The notes under the pieces: generated by a model
The model's database searches: none
The model's input: only the letters and a program-made list of their open reading frames with translations
What the model was told of the DNA's origin: nothing
Shown here: piece after piece, positions 1-60,774 of the stretch
How the letters are laid out: every line of letters starts with the position of its first letter
Position numbering within the stretch: the stretch's first letter is position 1
Translations under genes and position numbers: made by a program
DNA from: a bacterium
Lineage (GTDB): Bacteria > Planctomycetota > Planctomycetia > Planctomycetales > Planctomycetaceae
Length of the DNA: 60,774 nt
Reading direction: 5' to 3'
NCBI GenBank assembly: GCA_016124895.1
Contig: WGMU01000069.1
Location: 1-60,774, forward strand

Positions 1-412
1 CTGCCCCCGCGAGCCGTTGTTCCCGAGATGCAGTTGCTGCCCGCGAAGCTGTGAGCTGGTTGACCGAATGCCGCAGCCGTGCGGGTCACGGATGGCGATC
101 GCAATTGTGTGACCGCGCACGCCTCCGGTTTGCGGTCAAACATCGGCTCTTGCGCGACGCATCGCGCAAAAAAAATGCGGCACCGGCGGGGGGTTGCCGG
201 TGCCGCGGAGAAGAGAGACCTGCAGCGAAGGGGAGAGTGATTCCGCGAACCGAAATGGGAGGGAGGGAGAAGTCCGCGGAAACAAGGGAGGGAGAGAGGG
301 GAAGTGAGAAGGGAGGGAGTGAAGCGACTGCAGTTCTCTCTGGACAGGTTTTTGGCGAGGAATCTCGCTAGTGATGCCGCTGCTCAGAACGAGCGGCGTT
401 GAAGTGAGCTGC
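1..412. other. Intergenic region with purine-rich tract
   Basis: No convincing gene is seen here. The left edge carries no recognisable reading frame. Positions 257-324 form a G/A-rich tract with repeated GGGA units (three GGG runs at 257-267, more at 286-324). This lies in what would be the 3' untranslated region of the minus-strand gene ending at 413. A strong hairpin with an adjoining A-run at 168-206 is annotated separately as that gene's terminator. Confidence 0.5.
168..206 (-). terminator. Intrinsic terminator
   Basis: An 11-bp perfect stem (177-187 pairs with 196-206) with an 8-nt G-rich loop is preceded on the plus strand by eight A residues (168-175). Read on the minus strand this is a GC-rich hairpin followed by a T-run, the classic rho-independent form. 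It lies about 200 nt beyond the stop of the minus-strand exported repeat protein, whose transcript it most likely ends. Confidence 0.8.
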
Positions 413-1567
413 TTACCGGGCCGCGATGGTGGCCGCTGCCGGCAACAGAATCGGGGACTCGGATTCCGCTGAATGGTTCGTTGCCTTCCAGCCACTGACG
501 CGAGCGACGCTGACGCTGCGGCTGGAACGTGGTCCCACCGGAACGAACAGGGATTTTGTTGACGGTGCCGGAGCGACCGCCATTTCCGTTGAGTTCTTCT
601 GAATCTGGCCGAGGCCGTCGTCGGTCGGCTTGACCGAAGTGCGGCGGGACTGTTCGCCTTCGATCCGGTCGATTTCGCCGCGATCGTCGAACACATCGCC
701 GTCGCCTGCGTCACGCGGTTCCGGGACAGGTCGACGAGCGGTGCGGTTTTCGTCTGGCTTCTTTGCCGTGCTGATCGGATCGGCGGTCGGTGCCAGGCTG
801 AGCTGCGTGGATGACGGCGCGAGGGCCATCGCGGTTCCGACAGGAGCCCAGGTCCAGGCGGTTCGAGTGACGGGTACGTTCTTAACGACGGTCACCGGTT
901 TCATCGCGATGACTTCGTCTTCGACCCATTTGATCCGGTTGACCGCGACCTTGCGCGTCGTCTGCTCAGGCACGTAACGAGTGACCTGATACTGCTGCTT
1001 CTGCACCGACTGCAGGGCGACTCGGCGCGTGACCGGCACCTGTTGAGCAACCGTCTGCGGGACGTACTGCCGGGTGGCGATCATGTTTGGTGTCAGCGCA
1101 GATCGAACCGAGTACGCCGTCCGGTTCAGCCAGCCCAGCGGGCCGGGTGTCGGGTCGTACTCGCACGGAGTGACCTTCGGATTGCGGTACCAGTTCGTCT
1201 GCCAGTAGCCACAGTTCTTCGTGACGGTCTGGCATTCAGTCACGTCCTGATATGTCGTGACGGGAACGTCGCGGGTCAGCGTTTCAACAACCGGGCGATA
1301 GGTCGTGACGGGCTGCTCGATGTACTCAACTTCGGTCACCGGCCGTTTGACCTTCTGTTTGACCTGCTGGTACTCGGTCACGGCAACCTGCTGCATGACC
1401 TGCTGCGTGACAGGCACGCGAGTCATGCACTGCTGCTGGACGATGGGCTGGGGTGGAGCACAGCCGCAGTTGAAGCTCGGAAACCACTGAGCGGACGCGG
1501 ATGAGGCCGAAGCCACAAACGCGGCTCCCGCAGCAATGCTCAGGGCGCAACGAATGGGTCGAAGCAT
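413..1567 (-). CDS. Exported Val/Thr/Gln-repeat protein, planctomycete type
   Basis: 384 residues, function unknown. The N-terminus is a clear signal peptide ending at an ASA-QW site near residue 27. Residues ~47-115 and ~165-240 consist of short degenerate repeats rich in V, T, Q, R and P (units such as VPVTQQV, VTEYQQV, RPVTEVEY, VPVTTYQ), which suggest an extended or beta-rich surface structure. A Cys-containing segment (NCGCAPP, ECQTVTKNCGYW) lies within. The C-terminal third is charged and low-complexity. Similar exported repeat proteins are common in planctomycetes and are suspected cell-envelope components; that role is inference. A GGAAGG ribosome site precedes the ATG. It stands alone, with its own terminator. 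Confidence 0.85.
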   Translation of the reverse strand: MLRPIRCALSIAAGAAFVASASSASAQWFPSFNCGCAPPQPIVQQQCMTRVPVTQQVMQQVAVTEYQQVKQKVKRPVTEVEYIEQPVTTYRPVVETLTRDVPVTTYQDVTECQTVTKNCGYWQTNWYRNPKVTPCEYDPTPGPLGWLNRTAYSVRSALTPNMIATRQYVPQTVAQQVPVTRRVALQSVQKQQYQVTRYVPEQTTRKVAVNRIKWVEDEVIAMKPVTVVKNVPVTRTAWTWAPVGTAMALAPSSTQLSLAPTADPISTAKKPDENRTARRPVPEPRDAGDGDVFDDRGEIDRIEGEQSRRTSVKPTDDGLGQIQKNSTEMAVAPAPSTKSLFVPVGPRSSRSVSVARVSGWKATNHSAESESPILLPAAATIAAR

Positions 1568-2165
1568 GACAAGCCTTCCTGCCGTGTTTCGGGGGCGGAT
1601 GAATGGGGGTGGGAAAACGTGAGGAACGTCGCGTGCGGCTGATCGGTGAGTGATCAGCCTGGCCGGCGGAACCGAACCTGGCGGCAGGACTCTGTCGCCG
1701 GAGAAGTTCGAGGGGTGAGTTCCGCCGCTGCGACTGACCCGCGGCTCGGGGTGCCTGGCGGGTAGACGCGGACCAGAGAATCAGCAAGTCGGGAGATTCT
1801 CATGTGGTCTCGCGGTGAGGGGTCGAAGGGGCGAGCAACGCTGCGTTGCTCAAGTGCGGCGGATGTGTATCCCCGGTCGCGAAAATCGGTCAACGGGCTC
1901 TGAAGTCGTTCTGCGGTTGTTTGCAAATATGACAAGGATTCGTTTTTGAGCGGCAAATCGCGTCGGCCGGTGGCGATCTTCGAGCACGCGAGAGCGGCTG
2001 TTTCCTGCAGAAATTACAGGGGAAACAGGCCAGGTTCGGGGGAATCAGGAATGCTCAGGATACGACCTCAGCGCAAAGGCACGAAGACGTAGAGAAACGC
2101 AAAGTCTTTGCGAGCCTTTGCGACTCAGCGTGTTTGCGCTGAGTTGTGGCTCATCGGCGGCTGGT
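1568..2165. other. Intergenic region with small hairpins
   Basis: About 600 bp between two minus-strand genes. No reading frame here has convincing coding character. Near the end are short inverted repeats: a CGCAAAG/CTTTGCG pair around 2098-2111 and CTCAGCG/CGCTGAG at 2124-2130/2137-2143 with a 6-nt loop. They lie just beyond the stop of the MMPL gene but lack a T-run, so they are only possible 3'-end structures. Confidence 0.4.
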
Positions 2166-5096
2166 TCAATCGCGGTTGCGATCAAACACAGTCAGCAGCG
2201 CCGGCAGCGGAACAAGCGAGACAAACAGGCAACTTCCAACTCCGATGACCAGCACGAGTCCCAGGCTGTAGAGGCCGCGGTGGGCGGCGATCATCATGCT
2301 GCCGAAGCCGATCATCGACGTCAGCGAAGTCAGAATGACGGAATTCATCGTACTTGCCATCATCTGGTAGTGACCGTGCCGCGTGCGGAAATCATGCACA
2401 ACATGCACTCCGTCATCGACTCCGATGCCTAGAATCAACGGCAGAACAATCAGGTTGGCCGGGTTGAGATCGACATCCAGAATCGCCAGCACGCCGTACA
2501 TCAGCACGCCGCCCGCAACGGGAGGCATCAGCGTCAGCACGGTAAACGCCACGCTCTGCCAGTCGATGACCAGAGCCATCGCCGCGACCAGAGTGACGAA
2601 CGCGCCGAGCGTCACGGCCCAGTTCAACTGGCCTTCGGTCATCACCGTGGAAACGCCGACGCAGGCCGCGATGACCAGCGACGGCAGCGTCGTACGCAGT
2701 GCGGCGTTCGGCCCCAGCAGGTCGATCAGCAGCACAAACGAGACGGCGATCAGCGCGTAAAGGGCGGCTTCCTGATAGCTGGCCATGATCTGCTGCGAGG
2801 CTTCAAAGTTCTGCAGCGGTGTTCCGGTGACCTGCGGATCGACGCTCCGCACATCGTTGACGAAACGCGTCAGCGGCTCGATCTCCCACAATGGTTCTCT
2901 GGGATAAACCTGCAGCAGCCACTGACCATCCTGGCTGATGAAGCGGCTGGTCAGTTCCGGCGGCAGGTCATCCGGAGTGACGGGATCCGGATCGGCCGAT
3001 TCCGCGACGGCCCGGAACTGGGCCAGCAGAGCGCCGATCATCCGCTGCTGATATTCGGTCAGGAGGGCAGACTGTTTCTCAACTGGCACGGGGTCGTTTT
3101 GAGGACCGTCAAAGACATCGAGAAAATGATCGACCGACGCGACAATCTGCTTCGCGGCGGGTTGCTCCATTTCTCGACACATTGTCAGCGTTTCTTCGAG
3201 GGCCTTCCCGACTCCGTCCGGATTGACCGGCGACGTTTCCGGCACCTTGTCGGGCAGCCGTGCGAGCTGCGCCTGATAACCCTGCACCAGCAGCATCGTC
3301 TCCGAGGCCGGATAGCGCGGCAGTCGCGACGCCAGTTCCTCGACGTGATGCACAGTCGGCAGCTTCAGAAACTTCTCCCGCAGCGACAGAGCTTCCTCAC
3401 GCGAATTTGCCAGCGAGACCGCGTACAGCAGCGAGCCCTGTTCGGCTCGCTCGTCTTCCGCGGGACTGTGAAAGATCCGTTTCTGGATCTCGACCGACTC
3501 CAAACTGTCGGCCTGCAGGTTCAGCAGGTTGTAGTCGTACCGGACGCGCGCCCGGATCGCTCCGTCCCGCCACTCGAACGCGTGCGACGCGGGGATCGCG
3601 ATCGCCAGCGTCGACATGATCAGCGCCGTCAGCGGGCGGCGACTGATGAACTGCCGCAGTGCGTCTTCGTGAAACGGCGTCGGAAGCTGTCGCTCGGCAA
3701 CGTTGCGATCGGCGAACGTGACCAGCGCCGGCAGGACAGTGAACGCCGCCGCCGCACACAGCAGCACGCCGGCGCCAGCGATGATTCCCAGTTCGGCCAC
3801 GCCGAGGAACTCGGTCAGGCCAGCGCAGAAGAACGCGAGTGACGTTGTCGCGGCGGCCGTCAGGATGCCTGTCCCGACACTTTCGGACGTTTGAATCAGC
3901 GCCGGTCGCAGGTCTGCTCCGTGATGCCGCAGTTCGAGGTATCGCGACAGATAGTGGATCCCGAAGTCGATGCCCAGGCCAATCAGAATGGCCGCAAACG
4001 AAACCGACAGAATGTTGAGATGCCCGATCGTCAGCGTGGTCAGGCCAAACGACCAGGCCATTCCCACAGCAAGCATGATCATTGCCAGCAGAGGATGTTT
4101 CAGTCCGCGAAAGCCGATCAGCAGCAGCACGCCGACGCCGACGACCGACAACAGGGAGGCTCGAATCATGTCGGCCTGCGAGCGTCGCATTTCGTCGTTT
4201 TCAAGGACTGGGATCCCGGTTAGCCCGATGCGGACATCACTGTGCCGGGACTGCGCGGCCGCGATCAGTTCCCGCAGGCGGTCAATCGACGGCGTTGCTC
4301 CGTTGAAGTCGTCGCCGGTTTCGACAGCGCGTGCTTTCAGAAAGCCGATCGTCCCCGACTGATTCATCAGATAGATGACCTGGTCCGCCTGAATCGGCAT
4401 CGTCGGGTCGACGTGCAGCGGTTGCGGCCACGGGTTCTTGAACTGCGATTCTGTCGCAAAAGTGTCGAGGCTGTCGGCCAGCAACGCGAGATGATGCAAG
4501 CTGGCGTCCAGCCGCTGCTGACCGTCAAGCCGCTCGGCTTCGGTTTCTCCGGTCGCGGCAAAGTTAGCGCCGTCGTAGACCTGAATCAGCAGCCGTTCGA
4601 TCAGCGAATCCAGCTTCAGCAGCTTCCAGCCACCCTTGAGTACGGGCTGGAACTGCCGCAGGTATTCGAGTCCCTGTTCGAGCTGCTCTGGCGAGAGGTA
4701 CTGCAGCCCCTTCTTCCGCAACCTGCCGGGTTCGACTTTGAAGAGCACGCGGTCAAAGAAAGCCCGCTCAGCGGTTACTCGATCGCCGAGATCTTCCAGC
4801 GTCGCCTTGATCGCTTCCGGATCGTCGCCTTCGACGACGACGACGAGATCCGACGCGTCACCGAAGGCCTGGGTATAGTTCAGCCAGCGGCGGTGAAACT
4901 CGGCGTTCGGGTCGATCAGGTCGGCGCGGTCCGTTTTAAACTGGATCAGCGCAACGGTCAGCGCGACGGCAACGGCGGACGACACCAGCGCGGCAGCGAT
5001 CCACAGGCCGGGCCGGGACGAACTGGATTCCGCCAGCCGGGCCAGCACGCGGCTGACGGCAAACGCGGTTCCCTGGTGTGGCCGTCCGTGACTCAT
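2166..5096 (-). CDS. MMPL/RND-family inner-membrane exporter
   Basis: 976 residues with the RND/MMPL architecture: an N-terminal membrane helix at ~31-50, a large periplasmic loop, a membrane block at ~310-460, a second loop, and a last block at ~780-970. Each membrane block has the conserved acidic motif expected of MMPL proteins: LIGLGIDFGIHYLSRY in the first and LGIGVDDGVHVVHDF in the second. The length and twofold symmetry match hopanoid/lipid exporters of the HpnN type, which move lipids from inner to outer membrane using proton flow; the substrate here is unknown. PRPP synthetase follows divergence-free upstream on the same strand, 35 bp away, without an obvious functional link. Confidence 0.88.
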   Translation of the reverse strand: MSHGRPHQGTAFAVSRVLARLAESSSSRPGLWIAAALVSSAVAVALTVALIQFKTDRADLIDPNAEFHRRWLNYTQAFGDASDLVVVVEGDDPEAIKATLEDLGDRVTAERAFFDRVLFKVEPGRLRKKGLQYLSPEQLEQGLEYLRQFQPVLKGGWKLLKLDSLIERLLIQVYDGANFAATGETEAERLDGQQRLDASLHHLALLADSLDTFATESQFKNPWPQPLHVDPTMPIQADQVIYLMNQSGTIGFLKARAVETGDDFNGATPSIDRLRELIAAAQSRHSDVRIGLTGIPVLENDEMRRSQADMIRASLLSVVGVGVLLLIGFRGLKHPLLAMIMLAVGMAWSFGLTTLTIGHLNILSVSFAAILIGLGIDFGIHYLSRYLELRHHGADLRPALIQTSESVGTGILTAAATTSLAFFCAGLTEFLGVAELGIIAGAGVLLCAAAAFTVLPALVTFADRNVAERQLPTPFHEDALRQFISRRPLTALIMSTLAIAIPASHAFEWRDGAIRARVRYDYNLLNLQADSLESVEIQKRIFHSPAEDERAEQGSLLYAVSLANSREEALSLREKFLKLPTVHHVEELASRLPRYPASETMLLVQGYQAQLARLPDKVPETSPVNPDGVGKALEETLTMCREMEQPAAKQIVASVDHFLDVFDGPQNDPVPVEKQSALLTEYQQRMIGALLAQFRAVAESADPDPVTPDDLPPELTSRFISQDGQWLLQVYPREPLWEIEPLTRFVNDVRSVDPQVTGTPLQNFEASQQIMASYQEAALYALIAVSFVLLIDLLGPNAALRTTLPSLVIAACVGVSTVMTEGQLNWAVTLGAFVTLVAAMALVIDWQSVAFTVLTLMPPVAGGVLMYGVLAILDVDLNPANLIVLPLILGIGVDDGVHVVHDFRTRHGHYQMMASTMNSVILTSLTSMIGFGSMMIAAHRGLYSLGLVLVIGVGSCLFVSLVPLPALLTVFDRNRD

Positions 5097-5131
5097 TCGC
5101 GTTTCTCTGCCGGCATCACGCCGCGGAAGAC

Positions 5132-6079
5132 TCAGCCAAACAGACCGCTGACAGATTCGTTGCGGTGAATGCGCCGGATCGCCTCACCGAGCAGCGGCGC
5201 AACGCTGACGGTTTTTAATTTGTCAAAGCGTTTCTCCGGCGGAATGAACAGGCTGTTCGTGACGACAACCTGCTTGATCGGCGCACCGGCCAGACGCTCG
5301 ACCGCGGGACCGCAGAAGACCGCATGTGACGCGCTGACATAAATCTCACGAGCCCCGTGATCGGCTGCGACTTTTGCTGCGCCGACAATCGATCCGGCCG
5401 TCGAAATCATATCGTCGAACAGCAGTGCGACTTTACCTTCGATCGGGCCGCCGATCAGGTTCGCCTGCCGCGTTTCTGTCGCACTCGAACGCCGCTTGTC
5501 GACAATCGCAAACTGTCCGCCCAGATTATTGAGGTGCTGCAGCGAGCGTTTGATACTGCCCTCGTCCGGGCTGATGACGACCAGATCCTCGGGCGGGATG
5601 TTCAACGAGCGGAAGTAGTCATCGAGCACCGGTGCGGCATACAGATGGTCGACCGGGACGTCAAAAAAACCCTGAATCTGAGCGGCGTGCAGGTCCATCG
5701 TGACGACGCGGTCCGCGCCCGCTTCGCTGATCAGATTGGCGACGAGCTTCGCTGTAATCGGGACACGGCCCTGATCCTTGCGGTCCTGTCGGGCGTAGCC
5801 GAAGTATGGAATGATCGGCGTAATCCGCTCGGCACTGGCGCGAGCGCACGCATCAATCATCACCAGCAGCTCCATCAGGTTGTCATTGACCGGCGGGCCG
5901 GTCGGCTGAATGAGGAACACATCGCGGCCACGGATGTTTTCGTGCAACTGGCAACTGATTTCGCCGTCAGGGAAATCTGCCAGGTTGATCGCTCCGAGAT
6001 CGAGGCCGAGATACTGCGCGATTTCCGCCGCCAGTTCCCGGTGAGCGCGGCCACTGATCAGGACAAGTCGTTCGTGCAT
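5132..6079 (-). CDS. prs: Ribose-phosphate pyrophosphokinase (PRPP synthetase)
   Basis: 315 residues, normal family length. The enzyme makes phosphoribosyl pyrophosphate from ribose 5-phosphate and ATP for purine, pyrimidine, His, Trp and NAD synthesis in the cytoplasm. The sequence shows the N-terminal SGRAHRELAAEIAQYLG segment, the ATP-loop region YFGYARQDRK, the divalent-metal/ATP segment DLHAAQIQGFFDVPVDHLYA and the PRPP-binding loop LLFDDMISTAGS. The ATG at 6079 is chosen because the family N-terminus (MHERLVLISG) starts there; a longer reading frame upstream adds 31 residues unlike the family. A palindromic repeat lies in the upstream gap. Confidence 0.97.
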   Translation of the reverse strand: MHERLVLISGRAHRELAAEIAQYLGLDLGAINLADFPDGEISCQLHENIRGRDVFLIQPTGPPVNDNLMELLVMIDACARASAERITPIIPYFGYARQDRKDQGRVPITAKLVANLISEAGADRVVTMDLHAAQIQGFFDVPVDHLYAAPVLDDYFRSLNIPPEDLVVISPDEGSIKRSLQHLNNLGGQFAIVDKRRSSATETRQANLIGGPIEGKVALLFDDMISTAGSIVGAAKVAADHGAREIYVSASHAVFCGPAVERLAGAPIKQVVVTNSLFIPPEKRFDKLKTVSVAPLLGEAIRRIHRNESVSGLFG

Positions 6080-6261
6080 GAGACATCCAGAGTTGCGGAC
6101 CTGTCGCGCCATCCGAAATCCGTCCGGCCGCCACCCAGGTCGTCGAGCCGTGTATCGTGGCAGGTCCGGCATCTCCGGTTCAATTCAGCACGCCCGGGTT
6201 CGTCCGACGAATCAATCCCGTCTGATATCGGTTCCCGGATCAACGGCACGGCGCAAGCCGT

Positions 6262-6394
6262 CTGGCGTCGTCAAATCGGCTGGGTGGCCGGGGCTGGAGC
6301 GAGGCACGAGCGAAGCCCCGGACCAGGTCTTCAGGGTAAAGGTTCCGGAGCTTCCTTCGCAGGCTCAGTCCAGCCCCGGCCACCCGGACGCCAG
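6262..6394. repeat. Intergenic palindromic repeat (long inverted repeat)
   Basis: A perfect 17-bp inverted repeat (6282-6298 with 6369-6385, starting GGGTGGCCGGGGCTGGA) encloses a further GGGGCT/AGCCCC pairing. An outer 8-bp arm pair (CTGGCGTC at 6262-6269, GACGCCAG at 6387-6394) extends the structure. It sits between prs and the next minus-strand gene, in a gap of about 380 bp that otherwise holds nothing recognisable. The form is that of a REP-like or MITE-like element rather than a terminator, since no T-run follows. Confidence 0.75.
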
Positions 6395-6461
6395 CGTTCC
6401 CCACGAAGCAGCTCAGACATTACTGGGATCGCAGTGTGGATCACACGTCACGACGATCCAC

Positions 6462-7436
6462 TCACATGCCGCTCTGCTGAGCCCTCACCGTCGGCTGGCC
6501 CGGTTGAAACGGGGCGAGGATTTCTTCCAGACCGGCCTGCTGGACACCTTCGCTGCTGAGTTCCCGCTTGCGGCCGTCGACGAAGACGCGGGCCGACACC
6601 GTCAGCAGTTCTTCGCGCTGCTCGCGATCGATGCCCTCGACTCGCTGGACGGTGCGTTCGACCCAGCCGGGCTGACGCTCCATCGCGACCTGCATGAAAC
6701 GAATAAACAACGAGAGTTCACGGAAGTTGCGGTCAGCGACCAGGTGGCTGACCGGCGAGATCAGCCGCGCGACCGTGTCGACCGTCTGCGACGGAAACGT
6801 GACAAACAGGTCGAGATCCTGCACGAGGATCGGTGAGCCATCCTCAGCTTTCTTCGGCTGCACGCGGAGGTGCATGATCGACGTCGCGCGAATCGGCCGA
6901 GGCAGCAGCGGACTCTTGTACGTTCCGTCGCAGTGCAGCAGCACGCTGTTCGGTCCGTGATGCAGTACCTCGATCGTTCCCTCAGACCCGTCTTTGGCAT
7001 CACCGAACCAGACAGTCGGCTCGGTCTTTCGCAGGTCAAACTGCGAAATCTTCAGCACGCGCCAGATACCGACCGCGGCTTCGGGATTGCTGACGAAGTA
7101 CGAATGGACTTCTGGTGAGGCTTCGACGGCCAGGGTCGGAAGCTGGCGGAAAAGGCTGCGGTTTTCGAGCACGCTGCGGACTCTGGCGACTTGACCGTCC
7201 GTCAGTTTTCCGGCCGGCAGACGTTCAATGGCGGCTTTCAGGGCGTCCTGCGACGAGTCGCCTTTGCGCAGCACGTCGACGTGCAGCGGTGGAAAGTCGC
7301 GTTCGGGTGCGGGGTTCTCAAGGTCCGCTTCGCCAGCGTGCAGCAGTCCGGCGTTTGCGCCGCCGACCAGCAGCGTCAGCAGAAACGCGGTCGATCGCAG
7401 CACGCGACGCTGCCCGGCGACTCCAGATGAGCGCAT
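6462..7436 (-). CDS. Exported protein of unknown function
   Basis: 324 residues from the ATG at 7436, chosen because a GAGGGG ribosome site precedes it and a good signal peptide follows at once (RSTAFLLTLLVGGANAGLLHA). A longer frame to 7532 would put 32 polar residues before the signal peptide. The mature part has no motif I recognise. It contains a central stretch on 'physical' beta-like segments (GTIEVLHHGPNSVLLHC) and a charged C-terminus. It is transcribed divergently from the 7723 membrane-protein gene across a 286-bp gap that presumably holds both promoters. The gene is likely envelope-located; nothing more can be said from sequence. Confidence 0.75.
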   Translation of the reverse strand: MRSSGVAGQRRVLRSTAFLLTLLVGGANAGLLHAGEADLENPAPERDFPPLHVDVLRKGDSSQDALKAAIERLPAGKLTDGQVARVRSVLENRSLFRQLPTLAVEASPEVHSYFVSNPEAAVGIWRVLKISQFDLRKTEPTVWFGDAKDGSEGTIEVLHHGPNSVLLHCDGTYKSPLLPRPIRATSIMHLRVQPKKAEDGSPILVQDLDLFVTFPSQTVDTVARLISPVSHLVADRNFRELSLFIRFMQVAMERQPGWVERTVQRVEGIDREQREELLTVSARVFVDGRKRELSSEGVQQAGLEEILAPFQPGQPTVRAQQSGM

Positions 7437-7722
7437 CCCTGCCCCTCGATTCGTCTTTCGAAGCTCTCTCCCCGATTTGAGCGGCCGGCGCAGGCCGACA
7501 CACTCGCGCGGCGGATCTCCCAATCCGCACAACCGCTATCATCGGCAAGCAGCCCGCAGTGGCATCAGCCGAATTGAGAAGGCTTCGCTGCTCTGGCCTC
7601 TGAACACTCGACCGTGGACTCTCACTCCCCGCCCTCGACGGATTGCCCCCGCCAGGCAATACTCGCTGACTTGATTTGCTCCGGAATCTCCCGGCGTTCC
7701 GCCCGCCCGATACGGACACTCG

Positions 7723-9402
7723 ATGAGCAGCCAGCTCGGCCATCTGCGAAATCAACTCGCCCGTCTGCAGAAGACACGGCAATCGATCCGGCTGGCGACG
7801 GCGGCCAGTCTGCTGCTGAAGGCGCTGGTTGCGATTCTGGTCGTCGCGTTTCTGGCGGACTGGACGCTGCGAATGAGCGTGCTGCAGCGCGTCGTCCTGC
7901 TTGGTCTGGTGGCTGCGGCCGTTGTCTGGGCATTTCGCCGGCTCGCGCTGCCGTGGCTGAAACAGTCAGACGATCTGGTTGAACTCGCGCTGATGGTCGA
8001 ACGGCAGCAGGGCATCGACAGCGACCTTGTTTCCGCGCTGCAGTTCGAGCAGCCGGACGCGGCAGCCTGGGGCTCGCCGCAACTTGAGCAGGCGGTTGTG
8101 GCCACCGTTGCCCGGCGATCGTCTCAGATCAACGTAATGGAAGGTCTGCCAATCGACGATCTGAAGCGGCGTGTCATCGTCTGCGGCGTCGTGCTGGTCA
8201 TCGCGGCCGGAGCGGTGCTGCTCGCACCGGGTTACGTCTTCGCGTTCTTTCAACGACTGCTGCTCAGCGACGTTTCGTACCCGACGCGCACGCGACTCGA
8301 TGAGATTCGCATCAACGATTCGGCGGCGAGTCGACGGGTCAGCAGTCCGGCCGGACATCCGGTAAGGTTTGCAGTGCTGGCATCCGGCGAACTGCCCGCG
8401 TCCGGACGAGGACGCATCCGAGTGGTCAGTCTCGATGGCGGTGTCTCAACCGAAGTCGTTCTGGCAAGTGCCGAGAGCAAGCCGGGTCTCTTCGCGGGCG
8501 AGCTGCCGCGGCTGACGGACTCTGTCACATTTCAGGTATTTCTGGGCGACGCCCGCTCGCGCGAAATTCGCATCGACGCCGTGCCGTTGCCGGTGGTCGA
8601 ACTGTCGGTTGAAGTGACGCCGCCGAAATACGCGGCCGACGTGCTCGCTCGGGAAGAGTCGCGTGACGCTTCCGGCCTCTCGCGCCGGCAGATCGCGGTA
8701 CTCAGCGGTTCGCGAATTGACCTGACGTTGACGAGCCTCAACAAGCCACTGACCGACGCAACGCTGTGGATCGAGGACGAAAAGTTTCCGCTCACTCCGG
8801 CTGACAGGGACGGAATGATCTGGCGAGTTGATCCGCAGGGCACGCCGCTGGCCTCCGTCGACCAGCCGTTTCAGTACCGCGTTGAGGCGACCGATCGGCA
8901 GGAGCTGAAGATCGAGAGTCCGCTGCACGGGACGGTTCGGCTGCGGACGGATCAGTCGCCGCGGGTTGCCCTGTCCGCGCGAACGCGACGGGTGATTCCG
9001 ACGGCGCACCTTCCGGTCGAATGGTCGGCGTCGGACGATTTCGGTCTCGCTTCCGTGACCGCGCGCGTGCAGATTTCAACCGAAGAGGGCGAAGTCTCGG
9101 AGACCGAGATCCCGATCGTGACCGCCGCGCCGGGGAAACCGACTGCTCAGTCGCTGCGGGATACGTTCCGGATCGACCTCGCCGCGCTGAAGCTCAACAA
9201 AGGTGACGAACTGCGGGTGACGTTTGCCGCGACCGACTTCCGTGGCAACGCCGAACCGCAGACCAGTTACAGCGAACCAGTTCTGCTGAACGTGACGGAC
9301 CGGCAGGGCATCCTGTCCGGCCTGCTCGAAACCGACGAAGACTCCGCACAGCAGCTCGACGCCATCATCCGCCGCGAGCTGGGCATTGGAGAAACGCGAT
9401 GA
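7723..9402 (+). CDS. Membrane protein with large periplasmic region, DUF4175-like N-terminal half
   Basis: 559 residues. Two membrane helices lie at ~26-45 and ~52-68, a third at ~148-168, followed by ~390 residues of predicted beta-rich extracytoplasmic domains. Several segments (VELSVEVTPPKYAADVL, PVEWSASDDFGLASVTARV) match the pattern of DUF4175-type proteins found near MoxR/BatA gene clusters. The stop overlaps the next start (ATGA), so the two are translationally coupled. In other bacteria DUF4175 proteins unite this membrane part with a long Gln-rich coiled coil; here that second part is a separate gene. The reading of this pair as a split DUF4175 system is inference from architecture. 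Confidence 0.8.
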   Translation: MSSQLGHLRNQLARLQKTRQSIRLATAASLLLKALVAILVVAFLADWTLRMSVLQRVVLLGLVAAAVVWAFRRLALPWLKQSDDLVELALMVERQQGIDSDLVSALQFEQPDAAAWGSPQLEQAVVATVARRSSQINVMEGLPIDDLKRRVIVCGVVLVIAAGAVLLAPGYVFAFFQRLLLSDVSYPTRTRLDEIRINDSAASRRVSSPAGHPVRFAVLASGELPASGRGRIRVVSLDGGVSTEVVLASAESKPGLFAGELPRLTDSVTFQVFLGDARSREIRIDAVPLPVVELSVEVTPPKYAADVLAREESRDASGLSRRQIAVLSGSRIDLTLTSLNKPLTDATLWIEDEKFPLTPADRDGMIWRVDPQGTPLASVDQPFQYRVEATDRQELKIESPLHGTVRLRTDQSPRVALSARTRRVIPTAHLPVEWSASDDFGLASVTARVQISTEEGEVSETEIPIVTAAPGKPTAQSLRDTFRIDLAALKLNKGDELRVTFAATDFRGNAEPQTSYSEPVLLNVTDRQGILSGLLETDEDSAQQLDAIIRRELGIGETR

Positions 9403-12400
9403 TGCACCTTGATCGTCAAGTCCGCTGCGAACGCACAGGAACAGGTGCCACTGCAGGCTTGCCCAGCAGTGCGGCACGGCCAGGTCGAATCACTGCTGGG
9501 CGAGTGAGCAGTGGCCCCCGTTATTTTCTTCTGGTTGCGATTGTTGCGGCTCTGGTTGCTCCGGCGTCCGCCGTCGACAGGCTTGACCTGCGACGGAAGC
9601 AGGTCGACCAGCAACGGGCTCGCGCGATGGCCCAGAAGCTCGTCACGACGGCAATCGATCAGCAGTTGAGCCAGCTTGAAGACAACGGGCTGACCGACCT
9701 GCCGATCTACAAGGAAATCCGCTCGATGCAGCAGAACATCGGCGGGCTCGTCGAGCAGGAAATGGCAACCGTCGTCGACATTCTGCTCGACGCGCAGCAG
9801 CTCAAGACGACGGACGAACGCGAAGCGAAGTTCGTCGAAGCTCGCACGGCGATCCGCAACATCGTGCTGAAACTGGCCGTCGAGCGGCAGAAGCTGCTGA
9901 AGCGATTGAAAACGGCGGAAATCGCCGAGCAGGCGAAGCGACTGATCCGACTTGAAGGCGAAGCGCTGACGACAACAAAAAGCCTGCCCGAGGAAGCTCA
10001 AACGCGGCGTGAGCAACTGACCGTGCAGACGATCGAGGACCAGCGTGACATCCGCGAACTGTTTCTGCATCTGGTCGAAACGCTGTCCGACGTCAGCGAA
10101 TGGGGCGGGCCGCTGGGCGACGGAGCCATCCGCGGGTTGCGGATTCTCAAAGCCGCCGAAGTCGGACAGCATCTCGATCGAGCCAGCCGTGAACTTGAAA
10201 CAACGCGATACGCTGCCGCGGCGGTCGAACAAGCAACAGTGATTGCGGGCCTCAAGAAGCTGCTCGACGAAATTCAGCACACGCAAGGCGTCCTCAGTTC
10301 GGACAACCAGTCGCTGCTCGACACTGTCAAGCAGCTTGCCGAGCAGCAGCAGAAACTGCGGGAGAAGGTCGAGCAGGCTGACCTGTCGGACCTCGCACAA
10401 ACAAACGAACTGATCAACGAGCAGAAGGCGATTCAGGAAGCGCTGCAGGAACTGGCGACGCAGCTTCCGGATGACAAGCGGGCGGAAGCGCATCTCGAAA
10501 GCGCGATTGAGTCCGCAGAGGAAGCCGGTGAGCAGATCTTCTCAAATGAAAAAGACGACGCTCAGGATTCGCAGCGCGAAGTTGAGGGGCAGCTCGCGGC
10601 ACTCGAAGAGCAACTGATGCTCGGCCCGCAGCAGGATCTCAACAACCGGACGGCTGAGGAACTGGCCGAAGTCGTGCGCGGTCTTGAGCAGCAGAAGGCC
10701 GACCTGCAGCAGGCAGCGACTCAACAGGAAGCTGCCCAAAAGGCACTCGAAACGAGCCCGGTTGAAGCGGCGCGACTGGCGGATGAAGTCAGCAAACAGC
10801 TTGCCGAAGTTGATCAAGCCGCTGAAGAACGCGACCTGACGGACACAGTGGCTGCGCAACTCGACGAGGCTGCCGAAGCCGCGAAAGCCGCCGCTGATCT
10901 GCCGATCGAAAGTGTCAAGCTCGACGATGCAAAGTCGCTTACAGACGCTCGCGACGCACTGGCCAACGCCGCGGATGCGCTCGACCGAGCGCTCGCGTCA
11001 ACGGAAGAGTCGCTCGCCGAGGCGAAGCGGATCGAAGCGGCGGTCAGGATTGGCGAACTCGCCCGCGCGGCGGAAGCACTCGAACGCGCCGCTGCCGCGG
11101 AGCGTCAGATTGCCGACGCGGCAAAGCAGGCTCAGAAAGCCAATGATCCGTTGGCGGCTGAAAAGCCCGCGCGGATTCAGCAGCAGCAGAATGACGTCGA
11201 CGATGTCGTGCGGAATCTCGCGAAGGGGGTCGAGGCGACCGCTCCGGAAACCGCGAAGAAGCTGCAGGAAACGCTGGCGAAGAACGAGCAACTCAAGCCA
11301 GTCGTCGACCAGTTCGCAGAAGCCGCCAGGCAGGAAACGGCAGCCGCCGCGGAACAGCAGAAGGCGGCCGACGCGGGGGATCAGACAGCAGCGGAACAGT
11401 CCGGTAAAACAGCCGAGCAGGCGCGCGAACAGCGGCAGCAGAAGGCCGGCGAAGTCGCTCCGCGAGCGGAAGCGGCGGCGCACGAACTCGCTCAGGCAGC
11501 GAAATCGCTGAGAAACGAAATCGCCCAGGCTGCGAAGAATCTCAGCGAACTGACCAGCGAGCAACTCACGAAGGTCGACGTCGCGCAGGAGTCGGTCGCT
11601 GAAGCGATCACTGCCGCCGAGCAGACAGTGGCGGAACGACTGCAACAGCTCAGTGAAGCTCGCGAGAAAGTCGCCGACGCGGCGGCTCAGCAGCAGAAAG
11701 CCGCGGGACGGCCGGAAGCGGCAGCCTCGATGGAACTCGCGCGAGCGATCAACAAGGCCGCGCAGCAGCAGGCGATGGCCGAGCAGGCTGCGGATGATCT
11801 CGCGTCCGGCGAAGCGGCAACTCCGCTTGAAGCTGCGACGGCTCAGCAGGGCGTGGCTGACGCGGCCGAGAAGTTGAACGAGCAGGCAGACGCTCGCGCT
11901 CAGGCCGAGCAGGCAAAGCAGGACGGCAAAACGGACGAACTCGCCACCGCGCTGCAGCAGGCTCAGCAGGCAGCATCCGAGGCCGCGCGGCAAACGCTCG
12001 ACGGCAACGCCGCTCAGGCCGACGCAGCGCGCGAACAGGCGAAGGCCGCACTGCAGAAAGCCGCCGCACTCGCAAAGGCAGAAGCCAACGCGGCGATGGA
12101 AGCTCAACCAACCGGCAAACCGGACGCTGCTGCTCAGGGCGAAGTCGCGAAGTCCGCCGAAGCCGCCAGACAGATTGCTGGAGAGGATTCGGTTCCGGCT
12201 GGCGAGTCACTGCAGGCCGCAACCGATGCCGCAAAAGACGCAGCAGCAAAACTCAGAGAGAATCTGCCCGAGCAGGCTCGTGAATCACAGATACTGGCGG
12301 GCGAAGCGCTCGCAAATGCGGATCAGCAGCTCGCCGCTGAGATGCAGCAGCTCGCGGCATTGGAAGCTCAGCAGCTTGCCGCCGTGAATGACAAAGCGAA

Positions 12401-13709
12401 CGCCGCCGCGCGCAGGGCTGCCGAAGTCGACGCGAGCGCAGCCGCCGCACTTCGTGATGCTCAAAAGGCAGCCGCTGCGACGCGCGAAGATGCACTGGCT
12501 GCTGCCGATCGAAACGCTGAGCAGGCTGATATGGCCGCCCCGCTGAAGCCGCAGGATTCTGATCTGAAACCGAACCTCGATCGCGCCGCCGCTGACCTTG
12601 CCGCGAAGGAGCAGCAGCTTGAACGCGAAAAGGCTCTCGCGCAGGCGCTGGCTGAACTCGCTCAGTCGCAGCAGGAGTCCGTCGACGCACTGGCCGCTGC
12701 TCGTGGCGAAGTCGAAGCCGCTGTCGAGACGCTGACTCCGGAAAAGAAGGCGGCGGAAATGTCAAAGCCGCAACAGCAGGCCGCGCAGAAGCTCGGCCAG
12801 GCCATGCAGAAGTTCGCTCAGGCGCAGCGACTGACGGGCGAGGGAGCCGTCGAGCTGTCCGGTCAGGAAGAGGTCGCGAATCAGCCGATTCGCGAGGCAC
12901 TCGAAATGGCTTCCGGACTGCTGCAGAACCTGCAGCCCGCCGATCCGAATGCTCAACCGGACGCGCTGGCCGCCGTCGATCCGCAGCAGCTTCGCGAAGG
13001 AACACAGGCGGAAACGACGCAGCCGGCCGAGTCAACTCCAGCGGACGCGGCACAAGGCGAGCGGCCGGCGGAATCGCCGCTCGGGGATCTCGCGCAGAAT
13101 CAGCAGCCCGGCCAGGACGGTGCTCAGCAGCCGGGACAGCAACCCGGTCAGCAGTCGGGCCAGCCATCGCAAAACGGTCAGTCGCCGGATCTCGGAACCG
13201 GTTTCGTGCCGAACTCGCCCGAAACAACCGCGCGGATGATGGCCGGACCGGAACTGCTCAGCGAACTGTCCGAACTGATGCAGGCGCAGCTTGAAGAAGC
13301 GATGAAGAACGCGCGTGACGCGGCGCCGGGTGAACAGTTCGCCGCGAATGATGCTCAGCAGCCTGGCAATCAGCCGCCGCAGAACCAGTCGCAGAGCCAG
13401 CCGTCAAAGTCGAGCCAGATCGCTCCGGCCGTCGCCAACGGAGCCGCTCAGGCTGGCGAGTTCACCGAGAACGACCCGACGAAGGACGAGTCACTCAACG
13501 TCGTCGACACGAGCAACTCAACAGGCGACAGCCAGACACCAGACTCGAAGAACAATCAGCGCGACATCGAGAACCGCCGCTTCGATCAGGCGGCCTGGTT
13601 CGCGAAGCTGCCGCCGGAACTGCGAAACGCCATCCAGGCCAGCTCCCGCCGCCGCGCTCCGCGAGCGTACGAGGAACGATTGCGACGGTACTTCGAGAGC
13701 CTGGAGTAG
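9399..13709 (+). CDS. Giant exported Ala/Gln/Glu-rich coiled-coil protein
   Basis: 1,436 residues. A signal peptide or anchor lies at ~43-59 (YFLLVAIVAALVAPASA) after a polar leader, so a start further inside cannot be excluded, but the ATG overlapping the previous stop (ATGA) favours coupling. Residues ~60-1190 are almost continuous coiled coil rich in A, Q, E and K with AEQA/AAEA-type heptads. A Pro/Gln/Gly-rich linker follows (repeated QPGQQ around 1240-1265). The last ~40 residues (WFAKLPPELRNAI, RAYEERLRRYFESLE) form a compact conserved-looking tail found at the end of such proteins. It probably spans the periplasm as partner of the upstream membrane protein. Strong coding bias makes long false reading frames on the opposite strand. 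Confidence 0.85.
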   Translation: MMHLDRQVRCERTGTGATAGLPSSAARPGRITAGRVSSGPRYFLLVAIVAALVAPASAVDRLDLRRKQVDQQRARAMAQKLVTTAIDQQLSQLEDNGLTDLPIYKEIRSMQQNIGGLVEQEMATVVDILLDAQQLKTTDEREAKFVEARTAIRNIVLKLAVERQKLLKRLKTAEIAEQAKRLIRLEGEALTTTKSLPEEAQTRREQLTVQTIEDQRDIRELFLHLVETLSDVSEWGGPLGDGAIRGLRILKAAEVGQHLDRASRELETTRYAAAAVEQATVIAGLKKLLDEIQHTQGVLSSDNQSLLDTVKQLAEQQQKLREKVEQADLSDLAQTNELINEQKAIQEALQELATQLPDDKRAEAHLESAIESAEEAGEQIFSNEKDDAQDSQREVEGQLAALEEQLMLGPQQDLNNRTAEELAEVVRGLEQQKADLQQAATQQEAAQKALETSPVEAARLADEVSKQLAEVDQAAEERDLTDTVAAQLDEAAEAAKAAADLPIESVKLDDAKSLTDARDALANAADALDRALASTEESLAEAKRIEAAVRIGELARAAEALERAAAAERQIADAAKQAQKANDPLAAEKPARIQQQQNDVDDVVRNLAKGVEATAPETAKKLQETLAKNEQLKPVVDQFAEAARQETAAAAEQQKAADAGDQTAAEQSGKTAEQAREQRQQKAGEVAPRAEAAAHELAQAAKSLRNEIAQAAKNLSELTSEQLTKVDVAQESVAEAITAAEQTVAERLQQLSEAREKVADAAAQQQKAAGRPEAAASMELARAINKAAQQQAMAEQAADDLASGEAATPLEAATAQQGVADAAEKLNEQADARAQAEQAKQDGKTDELATALQQAQQAASEAARQTLDGNAAQADAAREQAKAALQKAAALAKAEANAAMEAQPTGKPDAAAQGEVAKSAEAARQIAGEDSVPAGESLQAATDAAKDAAAKLRENLPEQARESQILAGEALANADQQLAAEMQQLAALEAQQLAAVNDKANAAARRAAEVDASAAAALRDAQKAAAATREDALAAADRNAEQADMAAPLKPQDSDLKPNLDRAAADLAAKEQQLEREKALAQALAELAQSQQESVDALAAARGEVEAAVETLTPEKKAAEMSKPQQQAAQKLGQAMQKFAQAQRLTGEGAVELSGQEEVANQPIREALEMASGLLQNLQPADPNAQPDALAAVDPQQLREGTQAETTQPAESTPADAAQGERPAESPLGDLAQNQQPGQDGAQQPGQQPGQQSGQPSQNGQSPDLGTGFVPNSPETTARMMAGPELLSELSELMQAQLEEAMKNARDAAPGEQFAANDAQQPGNQPPQNQSQSQPSKSSQIAPAVANGAAQAGEFTENDPTKDESLNVVDTSNSTGDSQTPDSKNNQRDIENRRFDQAAWFAKLPPELRNAIQASSRRRAPRAYEERLRRYFESLE

Positions 13710-13806
13710 ACGCAGGCAGGCAGCATTTCGACAGAAGAGGAGATGACAACAAAGGAGGCCGGCTAATTCCGTTGTCTTCTCATCGATTGATTGCCGGACT
13801 GAATCG

Positions 13807-14556
13807 TCACGTCACCTCGATCGCCTTCCGCAGCACGAGCTTGACGAATTCTGGAAGCTCCTGCTCTGCAGAATCAGCCAGTTCGGACAGGAGTTCGTAT
13901 TCCGCAACTTCAGTTTCCGTCCATGAAAGATCCAGCCGTCGGATCAATCTCAAGGCCACGTGCTGGTAATCGTCCGGACAAGCCCAGTAGCAGGTTCGGC
14001 ATACGTTCGAGTCATGCGTCGTCGTCCAGTTTTCGCAATGCTCGCACGACCACGATTTGGCACGATTGCAGGAACCGCAGACCAGCATGAAATCCTGCGT
14101 TTCAATGTTAGTGGTCTGGTCGCCAGCCACTTCAAACGGGACTCGGTGATCAATCTGCAGATAGCGTGCTTCAAAGTCAGTGTTGCAGATCGAACACCGT
14201 TCACCGTTTGTTGCGACGAGGTCGTCCCTGAGTCCTTTGGGCCATGTCTGTCGGCCTCCCTCACGACCAGTCTTCAGCCTGGACGGATCCCCAAACCGAT
14301 AGGCGGCGATCTTTCGGCCGTTGGCTGCAGTGACCTTGAATGTTTCGAGTGGAATGCCATGCTCGCGAACGTCCCGCGCTGCTCGCGGCGCGTGGTCATA
14401 ACCGTAAGTCGTGCTTAGTTCCTCAGTCGTGATGAATCCGTGCTTCAGGATATGGTCGATCACCACGCGGGCACGTTTGGCCGTCACGGCCTGAAGCTTC
14501 GCGAGGAATTCTTCTGGCAGATCAGCCGACTTTGCCGCACTCTTTTTCTTCGCCAC
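13807..14556 (-). CDS. HNH endonuclease, probable restriction enzyme
   Basis: 249 residues. Residues ~20-95 look like a winged-helix DNA-binding part (VVIDHILKHGFITTEELSTT). Residues 121-167 form a zinc-braced HNH nuclease: C121-x2-C124, the catalytic DH at 136-137, then C160-x2-C163-N164-x2-K167. A second Cys set (C171, C174, C186, C189) extends the metal-binding region. It starts 9 bp after the stop of the upstream adenine methyltransferase on the same strand. HNH nuclease plus methyltransferase in this order is the layout of a type II restriction-modification system, so the product probably cuts the sequence that the methylase protects. The recognition site cannot be read from sequence. 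Confidence 0.88.
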   Translation of the reverse strand: MAKKKSAAKSADLPEEFLAKLQAVTAKRARVVIDHILKHGFITTEELSTTYGYDHAPRAARDVREHGIPLETFKVTAANGRKIAAYRFGDPSRLKTGREGGRQTWPKGLRDDLVATNGERCSICNTDFEARYLQIDHRVPFEVAGDQTTNIETQDFMLVCGSCNRAKSWSCEHCENWTTTHDSNVCRTCYWACPDDYQHVALRLIRRLDLSWTETEVAEYELLSELADSAEQELPEFVKLVLRKAIEVT

Positions 14557-14565
14557 AGCAGCACC

Positions 14566-15462
14566 CTACCACAGCGCCAACTGAGTTGCTTTGCGAGCTG
14601 GCTGAACTGCTTCTGCTAACGCTGGGGACAGATAGAATCCCTCGTACGTGACATCATCCCGCCCCAGCAGAGTCGCCTGTGTCGAACGTCCAGCGTGCAG
14701 TTCCAGATGCCTCAGGCCCAGCGACTCAGGGATCGGTTCGCCGTAAACCTTGTCTCCAGTCCGACCATCGTACGACACGGCAAACATAATGTTTTTCGCG
14801 ACGAGGCGTTCGAGTTCGGCGCAGAATTCGTCGTGTGAAATTGTCGGGAGATACCGCTGGTCGCGATTGCCGCAGACTCCCTGATAAGGCGGGTCCATAT
14901 AAATGAGATCCCGCTTACCACATTGTGACAGGACCTCACGGTAATCGAACGACGTCAGACGACTGCGCCCCTGAAACAGAGCTGAGGCCGTTTCGATGCG
15001 CTGTCGCATCTCTGCGGGCCGGGCACCTTTTCTCCGGTTGTCCGGGGTGTTGTTGAACTCGCCTTTCGAGTTGTACCGGATGGCGGCTTTCACGCAGCGG
15101 GCCAGCAGATACAGGAAGTCGGCCGAACCGTGGGTCTGATTAAAGCGGTCGCGGACTTCGTCAAAAAACTCCCGCTCGCGACCAGCCTGCTCGTGCCAGA
15201 GTCGCTCGTACTCGTCAGCGAGCCGTTCGGGAGACTCGACGATCTCCTGCCACAGGCTGATGAGCGGTTGATGGGCATCGTTGATCCAGAACCGTTTCGC
15301 ACGGCCACGCGCGGCGACGGCGATCGAAATGGCTGCAGAACCAGCGAACGGTTCAACCAGCCGGTCCATCCGGTCCGGAAAGTAACGCAGGATCTGAGGT
15401 GCGAGCTGCCGCTTGCTGCCTTGATAAGGGATGGGCTGCGGAACATTCGCAGGGCCGCGCAT
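14566..15462 (-). CDS. D12-class DNA adenine N6-methyltransferase (type II modification)
   Basis: 298 residues, the usual size for the Dam/DpnM (D12, alpha-group) family. Motif X is seen at IPYQGSKRQLA (11-21), the SAM-binding motif I at VEPFAGSAAISIA (36-48), and the catalytic motif IV DPPY at 190-193 followed by QGV. The enzyme transfers a methyl group from SAM to the N6 of adenine in a short target. It is the first gene of a two-gene minus-strand unit with the HNH nuclease, so it is most likely the protective half of a restriction-modification system and not a housekeeping Dam. A GGAG element lies ~9 nt before the ATG. Confidence 0.93.
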   Translation of the reverse strand: MRGPANVPQPIPYQGSKRQLAPQILRYFPDRMDRLVEPFAGSAAISIAVAARGRAKRFWINDAHQPLISLWQEIVESPERLADEYERLWHEQAGREREFFDEVRDRFNQTHGSADFLYLLARCVKAAIRYNSKGEFNNTPDNRRKGARPAEMRQRIETASALFQGRSRLTSFDYREVLSQCGKRDLIYMDPPYQGVCGNRDQRYLPTISHDEFCAELERLVAKNIMFAVSYDGRTGDKVYGEPIPESLGLRHLELHAGRSTQATLLGRDDVTYEGFYLSPALAEAVQPARKATQLALW

Positions 15463-15714
15463 CAGTATGGTCTCCGTCTCAGGCTCTCAACCTCAGTCTG
15501 TCAGAGTATCGATTCAACCGGAACTCTACAGACTGAATGGCAGGAGCGGAACGAGAGGCGTTTCGAGCCGGCAGCGGATGCGTCGACGACAGACCGCGAT
15601 ACGAACGGGTTCAACAATCGACTTTTCGATTCCGGGACTTGACGACGCTTGATGGATGTTCGAGCGTTTGTCAGCGGGGCTGCCTGAATCGTCACCTGTC
15701 GAAGGAGTGCTGTG

Positions 15715-18261
15715 ATGTCGCCGCGAGTTGCGCGCTGGGGCTGGGGATTGCTGCTGGGGACGTGTGCTGTCGCTCTGTCACTGACGGTTCTGCAACATGG
15801 CCGAGCCCAGGTGGCGGCACCGAAGCCGGTCGAAGAACTGTTGCCGCGTGACTCCGTGCTGCTTGTCCGCTGGGACGGCAGCGAGAAGCATGTGGCGAGC
15901 TATCAGAAGACGGCGGCGTACGAGGCGCTGTACGAATCTGGACTGATGCCGCTGATCGAAAAGACGCTGCAGCAGCTCGGCCAGCAGTCCGGCGAACCGA
16001 GTGAGCCGCAGAAACTCTTCACGAGTCTGCTGGAAGCCGTCTCGAAACAGGGTTGTGCGCTGGCGATTACCGTTCCGCCACCGGCGCCCGGCGGGCCACC
16101 GCTTCCGCTGCCGCAGGGGCTGCTCATCGTGCCCGACAGTGGCCAGCACGCCGAGGCGATCGTCGCGCTGGCTGGCAGCGAGCCGCGGCTCAGCATTCAG
16201 AAACGCGAAGTCAGCGGCCGAACCATCTGGTCATCGCTGATCCCGGATTCGCCTGGGATCGAAGTCGCTCTGTGGAACGAAGGCGGGCATCTGGCGGTTT
16301 CCATTGGCATCGGAGCACTGTCGAATCATCTGCAGGTGATGTCGGGTTCGGCGGCGAATCTCACCTCCAGTCCGCTGTGGCAGGAGTTCGGTCCGCACAA
16401 AGCGGATTACGATCAGACAACGCTGTGCTGGCTCGATTTCGGACGTATCCGTGACACTTACGCCCCGATGCCTTTGCCGGTTCCCGTGCCGGGATCGGAC
16501 GGAGGTCCGATGACGATCGGCGATGCCGCGAAGTCACTGGGGCTCGACAACCTCGGAGCAATTGTCCTGGCGAGCGGTAATCGGGATCGCGCGTTGTGGA
16601 GCGAAACGACGGTGCAGATCGAGGGCGAACGTCGTGGTCTGCTCGCGCTGATCGATCACGAGAAAATGACGCTCGACGATCTGCCGCCGTTGCCGACCGG
16701 CACAACGGGTTTTGCTGCGATCAGTTTCAGTCTGTCGAAGTTCTACGACGACCTGCTGAAGACAATCCGCGATGGCCTGAAGGCCGCTCCGCCGGAAGTG
16801 CAGCAGCAGTTCGAGCAGCAGCTCGACTCCTTGCCACTGATGATCGGCTTCGACCCGAAAACCGATCTGTTCGACGCGCTGGGCAACGTGGTCACTCCGT
16901 TTGTTGAACCCGGTCAGAACTTCCTGTGGTTTGGCGGTTGCGGAGTGGCGGTCGAGGTGAAGGATGCCGCCAGACTGCGACGCACAGTGAACCAGATTCT
17001 CGCCATGACGGCGGCAATGTCGCGTGGAAAGTTTGAAGCGATCCGCACAGAGAAACATGGCCGCGAGATCATCACGTTTCATATGGAAAACGTCGAAGCC
17101 GGAGGACTGGTCGTCGATGACAACTGGCTTGTTCTGGGGCTCGTTCCGCAGACTGTCGAATCGTTTGTCCTGCGCGTTGATGGCAAGCTGCCTCGCTGGC
17201 AACCATCGCGCGAAGTCCAGGCAGCACTCGATGCCATGCCGAAAGAGTTCACTTCGATCGCGGTTTCCGATCCGCAGGCCACATACCGCTCACTGCTGGC
17301 CTATGCTCCGCTGCTGGCGATCGGTGCCCAGCAGGCCATCACTGAGTCGAAACTTTTTCCCCCAGGAACCGAGCTGTCGCTCAAGCTGGCAGAGATTCCA
17401 CCGACCGAAGTCATCGTGCAGCCGCTGTTTCCCAATGTGATCGTGGGAACGTCTGACGGCGCCGGATTCCGCTGGTACGGCCGCTCGTCGCTGCCATCGA
17501 TCCCGCTGATTGGTGATGCGGGCGGAGCCGGAGCCGTTGCGACAGTTGGCGTGATGACGGCGCTGCTGCTGCCCGCCGTCCAGCAGGCACGAATGGCGGC
17601 GCGACGAACTCAGTCAAGAAACAATCTCAAGCAGATCGCGCTTTCGCTGCATAATTACCATGACGTTTACAAAGCGTTACCCACAGGGACGATCGTCGAC
17701 TCGGCTGAGAAACCGGCCGATCGTCTGAGCTGGATGGTCTCGCTCCTGCCGTTTCTTGATCAGGCGTCGCTGTTTGGATCGATTGACAGGAAGTCAGCCT
17801 GGAACAGCGAGCGCAACCGGCGGGCAACCGGCTCGGTCGTTCCACTGCTGCTCAATCCGCAGGACAGAGATCAGGGGCAGCCGCACACGCACTATGTGGG
17901 CATGGCTGGACTTGGACAGGGAGCCGAGGAACTTCCGATTACGGACAAGCGGGTCGGCGCGTTCGGCTACAACCGTCAGACAGCGTTCCGTGATATCACC
18001 GACGGAATATCGAACACGATCGGCGTGACGGAGAGCACAGGACGGCACGGCAACTGGGCGCAGGGGGGACACTCGACAATCCGTGCTCTGACGCAGAAGC
18101 CGTACATCAACGGCCCGGACGGAATTGGTGGCCCGTTCCCCGGCGGCGTCAACGTGATGATGATGGACGGCTCGGTGCGGTTCGTCTCGCAGAGCATCGA
18201 TCCAGAAGTCTTCGAGGCTTTGATGACGATTCATGGCGGCGAAAGACTGCCTCCGTTCTGA
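15715..18261 (+). CDS. DUF1559 protein with large extra N-terminal region
   Basis: 848 residues. A signal-peptide-like N-terminus (~10-32) is followed by ~570 residues without a recognised family. From residue ~604 comes a DUF1559 module: a small hydrophobic stretch ending LLLPAVQQARMAARR, then NNLKQIALSLHNYHD, FLDQASLF, and the C-terminal [20 protein letters not shown]. In ordinary DUF1559 proteins that LLLPAVQ segment directly follows the N-terminal pilin-like helix; here it is internal. The N-terminal part starts LLPRDSVLLVRWDGSEKHV, a pattern seen in exported planctomycete proteins of the DUF3352 kind. AAGGAG precedes a GTG-ATG pair; I take the ATG. A strong terminator follows at 18308. 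Confidence 0.85.
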   Translation: MSPRVARWGWGLLLGTCAVALSLTVLQHGRAQVAAPKPVEELLPRDSVLLVRWDGSEKHVASYQKTAAYEALYESGLMPLIEKTLQQLGQQSGEPSEPQKLFTSLLEAVSKQGCALAITVPPPAPGGPPLPLPQGLLIVPDSGQHAEAIVALAGSEPRLSIQKREVSGRTIWSSLIPDSPGIEVALWNEGGHLAVSIGIGALSNHLQVMSGSAANLTSSPLWQEFGPHKADYDQTTLCWLDFGRIRDTYAPMPLPVPVPGSDGGPMTIGDAAKSLGLDNLGAIVLASGNRDRALWSETTVQIEGERRGLLALIDHEKMTLDDLPPLPTGTTGFAAISFSLSKFYDDLLKTIRDGLKAAPPEVQQQFEQQLDSLPLMIGFDPKTDLFDALGNVVTPFVEPGQNFLWFGGCGVAVEVKDAARLRRTVNQILAMTAAMSRGKFEAIRTEKHGREIITFHMENVEAGGLVVDDNWLVLGLVPQTVESFVLRVDGKLPRWQPSREVQAALDAMPKEFTSIAVSDPQATYRSLLAYAPLLAIGAQQAITESKLFPPGTELSLKLAEIPPTEVIVQPLFPNVIVGTSDGAGFRWYGRSSLPSIPLIGDAGGAGAVATVGVMTALLLPAVQQARMAARRTQSRNNLKQIALSLHNYHDVYKALPTGTIVDSAEKPADRLSWMVSLLPFLDQASLFGSIDRKSAWNSERNRRATGSVVPLLLNPQDRDQGQPHTHYVGMAGLGQGAEELPITDKRVGAFGYNRQTAFRDITDGISNTIGVTESTGRHGNWAQGGHSTIRALTQKPYINGPDGIGGPFPGGVNVMMMDGSVRFVSQSIDPEVFEALMTIHGGERLPPF

Positions 18262-18307
18262 CAGGCAGATGGCGACATTTGACGTCACATTCAATACGAC
18301 TTTGCAG

Positions 18308-18340
18308 CAGACGCTTCATCTTGAAGCGTCTGTTGTTTTT
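18308..18340 (+). terminator. Intrinsic terminator
   Basis: A perfect 11-bp stem (CAGACGCTTCA at 18308-18318, its complement at 18322-18332) with a 3-nt loop is followed directly by TTGTTTTT. It lies 46 bp after the stop of the 15715 DUF1559 gene and is a textbook rho-independent terminator for it. The remaining gap to 18632 holds no recognisable gene. Confidence 0.9.
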
Positions 18341-18632
18341 GTTGTCACTGCTCTGCGGCAGAACGGTTGCGGACTGGTGAATCCTGTTGACCGAAACAGC
18401 CGGCGTGTCTGGAGCAGTTTTCCTGCCCGGCACAATACTCATCGGTCAGGCGGAAGTTGCTGCGGGAGCAACTCGCTGCTTGGGAGGTGGTTCGGGCATG
18501 GATAGAATCACTGGTCCGGTTTCAGGCTGCGGTGCTGTGTGCGCTGACCGTTGCCGCCGGACGACTGACTGACATCCGTCGGAATCCCGACGGATGTTCG
18601 ATCTTCAGACGGCTCCTGCTGGAGGCCTTCCA

Positions 18633-21446
18633 ATGCTGTGTCTGTATTTTCGAGTCGCCCCGTTCCGCACGTTCTGCCTGGTCGCCGCTGTTCTGGCGAG
18701 CCTGTTTCTGGCAGGCGTGTCTGTCGCTGCTGAGTCCGCAGTTCAGACATACCGTCAGGCACTGACGGCCTGGCAGGGCGGCGACTATGCGACGGTGGAT
18801 CGTCTGCTGAGCAGACTGATTTCAGACGAGTCGGTCGATCCGCGGGTTTACTACTTCCGCGGTCTCTCACGTTACGCAGTCGGCGATCAGGATGCGGCGG
18901 CCATTGACTTTGAAGCCGGAGCGCGGCTTGAAGTGAAAAGCTCCAGCGGCGCCAACATTCCGAAATCGCTTGAACGAGTGCAGGGGCCGGCGCGGCAGCT
19001 TCTGGAGAAGTACCGCCGAGCGGCTCGGCGCGAGGGCGATCTGCAGGCCGGATTTTACCGCAGTGAACGAGCACAGAAGCAGCTTTACGCGGCAGCCCGC
19101 TCGGCCTACTTCGACGGAGATTTCGCCTCGACGATCGAACTGCTCGACCCTGTTCTGCAAAGCAGATCGACTGACCCGCGCGTTTACTACTTCCACGGCC
19201 TCGCACTGCAGCAGCTCGATCGGTCGGACGATGCACAGGTAGACTTTGCACGGGCAGTGGCGCTCGAAACTACACCCGGCAATCAGATTGACGTCGATCA
19301 GGCACTGGAACGTGTGCAGGGACTGGTGCGTCAAAAGCTGGAAGAACAGCGTGGCGCGGCGCTGTTTGCACTGCGTCAGCAGGCGGCAGTCGAGCGACGC
19401 GAGATGATCGCTTCGCTGCTCGAACGCCGCACAAATGCCGGCCCGGGATCCGGCAGCGGCGCAACGGCTCAGTCGGCACTGAACGCGCCGCCTGCTCCCG
19501 CCGCTACTGTGACAACGCCCGCCACTTCCGCTGAGACATCAACCGCGAAACCGGCTGCAGCTCCATCGGCTGCCACAATCAGCACAGCCTGGCTGGCTCC
19601 GGAAACCGAAGTCCTGATTCACGTACGCGTTGCCGATATCTGGAACGCGCCGCTGCTGCGATCCCTTCACAATAAAGACGAGGTGAAGGCGTCTATTGCC
19701 GAGATGGAAGCGGCGACCGGACTCAATCCATCCGGAGTCGAGTCCGTGACCATCGGCCTGACCGACGTCGGTGAACTGGCCGCCACTGTCGGTCCAGCGG
19801 CGGCGGCTGGCCCAGCGGCACTGGCAGCGGGACAGACGGCCGCGCTGGAAGCTCGCCAGAAAGCAATCATCGTTGTTCGAACGCGCACTCCGTTTGATAC
19901 CGCCGCGATCGACAGCAGGCCCGAACTGTTCGAAAAGGCCTCGCACAATGGCAAGCCTTACTACAGCTCACTCGATCCCGAAAATGCTCCGTGCATCTAC
20001 CTCGCCGATCTGAAGACGCTCGTTCTGGCCGACGAAGCCCCGTTGCAGGCAGCGATTGACCGCGGTGCCGCCAGCCAGCCGCGGCCGGAGTTCTCATTCG
20101 TCGACCCCGCGAAGCAGATCGCCATCGTGTTTGCTCCGGCTGATCCATTCGCACTGACAGCCGCAATTCCCGAAAACGGAACTGGTTCACCAGGGCTCGA
20201 TGCGCTGGCCGCCGCGGTCAGGGATCAGGCACTGGCCGTCGCGGTCGGGATCGGCGTCACTGACAATATCGAAGTCGAGGCGTCGCTGTTGAGCGTCGAC
20301 AGTTCAGCAGCCAAACAGATGAACGTGGCCTTCGCCGACGTTCTCGTTGAGCTTAAAGGTTTATGGGACCTCTCGAAGTTCGCGGCTCCCGAACCCATCG
20401 TCCCGTTTGTGGACAGCCTGCTGAGATCGACGCGTGGTGAAGCACGCAACGACGTTTTCGCCGTGAGCACACGAATCTCTCAGGGTCAGATTGAGAAGCT
20501 GGCCGCAGACCTCGAAGAAATGCTGCCGGCACTCATGATGGGCGCGCTGATGGGTGGCGGTCCCGGCGGTCTTCCTGCCGGAGCATTGCCACCGGGCGCG
20601 GTCACTCCGGGAACAACACCTAAGAATGCTCCTCCACCGCAGGCAGATCGCCCCGCTGGCAGTCTGCAGATCACCGCTTCGGCTCAGATGGCTCAGTTTC
20701 CCGAGTTCGTCGATGGCAAACAGATCAAGCCGGTCGAACTGAATCTGGATCTGGTCGGTGACGACGCCGCCAAAGCGTCTGGTTTCGGTTACATCGAACT
20801 GCAGGCGGCAACAGACAACAATGGGACGGCACTGGCATTGAGTGGCGACGGGCTGCCGTTTGGAACGTTTGGCAGTGGAGTCGCCACAATCGACCGCGAC
20901 GACTTCTTTGTCAAACATCCAGATAACGGTTGCCGAGTCACCATCCGAATCGCACCTCCGGAAGCAGCACCAACGGCGATCGCGTCGGCTCAAGGCAAGT
21001 TAAAACTGTTCGCGGTGGAAGAGAGTTCTGAAGTGATCGTCGATAACGTGAAATCGCTGCTCGGTCAGACGATCAACAATCCGCAACTGGCGGCGGCGGG
21101 CTTCGAGCTGAAGTTTACCGAGGCCACTGAAAACGGTGAGACCACCTGGACGATCCAGTGGGTCAACCCGCCCGGCAATTATCAGCAGTCTCAACAGATG
21201 ATCAGCGGCGTCGGCCAGGGCATCGGAACGCCAGAACTGATCGATGCGGATGGAAACGCCGTCGGAAACTTTTCGACGGCTACGTCCGGCTTTGGCAGTT
21301 CCGTCACGGTGACCTGGTCCGCATCTGTCGACAAGGACAACCCGTTCCCTGATGACGTGCGACTGCGAGTCAAACTCAACTCAAAGGTCAGCGTCGTCGA
21401 CGTCCCGTTCGACGTGAAAGATGTCGCAATCGCGGCCGGTGAGTAA
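18633..21446 (+). CDS. Exported protein with duplicated TPR-like repeat
   Basis: 937 residues from the ATG at 18633, which has GGAGG 7 nt upstream and is followed by a signal peptide (FCLVAAVLASLFLAGVSVAA). Two homologous ~90-residue units follow: each has an ALTAW/ARSAYF..GD(Y/F)A.. segment, then DPRVYYF(R/H)GL, and ends with ALERVQG..RQ.LE. They are TPR-like. An Ala/Thr/Pro-rich linker leads to a large region with no family I recognise; it includes AWLAPETEVLIHVRVADIW, which resembles the opening of the DUF3352-like half of the preceding gene. A Gly/Pro-rich loop lies near 640-680. Together with the 15715 gene this hints at a related pair of exported proteins. Confidence 0.8.
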   Translation: MLCLYFRVAPFRTFCLVAAVLASLFLAGVSVAAESAVQTYRQALTAWQGGDYATVDRLLSRLISDESVDPRVYYFRGLSRYAVGDQDAAAIDFEAGARLEVKSSSGANIPKSLERVQGPARQLLEKYRRAARREGDLQAGFYRSERAQKQLYAAARSAYFDGDFASTIELLDPVLQSRSTDPRVYYFHGLALQQLDRSDDAQVDFARAVALETTPGNQIDVDQALERVQGLVRQKLEEQRGAALFALRQQAAVERREMIASLLERRTNAGPGSGSGATAQSALNAPPAPAATVTTPATSAETSTAKPAAAPSAATISTAWLAPETEVLIHVRVADIWNAPLLRSLHNKDEVKASIAEMEAATGLNPSGVESVTIGLTDVGELAATVGPAAAAGPAALAAGQTAALEARQKAIIVVRTRTPFDTAAIDSRPELFEKASHNGKPYYSSLDPENAPCIYLADLKTLVLADEAPLQAAIDRGAASQPRPEFSFVDPAKQIAIVFAPADPFALTAAIPENGTGSPGLDALAAAVRDQALAVAVGIGVTDNIEVEASLLSVDSSAAKQMNVAFADVLVELKGLWDLSKFAAPEPIVPFVDSLLRSTRGEARNDVFAVSTRISQGQIEKLAADLEEMLPALMMGALMGGGPGGLPAGALPPGAVTPGTTPKNAPPPQADRPAGSLQITASAQMAQFPEFVDGKQIKPVELNLDLVGDDAAKASGFGYIELQAATDNNGTALALSGDGLPFGTFGSGVATIDRDDFFVKHPDNGCRVTIRIAPPEAAPTAIASAQGKLKLFAVEESSEVIVDNVKSLLGQTINNPQLAAAGFELKFTEATENGETTWTIQWVNPPGNYQQSQQMISGVGQGIGTPELIDADGNAVGNFSTATSGFGSSVTVTWSASVDKDNPFPDDVRLRVKLNSKVSVVDVPFDVKDVAIAAGE

Positions 21447-21930
21447 CCAAAGGGGGCCTCGACTGGCCATCAGGGTTGCGCCGGGCCGCGTGGTATCTCC
21501 AGAGCGGCAGCCCTCAAGCGCATACGTTATTCCGCTTTTCGACAGTCAAACGCGAACAATCCTGTTCAGGTTCGCTCATCCCCCACAGGATGGTTCGGGC
21601 TGCAGAATCAATCGGCATGTTGGTCAAGCCCTTTCCGGAGGACGGGTCGACTCACACCTGACCTGAGTTCGTGGGTCCCTGCCTGATCGGGTCAACCTGG
21701 CGGAGTGAGATCGCCGCTTTGGCGGCATCGCTGCAGCGCAACCCCATATTGATCGCATTTTCAAAGCGGTCCTATACTCCAGCCCCTTTCGATCGGAGGC
21801 GGAGCCTCTCCCTCCGGCCGATGGGTCTGTGGCGTCGACCTTTCCTCTCCTGACGCGGCAGCCCGGTCTGGCCCTGTCGAATGGATTCGGCAGAACGATT
21901 CTCTCCTTACCGAACAATTCCGGAGTGCCC
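21447..21930. other. Intergenic region
   Basis: About 480 bp upstream of the LptD-like gene. I see no gene, terminator or clear promoter. An in-frame ATG at 21829 would add 34 residues to the LptD-like protein but has no good ribosome site and puts an odd leader before the signal peptide. Confidence 0.4.
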
Positions 21931-24900
21931 GTGACGGGCCGTTTCCCGCTATCAGCGAGGTCGCGGCGGATCGTTCAGTGCGCGTTGGTCGCTCTGGCGG
22001 TACTCGGACTGCGCCTGTGGCCGGAACCAGAAGTCATCTCGGCGGACGAGCCGCCAGCGGACGCGTCTCTGCAGCAGCCAATCCGCATTTCCGGCGACAT
22101 TGCGCATCAGTGGCGAACGGCCGACGGTGCCAGCGTGGCGGTGCTCCGAGGCAACGGGCGCGTCGAGCAGGGCGACGCTGTCTACACGGCACGGCAACTG
22201 GTGATCTGGCAGAACCACTATCAGGGACGCTACCGGATCGAGCTGTACCTCGAAGACGATGTCCGCATCATCCGGCCGGATTCGACGCGCCCACAGACGT
22301 CGTACTTTGTCGAACTCTGGACCGAAGCCGGGACGACGTTTCAGGCACGCTGGCCGCGTGAATATGCCGAGCCGATCCGTGATCCGCTGTTTGATCGTGC
22401 CAGCGAGCGGCGTCGCTCGTCGAATGGTGCGATTCGCCAGGCTCAGCTTCAGGAACTGCCGCCGCCGGGTTACTACTACACCAGCCGGCGGCTCGAAGAG
22501 AGCCCCGGTCCGCTCCGCCGTTTCCGCATCTACACGCGGACCGGTCAGCCGATCTCGCTGAAGTGGGAGCGATCAACGACGACAACGCCGGTCGAGCAGA
22601 TCGGCATTGGGACGGGCGGGATCAAGCTGAACGTCGACTCGCCACGATCAGACGGCCTCGCCGATCCGAATGCCATCGAACTGGCTGCCGACAACCTAGT
22701 TATCTGGACCGCGGATCAGGACTTCACTGAGCTGACTCAGGGCGGCGAAAAGTTTCAGGCCCGCGATACTCCGCTGCAGGTTTACCTCGAAGGCAACATC
22801 GTCATTCGTCAGGGCGACGCGACTCTGAAAGCCGACCGGGCGTACTACGACGCGAGGGAGCGTCGCGCGGTGCTGCTCGATGCCGAACTGAAAATGTTTG
22901 TCCCGCAGGCGGGCAGCTTTGTGCGGGTCCGGGCTGCTGAAATTCGTCAACTCGCCGAGCGGTCGTTTCATGCAAAGAATGCCTGGCTGTCAGGTTCTTA
23001 CCACGGCAAACCGGGTTACCGACTGGAAGCCAGCGACATCTTTCTCGAGCCGCGCGTCGTCGATCCGTGGGTCAAATCGCAGGGCGGGTATCTTGATCCG
23101 GTGACGGGCGAGTTCAACGACGGCGAAGTCGACTGGGTGACGTCTCTTGATAACCGCTTCGTGCTCAACGAAACGCCGCTGTTTTATATGCCATACCTCG
23201 CCGGACCGGCTGAGAATCCGCATCTGCCGATCAAGAGCGCGTCTGTCGAGACGAACCGCCAGTTCGGGACGCAGATTCGGACGGCGTGGGACCCGTTCTA
23301 CCTCTTCTCGCGCGAATCCCCGGACGGACTGAGTTCGAGTCTGCTGATCGATTATCTGTCGCGGCGCGGCCCGGCTGGCGGGCTCGAAGGCAAATACGAC
23401 GGCGCGGAACTGTTCGGCCCCGGCGACTCCTACAAGGGGCAGTTTCTTGGTTACTACATCAACGATGGCGGCACTGACCGGCTGGGGCTGGACCGGCTGA
23501 GTCTGATCCCCCCCGACGCGAACCGCGGCCGACTGTTGTGGCGGCATCGGCACGATTTTCCGCACAGCCTGTCCATCTTTGCCGAGTCGGGTTACGTCAG
23601 CGATCGTAACTTTCTGGAGCAGGTCTACGAGAACGAATTCGATCAGCAGAAGGACAACGAGACGCGGCTGATCGTCGAGCAGAAGCTGCAGAACCTGACG
23701 TGGAGCCTGCTGACCCAGCCGCAGACCAACAACTTTGAAAACATGACCGAGTGGTACCCGAAGGGCGATCTGTTCGTTCTGGGCGAGCCGCTGTTCGGCA
23801 GTCCGATCACGTGGACGAGTCATTCGTCGGCCGGCTATGCGCAGTTGAATCAGGCCGCCAGTCCGACGGACCCCAACGATGTGTTTACTCCAATTCCGTA
23901 CTTCGCGGACCAGCAGGGACTGGTCACGATGTCACGGCACGAGATCACGATGCCGTTCAACTTCGGGCCGTTCATCATCGCTCCGTACCTGATGGGCGAA
24001 GCCGCTTACTGGGGGAACGATCTGACCGGTAACGACCTGCAGCGACTCGTCGGGATGGCCGGCGTGCGTGGCAGCCTGACGATGTGGCGTGCCTTTCCGA
24101 ACTTCTGCAGCCGCATCTTCAATCTCAACGGCCTCGCGCACCGCATGGTCTTCGACTTCGACTACTCGTATACGGACTCGACCAAAGACATCTCGCAGAT
24201 CGCTCAGTACAACGCCCTGGATGACAACGCGCAGGAACGGTTCCGGCAGCGGTTTCCCGTCAACACGTTTGGAGGAGTGGTTCCGAACTTCCTGAACGAG
24301 CGCCGCTATGCGATCCGGACCGGTGCTGGCTCAATGGTTTCCGTGCCGTATCACGAGTTGATCGACGACCTGAATGTGCTCCGACTGGGCTGGCATCACC
24401 GACTGCAGACAAAAGTCGGACCGCCGACCGATATGCGGATTCGCGACTGGATGACGCTCGATCTGGAAGGTTCGTTCTTTCCGAACGCCGGCCATCATGC
24501 GCCGGCTGGGATCGATTTCGGCGAGGACTTCGGTCTGCTGTCAGCTCGCTATTCCTGGCTGCTCAGCGACAGAACAGCGCTGCTGGCCAACACGCTGTAT
24601 GACACTTTTCAGGGCGGCCAGCAGTTGTGGAACGTTGGCCTGCTCACACAGCGCAGTGCTCGCGGCAGCCTGTATCTCGGCGTCCGCCAGGTGAAGGCTC
24701 AAAGCTTTGAAAGCCGGATCGCGACGGCCAGCGCCAGTTATCTGATGAGCGAAAAATGGGTCGCGACCGGCAGTACCGCTCACAACCTGGCGACGGGATT
24801 CAATCAGGGGCAGACGTTTACGCTCACACGAATCGGAGCCGACTTCCTGGTCCACTTCGGACTGGGTTACGACCGCAGCAAAGAGAGCGTTGGTGTGGCG

Positions 24901-24981
24901 ATCGCCCTCGAACCACGTTTCGGCCCCCGCACTCCCTATTCCAGCCAGATGAACTCACTCCTGGGACTCGACCAGAACTGA
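21931..24981 (+). CDS. lptD: LptD/OstA-like outer-membrane LPS-assembly protein
   Basis: 1,016 residues from the GTG at 21931, which has CGGAG 5 nt upstream and begins a positively charged signal peptide; an ATG at 21829 is the alternative. The periplasmic half shows OstA-type repeats (ARQLVIWQNHYQGRY, ADNLVIWTADQDF, LEGNIVIRQGDATLKADRAYYD). The barrel half has the LptD hallmark near FYMPYLAGPAENPHLPIKS and the strand motif SDRNFLEQVYENEFD. LptD inserts lipopolysaccharide into the outer leaflet, normally with the lipoprotein LptE. Two lipoprotein genes follow at once and could be envelope partners. Identity is good at the family level; disulfide-forming Cys residues of the E. coli protein are not evident. 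Confidence 0.85.
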   Translation: MTGRFPLSARSRRIVQCALVALAVLGLRLWPEPEVISADEPPADASLQQPIRISGDIAHQWRTADGASVAVLRGNGRVEQGDAVYTARQLVIWQNHYQGRYRIELYLEDDVRIIRPDSTRPQTSYFVELWTEAGTTFQARWPREYAEPIRDPLFDRASERRRSSNGAIRQAQLQELPPPGYYYTSRRLEESPGPLRRFRIYTRTGQPISLKWERSTTTTPVEQIGIGTGGIKLNVDSPRSDGLADPNAIELAADNLVIWTADQDFTELTQGGEKFQARDTPLQVYLEGNIVIRQGDATLKADRAYYDARERRAVLLDAELKMFVPQAGSFVRVRAAEIRQLAERSFHAKNAWLSGSYHGKPGYRLEASDIFLEPRVVDPWVKSQGGYLDPVTGEFNDGEVDWVTSLDNRFVLNETPLFYMPYLAGPAENPHLPIKSASVETNRQFGTQIRTAWDPFYLFSRESPDGLSSSLLIDYLSRRGPAGGLEGKYDGAELFGPGDSYKGQFLGYYINDGGTDRLGLDRLSLIPPDANRGRLLWRHRHDFPHSLSIFAESGYVSDRNFLEQVYENEFDQQKDNETRLIVEQKLQNLTWSLLTQPQTNNFENMTEWYPKGDLFVLGEPLFGSPITWTSHSSAGYAQLNQAASPTDPNDVFTPIPYFADQQGLVTMSRHEITMPFNFGPFIIAPYLMGEAAYWGNDLTGNDLQRLVGMAGVRGSLTMWRAFPNFCSRIFNLNGLAHRMVFDFDYSYTDSTKDISQIAQYNALDDNAQERFRQRFPVNTFGGVVPNFLNERRYAIRTGAGSMVSVPYHELIDDLNVLRLGWHHRLQTKVGPPTDMRIRDWMTLDLEGSFFPNAGHHAPAGIDFGEDFGLLSARYSWLLSDRTALLANTLYDTFQGGQQLWNVGLLTQRSARGSLYLGVRQVKAQSFESRIATASASYLMSEKWVATGSTAHNLATGFNQGQTFTLTRIGADFLVHFGLGYDRSKESVGVAIALEPRFGPRTPYSSQMNSLLGLDQN

Positions 24982-25025
24982 CCGCGGAACTCACTCCAGC
25001 AACGTCGGCCCGACGTGAGACACAC

Positions 25026-25484
25026 ATGCCCGTTTTCAGCCACTCGATTTCAGCGCACGACACGACAGCCTCCCGCCGTAGCGCGGGCAGCCGGCGTTTC
25101 GTTCTGGTATTCGCGCTGCTGCTGACGCTGCCCGGTTGCGTGCATCGTCGCGCCACGATCCGGACAGAGCCGCCGGGTGCGCAGGTGCTGGTGGGTGATC
25201 GTGAGATCGGCTATTCGCCAGCCTCGTTCGATTTCACCTGGTACGGCACGGAAGAGGTCACGCTGCGCAAGGACGGCTACGAGATCGAGACTCACTACGT
25301 GAAACTGCGGCGTCCCTGGTATCAGGTCCCGCCACTGGACCTGATCACGGATCACTTTTCACCGGGCCGCATCAAGGATCAGCAGGACTTCTTTTTCAAG
25401 CTGCGTCCGCGACAACTCGTCCCGGCGAATCAACTGCTCGAACGCGGCAACGCGCTGCGTTCCGAAGCACAGCTCGGCCAGTAG
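25026..25484 (+). CDS. PEGA-domain lipoprotein
   Basis: 152 residues. The N-terminus is a lipoprotein signal with lipobox LTLPGC at ~35-40, preceded by a run of basic residues. A PEGA-type domain follows (ATIRTEPPGAQVLVGDREIG, then VTLRKDGYE), a small beta fold common in exported planctomycete proteins. The C-terminal ~50 residues are charged. It starts 44 bp after the LptD-like gene, on the same strand, so is probably co-transcribed. Localisation to the periplasm, attached to a membrane by lipid, is inferred. A role beside LptD is only suggested by position. Confidence 0.85.
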   Translation: MPVFSHSISAHDTTASRRSAGSRRFVLVFALLLTLPGCVHRRATIRTEPPGAQVLVGDREIGYSPASFDFTWYGTEEVTLRKDGYEIETHYVKLRRPWYQVPPLDLITDHFSPGRIKDQQDFFFKLRPRQLVPANQLLERGNALRSEAQLGQ

Positions 25485-25519
25485 CCAGCGTTTGTCTGAC
25501 AGCTCATCAGGAGAACGCC

Positions 25520-25696
25520 GTGTTGAAGAAGCTCAGACTGATCTTCCTGCTGGCCGCTGCGGCGGCCTCCGGCTGCCAGTCGCTGTCTGACTGGGTCAGC
25601 AATTCCGGCCTGTTCAAACAGAAGCCCGCTCCGACGCCGTTTTCAGAATCCGCCGCAGCGTGGGACGGCACATGGGCCGAGCAGAAGACGCAGTAA
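25520..25696 (+). CDS. Small lipoprotein, 58 residues
   Basis: A GTG start at 25520 has CAGGAGA 6-8 nt upstream and opens a 58-codon frame to TAA at 25696. The product has a compact lipoprotein signal (KKLRLIFLLAAAAASGC, lipobox Cys at 19) and a short mature part of ~40 residues with Trp at 25, 48 and 52. It lies 35 bp after the PEGA lipoprotein gene on the same strand. Such tiny lipoproteins are easily missed in annotation. Function unknown; a small envelope partner of the LptD-like or PEGA protein is possible. Confidence 0.8.
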   Translation: MLKKLRLIFLLAAAAASGCQSLSDWVSNSGLFKQKPAPTPFSESAAAWDGTWAEQKTQ

Positions 25697-25716
25697 CGCG
25701 CGACAAAGTGACCGCG

Positions 25717-26457
25717 TCAGGAAACATGCACGACAACGCAGGTCACATTGTCTTTGGAGCCACCGTCCAGCGCGGCCTGAACAACCTCTTCGGCCGCCTG
25801 CTGTGGATCATCAACTGACGACAGCAACCGTCGAATTTCCTGATCGCCGATGCCGTCCGTGACTCCGTCAGAGCAGATCAGATAGCGGTCACCGGACTGC
25901 GGTTCGACTTCTTTTGACTCTGCCCCGGTGCCGCCTTCCTTTGAGCCCAGGTAGCGGTACAGCACGTTGCGATAACGGTGCGTCGCCGCGTCTTCCTCGC
26001 TGATTGTGCCGGCATCGACGAGCGCCTGCGTCAGCGAATGATCCGTCGTCAACTGCTGCATCGCGCCGCCTCGAAGCTGATAGACGCGGCTGTCGCCAAT
26101 CCCACCCACGAAGAACCGACCGGCCGACGCGACAATAAACGCAATCGTCGTTCCCATGTTGTGGTAGCTGGGATCGAGTTCGCTCAACGCGAGGATCTCG
26201 GCGTTCGCCTCGGTCACGGCGGCATCGATACTCTGCGAAACCTTCTCACCGGTATCAGCCGCGAAGTCGATCAGCGACTTCAGCTTTTTCGGAACGATCT
26301 CGGTCGCCAGCTCGCTCGCCTTCTCGCCCGCGGCCTGTCCCCCCATTCCATCCGCGACAATGAAGTACCGACCGGCATCGTCAACGACACAGGCGTCTTC
26401 GTTGTTCTCACGGAAATTGCCGGTAACGCTGAGGTGACCGTGTTTCAGGTTAAGCAT
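25717..26457 (-). CDS. PP2C-family Ser/Thr protein phosphatase
   Basis: 246 residues, a stand-alone catalytic domain of normal size. It shows the metal-binding signatures of PPM/PP2C enzymes: RENNEDA (16-22), VADGMGG (34-40), VGGIGDSRVYQLR, HSLTQALVDAG, and LICSDGVTDGIGD near the C-terminus. Such enzymes remove phosphate from Ser/Thr of proteins modified by Hanks-type kinases; planctomycetes carry many of these. It converges with the small lipoprotein gene (20 bp between stops). The next gene on this strand upstream starts at 27274 with a 70-bp gap, so a shared transcript is possible. Confidence 0.95.
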   Translation of the reverse strand: MLNLKHGHLSVTGNFRENNEDACVVDDAGRYFIVADGMGGQAAGEKASELATEIVPKKLKSLIDFAADTGEKVSQSIDAAVTEANAEILALSELDPSYHNMGTTIAFIVASAGRFFVGGIGDSRVYQLRGGAMQQLTTDHSLTQALVDAGTISEEDAATHRYRNVLYRYLGSKEGGTGAESKEVEPQSGDRYLICSDGVTDGIGDQEIRRLLSSVDDPQQAAEEVVQAALDGGSKDNVTCVVVHVS

Positions 26458-26527
26458 TGGCGACAGTCTGTCAGGCGGAGTCGGCAGGTAGTTGCGGGGA
26501 GAGGAGCGGTAGGCTCGATTCAGTTTG

Positions 26528-27274
26528 TCAGGGCAGGACGACTTTGACCAGATCCTTGACTCCCAGTGGCGTCGGACAGATCAGCAGTTCCCCGGCCTCA
26601 AACCCGGCCGTCGAACCCAGATACCGATTCTGTCCCTCGACCATTCGGAAAACATGTTCCTTGCCGGGGGGAAACTGGGTCTGGTAGGCCCTTACAGCCT
26701 GCAATTTTAGGTCGATCGTCTCTGAAATATCCACGACAAACGAACCCGAGCCGCCGGGCGGCTCCAGTGACCTCAGTCCCAATGGATACCAGAGTTGTTT
26801 CTGGATCACGTGAACCGGCAGCGCGTCGAACTGATCGTCCCACTTGGTCAGCCGGGAATAGAACACGCCGGCATCCGTGATCTGAGAGGCCTGCCAGTGA
26901 TCCGGCGACGCCATTGGCGTCTTGCCCGCAATCCCCAGCACCAGCCGCGGCCGATAGCGGCGAAAGACCTTCGCCAGTTTGACGCGAGCCTCAAAGCCGT
27001 CGAACAGCTTCCGATTCGGCAGGTCGAGCGTGATGCGGACAGCCGCCCCCAGAATCTCCGCCGCAGTCTGAGCCTCTTCCAGGCGAACATGCGGCCCCGG
27101 ACTGCCAGGTGTCGGCTCGCCGTCGGTCAGATCAACGATACCAACGCGATATCCCTGCTGAGCCAGACTCGCAATCGTTCCGCCGATCGCGATCTCCACA
27201 TCGTCCGGATGCGCACCGACCGCGATGACATCAAGCGGTTCGGGAAGTTCGGTCTGTGGAACAGCGTCCGTCAT
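26528..27274 (-). CDS. bshB1: BshB1-type LmbE/PIG-L deacetylase
   Basis: 248 residues from the ATG at 27274 (a longer frame to 27406 would run into the upstream gene). The zinc-binding AHPDD motif is at 21-25, with the [19 protein letters not shown] context of bacillithiol BshB1 enzymes. Further family segments are [36 protein letters not shown] and [21 protein letters not shown]. The usual reaction is removal of acetate from GlcNAc-malate, the second step of bacillithiol synthesis. The other bacillithiol genes (bshA, bshC) are not in the window, so the pathway is inferred only from this gene. The enzyme could act on another N-acetyl-sugar. Confidence 0.88.
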
Positions 27275-27320
27275 CTCACTGTCCGTTCGACTTTGAGGAC
27301 CAGTGGCATTGCGGCTGTGG

Positions 27321-29039
27321 TCAGGCATTGCGGCTGTCGTCAGGCGTTGCCGGCTGAGACGCTGCTCCCCCGGCCACCGCGGAATCGGACTCGATCTCCG
27401 CGTCACGGAACATCACTTCGATGACCGTCGTCACACCGTAGTTTTTCGGGCTGTATCCCTTGCGGAAGTGAACGCGCCAGACTAGCTGATCATCACTGCC
27501 GAGAACCGCATCAAGGCCGTCAGGTGTCGTCGGGATGTAAGTTTCAAGCTCCCCGCCCGGCGGAATCTCAAAGCCAACCTGCTGCGCTTTCAGGTTCCAG
27601 TCTCCAGCCGTGTTCAGATCGTAAACCATCAGCCGCCTGCCGGACTTTGACTTCTGCGACACCCGCGCGAGAAAGGTGTTCGATCGCACGTTCTCAAAAT
27701 CCCGGTCGTCGCGCTGAAACACCAGTTCGTCCAGTGGGGCAATCGACTGATCCGTCGACACGTTCTCGAACCGCAGCCACAGCTTCAGGACTTCCGGTCC
27801 GTCCTGCTTTTCGCGTCTGGAACCGGCGTCGTAATGCTCAAACTGAATCGGGCCGCGAGTCACACGCACTGCCGTGACCTTCAGATTGCCATACTGCTGC
27901 GATTCGCCAAGCGTCAGCACATGACCGGGCGGCATCTCAGCATCTTCGGGCACAAGCTGGTAGACAATCTTGTCGCCCTTCTTCGGCGGCTTGACGTCAG
28001 GCAGACTCTCAAGCTGGCTGGTCTGCGCGGTCGTCAGCAGGTACGCCATAAACAGAGCCGCAATCGTCGCGGCGCTTGCCCAGCTCAGAACAAGAACGTA
28101 CCTGCCACGCGGAACAGTATCGTCAGCAGCGGAAACGGCAGGCTGAAACGCAGTTGCCGACGTCGCACTCGCCGTCGCGGGGCTCACGGACGTCGCGGTC
28201 TGTGCATGTTCTGCCGGAGCGACATCGTCTGAGGGCGCGGTGACGTCAGCCGAGTCCGGTGCGTCATCGTGAGTGGGCGCGTCGAAAACGACGGACTCCG
28301 ACATGAACTCAGTCAAATCACCGCCGACGTCAGTCATCGAGGTGTCAGGGGTTTCATCTGTTGACTCGTCGCCTGCCGATGCCACTGAGTCTTCCGCTGC
28401 TGGGTCAGCAGTCGCCTGGACTGAGACCGGCGCAACTTCGTCGACAGTTGCCATCGCCTCAGTATCTGAGCCTCCGAAATTGAAACCTCCGCCGGCAAAC
28501 GGATTGTCCTGACCGGAGGCCGAACCGAAACCGGCGGCGAAGCCAGGAACGCCGTTTGAAAAAGGGTTGTCGGCACTCAGCATTTCCGGTGGAGCAACAG
28601 TTTCCGGTGGAGCAACAGTTTCCGGTGGAGCAACAGTTTCCGGTGGAGTAACAACAGTTTCCGGTGGAGTAACAACAGCTTCAGTTTCGACCAGAGTCCC
28701 GGCGGTGACTTCAACGTCATCGCCTGCAGAATCGATCGTTGTGCTGTCAGCAGCGGACTGCGGAGTGAACGCTGGAATCTCGTCCTGAGTTTCCTGGGCG
28801 GCAACCGGCGAGGCGGCTGACTCGTCGACACTCATCACAGCCGTCTCCGCTGGCGCGTGTATCTCGCCAGCCGTCTCAGGCGACTCGTCAGAGGCCGCAT
28901 CAGGAGTTCCCTCCGGCGCGGACACTGTTGCGTCAGGAATCGCCAGATGAGCGCCACAGTGCGGACACGCAACAATCTGTCCGGCCTGCTCGACCATCAG
29001 CCGGCCGTGACACTGGCTGCAAGTAACTTCAAACGCCAT
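27321..29039 (-). CDS. Zinc-ribbon membrane protein with Pro/Glu/Thr repeats
   Basis: 572 residues. A zinc ribbon opens the protein (C7-x2-C10 and C25-x2-C28, ending AHLAIPD), a motif widespread in planctomycete hypothetical proteins. A long acidic low-complexity region follows, with repeats of the unit PPETVA near residues 120-150. One membrane helix is at ~325-345 ([22 protein letters not shown]). The extracytoplasmic C-terminal ~220 residues form a conserved-looking domain of unknown role ([20 protein letters not shown]). The repeats match an 18-bp DNA repeat listed separately. The 3' end is 46 bp from the deacetylase start. Confidence 0.82.
28582..28680. repeat. 18-bp coding tandem repeat
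   Basis: About five copies of an 18-21 bp unit built on TTTCCGGTGGAGCAACAG (plus-strand reading) lie inside the zinc-ribbon protein gene. They encode [13 protein letters not shown] units. The first four are nearly identical; the last two carry an extra codon (GGAGTAACAACAG). Near-identity at DNA level suggests recent slippage and likely length variation between strains. Confidence 0.85.
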
Positions 29040-29108
29040 CAGCTTCTCCGCGGGCAGTGACCCTCGCGGCTGTTCTCACAGCCTGCCGTCAAAAAAGGCG
29101 GAGGGCCA

Positions 29109-29801
29109 TCAGCCATCCGCCAGTTGGTTCCACGCAATTCTTGCCGGGGTTGTCCCGTCCCGCAACCTGACGGAATCCGCACCAAAGGGCACAATTCCCA
29201 GCAGCGGGACATCGATTCGAGCAGCCAACTCCTCAGCGTTCGTCTGCCCGGCAGGCGTCGCCGCAAGCTGGTCACCATCGCTCAGCAGGACGCCGGCAAC
29301 GCGCAGCCCACGATGAGCAGCACATTCCAGGGTCATCAGTGTCTGATTGATCGTGCCCAACCCAAGCCGCGCGACAACGATCAGCGGAAATCCTGTCCAC
29401 GCGGCAAAGTCGGCAATACTGGACGTCGCCGTCAGCGGGCACAGCAAACCACCGACACCTTCGACCAGCAGCAGATCGCTGTGTCCTTCCCAGTCGAGCA
29501 CAGTCTGGCGGCAGCGGTCGTCGTCAACTGACGATCCTTCCTGTGCCGCCGCGACGGGCGGTGCCAGCGGAGCGAGAAACCGCTGTCGACAGATCAGTTC
29601 GCGATTGTCGACTCCGGCGGAGTCAGCAAGCTGCTCGATATCGCTCCAGACCGGCGCACCGTTAATCATCTCCGCACCGCTGCACGCCGGTTTGCAGATA
29701 CCGACGCGAACTCCTTCACCACGTAGTTCACGCGCAATCAGCGCCGTCACGTACGTCTTGCCGACGTCGGTATCCGTGCCGGTGATCAATAGGCCGCGCA
29801 T
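29109..29801 (-). CDS. bioD: Dethiobiotin synthetase
   Basis: 230 residues from the ATG at 29801, which starts directly at the family N-terminus (MRGLLITGTDTDVGKTYVTA). The P-loop GTDTDVGKT is complete. Other family signatures are GICKPACSGAE, RFLAPLAPPVAA and LLVEGVGGLLCPLT. The enzyme closes the ureido ring of 7,8-diaminopelargonate with CO2 and ATP, the penultimate step of biotin synthesis. No other biotin gene is in the window. An upstream start at 29837 adds 12 residues with no support. The 69-bp gap to the next gene may mean shared transcription. Confidence 0.94.
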   Translation of the reverse strand: MRGLLITGTDTDVGKTYVTALIARELRGEGVRVGICKPACSGAEMINGAPVWSDIEQLADSAGVDNRELICRQRFLAPLAPPVAAAQEGSSVDDDRCRQTVLDWEGHSDLLLVEGVGGLLCPLTATSSIADFAAWTGFPLIVVARLGLGTINQTLMTLECAAHRGLRVAGVLLSDGDQLAATPAGQTNAEELAARIDVPLLGIVPFGADSVRLRDGTTPARIAWNQLADG

Positions 29802-29839
29802 TGTCGAGGTGCCTGTCGCAGGTGCGTCTGGCGACACGA

Positions 29840-30613
29840 CTATTCGTCGTCGTCCCGCAGCGAAACCTGCAGCGAACCGAGCATCTTCGTGAGCATCTGC
29901 TCTTTGCTGTTAATGAACAGGACATTGTCGAGCACGATGGCCCGGCTCTCGGTCCGGGCATGCAGAATCAGCCGGCCGGACCGCAGCAACGCGTATTCGA
30001 AAACGTCGTTGATTTCCTTATCGATCCGCAGATTCGGAGCCGGATAGCGTTTCAGATCGCTGAGAAACCCGTGGTGATGCAGCAGTTCGTTCGGTCCGAC
30101 TTCCCAGTAGTCAAACCGGACGGCCACCAGGATTGCCAGATAAAAGACGAACAGAATCGCTGCAAACAGGAAGAAGAACGACGAGTTCGCGAATGGTTTC
30201 AGAGCAGCAATCGCTTTTCCGACAATCGGCAGCAGGTCCGGCTTGAAGTGGAACAGCAAGTACAGCCCCATGATCACCATCGCCACAAAGAAGAACAGTG
30301 TCAGGGATGTCGTGCGCGGAAAGTCGAATGTGAGGACCACCAGATTCAGCGTCATCACGCCCAGGAAGATCAGTGAAAAGGATTCTGACAACGAGGTCTG
30401 CTGATTCCCGTTGATCCACGTCAGAACCCCGCACACGACCGCAGCGATAAACGTCGGATACAGGAAGACCAGCTTCGGATAGGAGATCAGGTAGATCTTC
30501 TTCGGCGCGCCGTGTGCGTGCCTGTGCTCAGCTTCGTGAGGAGCTTCGTGAGGAGCTTCGTGAGGAGCTTCGGTCCCGTGAACAGCTTCCTGCGGAGCGT
30601 TTTCTTCAGACAT
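29840..30613 (-). CDS. Membrane protein with PH-like C-terminal domain and His-rich leader
   Basis: 257 residues. A repetitive N-terminus (APHE units, then HRHAHG) precedes four likely membrane helices at ~45-65, 78-98, 104-124 and 148-170. The C-terminal ~85 residues (YWEVGPNELLHHHGFLSDLKRYPAPNLRIDKEINDVFEYALLR is the region at ~173-215) look like a bacterial PH-type domain, as in YdbT-like membrane proteins. The last residues are acidic. The His/Glu-rich leader could bind metal; this is inference. It stands just upstream of bioD in the same direction. Confidence 0.8.
   Translation of the reverse strand: MSEENAPQEAVHGTEAPHEAPHEAPHEAEHRHAHGAPKKIYLISYPKLVFLYPTFIAAVVCGVLTWINGNQQTSLSESFSLIFLGVMTLNLVVLTFDFPRTTSLTLFFFVAMVIMGLYLLFHFKPDLLPIVGKAIAALKPFANSSFFFLFAAILFVFYLAILVAVRFDYWEVGPNELLHHHGFLSDLKRYPAPNLRIDKEINDVFEYALLRSGRLILHARTESRAIVLDNVLFINSKEQMLTKMLGSLQVSLRDDDE
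30531..30573. repeat. 12-bp coding tandem repeat
   Basis: The unit GCTTCGTGAGGA occurs about 3.5 times in a row near the 5' end of the minus-strand PH-like membrane protein gene. It encodes successive APHE/HEAP units. The copies are identical in DNA, so copy number may change by slippage while keeping frame. Confidence 0.88.
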
Positions 30614-30840
30614 GAATAGTTCCCATCAGAGTCCGTGACTGCCACCCCGGCTCGACGTCGACGCGACAGTCTCACCGCGGGCTATGATTTCGAGTTCGCC
30701 CGCCGGAACAGCGGGCACGACATGTCGAGTTCTGAACGCAACGGCTGAGCATCACAGGAATCGGCGGCGTCGACAACCGAACGTGTGCTGCGAAAACGAC
30801 CGGCCGCAAAACGTCGCGCGGCCACTTCGGTTCAGAAACC

Positions 30841-32142
30841 TCAACCGACCGTTGCCGATTCTGCAGTGACGCCAGACGGCTGCGGCGGTGCGTGTTCCTC
30901 GTCGCGGGTCTTCAGCACAAACGGAGCGGCCGACTGCGAATGATCCGCTCCGCGGTACGCTCCGAAATCGCAGAACAGAAACCGCTTGATCAATCGGTAA
31001 GCGAGGCTCTTTTCCGGAATCTCGTGCCCCGGATTGAACTGCGACGTCCGCACTTCCATCGCCCGCAGTTCGGCCAGAGCTGTCTTACGAGCCGTCGCGT
31101 CCGGGGCGTCGTGCAGGACGACCAGTTCTTCCAGCAGGTCCGGTCGTTCGAGCACGATACAGCCGCGCGTCGTCTCAGCCGCCAGCTTCCGGAAGTCGCT
31201 CAGGAACGGCGAGTTGAACTTCTCATGCAGCGACTTCGACTCGTCCCGGATATTGTCCGTCGCGAACTGAATGATCGGACACGGTTCGATGCCGCCCCAC
31301 GGGTTGATGTGATGACTGATCCCCGTCGCGGCCGGACACAGCGCCCGTCCTTCGCCGTCGAAGTACGCGTCGATGATCGCGATCGGCTTCTTCGCCCGCA
31401 TTTCGACGACGAACTTCCGGATGCGAAGCTGATCTTCCGGCGTCAGACACAGTTCCGGCGACGCGTCCGGTCCCATGGGCCGGTACACGTGAAACCAAGT
31501 GTAAAGCACGCCCATCTCGATCAGACGGTCGAGCCACTCTTCCTTGAGCGTGTCGTCGATGTTCGTGTTGCAGACGCTGGTACAGACGCCCGTGAAGACT
31601 TTGTTGTTCAGGCAGTTCTGAATGCCTTCGATCGTCTTGCTGAGCACGCCGCCACGACCGCGCCGCTCGTCACTGACGATCTCGTTGCCCTCGACACTGA
31701 TCAGCGGAGTCACGTTGCCCAGCCGCCGCAGCGTCTTCGCGACCTCGTCCGTGATGAAGTGTCCGTTCGTGAACACCTGGAAGTAGCAGTCCGGATGCTG
31801 TTCGATGATCTGCAGCAGCTCCGGGTGCATGAACGGCTCGCCGCCGACGATCCCGAAGAAGCTGTTGCCCATTTTCTTCGAGTCGGCGATCAGCCGCCCC
31901 ATCGTCTCGACGTCCAGCTTTTCCTGCTTCGCCGCGACGTCGACCCAGCAACCCTGACAACGCAGATTGCAACTGTTGATCACCGAGACATACAGAAACG
32001 GCGGAAAGAAATCGCCGCGTTTGAGTCGCCGCTTGAATTTGACCACCGACAGCGTCCCCTTGACGCCCATGTTCCAGAGGAATTTCCACAGCAGCCGCTT
32101 GTCGGTTTCCAGCAGCGCACGTTTCGCCATTCGCAGATACAT
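30841..32142 (-). CDS. Radical SAM enzyme
   Basis: 433 residues. The [4Fe-4S]-SAM motif Cx3Cx2C is at C58, C62 and C65 (NSCNLRCQGCWV). The SAM-binding GGEPF follows at ~97-101, and a FTNGHFI strand typical of the barrel core. A C-terminal part with NPWGGIEPCPIIQFA resembles a reduced SPASM-like extension with few Cys. The ~40 residues before the barrel (WKFLWNMGVKGTLSVVKF) are hydrophobic and amphipathic. I cannot assign a substrate; the family includes peptide-, lipid- and cofactor-modifying enzymes. It is separated by ~230 bp from the next minus gene and probably has its own promoter. Confidence 0.9.
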   Translation of the reverse strand: MYLRMAKRALLETDKRLLWKFLWNMGVKGTLSVVKFKRRLKRGDFFPPFLYVSVINSCNLRCQGCWVDVAAKQEKLDVETMGRLIADSKKMGNSFFGIVGGEPFMHPELLQIIEQHPDCYFQVFTNGHFITDEVAKTLRRLGNVTPLISVEGNEIVSDERRGRGGVLSKTIEGIQNCLNNKVFTGVCTSVCNTNIDDTLKEEWLDRLIEMGVLYTWFHVYRPMGPDASPELCLTPEDQLRIRKFVVEMRAKKPIAIIDAYFDGEGRALCPAATGISHHINPWGGIEPCPIIQFATDNIRDESKSLHEKFNSPFLSDFRKLAAETTRGCIVLERPDLLEELVVLHDAPDATARKTALAELRAMEVRTSQFNPGHEIPEKSLAYRLIKRFLFCDFGAYRGADHSQSAAPFVLKTRDEEHAPPQPSGVTAESATVG

Positions 32143-32320
32143 CGCAGATCCCGTCGCGGTCAGAACCGCTCAGCAGGTGAAGCGTCAAACAGGACTGGCC
32201 ATTGTACCTGGGGCCTGCCACATTGAAACTGGAGGACCGGCGAACGTTCGACGTTGTCTCAATCGCACCGATGTTTGGCGCACTGGAAGCTTTGCACACT
32301 GTGGATATCTAATTGCCAAC

Positions 32321-32352
32321 AGTAGGCATCTCAGCGGAGCGAGGTGCCTACT
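32321..32352. repeat. Intergenic 12-bp inverted repeat
   Basis: AGTAGGCATCTC at 32321-32332 pairs with GAGGTGCCTACT at 32341-32352 (one G:T), leaving an 8-nt loop AGCGGAGC. It lies immediately beyond the end of the minus-strand TPR remnant. No T-run follows on either strand, so it looks like one more small palindromic repeat of this genome rather than a terminator. Confidence 0.6.
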
Positions 32353-32720
32353 TTAGTGACCCGACAGCTCAGCCCGTCGTGCCAGCACGGCACCGAAGAT
32401 GGCGATTTCCGCGTCCTCCAGCTCTTCCTTCCGTCGCCAGTATCCGCGCTTCTCGATCAGCCGCCGCGCCTCCCGGAGATCATCCTGTGGCGAACTGTCC
32501 CATGGATAGGGCCGGTTCCCACCGGCCGATTCGTTGCCGCCACCCGCTGAGCCGGACTCGGTCGCAGACTGGCCGGTGGGAACCGGCCCTGTGGATTCAT
32601 CCGACCGGGCATACAGCACGCCAAATAGCCGGGCACGGGTGAGGAGCGTATCCGCATGATAAAGCGGCATCGGCCCCCGCCGAGCAATCTGCAACGTCTC
32701 ATCCAGAACAGGACCAGACC
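32353..32720 (-). pseudogene. C-terminal remnant of an effector-type TPR module
   Basis: Read on the minus strand, this stretch encodes LDETLQIARRGPMPLYHAD, then LLTRARLF, a Gly/Ser-rich insert, and DDLREARRLIEKRGYWRRKEE to a TAA stop. The pattern matches the last TPR units (EIAERGPM..HLADIHLHRARLF, then AR.LIE..GYHRR..E) that end many large STAND/NACHT/TIR-type proteins of planctomycetes and cyanobacteria. Upstream, the open frame continues to 32943 but without family resemblance and antisense to the plus-strand remnant. No start, ribosome site or effector domain is present, so I read it as a leftover 3' end. Confidence 0.65.
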
Positions 32721-32792
32721 GGCGTCTACGATCGCTGGTCGCGAAAGGACTCTGGAACGCAGCGGCCTGGTGAAAAGCCGGAAGTTCCGTAG

Positions 32793-33374
32793 CTCTATGG
32801 ACTCGCTGGTTACCTGCACGGCCATTTTCTGCTGAGCCGAGGTGAGTTCGAAGCTGTGATCCAACGCTGTGAAGAGCCGCTGATGACCGAATGCTGTCGT
32901 GACTATCCGCTGGCCCTGGGGCTGATGCAGGTTCTGCATGCACGGGCGATTGATCTCAGAGACCAATCTTCAGGGCGAGCCGTCAGTCACCAGGCCGTGG
33001 AACTGATGGATGCGGGATTGCAGACCGTACTGGCGACTGGCCAGTACCAGTTCATTGCCAGTGCCTGGCTTGCGCGGGCCGCCCTCAATCGGCGTCGGAC
33101 TGACCTGGATGAGGCAAGGAGGGACCTTGCCTGTGCTGTCGATCTGATCGAATCGTGCGAATTGAAACGTCATCAGATCGAATGGCAATTGGAGAAAGTT
33201 GAACTTCTGGTTACAGAAAGTGAACTGGGTCATAAGCAGAGCGCAGCCTGCCTGCTAGAAGCATCGTTGGAACTTGACGTCGCAAGGCAGCTTCTGCACG
33301 AAGTGGAAGGCTATGAGGCAGGATGGAGACGGTTTCGAGCGCTGAAGAAACAGCTAATGAAGTCTCATAAATAG
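32793..33374 (+). pseudogene. TPR-effector remnant, opposite orientation
   Basis: About 190 codons with TPR-effector resemblance: GYLHGHFLLSRGEFEAV, then YPLALGLMQVLHARAIDLRD, ASAWLARAALNRRRTDLDEA and RRDLACAVDLIESCELKRH. These align in order with the ALG..LLARA.LRR..GDFD.A..DLDEALEIAER..MRLHE ladder of large conflict-type proteins. The resembling frame continues upstream of any start to an in-frame TAG at 32790-32792, so the 5' part is lost. A GTG at 32856 or ATG could still drive a ~170-residue product. It faces away from the minus-strand remnant, which implies two different broken genes or an inversion. Confidence 0.6.
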
Positions 33375-33476
33375 GACATTTCTCAAAAAAAAGAGACGGA
33401 AAACCTAAGAATCTCCTTTTAGATTCGCACTATTCGTAGTACATTCCATGACGGCAGACACGAAAGGAGTATCGCC
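33375..33476 (+). promoter_or_regulatory. AT-rich upstream region of the ROK-like operon
   Basis: A ~100-bp stretch much richer in A/T than its surroundings, with an A8 run flanked by TCTC/GAGA (around 33379-33394) and a small ACTA-TTCG-TAGT palindrome (33430-33441). It ends with GAAAGGAG 8 nt before the ATG at 33477. It is the natural place for the promoter of the three-gene unit; specific -35/-10 boxes cannot be called with confidence. Confidence 0.45.
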
Positions 33477-34448
33477 ATGCTCGATATTGCCCACATTTCC
33501 CTTGCCCGGATACCTGCTCGCACACCACTGCGTGTCCTTTTCCCGGGGCGCCAGGAGTGGCCAGAAAAGTCCCGTGGGTACCTTCGCAGTTCTGGCTCGA
33601 TCGCTGGAAGCTGGCTTGAAAGTCTGGGTAGAAATACACAGGCGTCCGATCTTCCCTGCCGTGACTACCCCGACAGTGTGCTGACCAGGAGGAATCACAT
33701 CAGGCCGTTTGGAGTGGCTGCTCACCACCTGGTTCTAAGTGCACGTAATTGTCTGAATGAATCTGGCTCACAGGTTCGTATCAATGGCCACTGGTATCGT
33801 CGCTCGGGAGATACGCCTGTTTCGGAAGCCTGGCCGGTCCTGCAGGCATCTGTCGCTGGAGGACGCATCGTTCCGTGCTCAGAGGCGGAACAGGACGATG
33901 GAGACATCGTGACCGGAATTCCTCTGGTGCTTCCGGCAGGTCGGACCATTTCGGAAGATTTTCTGCTCGCCAACTGCTCGGATGTTGCACATTCATTCTC
34001 TGTTCATCCGCACGGTATGTTCGGGCCGCCGCCTCCCGCCTGGCAGGAACTCAGTGATGTATTTGTGAACGGAAAAACGACAGGCCTCGAAGATCATCTT
34101 CTCGCGGAACAGTTACGAAAGACCGCAGAAGCCCACCGTGCTGAAACATCTGATCGGCTGCTCCATTCCGTAGCTGCAGCGATGCCCGATGGCAGCCTGT
34201 TGTTTATGGCCGCGACCGGGGGTCTGCTCAGGATCAGCCGGCTGCTTGCCCATTCCTTTCAGGCGACGGCAGCCCTGGTGCTCGAAAACTCCGGGTCGGT
34301 CGGCTGGTCTTATCGAGAACCAGAAGCTCACGAGGAGAAGCTGCTTGTCGGCGCGGCAAACCAGCGGGAGTTGGGCACGGTGTTTCTTGCATTCGATGCC
34401 GGCGGATACGTTGACACGTTTACCCACCCGTTTCTGAAAGCCATCTGA
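33477..34448 (+). CDS. Unknown protein; C-terminal part loosely like NAGPA phosphodiester glycosidases
   Basis: 323 residues; the ATG at 33477 has an excellent AAAGGAG site. No signal peptide or membrane helix. The first ~110 residues are unlike anything I know. The segment 229-305 (LHSVAAAMPDGSLLFMAATG, later RISRLLAHSFQATAALVLENS and NQRELGTVFLAFDAGG) follows the order of the end of NAGPA-type domains, where a 'DG.l.lv..dG' strand, a helix 'l..LL..lGa..AlnLDGGGS' and a final strand occur; but the key DGGGS reads ENSGS here. This is a weak structural guess. The gene opens a three-gene plus-strand unit (66 bp to the next start) of apparently foreign base composition. Confidence 0.7.
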   Translation: MLDIAHISLARIPARTPLRVLFPGRQEWPEKSRGYLRSSGSIAGSWLESLGRNTQASDLPCRDYPDSVLTRRNHIRPFGVAAHHLVLSARNCLNESGSQVRINGHWYRRSGDTPVSEAWPVLQASVAGGRIVPCSEAEQDDGDIVTGIPLVLPAGRTISEDFLLANCSDVAHSFSVHPHGMFGPPPPAWQELSDVFVNGKTTGLEDHLLAEQLRKTAEAHRAETSDRLLHSVAAAMPDGSLLFMAATGGLLRISRLLAHSFQATAALVLENSGSVGWSYREPEAHEEKLLVGAANQRELGTVFLAFDAGGYVDTFTHPFLKAI

Positions 34449-34513
34449 GACTGGACGGCCCATCAATACCCGAATCAGCTCCACAAAAGCCAGGCGACCG
34501 GTCGAGGTTTCCA

Positions 34514-35548
34514 ATGTCTGACACCGACAATGATGCTGAACCGGTCATAGACGCTTCACCTGTGCGCAGCACCGGGGCCGGACGCGTCAGAATGCCGCTC
34601 ACCCTGGATGATCTGCAGTTGCTGCGAAAGTTGCGTCTGCTCATTGAATCAGGCCAGGTTCCGTCGACGATGCGCGAAGTGGCAGACCGACTGGAGATTC
34701 AGCGAACGCTGCTGTATCGGCTGCGGGATCGAGTCAACGAGCAGTTGCAGGGAGAATTTGAATGGATCCAGGATGGGCGTCTGGTGCTGCCGGCGGAAGT
34801 GTTTCGCGTCACGCGACACATGCTGTCCGACGATGGCGAGCTGGCAGGTACCTGCTTTCCGGTCATGTCTGCAGGAACCGCTGCGAGAATGCTGCTGACG
34901 GAGTACATCCTGCGGCGCGATTTGGCAGCGCCCAGGATCGCATATCGCCGCTCAGCGGATGTCGTCTCGTCACTGGCTTCGAGAGAAATCGATCTGGCAT
35001 TGCTGAACCGCATCAATGGGCAGCCGCAGACCGACACTGACAGCGAGACGGTTTCAAATCGGGAGGGCCTTGAGCTGGCTTCCATTTCGCTCCGTCAATG
35101 GGAGGCGGTGTCGGTTCGCCCGTTCGATGACTCTGCGCCGGTGCGTCGCGTGAAATGGGAATTCGGCAGTTTTGCATGGCAACTGGATTTACTTGCCTGC
35201 CCCGAAAGATCGCCGAACGGCCTCGTGCCAGACGCAAGGCAGTCACTGCCATGCTCATCTGTCCCTGCGGACAACCCCATTTGCCTCACAGGTTACGACG
35301 TCGCATTTGAAATGCTCCGACGTCAACTGCGGATCGCCACGACAGTTCCATCGATTTATCTGACGGAGTGTGATCGTCAAAGGTTTCAGATCCGCCCCAC
35401 TCCTGCACGAGTGACCGGGTGTCTGACGGCTGTCTTCCGTCGGGATGACGAACAGCGCTTCAGGGCATGGCTGGATCAGGACACGTGGAATCAATGCGGC
35501 CTGCAATCGGAAGCAGAATCAGCCTCTTCACAATCGGAGATTCCATAA
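34514..35548 (+). CDS. LysR-like sensor/regulator with divergent HTH
   Basis: 344 residues. Residues ~30-95 contain a helix-turn-helix (STMREVADRLEIQRTLLYRL) with a wing-like end. Residues ~112-340 resemble the LysR substrate-binding fold: a first strand and helix (FPVMSAGTAARMLLTEYILR), then the ladder IAYRRSADVVSSLASREIDLALL that matches LysR 'l..g....l...l..gelDlai'. The HTH is not the standard LysR one (no A.RL..SQpalS..I). It is probably the ligand-sensing regulator of the unit. Stop and next start are 12 bp apart (35548/35561), so co-transcription with the permuted ROK gene is very likely. Confidence 0.75.
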   Translation: MSDTDNDAEPVIDASPVRSTGAGRVRMPLTLDDLQLLRKLRLLIESGQVPSTMREVADRLEIQRTLLYRLRDRVNEQLQGEFEWIQDGRLVLPAEVFRVTRHMLSDDGELAGTCFPVMSAGTAARMLLTEYILRRDLAAPRIAYRRSADVVSSLASREIDLALLNRINGQPQTDTDSETVSNREGLELASISLRQWEAVSVRPFDDSAPVRRVKWEFGSFAWQLDLLACPERSPNGLVPDARQSLPCSSVPADNPICLTGYDVAFEMLRRQLRIATTVPSIYLTECDRQRFQIRPTPARVTGCLTAVFRRDDEQRFRAWLDQDTWNQCGLQSEAESASSQSEIP

Positions 35549-35560
35549 CGCTGGCGGCCA

Positions 35561-37417
35561 ATGCTCTTATCAGCAATTCATCAGTCAAGAAGCCGGAAGA
35601 TGACCGAACAGAACAATGTCCCGTTGGCTGACCTTACCACGACAGTCGAATCCCTGTCGCAGATCCGGATGCTGCAGTTGACGATGGGAACGGGCATCGC
35701 CGGAGCCGTCATTGAGAACGGTCGTCCCTGGTCACACCTCTGTGAACCAGGCAAGGTGTGCCTGAATGTTGTTCCACCAGGAGGTTTTCTGTTTCCTCAC
35801 GGCCTGGCCGCGAACAACCAACTCGCCAAAGCCGCACTGGAGCGGGTTGGCCGAAGGCTGCTCGACCTTCCTGATGAGTTGCCGCTTGAAGTTCGGTGGC
35901 TCGCGACCATTGGCAACGACGGCGAGGCTCCACCGGCACTGAAGGGCAGGTTGCCATCGGATGCCAGTCGGCGTTCACGTGAAGTCTTCCGCCTGCTTGG
36001 GCGCGGACTCGGGGACCTGATTGTGACCCTGATGCCACACATTAATTTCGGCGCGGTGGGGCTTGCCGGAGGGCCACTCAAAGGAATGCCCAGCCTGATT
36101 GCTGATGAGATCAGAACTCGATGTGCAAAGTATGGATATGATGTGACGCGAATCGCTCCTGATGTGCCCGTGTTTCTGGTCAACCGGCCCGATGAGCGAC
36201 GACTGGAAGGGCGATTGACGAGCATGTTGAGGAGCATCGCAGAAAATGCGGATGAGTACTCGGCGGACCTGCTCAACGCGATGATCGGATGCGCCGAACA
36301 GGAACTGTTACTGATCGATGACGACGACATACGCGAGACGGTTGGCCGCTACGTTCCGGTTGGTGCCTATCGATTGATCATGGACGAACTTCGTCGCTGC
36401 TTCCCGGACGCCCCTTCGTTTAATGTCGAGTTCGACGGTCGCCCCTTCGCTTCCGTCCCGATTCCAGTCGTCTGGAAAGCTTCGGACGCAGTTAATTCGT
36501 TCCTTGCAAAATATCCGTGCGCGGTCGTCGTCAATCAGGCGATGACGGCCGGGTTTCAGGAGTGCAATTACCTCACCGCCTCAACAATTGCTGCAACCAC
36601 TGCAGCCTTGCCGCTTACGACCGGTCACCGATATGCCTTCGAAGGCACTCCGTACGCAACCGGGCTGGGAGTGATCTCGACGTGCTATTACTCCACCTGG
36701 AAAGGCGTGTGTGCGGCAACTCATCCGATCAGCGGCGACAGCGTGCATCCTTCCGCCAGATCGACAGTTAACGAATCAGAACGTGAAGTCGCGGTTGGAA
36801 TCGACATTGGAGGCAGCAACATCAAGATGGTTGTCCTGATTCGATCAGAGCCTTGTGACCCGTGGATGATCTGCACTCATCAGACTTCAGTACCAACGGC
36901 GTCGACGTCTGTGGTTGAGCCACACGCGGATGCCTCAACACCGCTGCTGACAAGTGCCAGCAACCCGCTGGACGAATTCGCAACAGACACCGTCATTCAA
37001 GCGCCTGATGCGGACATCGACACGGTCGCGACAACACTCGTCAGGCGAATCCAGCGGCTGACTGATCAGGTCGCACCTGGAGTCAGGATTGTCAAAGTCG
37101 GAATCGTCTTCCCTGCCGCCGTGGCTAACGGCGTCGCCGCTGGGGCTACCAGCCGAATTGCTGGATCGTTTGCCGGGCAGACAACCTCAATCATGAATGC
37201 GAACGCAAACCAGCTTCTGAAGCTGGACGTGGTTCCGGCCTTTCAGCGTGCCTGGATGCAGTCTGGCCATAGCGACCGACCGACGTTTCAGCTCGCCAAC
37301 GACGGACCTGCCTCGACATTTGGTTCTTTCAACGCAGTATTTGGACGTCCTGCCGCAATCAGTGCGGTCGCTGAACCCGAAGGCGGTTTCGGAGCGTTTG
37401 GTGTTGCTCAGTTGTGA
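35561..37417 (+). CDS. ROK-family protein with circularly permuted domain order
   Basis: 618 residues. ROK sugar kinases/regulators run from DIGGT (phosphate 1) through NDAN to LGTGIGGGI (phosphate 2) and a final GGGL helix. Here the order is reversed. Residues ~36-205 carry the C-terminal half: TMGTGIAGAVIENGRPW (41-57), the helix FRLLGRGLGDLIVTLMP and VGLAGGPLKGMPSLIADEI. Residues ~410-600 carry the N-terminal half: VGIDIGGSNIKMVVL (412-426), VKVGIVFPAAVANG, and FQLANDGPAST with the catalytic-type Asp581. About 200 residues of unknown type join the halves. The ROK zinc motif (GH..CxCGxxGC) is absent. Start at 35561 or at ATG 35600. Sugar or sugar-like substrate is inferred. Confidence 0.75.
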   Translation: MLLSAIHQSRSRKMTEQNNVPLADLTTTVESLSQIRMLQLTMGTGIAGAVIENGRPWSHLCEPGKVCLNVVPPGGFLFPHGLAANNQLAKAALERVGRRLLDLPDELPLEVRWLATIGNDGEAPPALKGRLPSDASRRSREVFRLLGRGLGDLIVTLMPHINFGAVGLAGGPLKGMPSLIADEIRTRCAKYGYDVTRIAPDVPVFLVNRPDERRLEGRLTSMLRSIAENADEYSADLLNAMIGCAEQELLLIDDDDIRETVGRYVPVGAYRLIMDELRRCFPDAPSFNVEFDGRPFASVPIPVVWKASDAVNSFLAKYPCAVVVNQAMTAGFQECNYLTASTIAATTAALPLTTGHRYAFEGTPYATGLGVISTCYYSTWKGVCAATHPISGDSVHPSARSTVNESEREVAVGIDIGGSNIKMVVLIRSEPCDPWMICTHQTSVPTASTSVVEPHADASTPLLTSASNPLDEFATDTVIQAPDADIDTVATTLVRRIQRLTDQVAPGVRIVKVGIVFPAAVANGVAAGATSRIAGSFAGQTTSIMNANANQLLKLDVVPAFQRAWMQSGHSDRPTFQLANDGPASTFGSFNAVFGRPAAISAVAEPEGGFGAFGVAQL

Positions 37418-37421
37418 GCAA

Positions 37422-38759
37422 CTACTCCTGCGTCACACGATTCAATTCGTGGACCGTGTCGACGATCTGCTGTTCCAGACCGGCTTTCCACCTGGATGGA
37501 AGCTGGTAGTAGATCATCGAGCTGTCGCCTTCGTAGCCGCCCTCTTCGAGCACTCGTTCGGACGGGATGTACGCCATGACGTCGTTGGCGTAACCGGTGA
37601 CCCAGGTGCGGCCGTCACCAAGCTCGTGCTTCAGCCGGAGCTGATACTCGACAACGAGTTCTCCACCGAGCGCCACCCAGGTTAGACCGTCGCCGAGCTG
37701 CCAGACCTGGACGGGGAACGGATACGTTTCGAGAAGTCGTCCGTGCTCGTCCCATTGTTTGAGCAGGTTAGTCGCCCGGTTTTTGAGGTAGCGGTTGCCG
37801 GTCTTTTGTGTCTCTTCGAGTTCCTGTTTCGAGGGCAGCGCGGCGAAGGCGAGGTCGATGTCGCGAAATGCGGTTTTCAACTGACCGGTGACGGGTTTGA
37901 GTTCTCCGTCGTCGAGTACGTCATCGACGGCGGTGGCGAGCATCCGGCCGTACTTCTCGGCAAGTTCGAGCGTCCGGCGCGGCAGCGGGTTCTGGTCCGC
38001 TCCGCCGCCAGTGAAGAACATCGCGACGCAGTCTGGATGGTGATCTTCCAGATAAAGCTGCGCGAAGCCGGCGTAGTCACCACACCAGTTGTAAAAGCCG
38101 AGCGTCGTGTTGTGGCAGGCGTAACCGAAGACAAGACCTCGCAGTTGCTGGCCGTCTGGAGATTCGATCCGGAGGACCGGCACCTGATGGTCGTACGGGC
38201 CGATGCCTTTGGGGGCTCGACGATTCGCGGCGAAAGTTGTACGTCCACTGCCCGCGGAAAGCCTTGCCGGTTTGAGGTCCGCGATCGCCGCGTCGATCAG
38301 CTCAATCATCTTTCCATTCAGCCACTGCTGATAGTCACGAACCTGCTGCCAGTCGGCGTCTTTCATATCGAGCATGAAGCTCAGCATGTGATCGAGGGCC
38401 GGGCCACAGTGCGTGTGCGAGCAGGTAAACATCAGGCTGCGCCGCGGGATGCCGTGCTTCTGCTCGACAACCGCGGAGACGGCGCGAACCATTTTGATCG
38501 GCACGCCGACAAGGTCACTCGAAATGAAAACCGCGGTCTCCCCCTGTGCGTCGCGAACGGCGGCCGCTCGCGCATAGAGATCGTGAATCGCTCCCTCGGC
38601 CGCGTGATCCCGGCCGCCGTAACCGGACATCCACATTGGCTGCGGAGGCGTGATGACAACGCGGGCAACGCCGGCCTGCCACGCGGTCGAATCAGCGGCC
38701 TGGACAGTGAGCGATAGAGCGGACAGAAGCAAAACGGCGAGGAAGATTCGCGAAGACAT
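37422..38759 (-). CDS. Exported neutral/alkaline ceramidase-like hydrolase
   Basis: 445 residues from the ATG at 38759, where a signal peptide begins (FLAVLLLSALSLTVQAA). The N-terminal part fits the neutral ceramidase family: AGVARVVITPPQPMWMSGYG, SSDLVGVPIKMV, then FTCSHTHCGPA with the paired His of the zinc site, and FTGGGADQNP. The family cleaves N-acyl bonds of sphingolipids; many bacterial members have unknown amide substrates. Such exported copies are numerous in planctomycetes. A longer frame to 38900 adds 47 residues without support. It converges with the permuted ROK gene (4 bp between stops). Confidence 0.88.
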   Translation of the reverse strand: MSSRIFLAVLLLSALSLTVQAADSTAWQAGVARVVITPPQPMWMSGYGGRDHAAEGAIHDLYARAAAVRDAQGETAVFISSDLVGVPIKMVRAVSAVVEQKHGIPRRSLMFTCSHTHCGPALDHMLSFMLDMKDADWQQVRDYQQWLNGKMIELIDAAIADLKPARLSAGSGRTTFAANRRAPKGIGPYDHQVPVLRIESPDGQQLRGLVFGYACHNTTLGFYNWCGDYAGFAQLYLEDHHPDCVAMFFTGGGADQNPLPRRTLELAEKYGRMLATAVDDVLDDGELKPVTGQLKTAFRDIDLAFAALPSKQELEETQKTGNRYLKNRATNLLKQWDEHGRLLETYPFPVQVWQLGDGLTWVALGGELVVEYQLRLKHELGDGRTWVTGYANDVMAYIPSERVLEEGGYEGDSSMIYYQLPSRWKAGLEQQIVDTVHELNRVTQE

Positions 38760-39037
38760 CGGGACGAAACTCCTGATTGAGTTCGGGCGGGAGTTTTCAA
38801 GGTTCGGTACCGGCTCCCGCGTTGTCGCAGAATCACAGGCGGCTGACCAGTCACGGAAACGCACAGAATCAATCGCCACAAAATCATGATTCCGTGGCAC
38901 ATTGTTCTGTGGCCAGGGTTCGTCTGGCTTTGAGGGCGGAAGGGGCGGAGCTAACCTGCCCGGCCGGTTGAGTCGAGAGTTGTTAAAGCCCGGTGAGTCA
39001 AACTGATCGTCGATCAGAAAACTGACGGAGAGATTGA

Positions 39038-41632
39038 ATGAAGCGTCTGGCTGGTCTGCTGACTGTTGTGCTGATCGGGGCAGCGCTCGCGATCAACGCG
39101 TCATCGAGTAAGCCTGGGCAGGTGGAGATTGCCCGGCTTGACGCGACGAACTGGGACGAGTTCGCTCCGCAGGGCAAGGAGGTCGACGCGATCATCGGTG
39201 ACTTCGTTCTGAGAAACGATCATCTGGTCGCAGTGATCGCCCAGCCGCTGGCTAGCCGCAATGCGAATATGACGGTGCGCGATGTCGGCGGTTGCCTGAT
39301 CGACCTGGCCGTTCGCTGGAATCAGAGCGACCAGCTCGGAGCGTTCTATCCCGGAGCGAGGCAGTTTCCGTATCGCTCCGCGTCGACAGCTTCAGACGGC
39401 AAGCCAGTCGAACTAAGTGACGGGGCCGTCACGACGAGCGACGGTGCGGTCACAGTGCGAGCCGATGGTGCGGACGATCGGCCGACGGTCGAGGTCACGT
39501 ACCGGCTGGCGTCGGATGCGAAGTTCGTCGAAGTGACGAGCCGGTTTACCAACGAGTCTGACAAGGCGCTGAGTGTCCCGCTGACGGACGATCTGCGAGT
39601 CGACTCGGGAAAAGAGGACACCGTCAAATCGCCGAACGGTCGCACGGACCTGTTCTGGTTTCACGATCAGTTCTGGCGACAGGCCTGCGGCATCCAGCCG
39701 GTCGGGTTCGTCGTCGAGACCAACAGTAATACTCGCACCTCGACACTGAAGTACGAGTCGGACACGGTCGAGCAGAAAGTCACGCTGGAACCCGGCAAGA
39801 GCTTCGAGCTGACTCGCCGGATTTATCCTGGCACGGACCTGCCGCACGTGCGCGCGATTCATGCGGAGATCAACGAGCAGCCGGTCGGCGAAGTCGAGTT
39901 CTTCGCGCTCGATGGCCTCAAGCGTCCGATTCGCGACGCTCGGGTTGTCATTCATCGCGGCGAAGAACGCTGGGGGGTGGTACTGACCGGCGACGACGGT
40001 CTTGCTCGAACAAAGCTGCCGGTCGGTGATTATCGTGTTAACGTCGAGGCACTCGGAGTCGACATTACTCCGTCGAGTGGTACGCCGATCGTTTCTGTCG
40101 GCGCGAAATCCCGGCTGCAGAAGTTGCCGATGATCTGTGACGACTGGAAGCCGGGGACGGTCGACGCGCACATCACTGACGGCGATGGCCAGCCGATTCC
40201 GTGCAAAATCGAATTCCTCGCGAAGGAAGGTACGGCGCAGCCGTGGTACGGTCCTGAAACAGCATCGTTCGCGGTGAAAGGACTGTGTTATGCGGCGCAC
40301 GGTGAGCTGATGCAGACTCTGCCGCCAGGCCAGTTCGACGTCGTGATCAGTCACGGTCCGGAGTTCGACGCGATCTTTACTGAGATCACAGTCCAGCCTG
40401 GCAAAACGACGCCCTTGACCGGCAAGCTGAAACGCGTTGTCAATTCGACCGGCTGGATCAGCAGCGATTTTCACAGTCACAGTTCTCCGTCGGGAGACAA
40501 TACCGGCAGTCAGCTCGGGCGAGTGCTGAACCTGGTCTGCGATCACATCGAGTTCGCTCCCTGCACCGAGCACAACCGCATCGACACCTACCAGCCGCAC
40601 ATCGACCGGCTGCAGATCGGCCAGTTCATCAGTTCGTGCAGCGGGATGGAACTGACCGGCAGCCCGCTGCCGCTGAACCATCAGAATGCGTTTCCGCTGA
40701 TTCGCCATCCGCATCAGCAGGACGGCGGTGGGCCGGTCACGGATACGGATATCGAACGGCAGGTCGAGCGGCTCGCTCTGTGGGACAACCGCAGCGAGAA
40801 ACTGGTCCAGATCAACCATCCCGATATGGGCTGGATGTTCCGCGACAAGAACGGCGACGGGATTCCGGACGAAGGCCATGCCCGGATTCTGCCGCACTTC
40901 GACGTGATTGAGATTCATCCGATTCCGGAGATCCTGAAGCTTGTCCCGACGGACGAACGCGGCTCGTACAGGAGCAACAATCGCATCTTCAACTGGCTGC
41001 AGTTTCTGAATCAGGGGCGGCGATGGGTGGGAGTCGTCAATACCGACGCGCATTACAACTATCACGAATCCGGCTGGCTGCGGAACTGGGTCAAGTCACC
41101 GACCGACAATCCGGCGGCCGTCAAACCGCTCGACGTTGTCCGCGCCGCCGAGGCCGGAGCCCTCTTCATGTCGAACGGCCCATTTCTCGATGTGACGATG
41201 CGCGAGGTCGGCGATTCGGCAGCGGTCATTGCCGGGCAGGATCTCGAAGCCCCGTCCGGACAGGTTGAGATCGACGTCACCGTCCAGTGTCCGAACTGGC
41301 TCGAAGTTGACCGGCTGTTCGTGCTGGTCAATGGGCGAATCCACGAGCCGCTGCACTTCCGCAAAGCGACTCACCCGGACCGGTTCAAGTCGGGAGTTGT
41401 CCGGTTTGAGGAAAAGCTGCGGCTGAAGCTCGATCAGGACGCGCACCTGATCGTCGCAGTCGGTGGCGAGAACTCGACGCTGGGTAAGGTGCATGGTCCG
41501 AGCTGGGGTCAGCATCAGCCAGCGGCGTTTACCAACCCGGTCTATGTGGATATCAACGGTGACGGATTCAAGGCAAACGGTGACACGCTCGGACATCCGC
41601 TGCCGGTGCGATACGGATATCCGCAGAAGTGA
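39038..41632 (+). CDS. Exported CehA/McbA-type metallohydrolase (PHP domain)
   Basis: 864 residues. A signal peptide is at 1-22. Residues ~30-470 are beta-rich domains with a carboxypeptidase-regulatory-like insert (GDDGLARTKLPVGDYRVNVE). A PHP-like metal-dependent domain starts near 475: WISSDFHSHSSPSGD, FAPCTEHNRID, then INHPDMGWMF, FDVIEIHP and VNTDAHYN, giving a full set of His/Asp/Glu metal ligands. The C-terminal ~150 residues are again beta-rich. CehA-type enzymes hydrolyse esters or carbamates; the substrate here is unknown. Transcribed divergently from the ceramidase-like gene across 278 bp that should hold both promoters. Confidence 0.87.
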   Translation: MKRLAGLLTVVLIGAALAINASSSKPGQVEIARLDATNWDEFAPQGKEVDAIIGDFVLRNDHLVAVIAQPLASRNANMTVRDVGGCLIDLAVRWNQSDQLGAFYPGARQFPYRSASTASDGKPVELSDGAVTTSDGAVTVRADGADDRPTVEVTYRLASDAKFVEVTSRFTNESDKALSVPLTDDLRVDSGKEDTVKSPNGRTDLFWFHDQFWRQACGIQPVGFVVETNSNTRTSTLKYESDTVEQKVTLEPGKSFELTRRIYPGTDLPHVRAIHAEINEQPVGEVEFFALDGLKRPIRDARVVIHRGEERWGVVLTGDDGLARTKLPVGDYRVNVEALGVDITPSSGTPIVSVGAKSRLQKLPMICDDWKPGTVDAHITDGDGQPIPCKIEFLAKEGTAQPWYGPETASFAVKGLCYAAHGELMQTLPPGQFDVVISHGPEFDAIFTEITVQPGKTTPLTGKLKRVVNSTGWISSDFHSHSSPSGDNTGSQLGRVLNLVCDHIEFAPCTEHNRIDTYQPHIDRLQIGQFISSCSGMELTGSPLPLNHQNAFPLIRHPHQQDGGGPVTDTDIERQVERLALWDNRSEKLVQINHPDMGWMFRDKNGDGIPDEGHARILPHFDVIEIHPIPEILKLVPTDERGSYRSNNRIFNWLQFLNQGRRWVGVVNTDAHYNYHESGWLRNWVKSPTDNPAAVKPLDVVRAAEAGALFMSNGPFLDVTMREVGDSAAVIAGQDLEAPSGQVEIDVTVQCPNWLEVDRLFVLVNGRIHEPLHFRKATHPDRFKSGVVRFEEKLRLKLDQDAHLIVAVGGENSTLGKVHGPSWGQHQPAAFTNPVYVDINGDGFKANGDTLGHPLPVRYGYPQK

Positions 41633-41738
41633 GCTGAGTTCGGTGCGTGCGAGCGTTGATTGATCGCGTCAATCTGCGACACTCGACGCTCTTTCGCATC
41701 TGAATCCGCAGCTCTGTTCATTGAAATCCGTTAATCGC

Positions 41739-42365
41739 ATGTCGTCGACTGAGGCCCCGAATTCACCGCCGATTCCGCCCGATCAGCCGGCGCCGATCGA
41801 TCGTCGTTCGCTGAATCTGCCGAACCTGATCACGCTCAGCCGACTGCTGCTGGCGTTCGTTCTGTTTGGGCTGATCAGTTACGAAGGTTTCTGGATTACC
41901 GCGGCGGTCGTCTTTGCCGTCGCCGCCGCCACCGACGCCATCGACGGCTGGATCGCCAGGAAGTACGGGCAGGTCACGACGCTCGGCCGGATCCTCGACC
42001 CGTTCGTCGACAAGATCATTGTTTGCGGAGCCTTCATCTTTCTGCTGCAGCGGCCTGAACAGTCCGGCGTTAACGCGTGGATGGTGACCGCGGTCGTCGG
42101 GCGGGAAATGTTCGTCACCGGGCTGCGGTCGTTTCTCGAACAGTCCGGCAAGGACTTCTCTGCGGTCTGGATCGGAAAGATCAAGATGGCTCTGCAGTGC
42201 GTCGCGGTGACGGTCGCGCTGCTGACGTTGAGTCCGAACCTGCGCGAGGACTGGATGCTGCTGAGCCGCGACGTGCTGTTGTGGGCAACCGTCGCGATCA
42301 CGGTTTACAGCGGGGTTTCGTACGCGTGGCGGGGATTCCTGATGCTCCAGCCTGAGAAGACGTAA
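41739..42365 (+). CDS. pgsA: CDP-diacylglycerol-glycerol-3-phosphate 3-phosphatidyltransferase
   Basis: 208 residues from the ATG at 41739 (an in-frame TTG at 41721 is less likely). The CDP-alcohol phosphotransferase signature D-G-x2-A-R-x8-G-x3-D-x3-D is complete in TDAIDGWIARKYGQV and GRILDPFVDK. Hydrophobic helices cover ~30-60, 100-125 and 165-200. It makes phosphatidylglycerophosphate, the committed step to phosphatidylglycerol and cardiolipin, in the cytoplasmic membrane. The leader LPNLITLSRLLLAFVLFGLI is typical for PgsA. Shikimate kinase follows about 107 bp later on the same strand. Confidence 0.94.
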   Translation: MSSTEAPNSPPIPPDQPAPIDRRSLNLPNLITLSRLLLAFVLFGLISYEGFWITAAVVFAVAAATDAIDGWIARKYGQVTTLGRILDPFVDKIIVCGAFIFLLQRPEQSGVNAWMVTAVVGREMFVTGLRSFLEQSGKDFSAVWIGKIKMALQCVAVTVALLTLSPNLREDWMLLSRDVLLWATVAITVYSGVSYAWRGFLMLQPEKT

Positions 42366-42472
42366 AGCGTCTCGAAACAGGCATTCGTCGCGACCAGAGT
42401 TCGGCAGTACGATCCACGACCGTGACACTCACACCGAGCAATATCTCACGCCGAGCAACCGGATCTGCTGCG

Positions 42473-43042
42473 ATGATTCTGACTCTGATTGGCTACCGCG
42501 GAACGGGAAAGACGTCGTTGGCGGAACCGCTGGCCGAGCGGCTCGGCTGGGTGCCCGTCGACGCGGATGTCGAAATCGAAGGTGCGGCCGAGTGCTCCAT
42601 TCGCGAGATCTTCGAGGAAGGCGGCGAGGAAACGTTTCGCAAGCTCGAACGCGAAGTCCTGGTCGACTTGCTCAAGCAGGACAGGCTGGTGCTGGCAGCC
42701 GGCGGTGGGGCGATTCTCAACCGTGACACACGGCGCGATCTCGTTGCAGCCGGACCGGTTGTCTGGCTGAAAGCCTCCGCGGAAACGATCGACCGGCGGC
42801 TGCACAGCGACGAGACAACAACTGAACGGCGTCCGAATCTGACGGCGTCCGGCGGACTGGCGGAGATCGAGCAACTGCTGGCTGTCCGCGAACCGCTGTA
42901 TCGCGAGACGGCTTCGCTGATCGTGCCGACGGATGAGCCGCTGCCGGGCGATTCGGAACCACCGACGCTCGAACGCCTTGCCGACTATATCCTCGAACGT
43001 CTGGCCGACCAGCTTAACGTCGCGGAGACGCAGCCGTGCTGA
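42473..43042 (+). CDS. aroK: Shikimate kinase
   Basis: 189 residues from ATG 42473, where the family starts (MILTLIGYRGTGKTSLA); an upstream in-frame GTG at 42422 adds 17 residues without support. The P-loop GYRGTGKT is intact. DADVEIE and the shikimate-binding FR (EETFRKLEREVL) and LAAGGGAILN follow in the family order. It phosphorylates shikimate in chorismate synthesis. The stop overlaps the next start (GTGCTGA at 43036-43042), so the leader peptidase gene is translationally coupled, though the two have no known joint role. Confidence 0.94.
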   Translation: MILTLIGYRGTGKTSLAEPLAERLGWVPVDADVEIEGAAECSIREIFEEGGEETFRKLEREVLVDLLKQDRLVLAAGGGAILNRDTRRDLVAAGPVVWLKASAETIDRRLHSDETTTERRPNLTASGGLAEIEQLLAVREPLYRETASLIVPTDEPLPGDSEPPTLERLADYILERLADQLNVAETQPC

Positions 43043-44367
43043 CTGCGTTCGGGTACCCGATGATCGTCTGCCTGGTGTACCTCTTCATTTTGGGGACGGT
43101 CGTCGGCAGCTTTCTCAACGTCTGCATTTACCGCATCCCGACGAAGGAGCGGCTGTTCGAGTCGCTTCGCGCGATCGTCTCGCCAAAGTCCCGCTGCCCG
43201 AAATGCGGCCACGGAATCCCGATCTGGTTCAACGTGCCGGTGCTTGGGTGGCTGATGCTCCGAGGTCGCTGCTACCACTGCCGCGGCTGGATTTCAATCC
43301 GCTATCCGCTGCTGGAATTCGCCAACGGACTGCTGTGGGTGATCCTTTACTGGATGCACATTCCAGACGGATTTCACGCGACACTCAACGACAGCATGGT
43401 GCATGGCCTGCACGGGCCGGTCAGCTCTGTGGCCGCAGCGTCGTGGCTGCCGCACTGGTGTCTGACGCCGCGAGCGATCCTGCACTGGCAGTTCTTCTAT
43501 CACCTGGTGCTGGTCGAGGCGTTGTTCGTCGCCAGCTTTATCGACATCGACCTGCGGATTATTCCCGACGGATCGACACTGCCCGCGATGGTCGTCGGCG
43601 TGGTCGGCGCGGCGCTCGTTCCGGTGCTCTATCTGACGCCGGTGTTTCATCAGGAAATGCGGATCGGGAACGAGTTGCGGTTTCTGCTGCCGGATTCGCT
43701 CGACTGGCTGGTGCTCGAAAACCCGATTCCTCAGTGGATCGAGGCTTACCCGCACCTGCACGGCCTGGCGGTGAGTCTCGCCGGGCTGATCATCGGCGGA
43801 GGAATTGTCTGGCTGGTACGGCTGATCGGCTTCTGGGCGCTCAACCGCGAGGCGATGGGCTTTGGCGACGTGATCCTGATGGCGCTGATCGGCAGCTTCC
43901 TCGGCTGGCAGGCGACACTGATTGTCTTCTTTCTGGCCCCGATGATCGCCCTGACGGTTGTCGCCGCAACGTGGCTGTCTCGGCGTCAGCGCGAGCTGCC
44001 GTTTGGCCCTTATCTGAGTCTGGCTGCTCTGATCGTTATCCTGTTCTGGAAGCCTGTGTGGAGACAGTTCGAACCGATTTTCGGCTCTGGCCCGATGCTG
44101 CTGGTCGCTGGGCTGATCATGGCCGTCGCGTTTGCGGTCGTGATGCGCGGCTTCCGCTTCATCATGGAACTGTTCGGTCTGGCGAGCTACGACGACGAGT
44201 GGTACGCAGGCGAGTGGACCTCGGCAGACCACCTGTTCCATTTCTCCGGCGAGACTGTCGACCCCGATCAGGGCCGCTGGCCGCAATCCGGCTCCGCCTG
44301 GCCCGGCCAGCACAGCAGCCGCGGCTGGACTCAATACCACATCTGGCGCCACGGCCCGAATCGCTGA
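43036..44367 (+). CDS. Type IV prepilin leader peptidase (A24), long form
   Basis: 443 residues, longer than the usual 250-300. The N-terminal methylase-type segment is present: VVGSFLNVCIYRIP and the zinc-binding CPKCGH (57-62 region) and CYHCRG pairs. The two aspartates of the A24 aspartyl protease are in SFIDIDLRIIPD and NREAMGFGDVILMALIGSFL. About 60 residues are inserted between the Cys pairs and the first Asp, and a ~90-residue C-terminal tail ends in a hydrophilic Trp/His-rich stretch. It would process pilin-like precursors, including the DUF1559 pseudopilin at 54846. GTG start overlaps aroK. Confidence 0.92.
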   Translation: MLTAFGYPMIVCLVYLFILGTVVGSFLNVCIYRIPTKERLFESLRAIVSPKSRCPKCGHGIPIWFNVPVLGWLMLRGRCYHCRGWISIRYPLLEFANGLLWVILYWMHIPDGFHATLNDSMVHGLHGPVSSVAAASWLPHWCLTPRAILHWQFFYHLVLVEALFVASFIDIDLRIIPDGSTLPAMVVGVVGAALVPVLYLTPVFHQEMRIGNELRFLLPDSLDWLVLENPIPQWIEAYPHLHGLAVSLAGLIIGGGIVWLVRLIGFWALNREAMGFGDVILMALIGSFLGWQATLIVFFLAPMIALTVVAATWLSRRQRELPFGPYLSLAALIVILFWKPVWRQFEPIFGSGPMLLVAGLIMAVAFAVVMRGFRFIMELFGLASYDDEWYAGEWTSADHLFHFSGETVDPDQGRWPQSGSAWPGQHSSRGWTQYHIWRHGPNR

Positions 44368-44742
44368 GTTTTCGGGCCGGCCGCCGGATAGGGGGGAATC
44401 TGCGAAGGAGTTCCAGCGTCGAAGCGACATTGCTGGACGGAGACGCGGCAAACGAGCGCAGCGTGGCGATGGAGAAATCCAGTCGCGGATCCCCGGCCGG
44501 CTGTGCTCACTCCCGTTCCCGTACGGATGCAAAGACTGGACGGGAAGCGGCGTTCTGCCGGATGAATGATGATTCGGCAGCGCTGCGCCGGCTGGCCGGG
44601 CCTTTCAGTTTCTGGCCGACTGTCCTGACCGATTCCGTTGAACTGCGGGAACCAGGCGACGTCTGCTGACGTCAATAGCCGGATGGTTCTGCTGGCCGAG
44701 TGCTGAAGCCGGTCGCATCACGATTCAGATGGGAAGGACGTC
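44368..44742. other. Intergenic region
   Basis: About 375 bp between the leader peptidase and the pseudokinase fusion gene. I see no gene, no terminator with T-run and no strong repeat. Long open frames on both strands here are continuations of GC-biased false frames. A GGAAGG ribosome site at 44733-44738 belongs to the next gene. Confidence 0.4.
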
Positions 44743-47700
44743 ATGACAGGCAGCCTGCACGGCAACTCCGCGGTCATTCTGGACGATACGCGACACCTTC
44801 AGCGATCGGTCAGGCGGGAGCCGATGTTGGACGGAACCGACGAAGATTTGCTCTGGGAAGGAACACGGCGCGCGATTGACCGGGCCGGGCTGGAGATCCT
44901 CGGAGAACTGGCAGAATCGTCGAGACGCGCCGTCTTTGATGTTCGAGACTCGCGGACCGGGCGACGACTGGCGCTCAAGGTGCTGCTGGATCCGGATGAT
45001 CGTCGGGCGCTGACTGAGTTTCGACGCGAACGAAGGGTGCTGGCATCCGAGTTTGTGCCGAATCATCTGCTGCCACGATATGTGACGAGCGTCGCCGGTG
45101 AGGAGATGCAGCCGTTTGTCGTCATGGAGCGAATTGACGGACAACCGATCATCGAGGCCGCTTGCAGGCTGAACGTTGCTGGCCGCGTCGAACTGGTCCG
45201 TCACCTGTTCGCAGCAGTTGCGTCTCTGCACGCGAGCAATCTGTTGCACGGCGGCCTGTCTCCCGAGTGCGTGCTTGTAACGGCAGCCGGTCAGATTCGA
45301 CTGCTCAGTTTCGGCAGATCACGCCGGCTTGAATCACGAAGCTGGCCGCGGTCGGCGCCGGTCGAAGAGACTTCGCCCGCCGGAGTCACTCACGTTCGTG
45401 GATCGTCGACTCCCGGAAGCTTCGATCTCTACAGCGATTTATGCCCGGCCGCGGAGATTGCCTGCCGGATCCTGACCGAGAAGGATGTCGAAACAGATTC
45501 CAGAACGGCGCGCAGCGATGACGGGACGTCCGCCGTCCATGAATCCGCAAACCGGTCTCTGGAACTGGAGCGTGCTGGTGTTCCGGCACCGGTTCAGCAG
45601 GTCATTGCTAAAGCGCTGCGTCAGCCGGACGAACGCGGAGCAGTCGCGGATCGGTATTACGAATCGGCCGGGCAGGTCGCTGAGGACCTGTCGCGCTGGC
45701 TTGATCGCCGCGGTCGTCGCCAGCGTCTATGGAAAGCTGCTCTCGGAATGCTGGCGGCTGTCGCGGTAACGCTCGCGCTGAACGCGTCTGGCTGGGCCGG
45801 GTTCGGTCGCTCAAATCAGAACGCAGACCAGCAGCGACTCGCGGTGCTGGAACAGCAGGCTGCCGAGTTCCAGTTTCTCCAGCATCCGCTTCTGGATGCG
45901 GCTCGCGATCGAGCGAACCGGCTGCAGGAGCGACAGGCAGAACTGCTTGCGTCCGGCAATGACACTCAGGCCGCGGCGCTGCAGTCGGAACTGCGGCGGG
46001 AATTGAACCTCGTCGTTCAGGCGGGCCGAGGGATCGAACGAGCGGTGCCGATACGACTTGCTCTGAGGCAGGTACTCGGCAGCGTGCCGTGGGCACGTGA
46101 CTCGCGGTTTATTACGGAACGGCTCGCTGTTCTGGAGTCGCGGTTTCGGCGTACCGGGCAGCAGCTTGATTCGGGGGAACTCGACACAGCGTGGCAGTCA
46201 CTGCAGGCACTCGAACGCGATCTCGCGCAACTGGTGAGCGATAACGCAGAAGCGGCGTCGGCTGTCCGGTCACGACAAAGGTTCCTCAATCTGAAAACGC
46301 AAGTGGCCGAGCGGCTGCGAATGCTCGACGGATTTGAACGCATCGAAGAACTCGACGGTGCTGCTGCAGTTGCGTGGAACGCTGGTGACTGGTCGCAGGC
46401 CGGCGGGTTGTACGGATCGGCGCAGCAGCAGTTGCAGAACTGGCTGCGAACGAACGAGACGTTCAACGAGCGCATCACGCGCGAACTCAAAAGTCCTGAG
46501 CTGGCTGCGCAGTTTGCTGACCGTGACCGGCGGAGCGGGATGCAGCTCGACGAACTGACCGAGCAACGGGACGAACTGGCCGACCAGGTCATGCAGTTCG
46601 AAGCAGCTCAACTGGCCGCTCAGACGGAACTGGCGACGTCACGAACCATCACCGGTCAGCTTGAAGCGAAGCTTACTGCGGCGCTGAAAGGCCGCGGCGA
46701 ACTGCAGAGCAAACTCGACCGGGCCGAACGCGACCTGCAACAGACGCGAGAAGAACTCGGCCGGTTGCAGTCGGAGCTGAATCTGCTGGCGCGACGGCAG
46801 CGCGAGCAGGAAGCGGACCGCGAATCGCTGGCGCAGCGACTCACAGACCTTGACCGCAGACTGACGACGACACAGCAGGTCGCGAGTCAGGCTGGTCGAC
46901 AGGCCGAAGAATTCCGCAGCGAACTCGAGCTCTGGAAGCAGATCGGCGGCAGCGCGACGGCGTCGGCGGTCGAGATCGCTCGACAGGAACGGGAACTCGC
47001 GACGCGTATCGAGCGACTGTCCGGCCAGGATCGTCAGCAGACCGAGACGCTCGTTCGCGAAGCAGAGGACAAGCTCTCGCAGGCTGAACGGCAGCGAACG
47101 GCGCTGCTTCGGAAATTCAGTCCGGACAGTCCGGCTGTTCGCACACACGATCAGCAGCTTGTGCAGCTTGAGATGACGCTCGTGGCCGCCGTCACAAGGT
47201 TGAGTGAAATTGAGGTCGACCTGTATCGCGGTCTGCAGGAGCAGATTGCTGCGGAGCGGAAAACGTACGAGCAACTGACGACGACGCAGAAAATGAAGCC
47301 GACCGCCGACGAACCGCGTCGGGTCCAGGCGGCCATCGCCGAATTGAGCGGGCAGGCTGCTCGCTACGAGCCAGCGCGGCGGCGGCTGGAAGCGATCAAA
47401 CTTGGCGATCAGGATGTCGCACGAACGTTCGCTCGTGATTTGAGCTTTGCCGGTCAGTCAGTTGCTCAGCGACTGAAGTTTGAGGTCGGCAATTGGGGAC
47501 CGATCGCCGTGCGGTGGGTTCCGGTCAGCGCGACGGCCGAATCGAAACCCGGAGACACGCGATCGGTTTCCGGTTTCTGGATTCTCGAAACCGAAGTCAC
47601 GCAGGCGCTGTTCGCTGCCGTGACCGGTCAATCGCTGAGTGATCTGGCGGCGCGCCGTTCGGTCGAAGCGGATTCGATCGGCAACGAGGCCGATGACGTG

Positions 47701-48156
47701 CCGGTCTATTTCGTGAGTCAGGGCGACGCGCAGCGATTCTGCGAACATCTGACCGATCAGCTTCGCCGCGAAGGGGCGATTCCCGATGGCTGGCGTGTCG
47801 CTCTGCCGAGCGAGTCGCAGTGGCAGCACGCGGCGGAAGCCGGTCGGCGGGTCGCGGACGCAGCGTTGATCGATGAGTACCGACTGACCGAGTCTGCCTG
47901 GTTCAGTGCCAACGCGGAATCGGCAGCGCAGCCCGTTGGTCGCAAGGCTCCGAACGCGTGGGGACTCCTCGACATGGTCGGCAATGTTTACGAGTGGGTT
48001 CGGGCCGAGACGTCACCCAAAGATGGCGTCGTCCGCGGAGCAAGCTGGGGCAGCCCGGCCGAAGCGGCAAGCATCGCCTCGCGCCGGATCGTCGATCGCG
48101 AATTCCGGTCGAGCGAAGTTGGCTTCCGCTTCGTCGTCGAGCATGACGTCGAATGA
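44743..48156 (+). CDS. Pseudokinase - coiled coil - FGE-like fusion protein
   Basis: 1,137 residues. Residues ~50-330 have a Hanks-kinase fold: the ATP lysine (LALKVLL, K79) and a helix-C Glu are there, but the catalytic loop reads HGGLSPECVLV where HRDLKPEN is expected, and DFG reads SFG. So the catalytic and metal Asp are lost. One membrane helix follows at ~326-348. Residues ~360-900 are long coiled coil. Residues ~935-1135 are an FGE/SUMF1-type domain (FWILETEVTQALFAAVTG, ALPSESQWQHAAEAG, GLLDMVGNVYEWV, VRGASWGS, GFRFVVE) without the active-site Cys. It is probably a non-catalytic membrane-spanning scaffold or receptor. Confidence 0.88.
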   Translation: MTGSLHGNSAVILDDTRHLQRSVRREPMLDGTDEDLLWEGTRRAIDRAGLEILGELAESSRRAVFDVRDSRTGRRLALKVLLDPDDRRALTEFRRERRVLASEFVPNHLLPRYVTSVAGEEMQPFVVMERIDGQPIIEAACRLNVAGRVELVRHLFAAVASLHASNLLHGGLSPECVLVTAAGQIRLLSFGRSRRLESRSWPRSAPVEETSPAGVTHVRGSSTPGSFDLYSDLCPAAEIACRILTEKDVETDSRTARSDDGTSAVHESANRSLELERAGVPAPVQQVIAKALRQPDERGAVADRYYESAGQVAEDLSRWLDRRGRRQRLWKAALGMLAAVAVTLALNASGWAGFGRSNQNADQQRLAVLEQQAAEFQFLQHPLLDAARDRANRLQERQAELLASGNDTQAAALQSELRRELNLVVQAGRGIERAVPIRLALRQVLGSVPWARDSRFITERLAVLESRFRRTGQQLDSGELDTAWQSLQALERDLAQLVSDNAEAASAVRSRQRFLNLKTQVAERLRMLDGFERIEELDGAAAVAWNAGDWSQAGGLYGSAQQQLQNWLRTNETFNERITRELKSPELAAQFADRDRRSGMQLDELTEQRDELADQVMQFEAAQLAAQTELATSRTITGQLEAKLTAALKGRGELQSKLDRAERDLQQTREELGRLQSELNLLARRQREQEADRESLAQRLTDLDRRLTTTQQVASQAGRQAEEFRSELELWKQIGGSATASAVEIARQERELATRIERLSGQDRQQTETLVREAEDKLSQAERQRTALLRKFSPDSPAVRTHDQQLVQLEMTLVAAVTRLSEIEVDLYRGLQEQIAAERKTYEQLTTTQKMKPTADEPRRVQAAIAELSGQAARYEPARRRLEAIKLGDQDVARTFARDLSFAGQSVAQRLKFEVGNWGPIAVRWVPVSATAESKPGDTRSVSGFWILETEVTQALFAAVTGQSLSDLAARRSVEADSIGNEADDVPVYFVSQGDAQRFCEHLTDQLRREGAIPDGWRVALPSESQWQHAAEAGRRVADAALIDEYRLTESAWFSANAESAAQPVGRKAPNAWGLLDMVGNVYEWVRAETSPKDGVVRGASWGSPAEAASIASRRIVDREFRSSEVGFRFVVEHDVE

Positions 48157-48466
48157 TCGACCGATGCAGACGGACTCACACAAAGGTATGAAGCTTCCCG
48201 CCGATGACGAATCTCGTTGAGCCATTGTGTAAGCACTTCTCGCCTCGTCACGTACTCCTTGACCGTTTGATGTCCCAGTTCCACGTTCATCGGACCACTC
48301 GAACCTGAACACGGAACTGCGTCGTCGAGGTCTCGGCTCAGGAATTCTTCAAACTCGAGCAGATCCTGCGCGTGAGACTGCCAGTGGCCAACGGTAGCGA
48401 ATTCAGGACACCAGGCGACGGCAGCGACTGATTCAACATGTTCGTTTCGAGCGGCGTCGAGGCACC
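48157..48466. other. Intergenic region
   Basis: About 310 bp between converging genes. A minus-strand frame through it contains a plausible-looking segment (TVKEYVTRREVLTQWLNEI) but no ribosome site, and continues antisense into the kinase-fusion gene. It may be a decayed gene; I do not call one. Confidence 0.4.
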
Positions 48467-49522
48467 TTATCGCTTTGACGACGGCGACGTGATCTCGTCC
48501 CACGTCGGGCCGTCACTTGTGGGCAGCGACTGCAGCACTGGAGCCCGTTCGATGACCTGCTCAAACAGGCCGGCGATCGCTTCGCCCATTGTCCAGAGAG
48601 CGTGCCGCAGGTCGGCCTGTTCAGCGAGTGCGATCATCTCGGCGTAAGTCAGACCGCCAGTCTGCCGGCTGAGTTCCTCACTGCAGCGCCATTCGCCTTT
48701 GACTTTCCGCAGACGGTACTGCTCGATGAGCCGCGGGTTGCGGATCGCCTGGTAGCGGCGGTTTTCTTTGAGGACGACACCGAGCAGCGGCGCGAGGTCC
48801 GGCGACCACGCGTTCGGGAAGTGTGCTGCCAGTTCGCCGCGCGGCTGAGCGGCCCTCATAGAGTGAAACTGAATCGGCTCGACCGGCGTTTCCGCCAGGT
48901 CGCTCAGCAGCGCCGGCCAGTTGAGCTGCAGTTCTTTGACGCCGACCTCGTGGTACTCGAAGAGATCCTGAATCGGCCGGTTCCGCGGTGTGTACTTGCC
49001 GTCAAGTAACTGCAGTTCGATGCCTGGCTGCACGGACTTGATCAGGCTGTCGCCGACGATGTGAGCCATCCAGCCGAGCAGGTACGCCAGCTTGCGTTCG
49101 CCCGGACCGAACAGCTCAAACGAGTCCGTGACGACGGCTGCGCAGTAATCGGCCAGATGATCCCAGGGGACCGTGTGCTGCCGCTCGGCAGGCGCCCAGC
49201 CAAACACCAGATGCGCCCGCCCGTAAAACAGCGTGTGAATCTCTTTCGGTCGATACGCGTGCCCATCGAATTCCAGCGACCACGGCCGCACTTCGCCGCC
49301 GGTCAGCGGACTGCGTTCCAGCGGTGCCGTGCCGTAGCCGACCTCCTGTCCGGTATCGACGCAAACCGCTTCCGGCATCGTCTGGACATCGCAGCCAAGA
49401 TACGCCCCGCACAGATAGCTCGAATAATGCCGGCCCAGCACCGGCCACACCGGCAGCTTCCGCTGCGCCGCCGCCTTGCCGGCGAGGATCGCATACATCG
49501 TGTGGCCAATGATGCCGCTCAT
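48467..49522 (-). CDS. Zinc-dependent phospholipase C-like protein
   Basis: 351 residues. The pattern of His and Asp resembles bacterial zinc-dependent phospholipase C-like (S1/P1-fold) proteins: H7 near the N-terminus (GIIGHTMYAIL), DHLADYCAAV, LLGWMAHIVGDSLIKS, and FEYHEVGVKEL. No signal peptide is evident. Family members of this type in planctomycetes are often uncharacterised, so hydrolase activity is inferred. GGAGG lies 9-13 nt before the ATG, in the short gap ahead of a palindromic repeat. Its 3' end faces the kinase-fusion gene. Confidence 0.75.
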   Translation of the reverse strand: MSGIIGHTMYAILAGKAAAQRKLPVWPVLGRHYSSYLCGAYLGCDVQTMPEAVCVDTGQEVGYGTAPLERSPLTGGEVRPWSLEFDGHAYRPKEIHTLFYGRAHLVFGWAPAERQHTVPWDHLADYCAAVVTDSFELFGPGERKLAYLLGWMAHIVGDSLIKSVQPGIELQLLDGKYTPRNRPIQDLFEYHEVGVKELQLNWPALLSDLAETPVEPIQFHSMRAAQPRGELAAHFPNAWSPDLAPLLGVVLKENRRYQAIRNPRLIEQYRLRKVKGEWRCSEELSRQTGGLTYAEMIALAEQADLRHALWTMGEAIAGLFEQVIERAPVLQSLPTSDGPTWDEITSPSSKR

Positions 49523-49541
49523 ACGGAGGTCTCAAATCAAG

Positions 49542-49627
49542 CGCAGGCCGGACCGAGCGCAGCGAGTTCCGGCAGACACGTCGGATTCTTTTCATGCCGG
49601 GACTCGCTGCGCTCGGTCCGGCCTGCG
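49542..49627. repeat. Palindromic repeat, copy 1 of family A
   Basis: A 33-bp arm at 49542-49574 (core GGACCGAGCGCAGCGAG) pairs with 49595-49627 with a single mismatch, leaving a ~20-nt loop. A second copy of the same sequence is at 56434-56509. Copies share the arm sequence GGACCGAG.GCAGCGAGTTCCGGCA, but their loops differ. No T-run follows, so it is not a normal terminator. Confidence 0.9.
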
Positions 49628-49770
49628 TGAACTGAAGCAATCGGATCCTGCCACCGAAATCAAGGAACAACGGTAACACGGCACCAGGCAAGGAACGCAG
49701 TCTCTGCTTGCCGGGCAAGAGAGCCGGACAGCAGGTGAAATAATGCGAGTGCTTGATCAAAAACAAAAAA

Positions 49771-49838
49771 GTCAAAATGCAGATTTCCCGTGGCCTGTAC
49801 GATTGATTTCGTTGAGGGGGGGGGTGTAGCATTTTGAC
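49771..49838. promoter_or_regulatory. Inverted repeat and nine-G run upstream of the methyltransferase operon
   Basis: GTCAAAATGC at 49771-49780 and its exact complement GCATTTTGAC at 49829-49838 flank a 48-bp spacer that holds a run of nine G residues (49816-49824). The second arm is 40 bp before the first start codon of the operon. Such spaced arms may bind a regulator, and a homopolymer of this length next to a promoter can change length during replication. Both roles are inference. Confidence 0.5.
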
Positions 49839-49878
49839 CACTTGATCGGTCAGTCACATCTGACAGGAGCATTCGCTC

Positions 49879-50667
49879 ATGCCACCGGTCCTCTCTCTTT
49901 CAGAACAAAATGCCGGCTCATCCAGTGGCTGGGCACTTCCGGACTGGACGCAGGTGCTGAAACCGCACTTCCTCGAATCCGCGATTCCGGTCTGGTCCAC
50001 TGGTCGGCTCTGTCTGCGGGAGCCTCGCAACGCTTGCCCGGAAGCTGTGGAGTGGGAGCAGCACTGGCGCCGTCTGGAACACGGAATAACCGGGCGTGCG
50101 TTCTCTTTCTACCGCCAACAGATCCGTTCCCGCTGCGTGGCCCGCACGCTGGCCCGACTGCTTCCCAACGCCGGAATCTTTGTCGAGTGCGGTTGTGGCA
50201 CCAGCGAGACGAGCTGCCGAGTACGCCCCAAGCCCGACCAGACGTTTCTGGCAGTCGATTTTGCCTGGCGCCCGTTGCGTCAGGCTCTTCAGCAGCCCTG
50301 CATAACCGGCGGCGTGCAGGCCGATATCCGCGACCTGCCGTTTCAGGACTCATCGCTTGACGGCATCTGGAATCTCGGCGTGATGGAACATTTCGAGGCA
50401 AGCGAGCAGCGTCTCATTCTTGGAGAGTTCCATCGCGTCCTGAAGCCGGGAGCACCGTTGATCCTGTGGTGGCCGCCTCAACTGGCTCCCGATCGCGCAC
50501 TGCTCACCTTGCTCGGTTGGAGTTTTCCCGACGAACCTGGACGCATTGCACGAGCCGCCGGGCGGCACGTAATGCTTGACGCTGGATTTCACTCCGTGTC
50601 AGTCACACGGCCGCCAAGCGACTGTTTTACAGAACTTGTTGTGTATGGCACTTCTAATCCGAGTTAA
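49879..50667 (+). CDS. Class I SAM-dependent methyltransferase
   Basis: 262 residues. The SAM-binding fold starts near residue ~98: motif I VECGCGTSETS, the acidic strand-2 end FLAVDFA, then ADIRDLPFQDSSLDGIWNLGVMEHF as motif II/III and EFHRVLKPGAPLILWWPP as post-motifs, typical of the Methyltransf_11 group. The first ~95 residues are specific to this protein. The substrate is unknown. It is the first gene of a tight unit: the next start is 11 bp after its stop. Because the following product is a small exported Cys-rich protein, modification of lipid, sugar or peptide in that pathway is possible. Confidence 0.88.
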   Translation: MPPVLSLSEQNAGSSSGWALPDWTQVLKPHFLESAIPVWSTGRLCLREPRNACPEAVEWEQHWRRLEHGITGRAFSFYRQQIRSRCVARTLARLLPNAGIFVECGCGTSETSCRVRPKPDQTFLAVDFAWRPLRQALQQPCITGGVQADIRDLPFQDSSLDGIWNLGVMEHFEASEQRLILGEFHRVLKPGAPLILWWPPQLAPDRALLTLLGWSFPDEPGRIARAAGRHVMLDAGFHSVSVTRPPSDCFTELVVYGTSNPS

Positions 50668-50678
50668 GGAGCACTGTA

Positions 50679-51158
50679 ATGAAATCTGATTCCGGGATGA
50701 GTACTGGCTTTCGGTTTCGTCTGGCTGTCTTGCGACCTGTGTTAGCTGTTATGGTTTCTGTGAGTCTGTTGACCTCCTTTGCGCTGGCGATCGATTGCTA
50801 TGTGCTCACTGATTCGATTTGTGACTTCGGGAACAGCACGTATTGCCCAACAGCGGGCTGCATAGCGATATCCGGCACATGCAATGGACAGGCTTACGTC
50901 TCGGCGATGTATACTCCTTCGGCTCACTGGTATTGTCGACCAGCGACAGGCACAAATGCCGTGTGTTACCATGCTCCTGAATACACAACCGACCCTGCGA
51001 CAGGACAACAGGTTCCGAACGCACACGCAAACTGCACTCTCGTGGAATATCGCACTGATCCATTCTGTATGGGCGGAACTCCCTGTTTCGGCTGGCTGAC
51101 GACGAGCACCTGCGACGCAGCAGGAGACGGCAGCGGTTGCACAAACATCTTTCAGTAA
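50679..51158 (+). CDS. Small exported 12-cysteine protein
   Basis: 159 residues with a clear signal peptide (LAVMVSVSLLTSFALA, cleavage near 37). The mature ~122 residues contain twelve Cys, evenly spread (IDCYVLTDSICDFG, YCPTAGCIA, GTCNG, YCRPA, VCYHA, NCTL, FCMGGTPCFGW, TCDA, GCTN), and are rich in T, G and Y. An even Cys number in an exported protein suggests six disulfides. No family recognised. AAGGAG precedes the ATG. The setting between a methyltransferase and an exported unknown, with DUF1573 and a glycosyltransferase downstream, suggests that this is the main exported product of the operon. Confidence 0.82.
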   Translation: MKSDSGMSTGFRFRLAVLRPVLAVMVSVSLLTSFALAIDCYVLTDSICDFGNSTYCPTAGCIAISGTCNGQAYVSAMYTPSAHWYCRPATGTNAVCYHAPEYTTDPATGQQVPNAHANCTLVEYRTDPFCMGGTPCFGWLTTSTCDAAGDGSGCTNIFQ

Positions 51159-51196
51159 GTGCGAATAGCCGTCCAGGAATCTGCGGGGATTGTGCC

Positions 51197-52372
51197 ATGG
51201 CAATCAATTCTGCCGTTGTTCTGATATCGATCTGTGTCGGTGCACAGCCTGACCCGGCCGTCATTGAGACCTTGCGGGCCGGATATGCACAATGGCAAAC
51301 AGATGTCTGTTTCAAAGGCCATTTTCAATGGCGACAGGCATCGTTTGAAAACAGCGATGATGTGGATCTGGATTCGTGGGACTGGCAGAAAGTGTCCGGT
51401 GACAGGATCCGCCGTGCCGGTGGGCTGATCGCAAAACGCGAGAACTGGTTACGCATACGTTTCGAGCCCGAAGCGAATCCAGAGTTCCAACCGGTCCCTG
51501 GCGGTGTGACGGTGCCGGAACAGCAACGCGCCTCAATGAGGATGCTCACCAACGTCGGTTATGATGAAATCACTGATGGCCGGCTGCACATGGGGCGTCA
51601 CGGCGAAAAGACCCGCAAAGTTCTCGTCGATGATCTGAATATTCTGTCCCGCAACTTCTCCCCGATACGCCGATGGCCTCCGTGGTGTACCTTCACGTCG
51701 GTCTCGCTGTTGACGCCGGTGCGTCCCGTGACGCTGGGTGAGTCGTCCGATCCATTTGAAATGGAGCGTGAGAAACGTCCCAATGAAACCGGGTACTTCG
51801 AACGAATCGCAATCGATGATTCAGGCAACTACCAGATTGAACTTCATCTGCAATGTGAGGGTGTGGACGGTAAACGCACACTGATCTTCAGCGGCGATGA
51901 TCCATCCTCCCTGCTGTCGCTTTCGAACTGGAGCTCCTTTCCTGACCCAGCCACAGGTGAACGGCGGGAGTCAGGATTTGAAGCCCGGTTCCTGGATTTT
52001 CAACTCGTCGACGGCCTGAAAGTTCCCAGCCGGATTCGATGGATGTACATGAGCCGTCCAGGTGGCGGAGGTGTCACGGAACTGCATTTTCCGGATCCCG
52101 GTCTGGCCGAAGCGACTCATGACGACTTTGTATATCCTGTTCCAGCGAAGGCCCGGCTCGGAGGCATCAGAAATACAGAAGTAGTCAGAGAGCGAGGCCG
52201 CATCGATCTCAGTGAGATTTCGGAAGGGGATCTGGTGGACTTGAGCGGTGCCGGAAACGCAGCGGGTGCTAAAGAGGCGGATGCACCGCGGATTCGCTGG
52301 CTCTGGCCGTCTCTCGCCGGCGTGGCCGTACTCAGTGCGGCAGGAGTGGCCTACATGCGGAGACTGAAATGA
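51197..52372 (+). CDS. Exported protein with C-terminal membrane anchor
   Basis: 391 residues from the ATG at 51197, chosen because GGGGAT lies upstream and a short signal peptide follows (INSAVVLISICVGAQP). Residues ~20-340 are beta-rich without a recognised family; segments such as TLRAGYAQWQTDVCFKGHF and FLDFQLVDGLKVPSRIRWMY resemble the outer-membrane lipoprotein-sorting (LolA-like) layout, which is a loose impression only. A single C-terminal helix (WPSLAGVAVLSAAGVAYM) and basic RRLK tail would anchor it in the inner membrane. Its stop overlaps the next start by 4 bp. Confidence 0.8.
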   Translation: MAINSAVVLISICVGAQPDPAVIETLRAGYAQWQTDVCFKGHFQWRQASFENSDDVDLDSWDWQKVSGDRIRRAGGLIAKRENWLRIRFEPEANPEFQPVPGGVTVPEQQRASMRMLTNVGYDEITDGRLHMGRHGEKTRKVLVDDLNILSRNFSPIRRWPPWCTFTSVSLLTPVRPVTLGESSDPFEMEREKRPNETGYFERIAIDDSGNYQIELHLQCEGVDGKRTLIFSGDDPSSLLSLSNWSSFPDPATGERRESGFEARFLDFQLVDGLKVPSRIRWMYMSRPGGGGVTELHFPDPGLAEATHDDFVYPVPAKARLGGIRNTEVVRERGRIDLSEISEGDLVDLSGAGNAAGAKEADAPRIRWLWPSLAGVAVLSAAGVAYMRRLK

Positions 52373-53577
52373 AGCAACTCAGGATTTCTGTTCGGACTGC
52401 CGTCTGTCTGTTTCCAGTGGCCGCAGTTGCTGCGGGGCTGATGCTGGAGCATGACGAACATGCAGCAGCCATCCGGTCAGATGCCACTGCTTCAGAAAAC
52501 CGGCCTTTCGAACTAGGAGACAACTGGCCAGATGAGCTTGTTCTATCGGAAGAGGTGGTACTCGTCGAATCCCAAGGAGAACAGGCCACGCGAACGATTC
52601 AGATCCGTAATATGTCGACAAAATCACAGAAGATTAACGTTACAGGGAAAAGCTGCGGCTGCCTGGCTGTCAGGGATCCAGGACAGCTCGGACCCGGTCA
52701 ATCGGCAGACGTGACTCTTTCAGCTGGTCTGCCGATGCAGGCTGGCCAGCGGTTGCTCGTGCTCGATATCGGAGACGAATTCGACAAGTCGCACCGAACA
52801 ACAATTAAGTGGCCGATCCAGACTGTGCCACGGCTGGTTCTGATGCCGACAAGGCTGGACGATGTTGTCGCCGCAGACGACACATCCGTGGTCATTTCAG
52901 TTAAGGTATCAACGGCCACGCGACCACTTGCTACCGTAGCGCAGCCGAGGCTGAGAAGTGCCTCCGACAGAGTATCCGCAGTGTTTACTGTTGACGGGCA
53001 ACAGATTGCCGAGGGTGTCCATCAGACGACATGGGCTGGGCGAATCTGCATTCAGCCGGCGATCCGAGGACTTCCTGGGGTTCCCATAAGGGAACGGATT
53101 CCTATTGAGATCACCGATGGGGTGGCGTCGCTATTTCAATCGCTGATTGTTGTCAATCGGCCGGCGTTCCGTGAGGTGCCACAAACTGTCCTGCTTCGGG
53201 CGGAGCCAAACGTGATACCCGAAAGGACGGTATCCATCGCGATGTCTCCCGACGTGAATCACGTCAAGGTCATTCCGAAAGATGCCGCCGTAGAGATTCG
53301 GGATCAGCACTACAATCGTCAGCAGCACCGGTTGCAGTTTCGCTTGGCCGCTACCAGCATCAATCCTTCGGCGGAAGTCACAAGCAGCTCGGTCAGTTTG
53401 ATTCCGGACCGAGACACGAGTCAGGCCGTTAGCCTGAACGTGCTGGTCTGGAACCCGGTCTCCAATCAAGCTGCAAGTCTGACAACTCCCCGGCACGACG
53501 ACACCGGTTCGCTGAAAACAGAAGGGTCTCACTCGTATTCCCAACCGGGCGACAGGGGAGCGAAAAATGCCGACTGA
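52369..53577 (+). CDS. DUF1573 protein
   Basis: 402 residues. A signal or anchor helix is at ~5-22. Residues ~50-120 are a DUF1573 domain: TRTIQIRNMSTKSQKINVTG, then KSCGCLAVRDPG with the conserved CGC, and LGPGQSADVTLSAGL. The rest is beta-rich, Ig-like. DUF1573 proteins are exported and frequent in planctomycetes and Bacteroidetes, function unknown. Overlap with the preceding gene (ATGA) and 11-bp overlap with the next one show strict co-translation. Confidence 0.88.
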   Translation: MKQLRISVRTAVCLFPVAAVAAGLMLEHDEHAAAIRSDATASENRPFELGDNWPDELVLSEEVVLVESQGEQATRTIQIRNMSTKSQKINVTGKSCGCLAVRDPGQLGPGQSADVTLSAGLPMQAGQRLLVLDIGDEFDKSHRTTIKWPIQTVPRLVLMPTRLDDVVAADDTSVVISVKVSTATRPLATVAQPRLRSASDRVSAVFTVDGQQIAEGVHQTTWAGRICIQPAIRGLPGVPIRERIPIEITDGVASLFQSLIVVNRPAFREVPQTVLLRAEPNVIPERTVSIAMSPDVNHVKVIPKDAAVEIRDQHYNRQQHRLQFRLAATSINPSAEVTSSSVSLIPDRDTSQAVSLNVLVWNPVSNQAASLTTPRHDDTGSLKTEGSHSYSQPGDRGAKNAD

Positions 53578-54832
53578 CGACTCTACGGACGGTAGTATGT
53601 CAGGTCGTCGCATTGCGACAGCGCCGGTGTGGGGCAAACCCGGAAACTCTGTAGAAGCCATCGCCGTCTGGCTGCTCTCCAGTGCCGTGGTGTGGATTGG
53701 CGTTTCATTCGGAAGTGAGTTTGTCGAAGCAGTTCCACAAAAATCGGCGGCGGTGGCGCCATTCGGCGCCGTGGACGCGGTCAGCCGATGGGACGGTGAC
53801 TGGTATGCGGGAATTGTCACAGACGGATATTTCTGGAATCGTCACACGCATTCAAATGTGGCTTACTTTCCCGGTTACCCGGCGGCTGGGTGGATCATCA
53901 GTTCGTTGACAGGGCTTGAACCTCGTGTCGCTCTGCTTCTGCTCGGGAATACAGCCTTCCTGCTCGCTCTGATCGCCGCAGCTCGGTATGGCAGGACTCG
54001 AAACGCTGCAAACAACTCCGACGAGGCTTCCTGGCTGCTTCTGGCCACAGCGTTTCTTCCGTTTGGTGTGTTTTTCCATACGGTGTCGACCGAACCACTG
54101 TTCCTGCTACTGGTGATTGGGTTCCTGTTCTCTATTCAGAAGCAGAGTTCGCTCGCGACAATTGCGCTGGTCTGCGGAGCCAGCACGGCTGTCCGCGCTG
54201 TGGGCGTCGGGCTGATCCTTCCGTTTGTCTGGCACCTGAGAACAAGAGTCGGCTCGTGGAGGCAGTTTGCATCTACCGGCCTCTGGTCAGTGCCGCTTTC
54301 CGCGTGGGGGATTATGGCCTATATGCTGTTTCTGTGGTGGAAAGTGGGCGACCCGCTCGCCTTTGCTCATGCGCAGGACAACTGGGCGCAGCGTGCCGAA
54401 CCGGCTGGACTTGAGCGCGCCCTCAGCCTAGTCACCTTTCAACCTGTGAGAGATGTATTCTCCAGGGAATCCCTTGCCTGGTGGGGCCGGTCTGGCCCCG
54501 ACATTCCATGGTTCAACTGGCGATTCTGGAACCCAGTCGTCTTCATCGGCACTTGCCTGGTCGTGCTCGCTGGTTGGCGAGCTAAGCAGATTACGACTGT
54601 TGAGTTTCTGACCGCTTTCGGGCTGCTTGGTATTCCCTACGTATTTCACAGCCATCGCATCCTGATGCAGGGCCATGCCCGGTTTTCCAGTGTCGTCTTT
54701 CCTGCCTGCATCGTCCTCGCAGGATGGCTTGCCAGAATGCCGCGAGAGGCTGCCGTCGCGTTTACGGCTTACTCTGCGGCGTTGCTGTGCCTGGTCTCGG
54801 CCATGCTGGCGGCGGGGTTCGGAGTATTCTGA
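53567..54832 (+). CDS. PIG-V-like membrane glycosyltransferase
   Basis: 421 residues with about nine to ten membrane helices. The first luminal loop has the GT-C type signature [20 protein letters not shown], followed by [13 protein letters not shown], which matches the mannosyltransferase PIG-V/GPI18 group (W-D-x-W-Y..I...GY, FP.YP). Later [19 protein letters not shown] matches the P-x-R-Y/F block near the end. Such enzymes use polyprenyl-phosphate sugars on the outer face of the membrane. In this operon it might glycosylate the small Cys-rich protein or its carrier; this is inference. It overlaps the DUF1573 gene by 11 bp. Confidence 0.85.
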
Positions 54833-54845
54833 GCGGATTCGACGC

Positions 54846-55763
54846 ATGAAACAGAGATTCGCTTTTCGCGTGCGCGGCCTCACCCTGATCGAGATGCTGG
54901 TGGTGATGACCGTTATTGGTGTGCTGGCGGCGCTGTTGCTGCCGGCGGTGCAGGCGGCGCGGGAGGCAGCGCGGCGGGCCTCGTGCCGGAATCATCTGAA
55001 ACAGATCGGGCTGGCACTGCACAATTACCACTCGACGCACAGCATCGTGCCCATCAATTATGGCAGTGGCATTTATAACGAAAACGATCGCGGTGCCAGT
55101 TGGATGGCGATGCTGTTGCCGTACCTGGATGAGACGTCACTGTACGAGCAGATCCGCTTCGGCCAGCCACTGACCGATCCAGCCAACGACGCGGCGGCGG
55201 ACACAGTGGTGCCCGTGTTCCTGTGCCCATCGGACAGTCATGATAATGGCGTCATGTCAGACCGCCGGAACTCGAATGTGCCCCGTGCGGTGACAAACTA
55301 CAAAGGCAGTCTGGGCAGCAACTGGAACTGGGGTTCGGCGGCGGGCAGCGTATCGAATGCTGGCCGGAATGCAGGAAATCCGGATGGTCTGGAGTTCTGC
55401 AACGGTTTTTTCTGCCGCAATGGAGACCATCCACCCATCACGACGCGGTTGCGTGACGTGACAGATGGACTGAGCGTGACTTTGGCGGTGGGCGAGGCGG
55501 TTCCGGAATGGAGCGGGCATACTTGGTGGTTCTGGTTTAATGCCTCGACAGCCACCTGCGCAGTACCTCCGAATCATTGGCAGAAACCGGAAACATCGAT
55601 GGCGGACTGGTGGGAAAACTATTCGTTTGCGAGCCGGCATACCGGCGGTGTCCATTTCTGCCTGGTTGATGGAAGTGTTCGGTTCGTGTCCAACAGCATT
55701 GATCTGACCACGTACCGCGCTCTGGCGACCATTCAGAGCGACGAAACTGTTTCGGAGTATTAA
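54846..55763 (+). CDS. DUF1559 type II pseudopilin-like protein
   Basis: 305 residues from the ATG at 54846, which starts 13 bp after the glycosyltransferase stop; a longer frame upstream is only an overlap. A prepilin leader is clear: basic residues, then [20 protein letters not shown] with cleavage after Gly12 and Glu at +5. Then [20 protein letters not shown] and [13 protein letters not shown]. The C-terminal signature [19 protein letters not shown] is intact. The leader peptidase at 43036 could process it. It is the last gene of the unit; a DUF1501 fragment begins directly after the stop. Confidence 0.94.
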
Positions 55764-55782
55764 ATCCGAAAAGGCCTCTTTG

Positions 55783-56361
55783 CCGAGGGGGCTGAAGGCC
55801 ACGCAGGAGCTGTACGGCATCCATGAAAAAGAAACATCCGAGTACGGCACGCGATGTCTGATTGCTCGGCGGTTGATCGAGCGAGGTGTCCGGTTCGCTC
55901 AGGTTTTCACACAGAATCAGTACTGGGATCATCACAGTGGAATCATCAGCCGCCTGCCGCAAGCGTGCCGCAAGACCGACTGTGGCGCTGCAGCGCTGGT
56001 TATTGATCTCAAACAGCGTGGCCTGCTCGATACGACCGTCGTTCACTGGGGCGGCGAGATGGGCCGGCTGCCGGTCATTCAGAACGACGCCGGACGCGAC
56101 AAGGTCGGGCGCGATCACAACACGTACGGATTCTCCATGTGGCTCGCTGGCGGCGGCTTCAAGCCTGGCGCGACGTATGGCGAGACCGACGAGTTCGGCC
56201 ATCACGCTGTGACCGACATCGTCAACCACTACGACTATCACGCCACGCTGTTCCGCCTGCTCGGCCTCGACGCGGGCGGCGTTACATTCAAACGCAATGC
56301 CCGCGAATCCTCCCTGCTCGACGGTCAGCCAGGGAAGGTCGTGTCAGAGCTGTTGGCATGA
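55783..56361 (+). pseudogene. 5'-truncated DUF1501 gene
   Basis: About 190 codons that match only the C-terminal part of DUF1501 proteins (normally ~450-480 residues): TSEYGTRCLIARRLIERGV, VHWGGEMGRLPV, GRDHNTYGFSMWLAGGG, YGETDEFGHHAV and YDYHATLFRLLGLD. The N-terminal Tat signal and first ~260 residues are missing. Resemblance begins within ~20-30 bp of the DUF1559 stop, with only a TTG at 55780 as start. The break is therefore at the operon's 3' edge. Active-site-like residues in the remaining part look intact, so the loss is recent or the remnant is conserved. Confidence 0.85.
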
Positions 56362-56433
56362 GCACGACAAAGTCGCCCTCTCGCTTCCTCGAGATGAGCC
56401 GATGTCAGATCAAACAGTCCCGCGCTTGCCGTA

Positions 56434-56509
56434 GACTCGGACCGAGTGCAGCGAGTTCCGGCAACCGGACTGTCACTGCCGGAACTCGCTGCGCTCAGTC
56501 CGGCCTGCT
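56434..56509. repeat. Palindromic repeat, copy 2 of family A
   Basis: A 26-bp arm at 56438-56463 (core CGGACCGAG, then GCAGCGAGTTCCGGCA) pairs with 56477-56502 with two G:T-type mismatches and a 13-nt loop. The arms are the same sequence family as at 49542-49627. It lies between the end of the DUF1501 remnant and the end of the first sulfatase gene. Confidence 0.9.
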
Positions 56510-56521
56510 TGAGGACGTTCG

Positions 56522-58681
56522 TCAGTCGATCGTCAGACTGGCAGCGTCAATCATGCCGTCGAAGGCGAATGGCGCCTTGTACTCGCCAACGGCTCCGGTA
56601 GCGTCCTGGCCAACCTGCAGACCATCCAGGGGCTGCTGCTTCAGGCTGCCGAGCGTCGTGCCGCGGGCGACAACCTTGCCGTCGACCGTCAGTACAACCT
56701 CACCGAACTTCGACAGAGACGCGTCCACTTCGTGTGCATCGTCAGCGATAGTCGACTCCGATGACACGACAGTCAGCTTGCCGCTGTGTCGCGTCGCGAA
56801 GTGCAGTCGTCCGTCCTGCAGGTACAGCGAGTACCCCTGAGATGAACCGCCTTGCGCGAGCAGCACGCCCTGGTGCCCCGACTGCTTCAGCTCGACGCGA
56901 ATACTGAAGCCGCGATCTTCGACAAAAGGTCCTTTTTCCCGTGAGAGGTCCGCTCCCGGCTGCAGCTCGAACTTCTTCTGCCTGCGGTTGAACTTCGCCT
57001 GAGACGTCTTTCCTCGCCAGGCTCCCAGCGGCAGGACGTTGGCACGTTCGGCGTACGCATCCCACTTCGCGGCCAGTTGCTTTGCGAGGTCCGGTTTGTC
57101 GGCAGCCAGGTCGTGCATCTCCGTCCGGTCGGTCTCCATGTCGTAGAGTTCCCACGGCTGATTCTCCTTCGCAACGAGCTTCCATTTGCCATCACGCACC
57201 GCGCGATTACCTTCGTGTTCCCAGAAGATCGGCTGCGGTCGGTCGAGTGACTTGCCGGCGAAGGCCGGAACCAGCGGAACGCCTTCCAGTGGTTTGATCG
57301 CGTTGCCGTCGACTTCTTGCGGATAGTCGACCTCGGCGAGCGCGACGCAGGTCGCCGCGATATCGATCAGATGCCCTGGCTGATGTTCGAGTTCTCCGCG
57401 ACGCTTAATCCCCATCGGCCAGTGCGCGATGAGCGGCGTCGAGATTCCGCCTTCATGGACGAAGTGCTTGTACTCGCGGAACGGCGTGTTCGAGACGTTC
57501 GCCCAGTTGATGCCGTACGCGATGTAAGTGTCCTCGGGGCCGGGCATGATGCCGGGGCCGTTGAGCGTCGGCACGCCGTCGCGGTTCTGTTTCGGGATCA
57601 CATCGAGCCGAATCTCATCGGCCGGAATGATCGGCAGCGACGCCGTGACCGGCCGCTGGTAGTCACCCTTGCGACCGATCGGTTCCTGACAGCCACCGTT
57701 GTCCTGCATGAACAGGATCAGCGTGTTGTCGAGTTCGTCAGTCAGCCTGAGCGTCTCGACAATCCGGCCGATGCCCTGATCCATGCGGTCGATCATCGCC
57801 GCATAAACTTCCATGCAGCGGGCTTCCCATTCCTTGTGCTCAAAGTTCGGCCAGTCACCGACGAGCGGTGTGACGTCCCAGCTCTCTTTGACGAGGCCCA
57901 GTTCAACAACGCGTTTTACCCGGCGCTGGCGGATCGCGTTGTAACCCTCGTCATAGCGGCCCTTGTACTTCGCAATGTCTTCCGGCAGAGCGTGCATCGG
58001 CCAGTGTGCCGCCGTGTAGGCAACATACAGGAAGAACGGCCAGTCATCGTTCGCCTTGTCATGCTCGGTGACGAAGCGGATCGCGTGATCGCTGATTGCG
58101 TCGGTGTAGTAGAACGTTTCCGGTAGATACTCCGGATCGGCAAACGGGCTGATGTTCTGATTGTCGCGAACCAGCGTACCGGGATCGAAGAAGCTGCCCG
58201 CTCCGGTGATCGTTCCGTAAAAGCGATCGAAGCCGCGCTGCAGCGGCCAGTTGAACTTCGGCCCGTCCGGCTGAACGTGTTTCGTGACGTGCCACTTGCC
58301 GACACCGTACGTCGAGTACCCTGCCGGCTGCAGCATCTCGGCAATCGTCCGACAGTTGTTGTTGAGGTCGCCGCGGTAACCATCGTAGCCGCCGTCGGTC
58401 ATCATCCAGCCAATGCCAGCCTGATGCGGATACAGCCCGCTGAGTAGACAGGCCCGCGTCGGGCAGCAACGGCCCGTGTTGTAAAACTGCGTGAATCGCA
58501 GCCCGTTCTCGGCCAATCCGTTGAGCGTCGGCGTCTGAATCTCACCGCCGTAGCAGCCGAGGTCCGAGAAGCCCATATCGTCGGACAGAATCACAATGAT
58601 GTTCGGTCGAGACTCGGCCCGAGCAGTCAGCGTCGAACCGCAGACGACCAGTAAAGCACACAAAGCAGCGAGCGTACGCAT
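56522..58681 (-). CDS. Exported arylsulfatase (family S1) with C-terminal LamG-like domain
   Basis: 719 residues. A signal peptide is at 1-23. The metal motif SRPNIIVILSDDMGFSD is complete. The sulfatase signature is CCPTRACLLSG, so C72 in C-x-P-x-R is the residue converted to formylglycine. FMQDNGGC and DYPQEVDG belong to the core. Residues ~560-719 form a beta-rich concanavalin-like domain (VLLAQGGSSQGYSLYLQDG, LTVDGKVVARG) that may bind a polysaccharide. It would remove sulfate esters from external sugars. Divergent from the second sulfatase; a repeat-rich gap lies between them. Confidence 0.95.
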   Translation of the reverse strand: MRTLAALCALLVVCGSTLTARAESRPNIIVILSDDMGFSDLGCYGGEIQTPTLNGLAENGLRFTQFYNTGRCCPTRACLLSGLYPHQAGIGWMMTDGGYDGYRGDLNNNCRTIAEMLQPAGYSTYGVGKWHVTKHVQPDGPKFNWPLQRGFDRFYGTITGAGSFFDPGTLVRDNQNISPFADPEYLPETFYYTDAISDHAIRFVTEHDKANDDWPFFLYVAYTAAHWPMHALPEDIAKYKGRYDEGYNAIRQRRVKRVVELGLVKESWDVTPLVGDWPNFEHKEWEARCMEVYAAMIDRMDQGIGRIVETLRLTDELDNTLILFMQDNGGCQEPIGRKGDYQRPVTASLPIIPADEIRLDVIPKQNRDGVPTLNGPGIMPGPEDTYIAYGINWANVSNTPFREYKHFVHEGGISTPLIAHWPMGIKRRGELEHQPGHLIDIAATCVALAEVDYPQEVDGNAIKPLEGVPLVPAFAGKSLDRPQPIFWEHEGNRAVRDGKWKLVAKENQPWELYDMETDRTEMHDLAADKPDLAKQLAAKWDAYAERANVLPLGAWRGKTSQAKFNRRQKKFELQPGADLSREKGPFVEDRGFSIRVELKQSGHQGVLLAQGGSSQGYSLYLQDGRLHFATRHSGKLTVVSSESTIADDAHEVDASLSKFGEVVLTVDGKVVARGTTLGSLKQQPLDGLQVGQDATGAVGEYKAPFAFDGMIDAASLTID

Positions 58682-58767
58682 ACCGAAGAACTCCGAAATC
58701 AGGATCTCAGGAAGCAGGTCGCGCGAGTATTGCGCTCGCCGGAAAGCACGTCAAACAACTCCGTAGG

Positions 58768-58839
58768 GGGCGTGGAGCGTAGCGCAACGTACCATCGATT
58801 CCGGTTGAGGCTCGGTGCGTTACGCTACGCTCCACGCCC
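58768..58839. repeat. Long inverted repeat, family B
   Basis: GGGCGTGGAGCGTAGCGCAA... at 58768-58793 pairs with 58814-58839 with two mismatches over 26 bp and a 20-nt loop. No T-run follows on either side. It differs from family A in sequence, but has the same size and the same alternating GCG/GAG style. Confidence 0.85.
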
Positions 58840-58854
58840 TTTGCAGCTAAAGCT

Positions 58855-58977
58855 GTAGCCAGGTTTTTCCAAAACCTGGTCAAGCGCAGATAAGGCTGCG
58901 ATATCCCGTGTCATTTCGGCAACGGAGCATTCACTGCTGAAGCTGACGGCTTTCCGGTTTCGGAGAAACCGGACTAC
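58855..58977. repeat. REPIN-like pair of GTAG-headed hairpins
   Basis: Copy 1 (58855-58879) is GTAG followed by CCAGGTTTT-TCC-AAAACCTGG. Copy 2 (58951-58977), read on the minus strand, is GTAG-T-CCGGTTTC-TCC-GAAACCGG. Each has a perfect 8-9 bp stem, the same TCC loop and the same GTAG head, and they point in opposite directions about 70 bp apart. This is the arrangement of REP doublets (REPINs) spread by RAYT transposase relatives. Confidence 0.7.
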
Positions 58978-59050
58978 AGTTTTTGTAAGGACAAACTCCG
59001 TGTTACAGGGTTGTCAAAAGCCGGCCCGAAACACTGTTAAAGGATCTCTC

Positions 59051-60502
59051 ATGCAAGTCTCGCGTCACGTCGGCCAGTCAGTTTGCCTCGGAGCGTTACT
59101 GCTCGGGTCATTAAGTTGTGTGTGTGCCGTCGCAGACGCAGCCGACGCCAGACGGCTCAACGTTCTGTTCATCATCTCGGACGACCTGACGTCAACCGCG
59201 CTGTCCTGCTACGGCAACAATGTCTGCAGCACGCCGAACATTGACCGGCTCGCGGCGCGAGGCACTCGGTACACGCGAGCTTACTGCCAGGGAACTTACT
59301 GCGGGCCGTCGCGGGCATCGTTCCTGTCCGGCTACTACCCGCACGCAACGGGAGTGCTCGGCTATATCAGCCCGCGGAAAGCGATCGGCGATCGAGCGAC
59401 CTGGCCGCAGCATTTCAAAAACAACGGTTACTACACGGCGCGAGTCAGCAAGATCTTCCACATGGGAGTGCCCGGCGGGATCGAAGAGGGCAGTGACGGT
59501 GCCGACGATCCAGTCTCGTGGACCGAGCGCTTCAACAGTCAGGGACCGGAATGGAAGGCTCCCGGCGACGGAGAGACTCTGGAAGGCAACCCGGACGGAA
59601 AGAAGCCCGTCGTCGGTGGCAACACCTTTGTCGTCGTCGAAGCGGACGGCAACGACATGGTCCACTCGGACGGCAAGACCGCGAAGAAGGCCTGCGAGCT
59701 GATCGACGAACACAAGAGCAAACCGTTCTGGCTGGGCGTCGGCTTTGTCCGGCCGCACGTTCCGTTTGTCTCGCCGAGGCCCTATTACAAACCGTTTCTG
59801 CCGTACTCGACGATGACGCTGCCGCCGAAGGTTCCGGGCGACTGGGACGACATTCCGAAAGCCGGCATCAACTACAAGACCAGCGTCAACATGAAGATGG
59901 ACGAGCGGCGGCAGCAAAAGGCCGTCGGCGGGTATTACGCCTCGGTCGCCTACATGGACGCGCAGGTCGGCAAGGTGCTGGACGCCCTACACGCCGCGGG
60001 GCTCGACGACAGCACGATCGTCATCTTCACCAGCGACCACGGTTACCACCTGGGCGAACACGACTTCTGGGCCAAGGTCAGCCTGCACGACGAGTCGGCT
60101 CAGGTCCCGCTGATCATCAGCGTCCCCGGCAAACAGCCCGCCGTCTGCGACTCGTTCGTCGAACTGATCGACCTCTACCCGACGATCTCCGGCCTCTGCG
60201 GCCTGGAAGTTCCCGACCGCCTGCAGGGCCTGAACATCGCCCCCACGCTCGACAACCCGGACGCCGACATCCGCGACACCGCCTTCAGCGTCAACGGCAA
60301 AGGCTTCCTCCTGCGAGACAACGATTGGGCCTTCATTCAATACGGCGAGGACGCCAAAGGCGGCCTCGAACTCTTCGACATGCACAAGGACCCGAAGCAG
60401 TACACGAACCTGGCGGGTGACGAGAAGTACGCCTCAGTTGTCGAGAACTTCAAATCAAAGCTGACGGCGAAGCTGGCAACCGTCCGCGACAACGATCTGT
60501 AA
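59051..60502 (+). CDS. Exported iduronate-2-sulfatase-like sulfatase
   Basis: 483 residues from the ATG at 59051 (AAAGGA upstream); a GTG at 59000 would add 17 residues before the signal peptide. The signal peptide covers ~1-31. The metal motif LNVLFIISDDLTSTALSC is followed by TPNIDRLAARGTRYTRAYC, and the signature GTYCGPSRASFLSG gives C84 as the formylglycine site. Later VGFVRPHVPFVSP, SDHGYHLGEHDFWAK and ESAQVPLIISVPG are typical of iduronate-2-sulfatase-like enzymes. It acts on sulfated polysaccharides outside the cytoplasm; the precise substrate is unknown. Confidence 0.95.
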   Translation: MQVSRHVGQSVCLGALLLGSLSCVCAVADAADARRLNVLFIISDDLTSTALSCYGNNVCSTPNIDRLAARGTRYTRAYCQGTYCGPSRASFLSGYYPHATGVLGYISPRKAIGDRATWPQHFKNNGYYTARVSKIFHMGVPGGIEEGSDGADDPVSWTERFNSQGPEWKAPGDGETLEGNPDGKKPVVGGNTFVVVEADGNDMVHSDGKTAKKACELIDEHKSKPFWLGVGFVRPHVPFVSPRPYYKPFLPYSTMTLPPKVPGDWDDIPKAGINYKTSVNMKMDERRQQKAVGGYYASVAYMDAQVGKVLDALHAAGLDDSTIVIFTSDHGYHLGEHDFWAKVSLHDESAQVPLIISVPGKQPAVCDSFVELIDLYPTISGLCGLEVPDRLQGLNIAPTLDNPDADIRDTAFSVNGKGFLLRDNDWAFIQYGEDAKGGLELFDMHKDPKQYTNLAGDEKYASVVENFKSKLTAKLATVRDNDL

Positions 60503-60719
60503 CACATTTCACGAATCAATGACGGAAAGGTGTGACACGTCCGATGGAACCTGAAGTTTCCAGAGATGGCGAACATGATCGATTCGTCCTTCGTTTTCCG
60601 TTCCGAGTCTTGGGAAGTCACGAAATCGGTGGACTAGGCCGTGTGGACATTCGGATTGCGGGATTTCGGCGGGTCAGGGACGATTCCGTTTTCGTGTCAG
60701 AGGTCAAGGAGGACCGGTC

Positions 60720-60774
60720 ATGTCTGCTCGTCACGCGTTGACGGATACTCAATGGGATCGCATCAAAGACCTGC
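60720..60774 (+). CDS. IS5-type transposase, start only (runs off the window)
   Basis: The last 55 bp encode MSARHALTDTQWDRIKDL, which matches the opening of IS5-group transposases (MSRR..LTD.QWE.I..LLP). GAGGACCGG lies 9-17 nt upstream. The rest of the gene lies beyond the window, so completeness is unknown. The 217 bp between the sulfatase and this start hold no other gene; the left terminal repeat of the element should be there but cannot be placed without the right end. Confidence 0.75.
   Translation, partial: MSARHALTDTQWDRIKDL

Follow-up and report, generated by a model that had tools for sequence, protein, structure and literature searches.

A ROK-like protein with its two kinase lobes in swapped order, probably a circular permutant, encoded in a codon-atypical gene block

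The window, that is, the whole stretch of 60,774 nucleotides analyzed here, contains a gene whose product resembles ROK-family kinases, with the two halves of the family domain in reversed order. The ORF coordinates of the original prediction were confirmed, as was its motif order, with the phosphate-2 loop first (GTGIAG from residue 43) and DIGGS and NDG last (from residues 415 and 580). The gene and its features, together with the two genes preceding it, are the following.

33477..34448, + strand: relative of NAGPA-like (phosphodiester glycosidase-like) proteins, 323 aa, with relatives in loci L010 and L078
34514..35548, + strand: orphan ORF, 344 aa, separated from the ROK-like ORF by 12 bases
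35561..37417, + strand: ORF of the putatively permuted ROK-like protein, 618 aa, no internal stops
35600, + strand: alternative in-frame start ATG (residue 14) of the same ORF
35660..36244, + strand: ROK lobe II-like half, aa ~34-228 (profile matches at aa 36-56 and 140-191; alignment with natural lobe II)
35687..35704, + strand: phosphate-2 motif GTGIAG, aa 43-48 (profile and motif scan)
35744..35755, + strand: EPGK, aa 62-65, aligned on the ExGH sugar-site motif (alignment with five natural lobe II fragments)
36065..36076, + strand: AGGP, aa 169-172, on the GGG adenosine-site glycines (profile and alignment)
36179..36244, + strand: aa 207-228, putatively the last ROK helix (placed by alignment, no profile match)
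36245..36775, + strand: join of unknown type, aa 229-405 (~177 aa), no significant match
36776..37357, + strand: lobe I-like half, aa 406-599 (profile matches at aa 406-440, 490-523 and 576-599, the last two weak alone)
36803..36817, + strand: phosphate-1 motif DIGGS, aa 415-419 (profile and motif scan)
37298..37306, + strand: NDG, aa 580-582, with the catalytic-type Asp 581 (profile positions 111-134)

The ORF is coding throughout. In each of the 11 windows (300 bases) that start from 35550 to 37050, the highest codon score of all six frames belongs to its own frame, the narrowest lead being 0.01 vs 0.00 (window 35700), while in the window from 37200, which extends beyond the gene, it is tied. 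In 300 shuffles of the bases of the gene, the longest open frame had 257 codons, compared to 618 in the real sequence.

For the analysis of the domain order, a ROK profile of 328 positions was built from 43 distinct Planctomycete sequences, taken from ROK and polyphosphate-glucokinase-like loci of 25 related genomes (L011-L070). The sequences were filtered for the motif [DE][ILVF]GG[TS] near the start, followed by more than 200 residues, and thus repressor-type ROK proteins lacking this motif were left out. Separate profiles of lobes I and II were also made, with the cut chosen just before the phosphate-2 strand, which we take to be the boundary of the two kinase lobes. The profile was applied after the motifs had already been noticed.

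The full profile matches the protein in two blocks. On the N-terminal side, profile positions 135-155 and 239-290 (lobe II) align with aa 36-56 and 140-191, while on the C-terminal side, positions 2-37, 46-82 and 111-134 (lobe I) align with aa 406-440, 490-523 and 576-599, so that the profile segments of the two blocks are complementary and meet at position 134/135, roughly the junction of the two lobes. Two of the lobe I segments are insignificant when taken alone (-3.3 bits for aa 490-523 and -1.1 bits for aa 576-599), and aa 57-139, 192-228, 441-489 and 524-575 have no match to the full profile. For the protein as a whole, the score is 30.5 bits (E 1e-11, calculated with a database size of one sequence). 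Each half prefers its own lobe: aa 1-230 score 20.8 bits with the lobe II profile vs -1.4 bits with the lobe I profile, and aa 400-618 score 23.5 bits with the lobe I profile, the lobe II profile giving no reported match. For the region between them (aa 226-405), the full profile gives -3.1 bits.

In residue shuffles of each half, none of 1000 equaled the best real segment, with either the full profile or that of the respective lobe; with the full profile, the best segment of the N-terminal half scores 9.9 bits vs 5.9 for the top shuffle, and that of the C-terminal half 13.8 bits vs 4.4. A further control comprised 430 stop-to-stop ORFs of at least 200 codons, 80 from the window and the others, which include many ROK genes, from the loci other than L001, L007 and L009. 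Here the stop-to-stop ORF of the ROK-like protein scored 30.8 bits vs 2.8 bits for the second-best of the 80 window ORFs, and no ORF from outside the window scored between 5 and 60 bits. Seven ORFs had at least two segments above 3 bits, and only the ROK-like one had them out of order. When the two halves were re-joined in the natural order, the score was 30.7 bits instead of 30.5, presumably due to the local scoring of segments, and hence the re-ordering itself adds no support.

Three library models concur with the swapped order, all of their matches being below the curated cut-offs. In particular, positions 126-144 of the NCBIfam polyphosphate glucokinase model (NF045942) match aa 37-55 (E 0.004, 16.9 bits vs the cut-off of 250), positions 102-145 of Pfam ROK (PF00480) match aa 16-57 (E 0.077, 12.9 bits vs the cut-off of 22.9; 13.9 bits for the re-ordered sequence), and positions 4-23 of the allose kinase model NF007251 match aa 407-426 (E 0.17). 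Matches to TetR_C_35 (E 0.017), IclR PRK11569 (E 0.067) and photolyase chains (E 0.19) were judged to be due to chance. Given the profile blocks, the shuffle and ORF controls and the library models, we conclude that the swapped order of the two ROK halves, the central claim of the original prediction, is real at the sequence level.

Structure prediction with AlphaFold yielded a mean pLDDT of 35.5 for the whole protein as a single sequence, and 35.6 with an eight-row alignment that included two pieces of the protein itself and five natural lobe II fragments taken from viral contigs; the natural rows were restricted to lobe II, since joint alignments of both lobes never placed both halves rightly. 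The eight-row model has strands at 37-42, 48-52, 55-59 and 66-71, helices at 133-157, 176-190 and 212-228, and, on the C-terminal side, strands at 410-416, 421-429, 508-517 and 575-580. This secondary structure is compatible with the ROK lobes but is no evidence at a pLDDT of 35.6. As both models have a pLDDT of 35-36, the permuted fold is what we infer from the order of the segments.

A motif scan of all 618 residues found neither E.GH (the ExGH sugar-site motif) nor C.CG..G, the latter being derived from the ROK zinc motif (the zinc loop), which we take to be CxCGxxGCxE. The missing zinc motif had been noted in the original prediction, along with the corollary that regulation or substrate choice must differ; the absence stands, but it need not imply a changed substrate, because the zinc loop is also missing from four natural polyphosphate-glucokinase-like sequences (L041, L042, L045, L051). 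The replacement of ExGH by EPGK is a better hint of a changed substrate than the zinc loss, although two viral ROK proteins (L071 and L072) have EFGR at this site. Because of its score, its order and the altered ExGH site, we do not class the protein as a ROK member; it is predicted to work like one.

The protein shares the phosphate-1 and phosphate-2 motifs, the adenosine-site glycines and the ND Asp with the ROK family (PF00480), in particular with its polyphosphate-glucokinase-like branch (NF045942), and, as in the four natural members of this branch mentioned above, it has no zinc loop. It differs from the branch by the reversed lobes, the ~177-aa join, EPGK instead of ExGH, and its length, 618 aa compared to 239-448 aa for the open frames of these four. 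The longest frame, of 448 aa, belongs to L051 (G040:C2:443667-444233), where a further domain behind the glucokinase-like part reads as a putative HAD-type hydrolase. ROK repressors (NagC/Mlc) carry a winged helix before lobe I, and the ROK-like protein has an unmatched stretch at the same place, though without a winged-helix match.

This stretch, the join, was queried as part of aa 205-405. It has no Pfam matches; the best NCBIfam match is IclR PRK11569 (E 0.0093, 15.2 bits vs the cut-off of 380), and the best match among PDB chains has E 0.44. A winged helix, sought with a profile of eight ROK repressors from related genomes, was rejected: aa 226-405 score -3.0 bits, and 172 of 1000 shuffles score as well. 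In the original prediction, the join was suggested as a possible new domain; its lack of a significant match is not evidence of one.

Homologues with the same order of lobes, a search for which had been proposed in the original prediction, were not found among 1019 genome look-ups and four collections. The protein search covered the source genome, 59 relatives, and 397 class, 170 family and 392 phylum genomes; these sets overlap, the source genome being in each, and for both class and phylum they represent a sample of the available genomes. Scanning of genome contigs with six 8-residue patterns yielded no relatives, lobe I patterns gave 593 stretches, none of which was confirmed, and scans of viral contigs, plasmids and phages also yielded no relatives; all these scans depend on motif matches, and distant relatives could escape them. 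Outside the source genome, there were five weak partial matches (L002-L006, E 2.3e-4 to 0.009). All were rejected as relatives: the match in L002 lies on the strand opposite to a SecA-like frame, just 46 and 81 aa are aligned in L003 and L004 (26-33%), the match is 11 aa for L005, with nothing at E 1 for L006, and none of the 101 ORFs of the five loci exceeds 1.1 bits with the ROK profile. In the parts of the open-licence literature that were searched, no kinase of the ROK family or the actin fold was described as permuted; the text of a paper on the glucose kinase superfamily (PMC12696579) does not contain "permut", and that of a paper on conflict systems (PMC7159879) contains neither "circularly permuted" nor "sugar kinase".

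The upstream neighbors are as unusual as the gene itself in their composition. Third-position GC is 0.57-0.62 in the genes at 32856, 33477, 34514 and 35561 vs 0.71-0.81 in six neighbors, and the codon scores are -0.05 to 0.04 vs 0.20 to 0.35, the latter gap being partly due to construction, as the codon table came from the same six neighbors. A same-genus genome (G001; 84% complete, 1210 contigs) aligns with the window at 82% from 40632 down to 37426, which is 9 bases past the stop codon of the ROK-like gene and at the end of the neighboring gene, with other ORFs beyond. The left edge of the block is out of view, because the G001 contig breaks off within the gene 30841-32142. The simplest reading is that the codon-atypical block carrying the ROK-like gene was probably acquired, while G001 may instead have lost it. 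With the settings used, the only direct repeat in 32200-38000 is a pair of 16 bases at 34602 and 36860, the second copy lying 85 bases into the lobe I half. No tRNA genes were found in the window. Separately, there is a perfect 20-base inverted repeat with a 43-base spacer at 32508-32590, and the stretches 32371-32512 and 32624-32691 match another G001 contig, so a repeated element may be located near 32508-32590.

The orphan ORF immediately upstream has its only match among 170 family genomes in the source genome, and its library matches are weak and helix-turn-helix-like (LexA, TetR_N, E ~0.2). The protein encoded at 33477..34448 has no Pfam match itself, but it has relatives in two of the genomes searched (170 family and 397 class genomes). 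One, from G404 (L010:6333-7376), is 27% identical over 147 aa and matches NAGPA with E 0.0049, below the cut-off; the other, from G176 (L078:8834-9874), has E 1.3e-35 against the 130 ORFs of the locus. These NAGPA-like proteins form a rare family. In G404, the gene comes after a TIR-ATPase-TPR gene, with a 972-aa protein containing an AAA ATPase domain and a C-terminal RyR domain encoded further upstream (L010:300-3218); in G176, it comes after a sigma-factor-like gene that reads as having TPR-like repeats; and in the window, a TPR-like ORF (32856-33374, TPR_12 E 0.088) lies upstream. Neither of the two other loci has a ROK-like gene near the NAGPA-like one (best ROK-profile scores 2.7 and 0.4 bits), and thus the two genes do not always occur together. 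The PADLOC scan yielded no matches for the ROK-like protein and its three upstream neighbors.

Taken at the level of sequence, the order of the halves, their complementarity and the kept motifs are best read as those of a protein that derives from a ROK ancestor by circular permutation of the lobes and was probably acquired. Its ancestor would have been a ROK-type nucleotide-dependent sugar kinase of the actin/hexokinase fold, permuted at the hinge between the two lobes, so that lobe II (phosphate-2, the adenosine site and the last helix) would have moved to the front, lobe I (phosphate-1 and the catalytic Asp) would be placed last, and the ~177-residue stretch would span the distance from the old C-terminus to the old N-terminus. 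Circular permutants made by duplication and truncation are known from other folds, and the ROK-like protein has in common with them the complementary ends and the proposed route, in which a ROK gene would have been duplicated in tandem and fused, then losing its first lobe I and its last lobe II, which would yield precisely the order seen. Most likely, the halves still close together as usual, with DIGGS, GTGIAG and AGGP predicted to surround ATP in the cleft and Asp 581 as the putative base, while the ligand site would be altered, with EPGK at the place of ExGH and the zinc loop gone. Nucleotide binding is thus a likely property of the protein, and kinase activity on a changed substrate a possible but less probable one. 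Counted against this reading are the low pLDDT of both models, the library matches below their cut-offs, the unmatched parts of each half, and the fact that the gene is a single orphan with atypical codons, which would also fit a decaying gene.

Such decay is the essence of an unlikely alternative, in which a deletion fused the back half of one ROK gene with the front half of another, leaving a remnant of two tandem genes, a pseudogene or non-functional fusion rather than a folded ROK unit. The lack of relatives, the atypical codon use and the difference from G001 at the right edge of the block all agree with it, but the key motifs of both halves are retained while the remainder has diverged, 618 codons are open and the codon signal favors the coding frame over the length of the ORF, and there is one match per lobe, with complementary ends. 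Moreover, the four ROK genes found in the source genome with PF00480 are all on contigs other than that of the window, and the protein search of this genome finds only the gene itself. The order could also be real with the halves pairing between molecules, in a domain-swapped dimer, or acting as separate half-domains. The 177-aa join is long enough for that; nothing speaks against it directly, but a monomer is the simpler assumption, as the termini of ROK proteins are close to each other, both in lobe I, and we consider such an arrangement quite unlikely.

Chance resemblance, i.e. a different fold with short glycine-rich motifs similar to those of ROK proteins, would account for the low scores and for all library matches being below the cut-offs. 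It is made very improbable by the shuffle and ORF controls, by the five segments in a consistent rotated order and by each half scoring with its own lobe only. Misassembly of two tandem ROK genes, raised in the original prediction, could be suspected in a draft assembly of 195 contigs with a 16-base direct repeat pair at 34602 and 36860; however, the single open frame and the codon signal run unbroken over both joins and no longer direct repeat was found in 32200-38000 with the settings used, so that a misjoined contig as the source of the order is extremely unlikely.

At present, the putatively permuted ROK-like protein is a well-supported sequence oddity, known from a single orphan gene. Tentatively, it may be the first ROK/actin-fold kinase known to be circularly permuted in nature, its nucleotide cleft working with the termini relocated to the hinge, and its ~177-residue join being a domain not seen before that could control lobe closure. 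In the actin/hexokinase fold, the hinge motion between the two lobes drives catalysis. If the permutation is true, a chain cut at the hinge and rejoined elsewhere would show that the hinge connection is not essential, and the protein would provide a ready test of the origin of permutants by duplication and loss.
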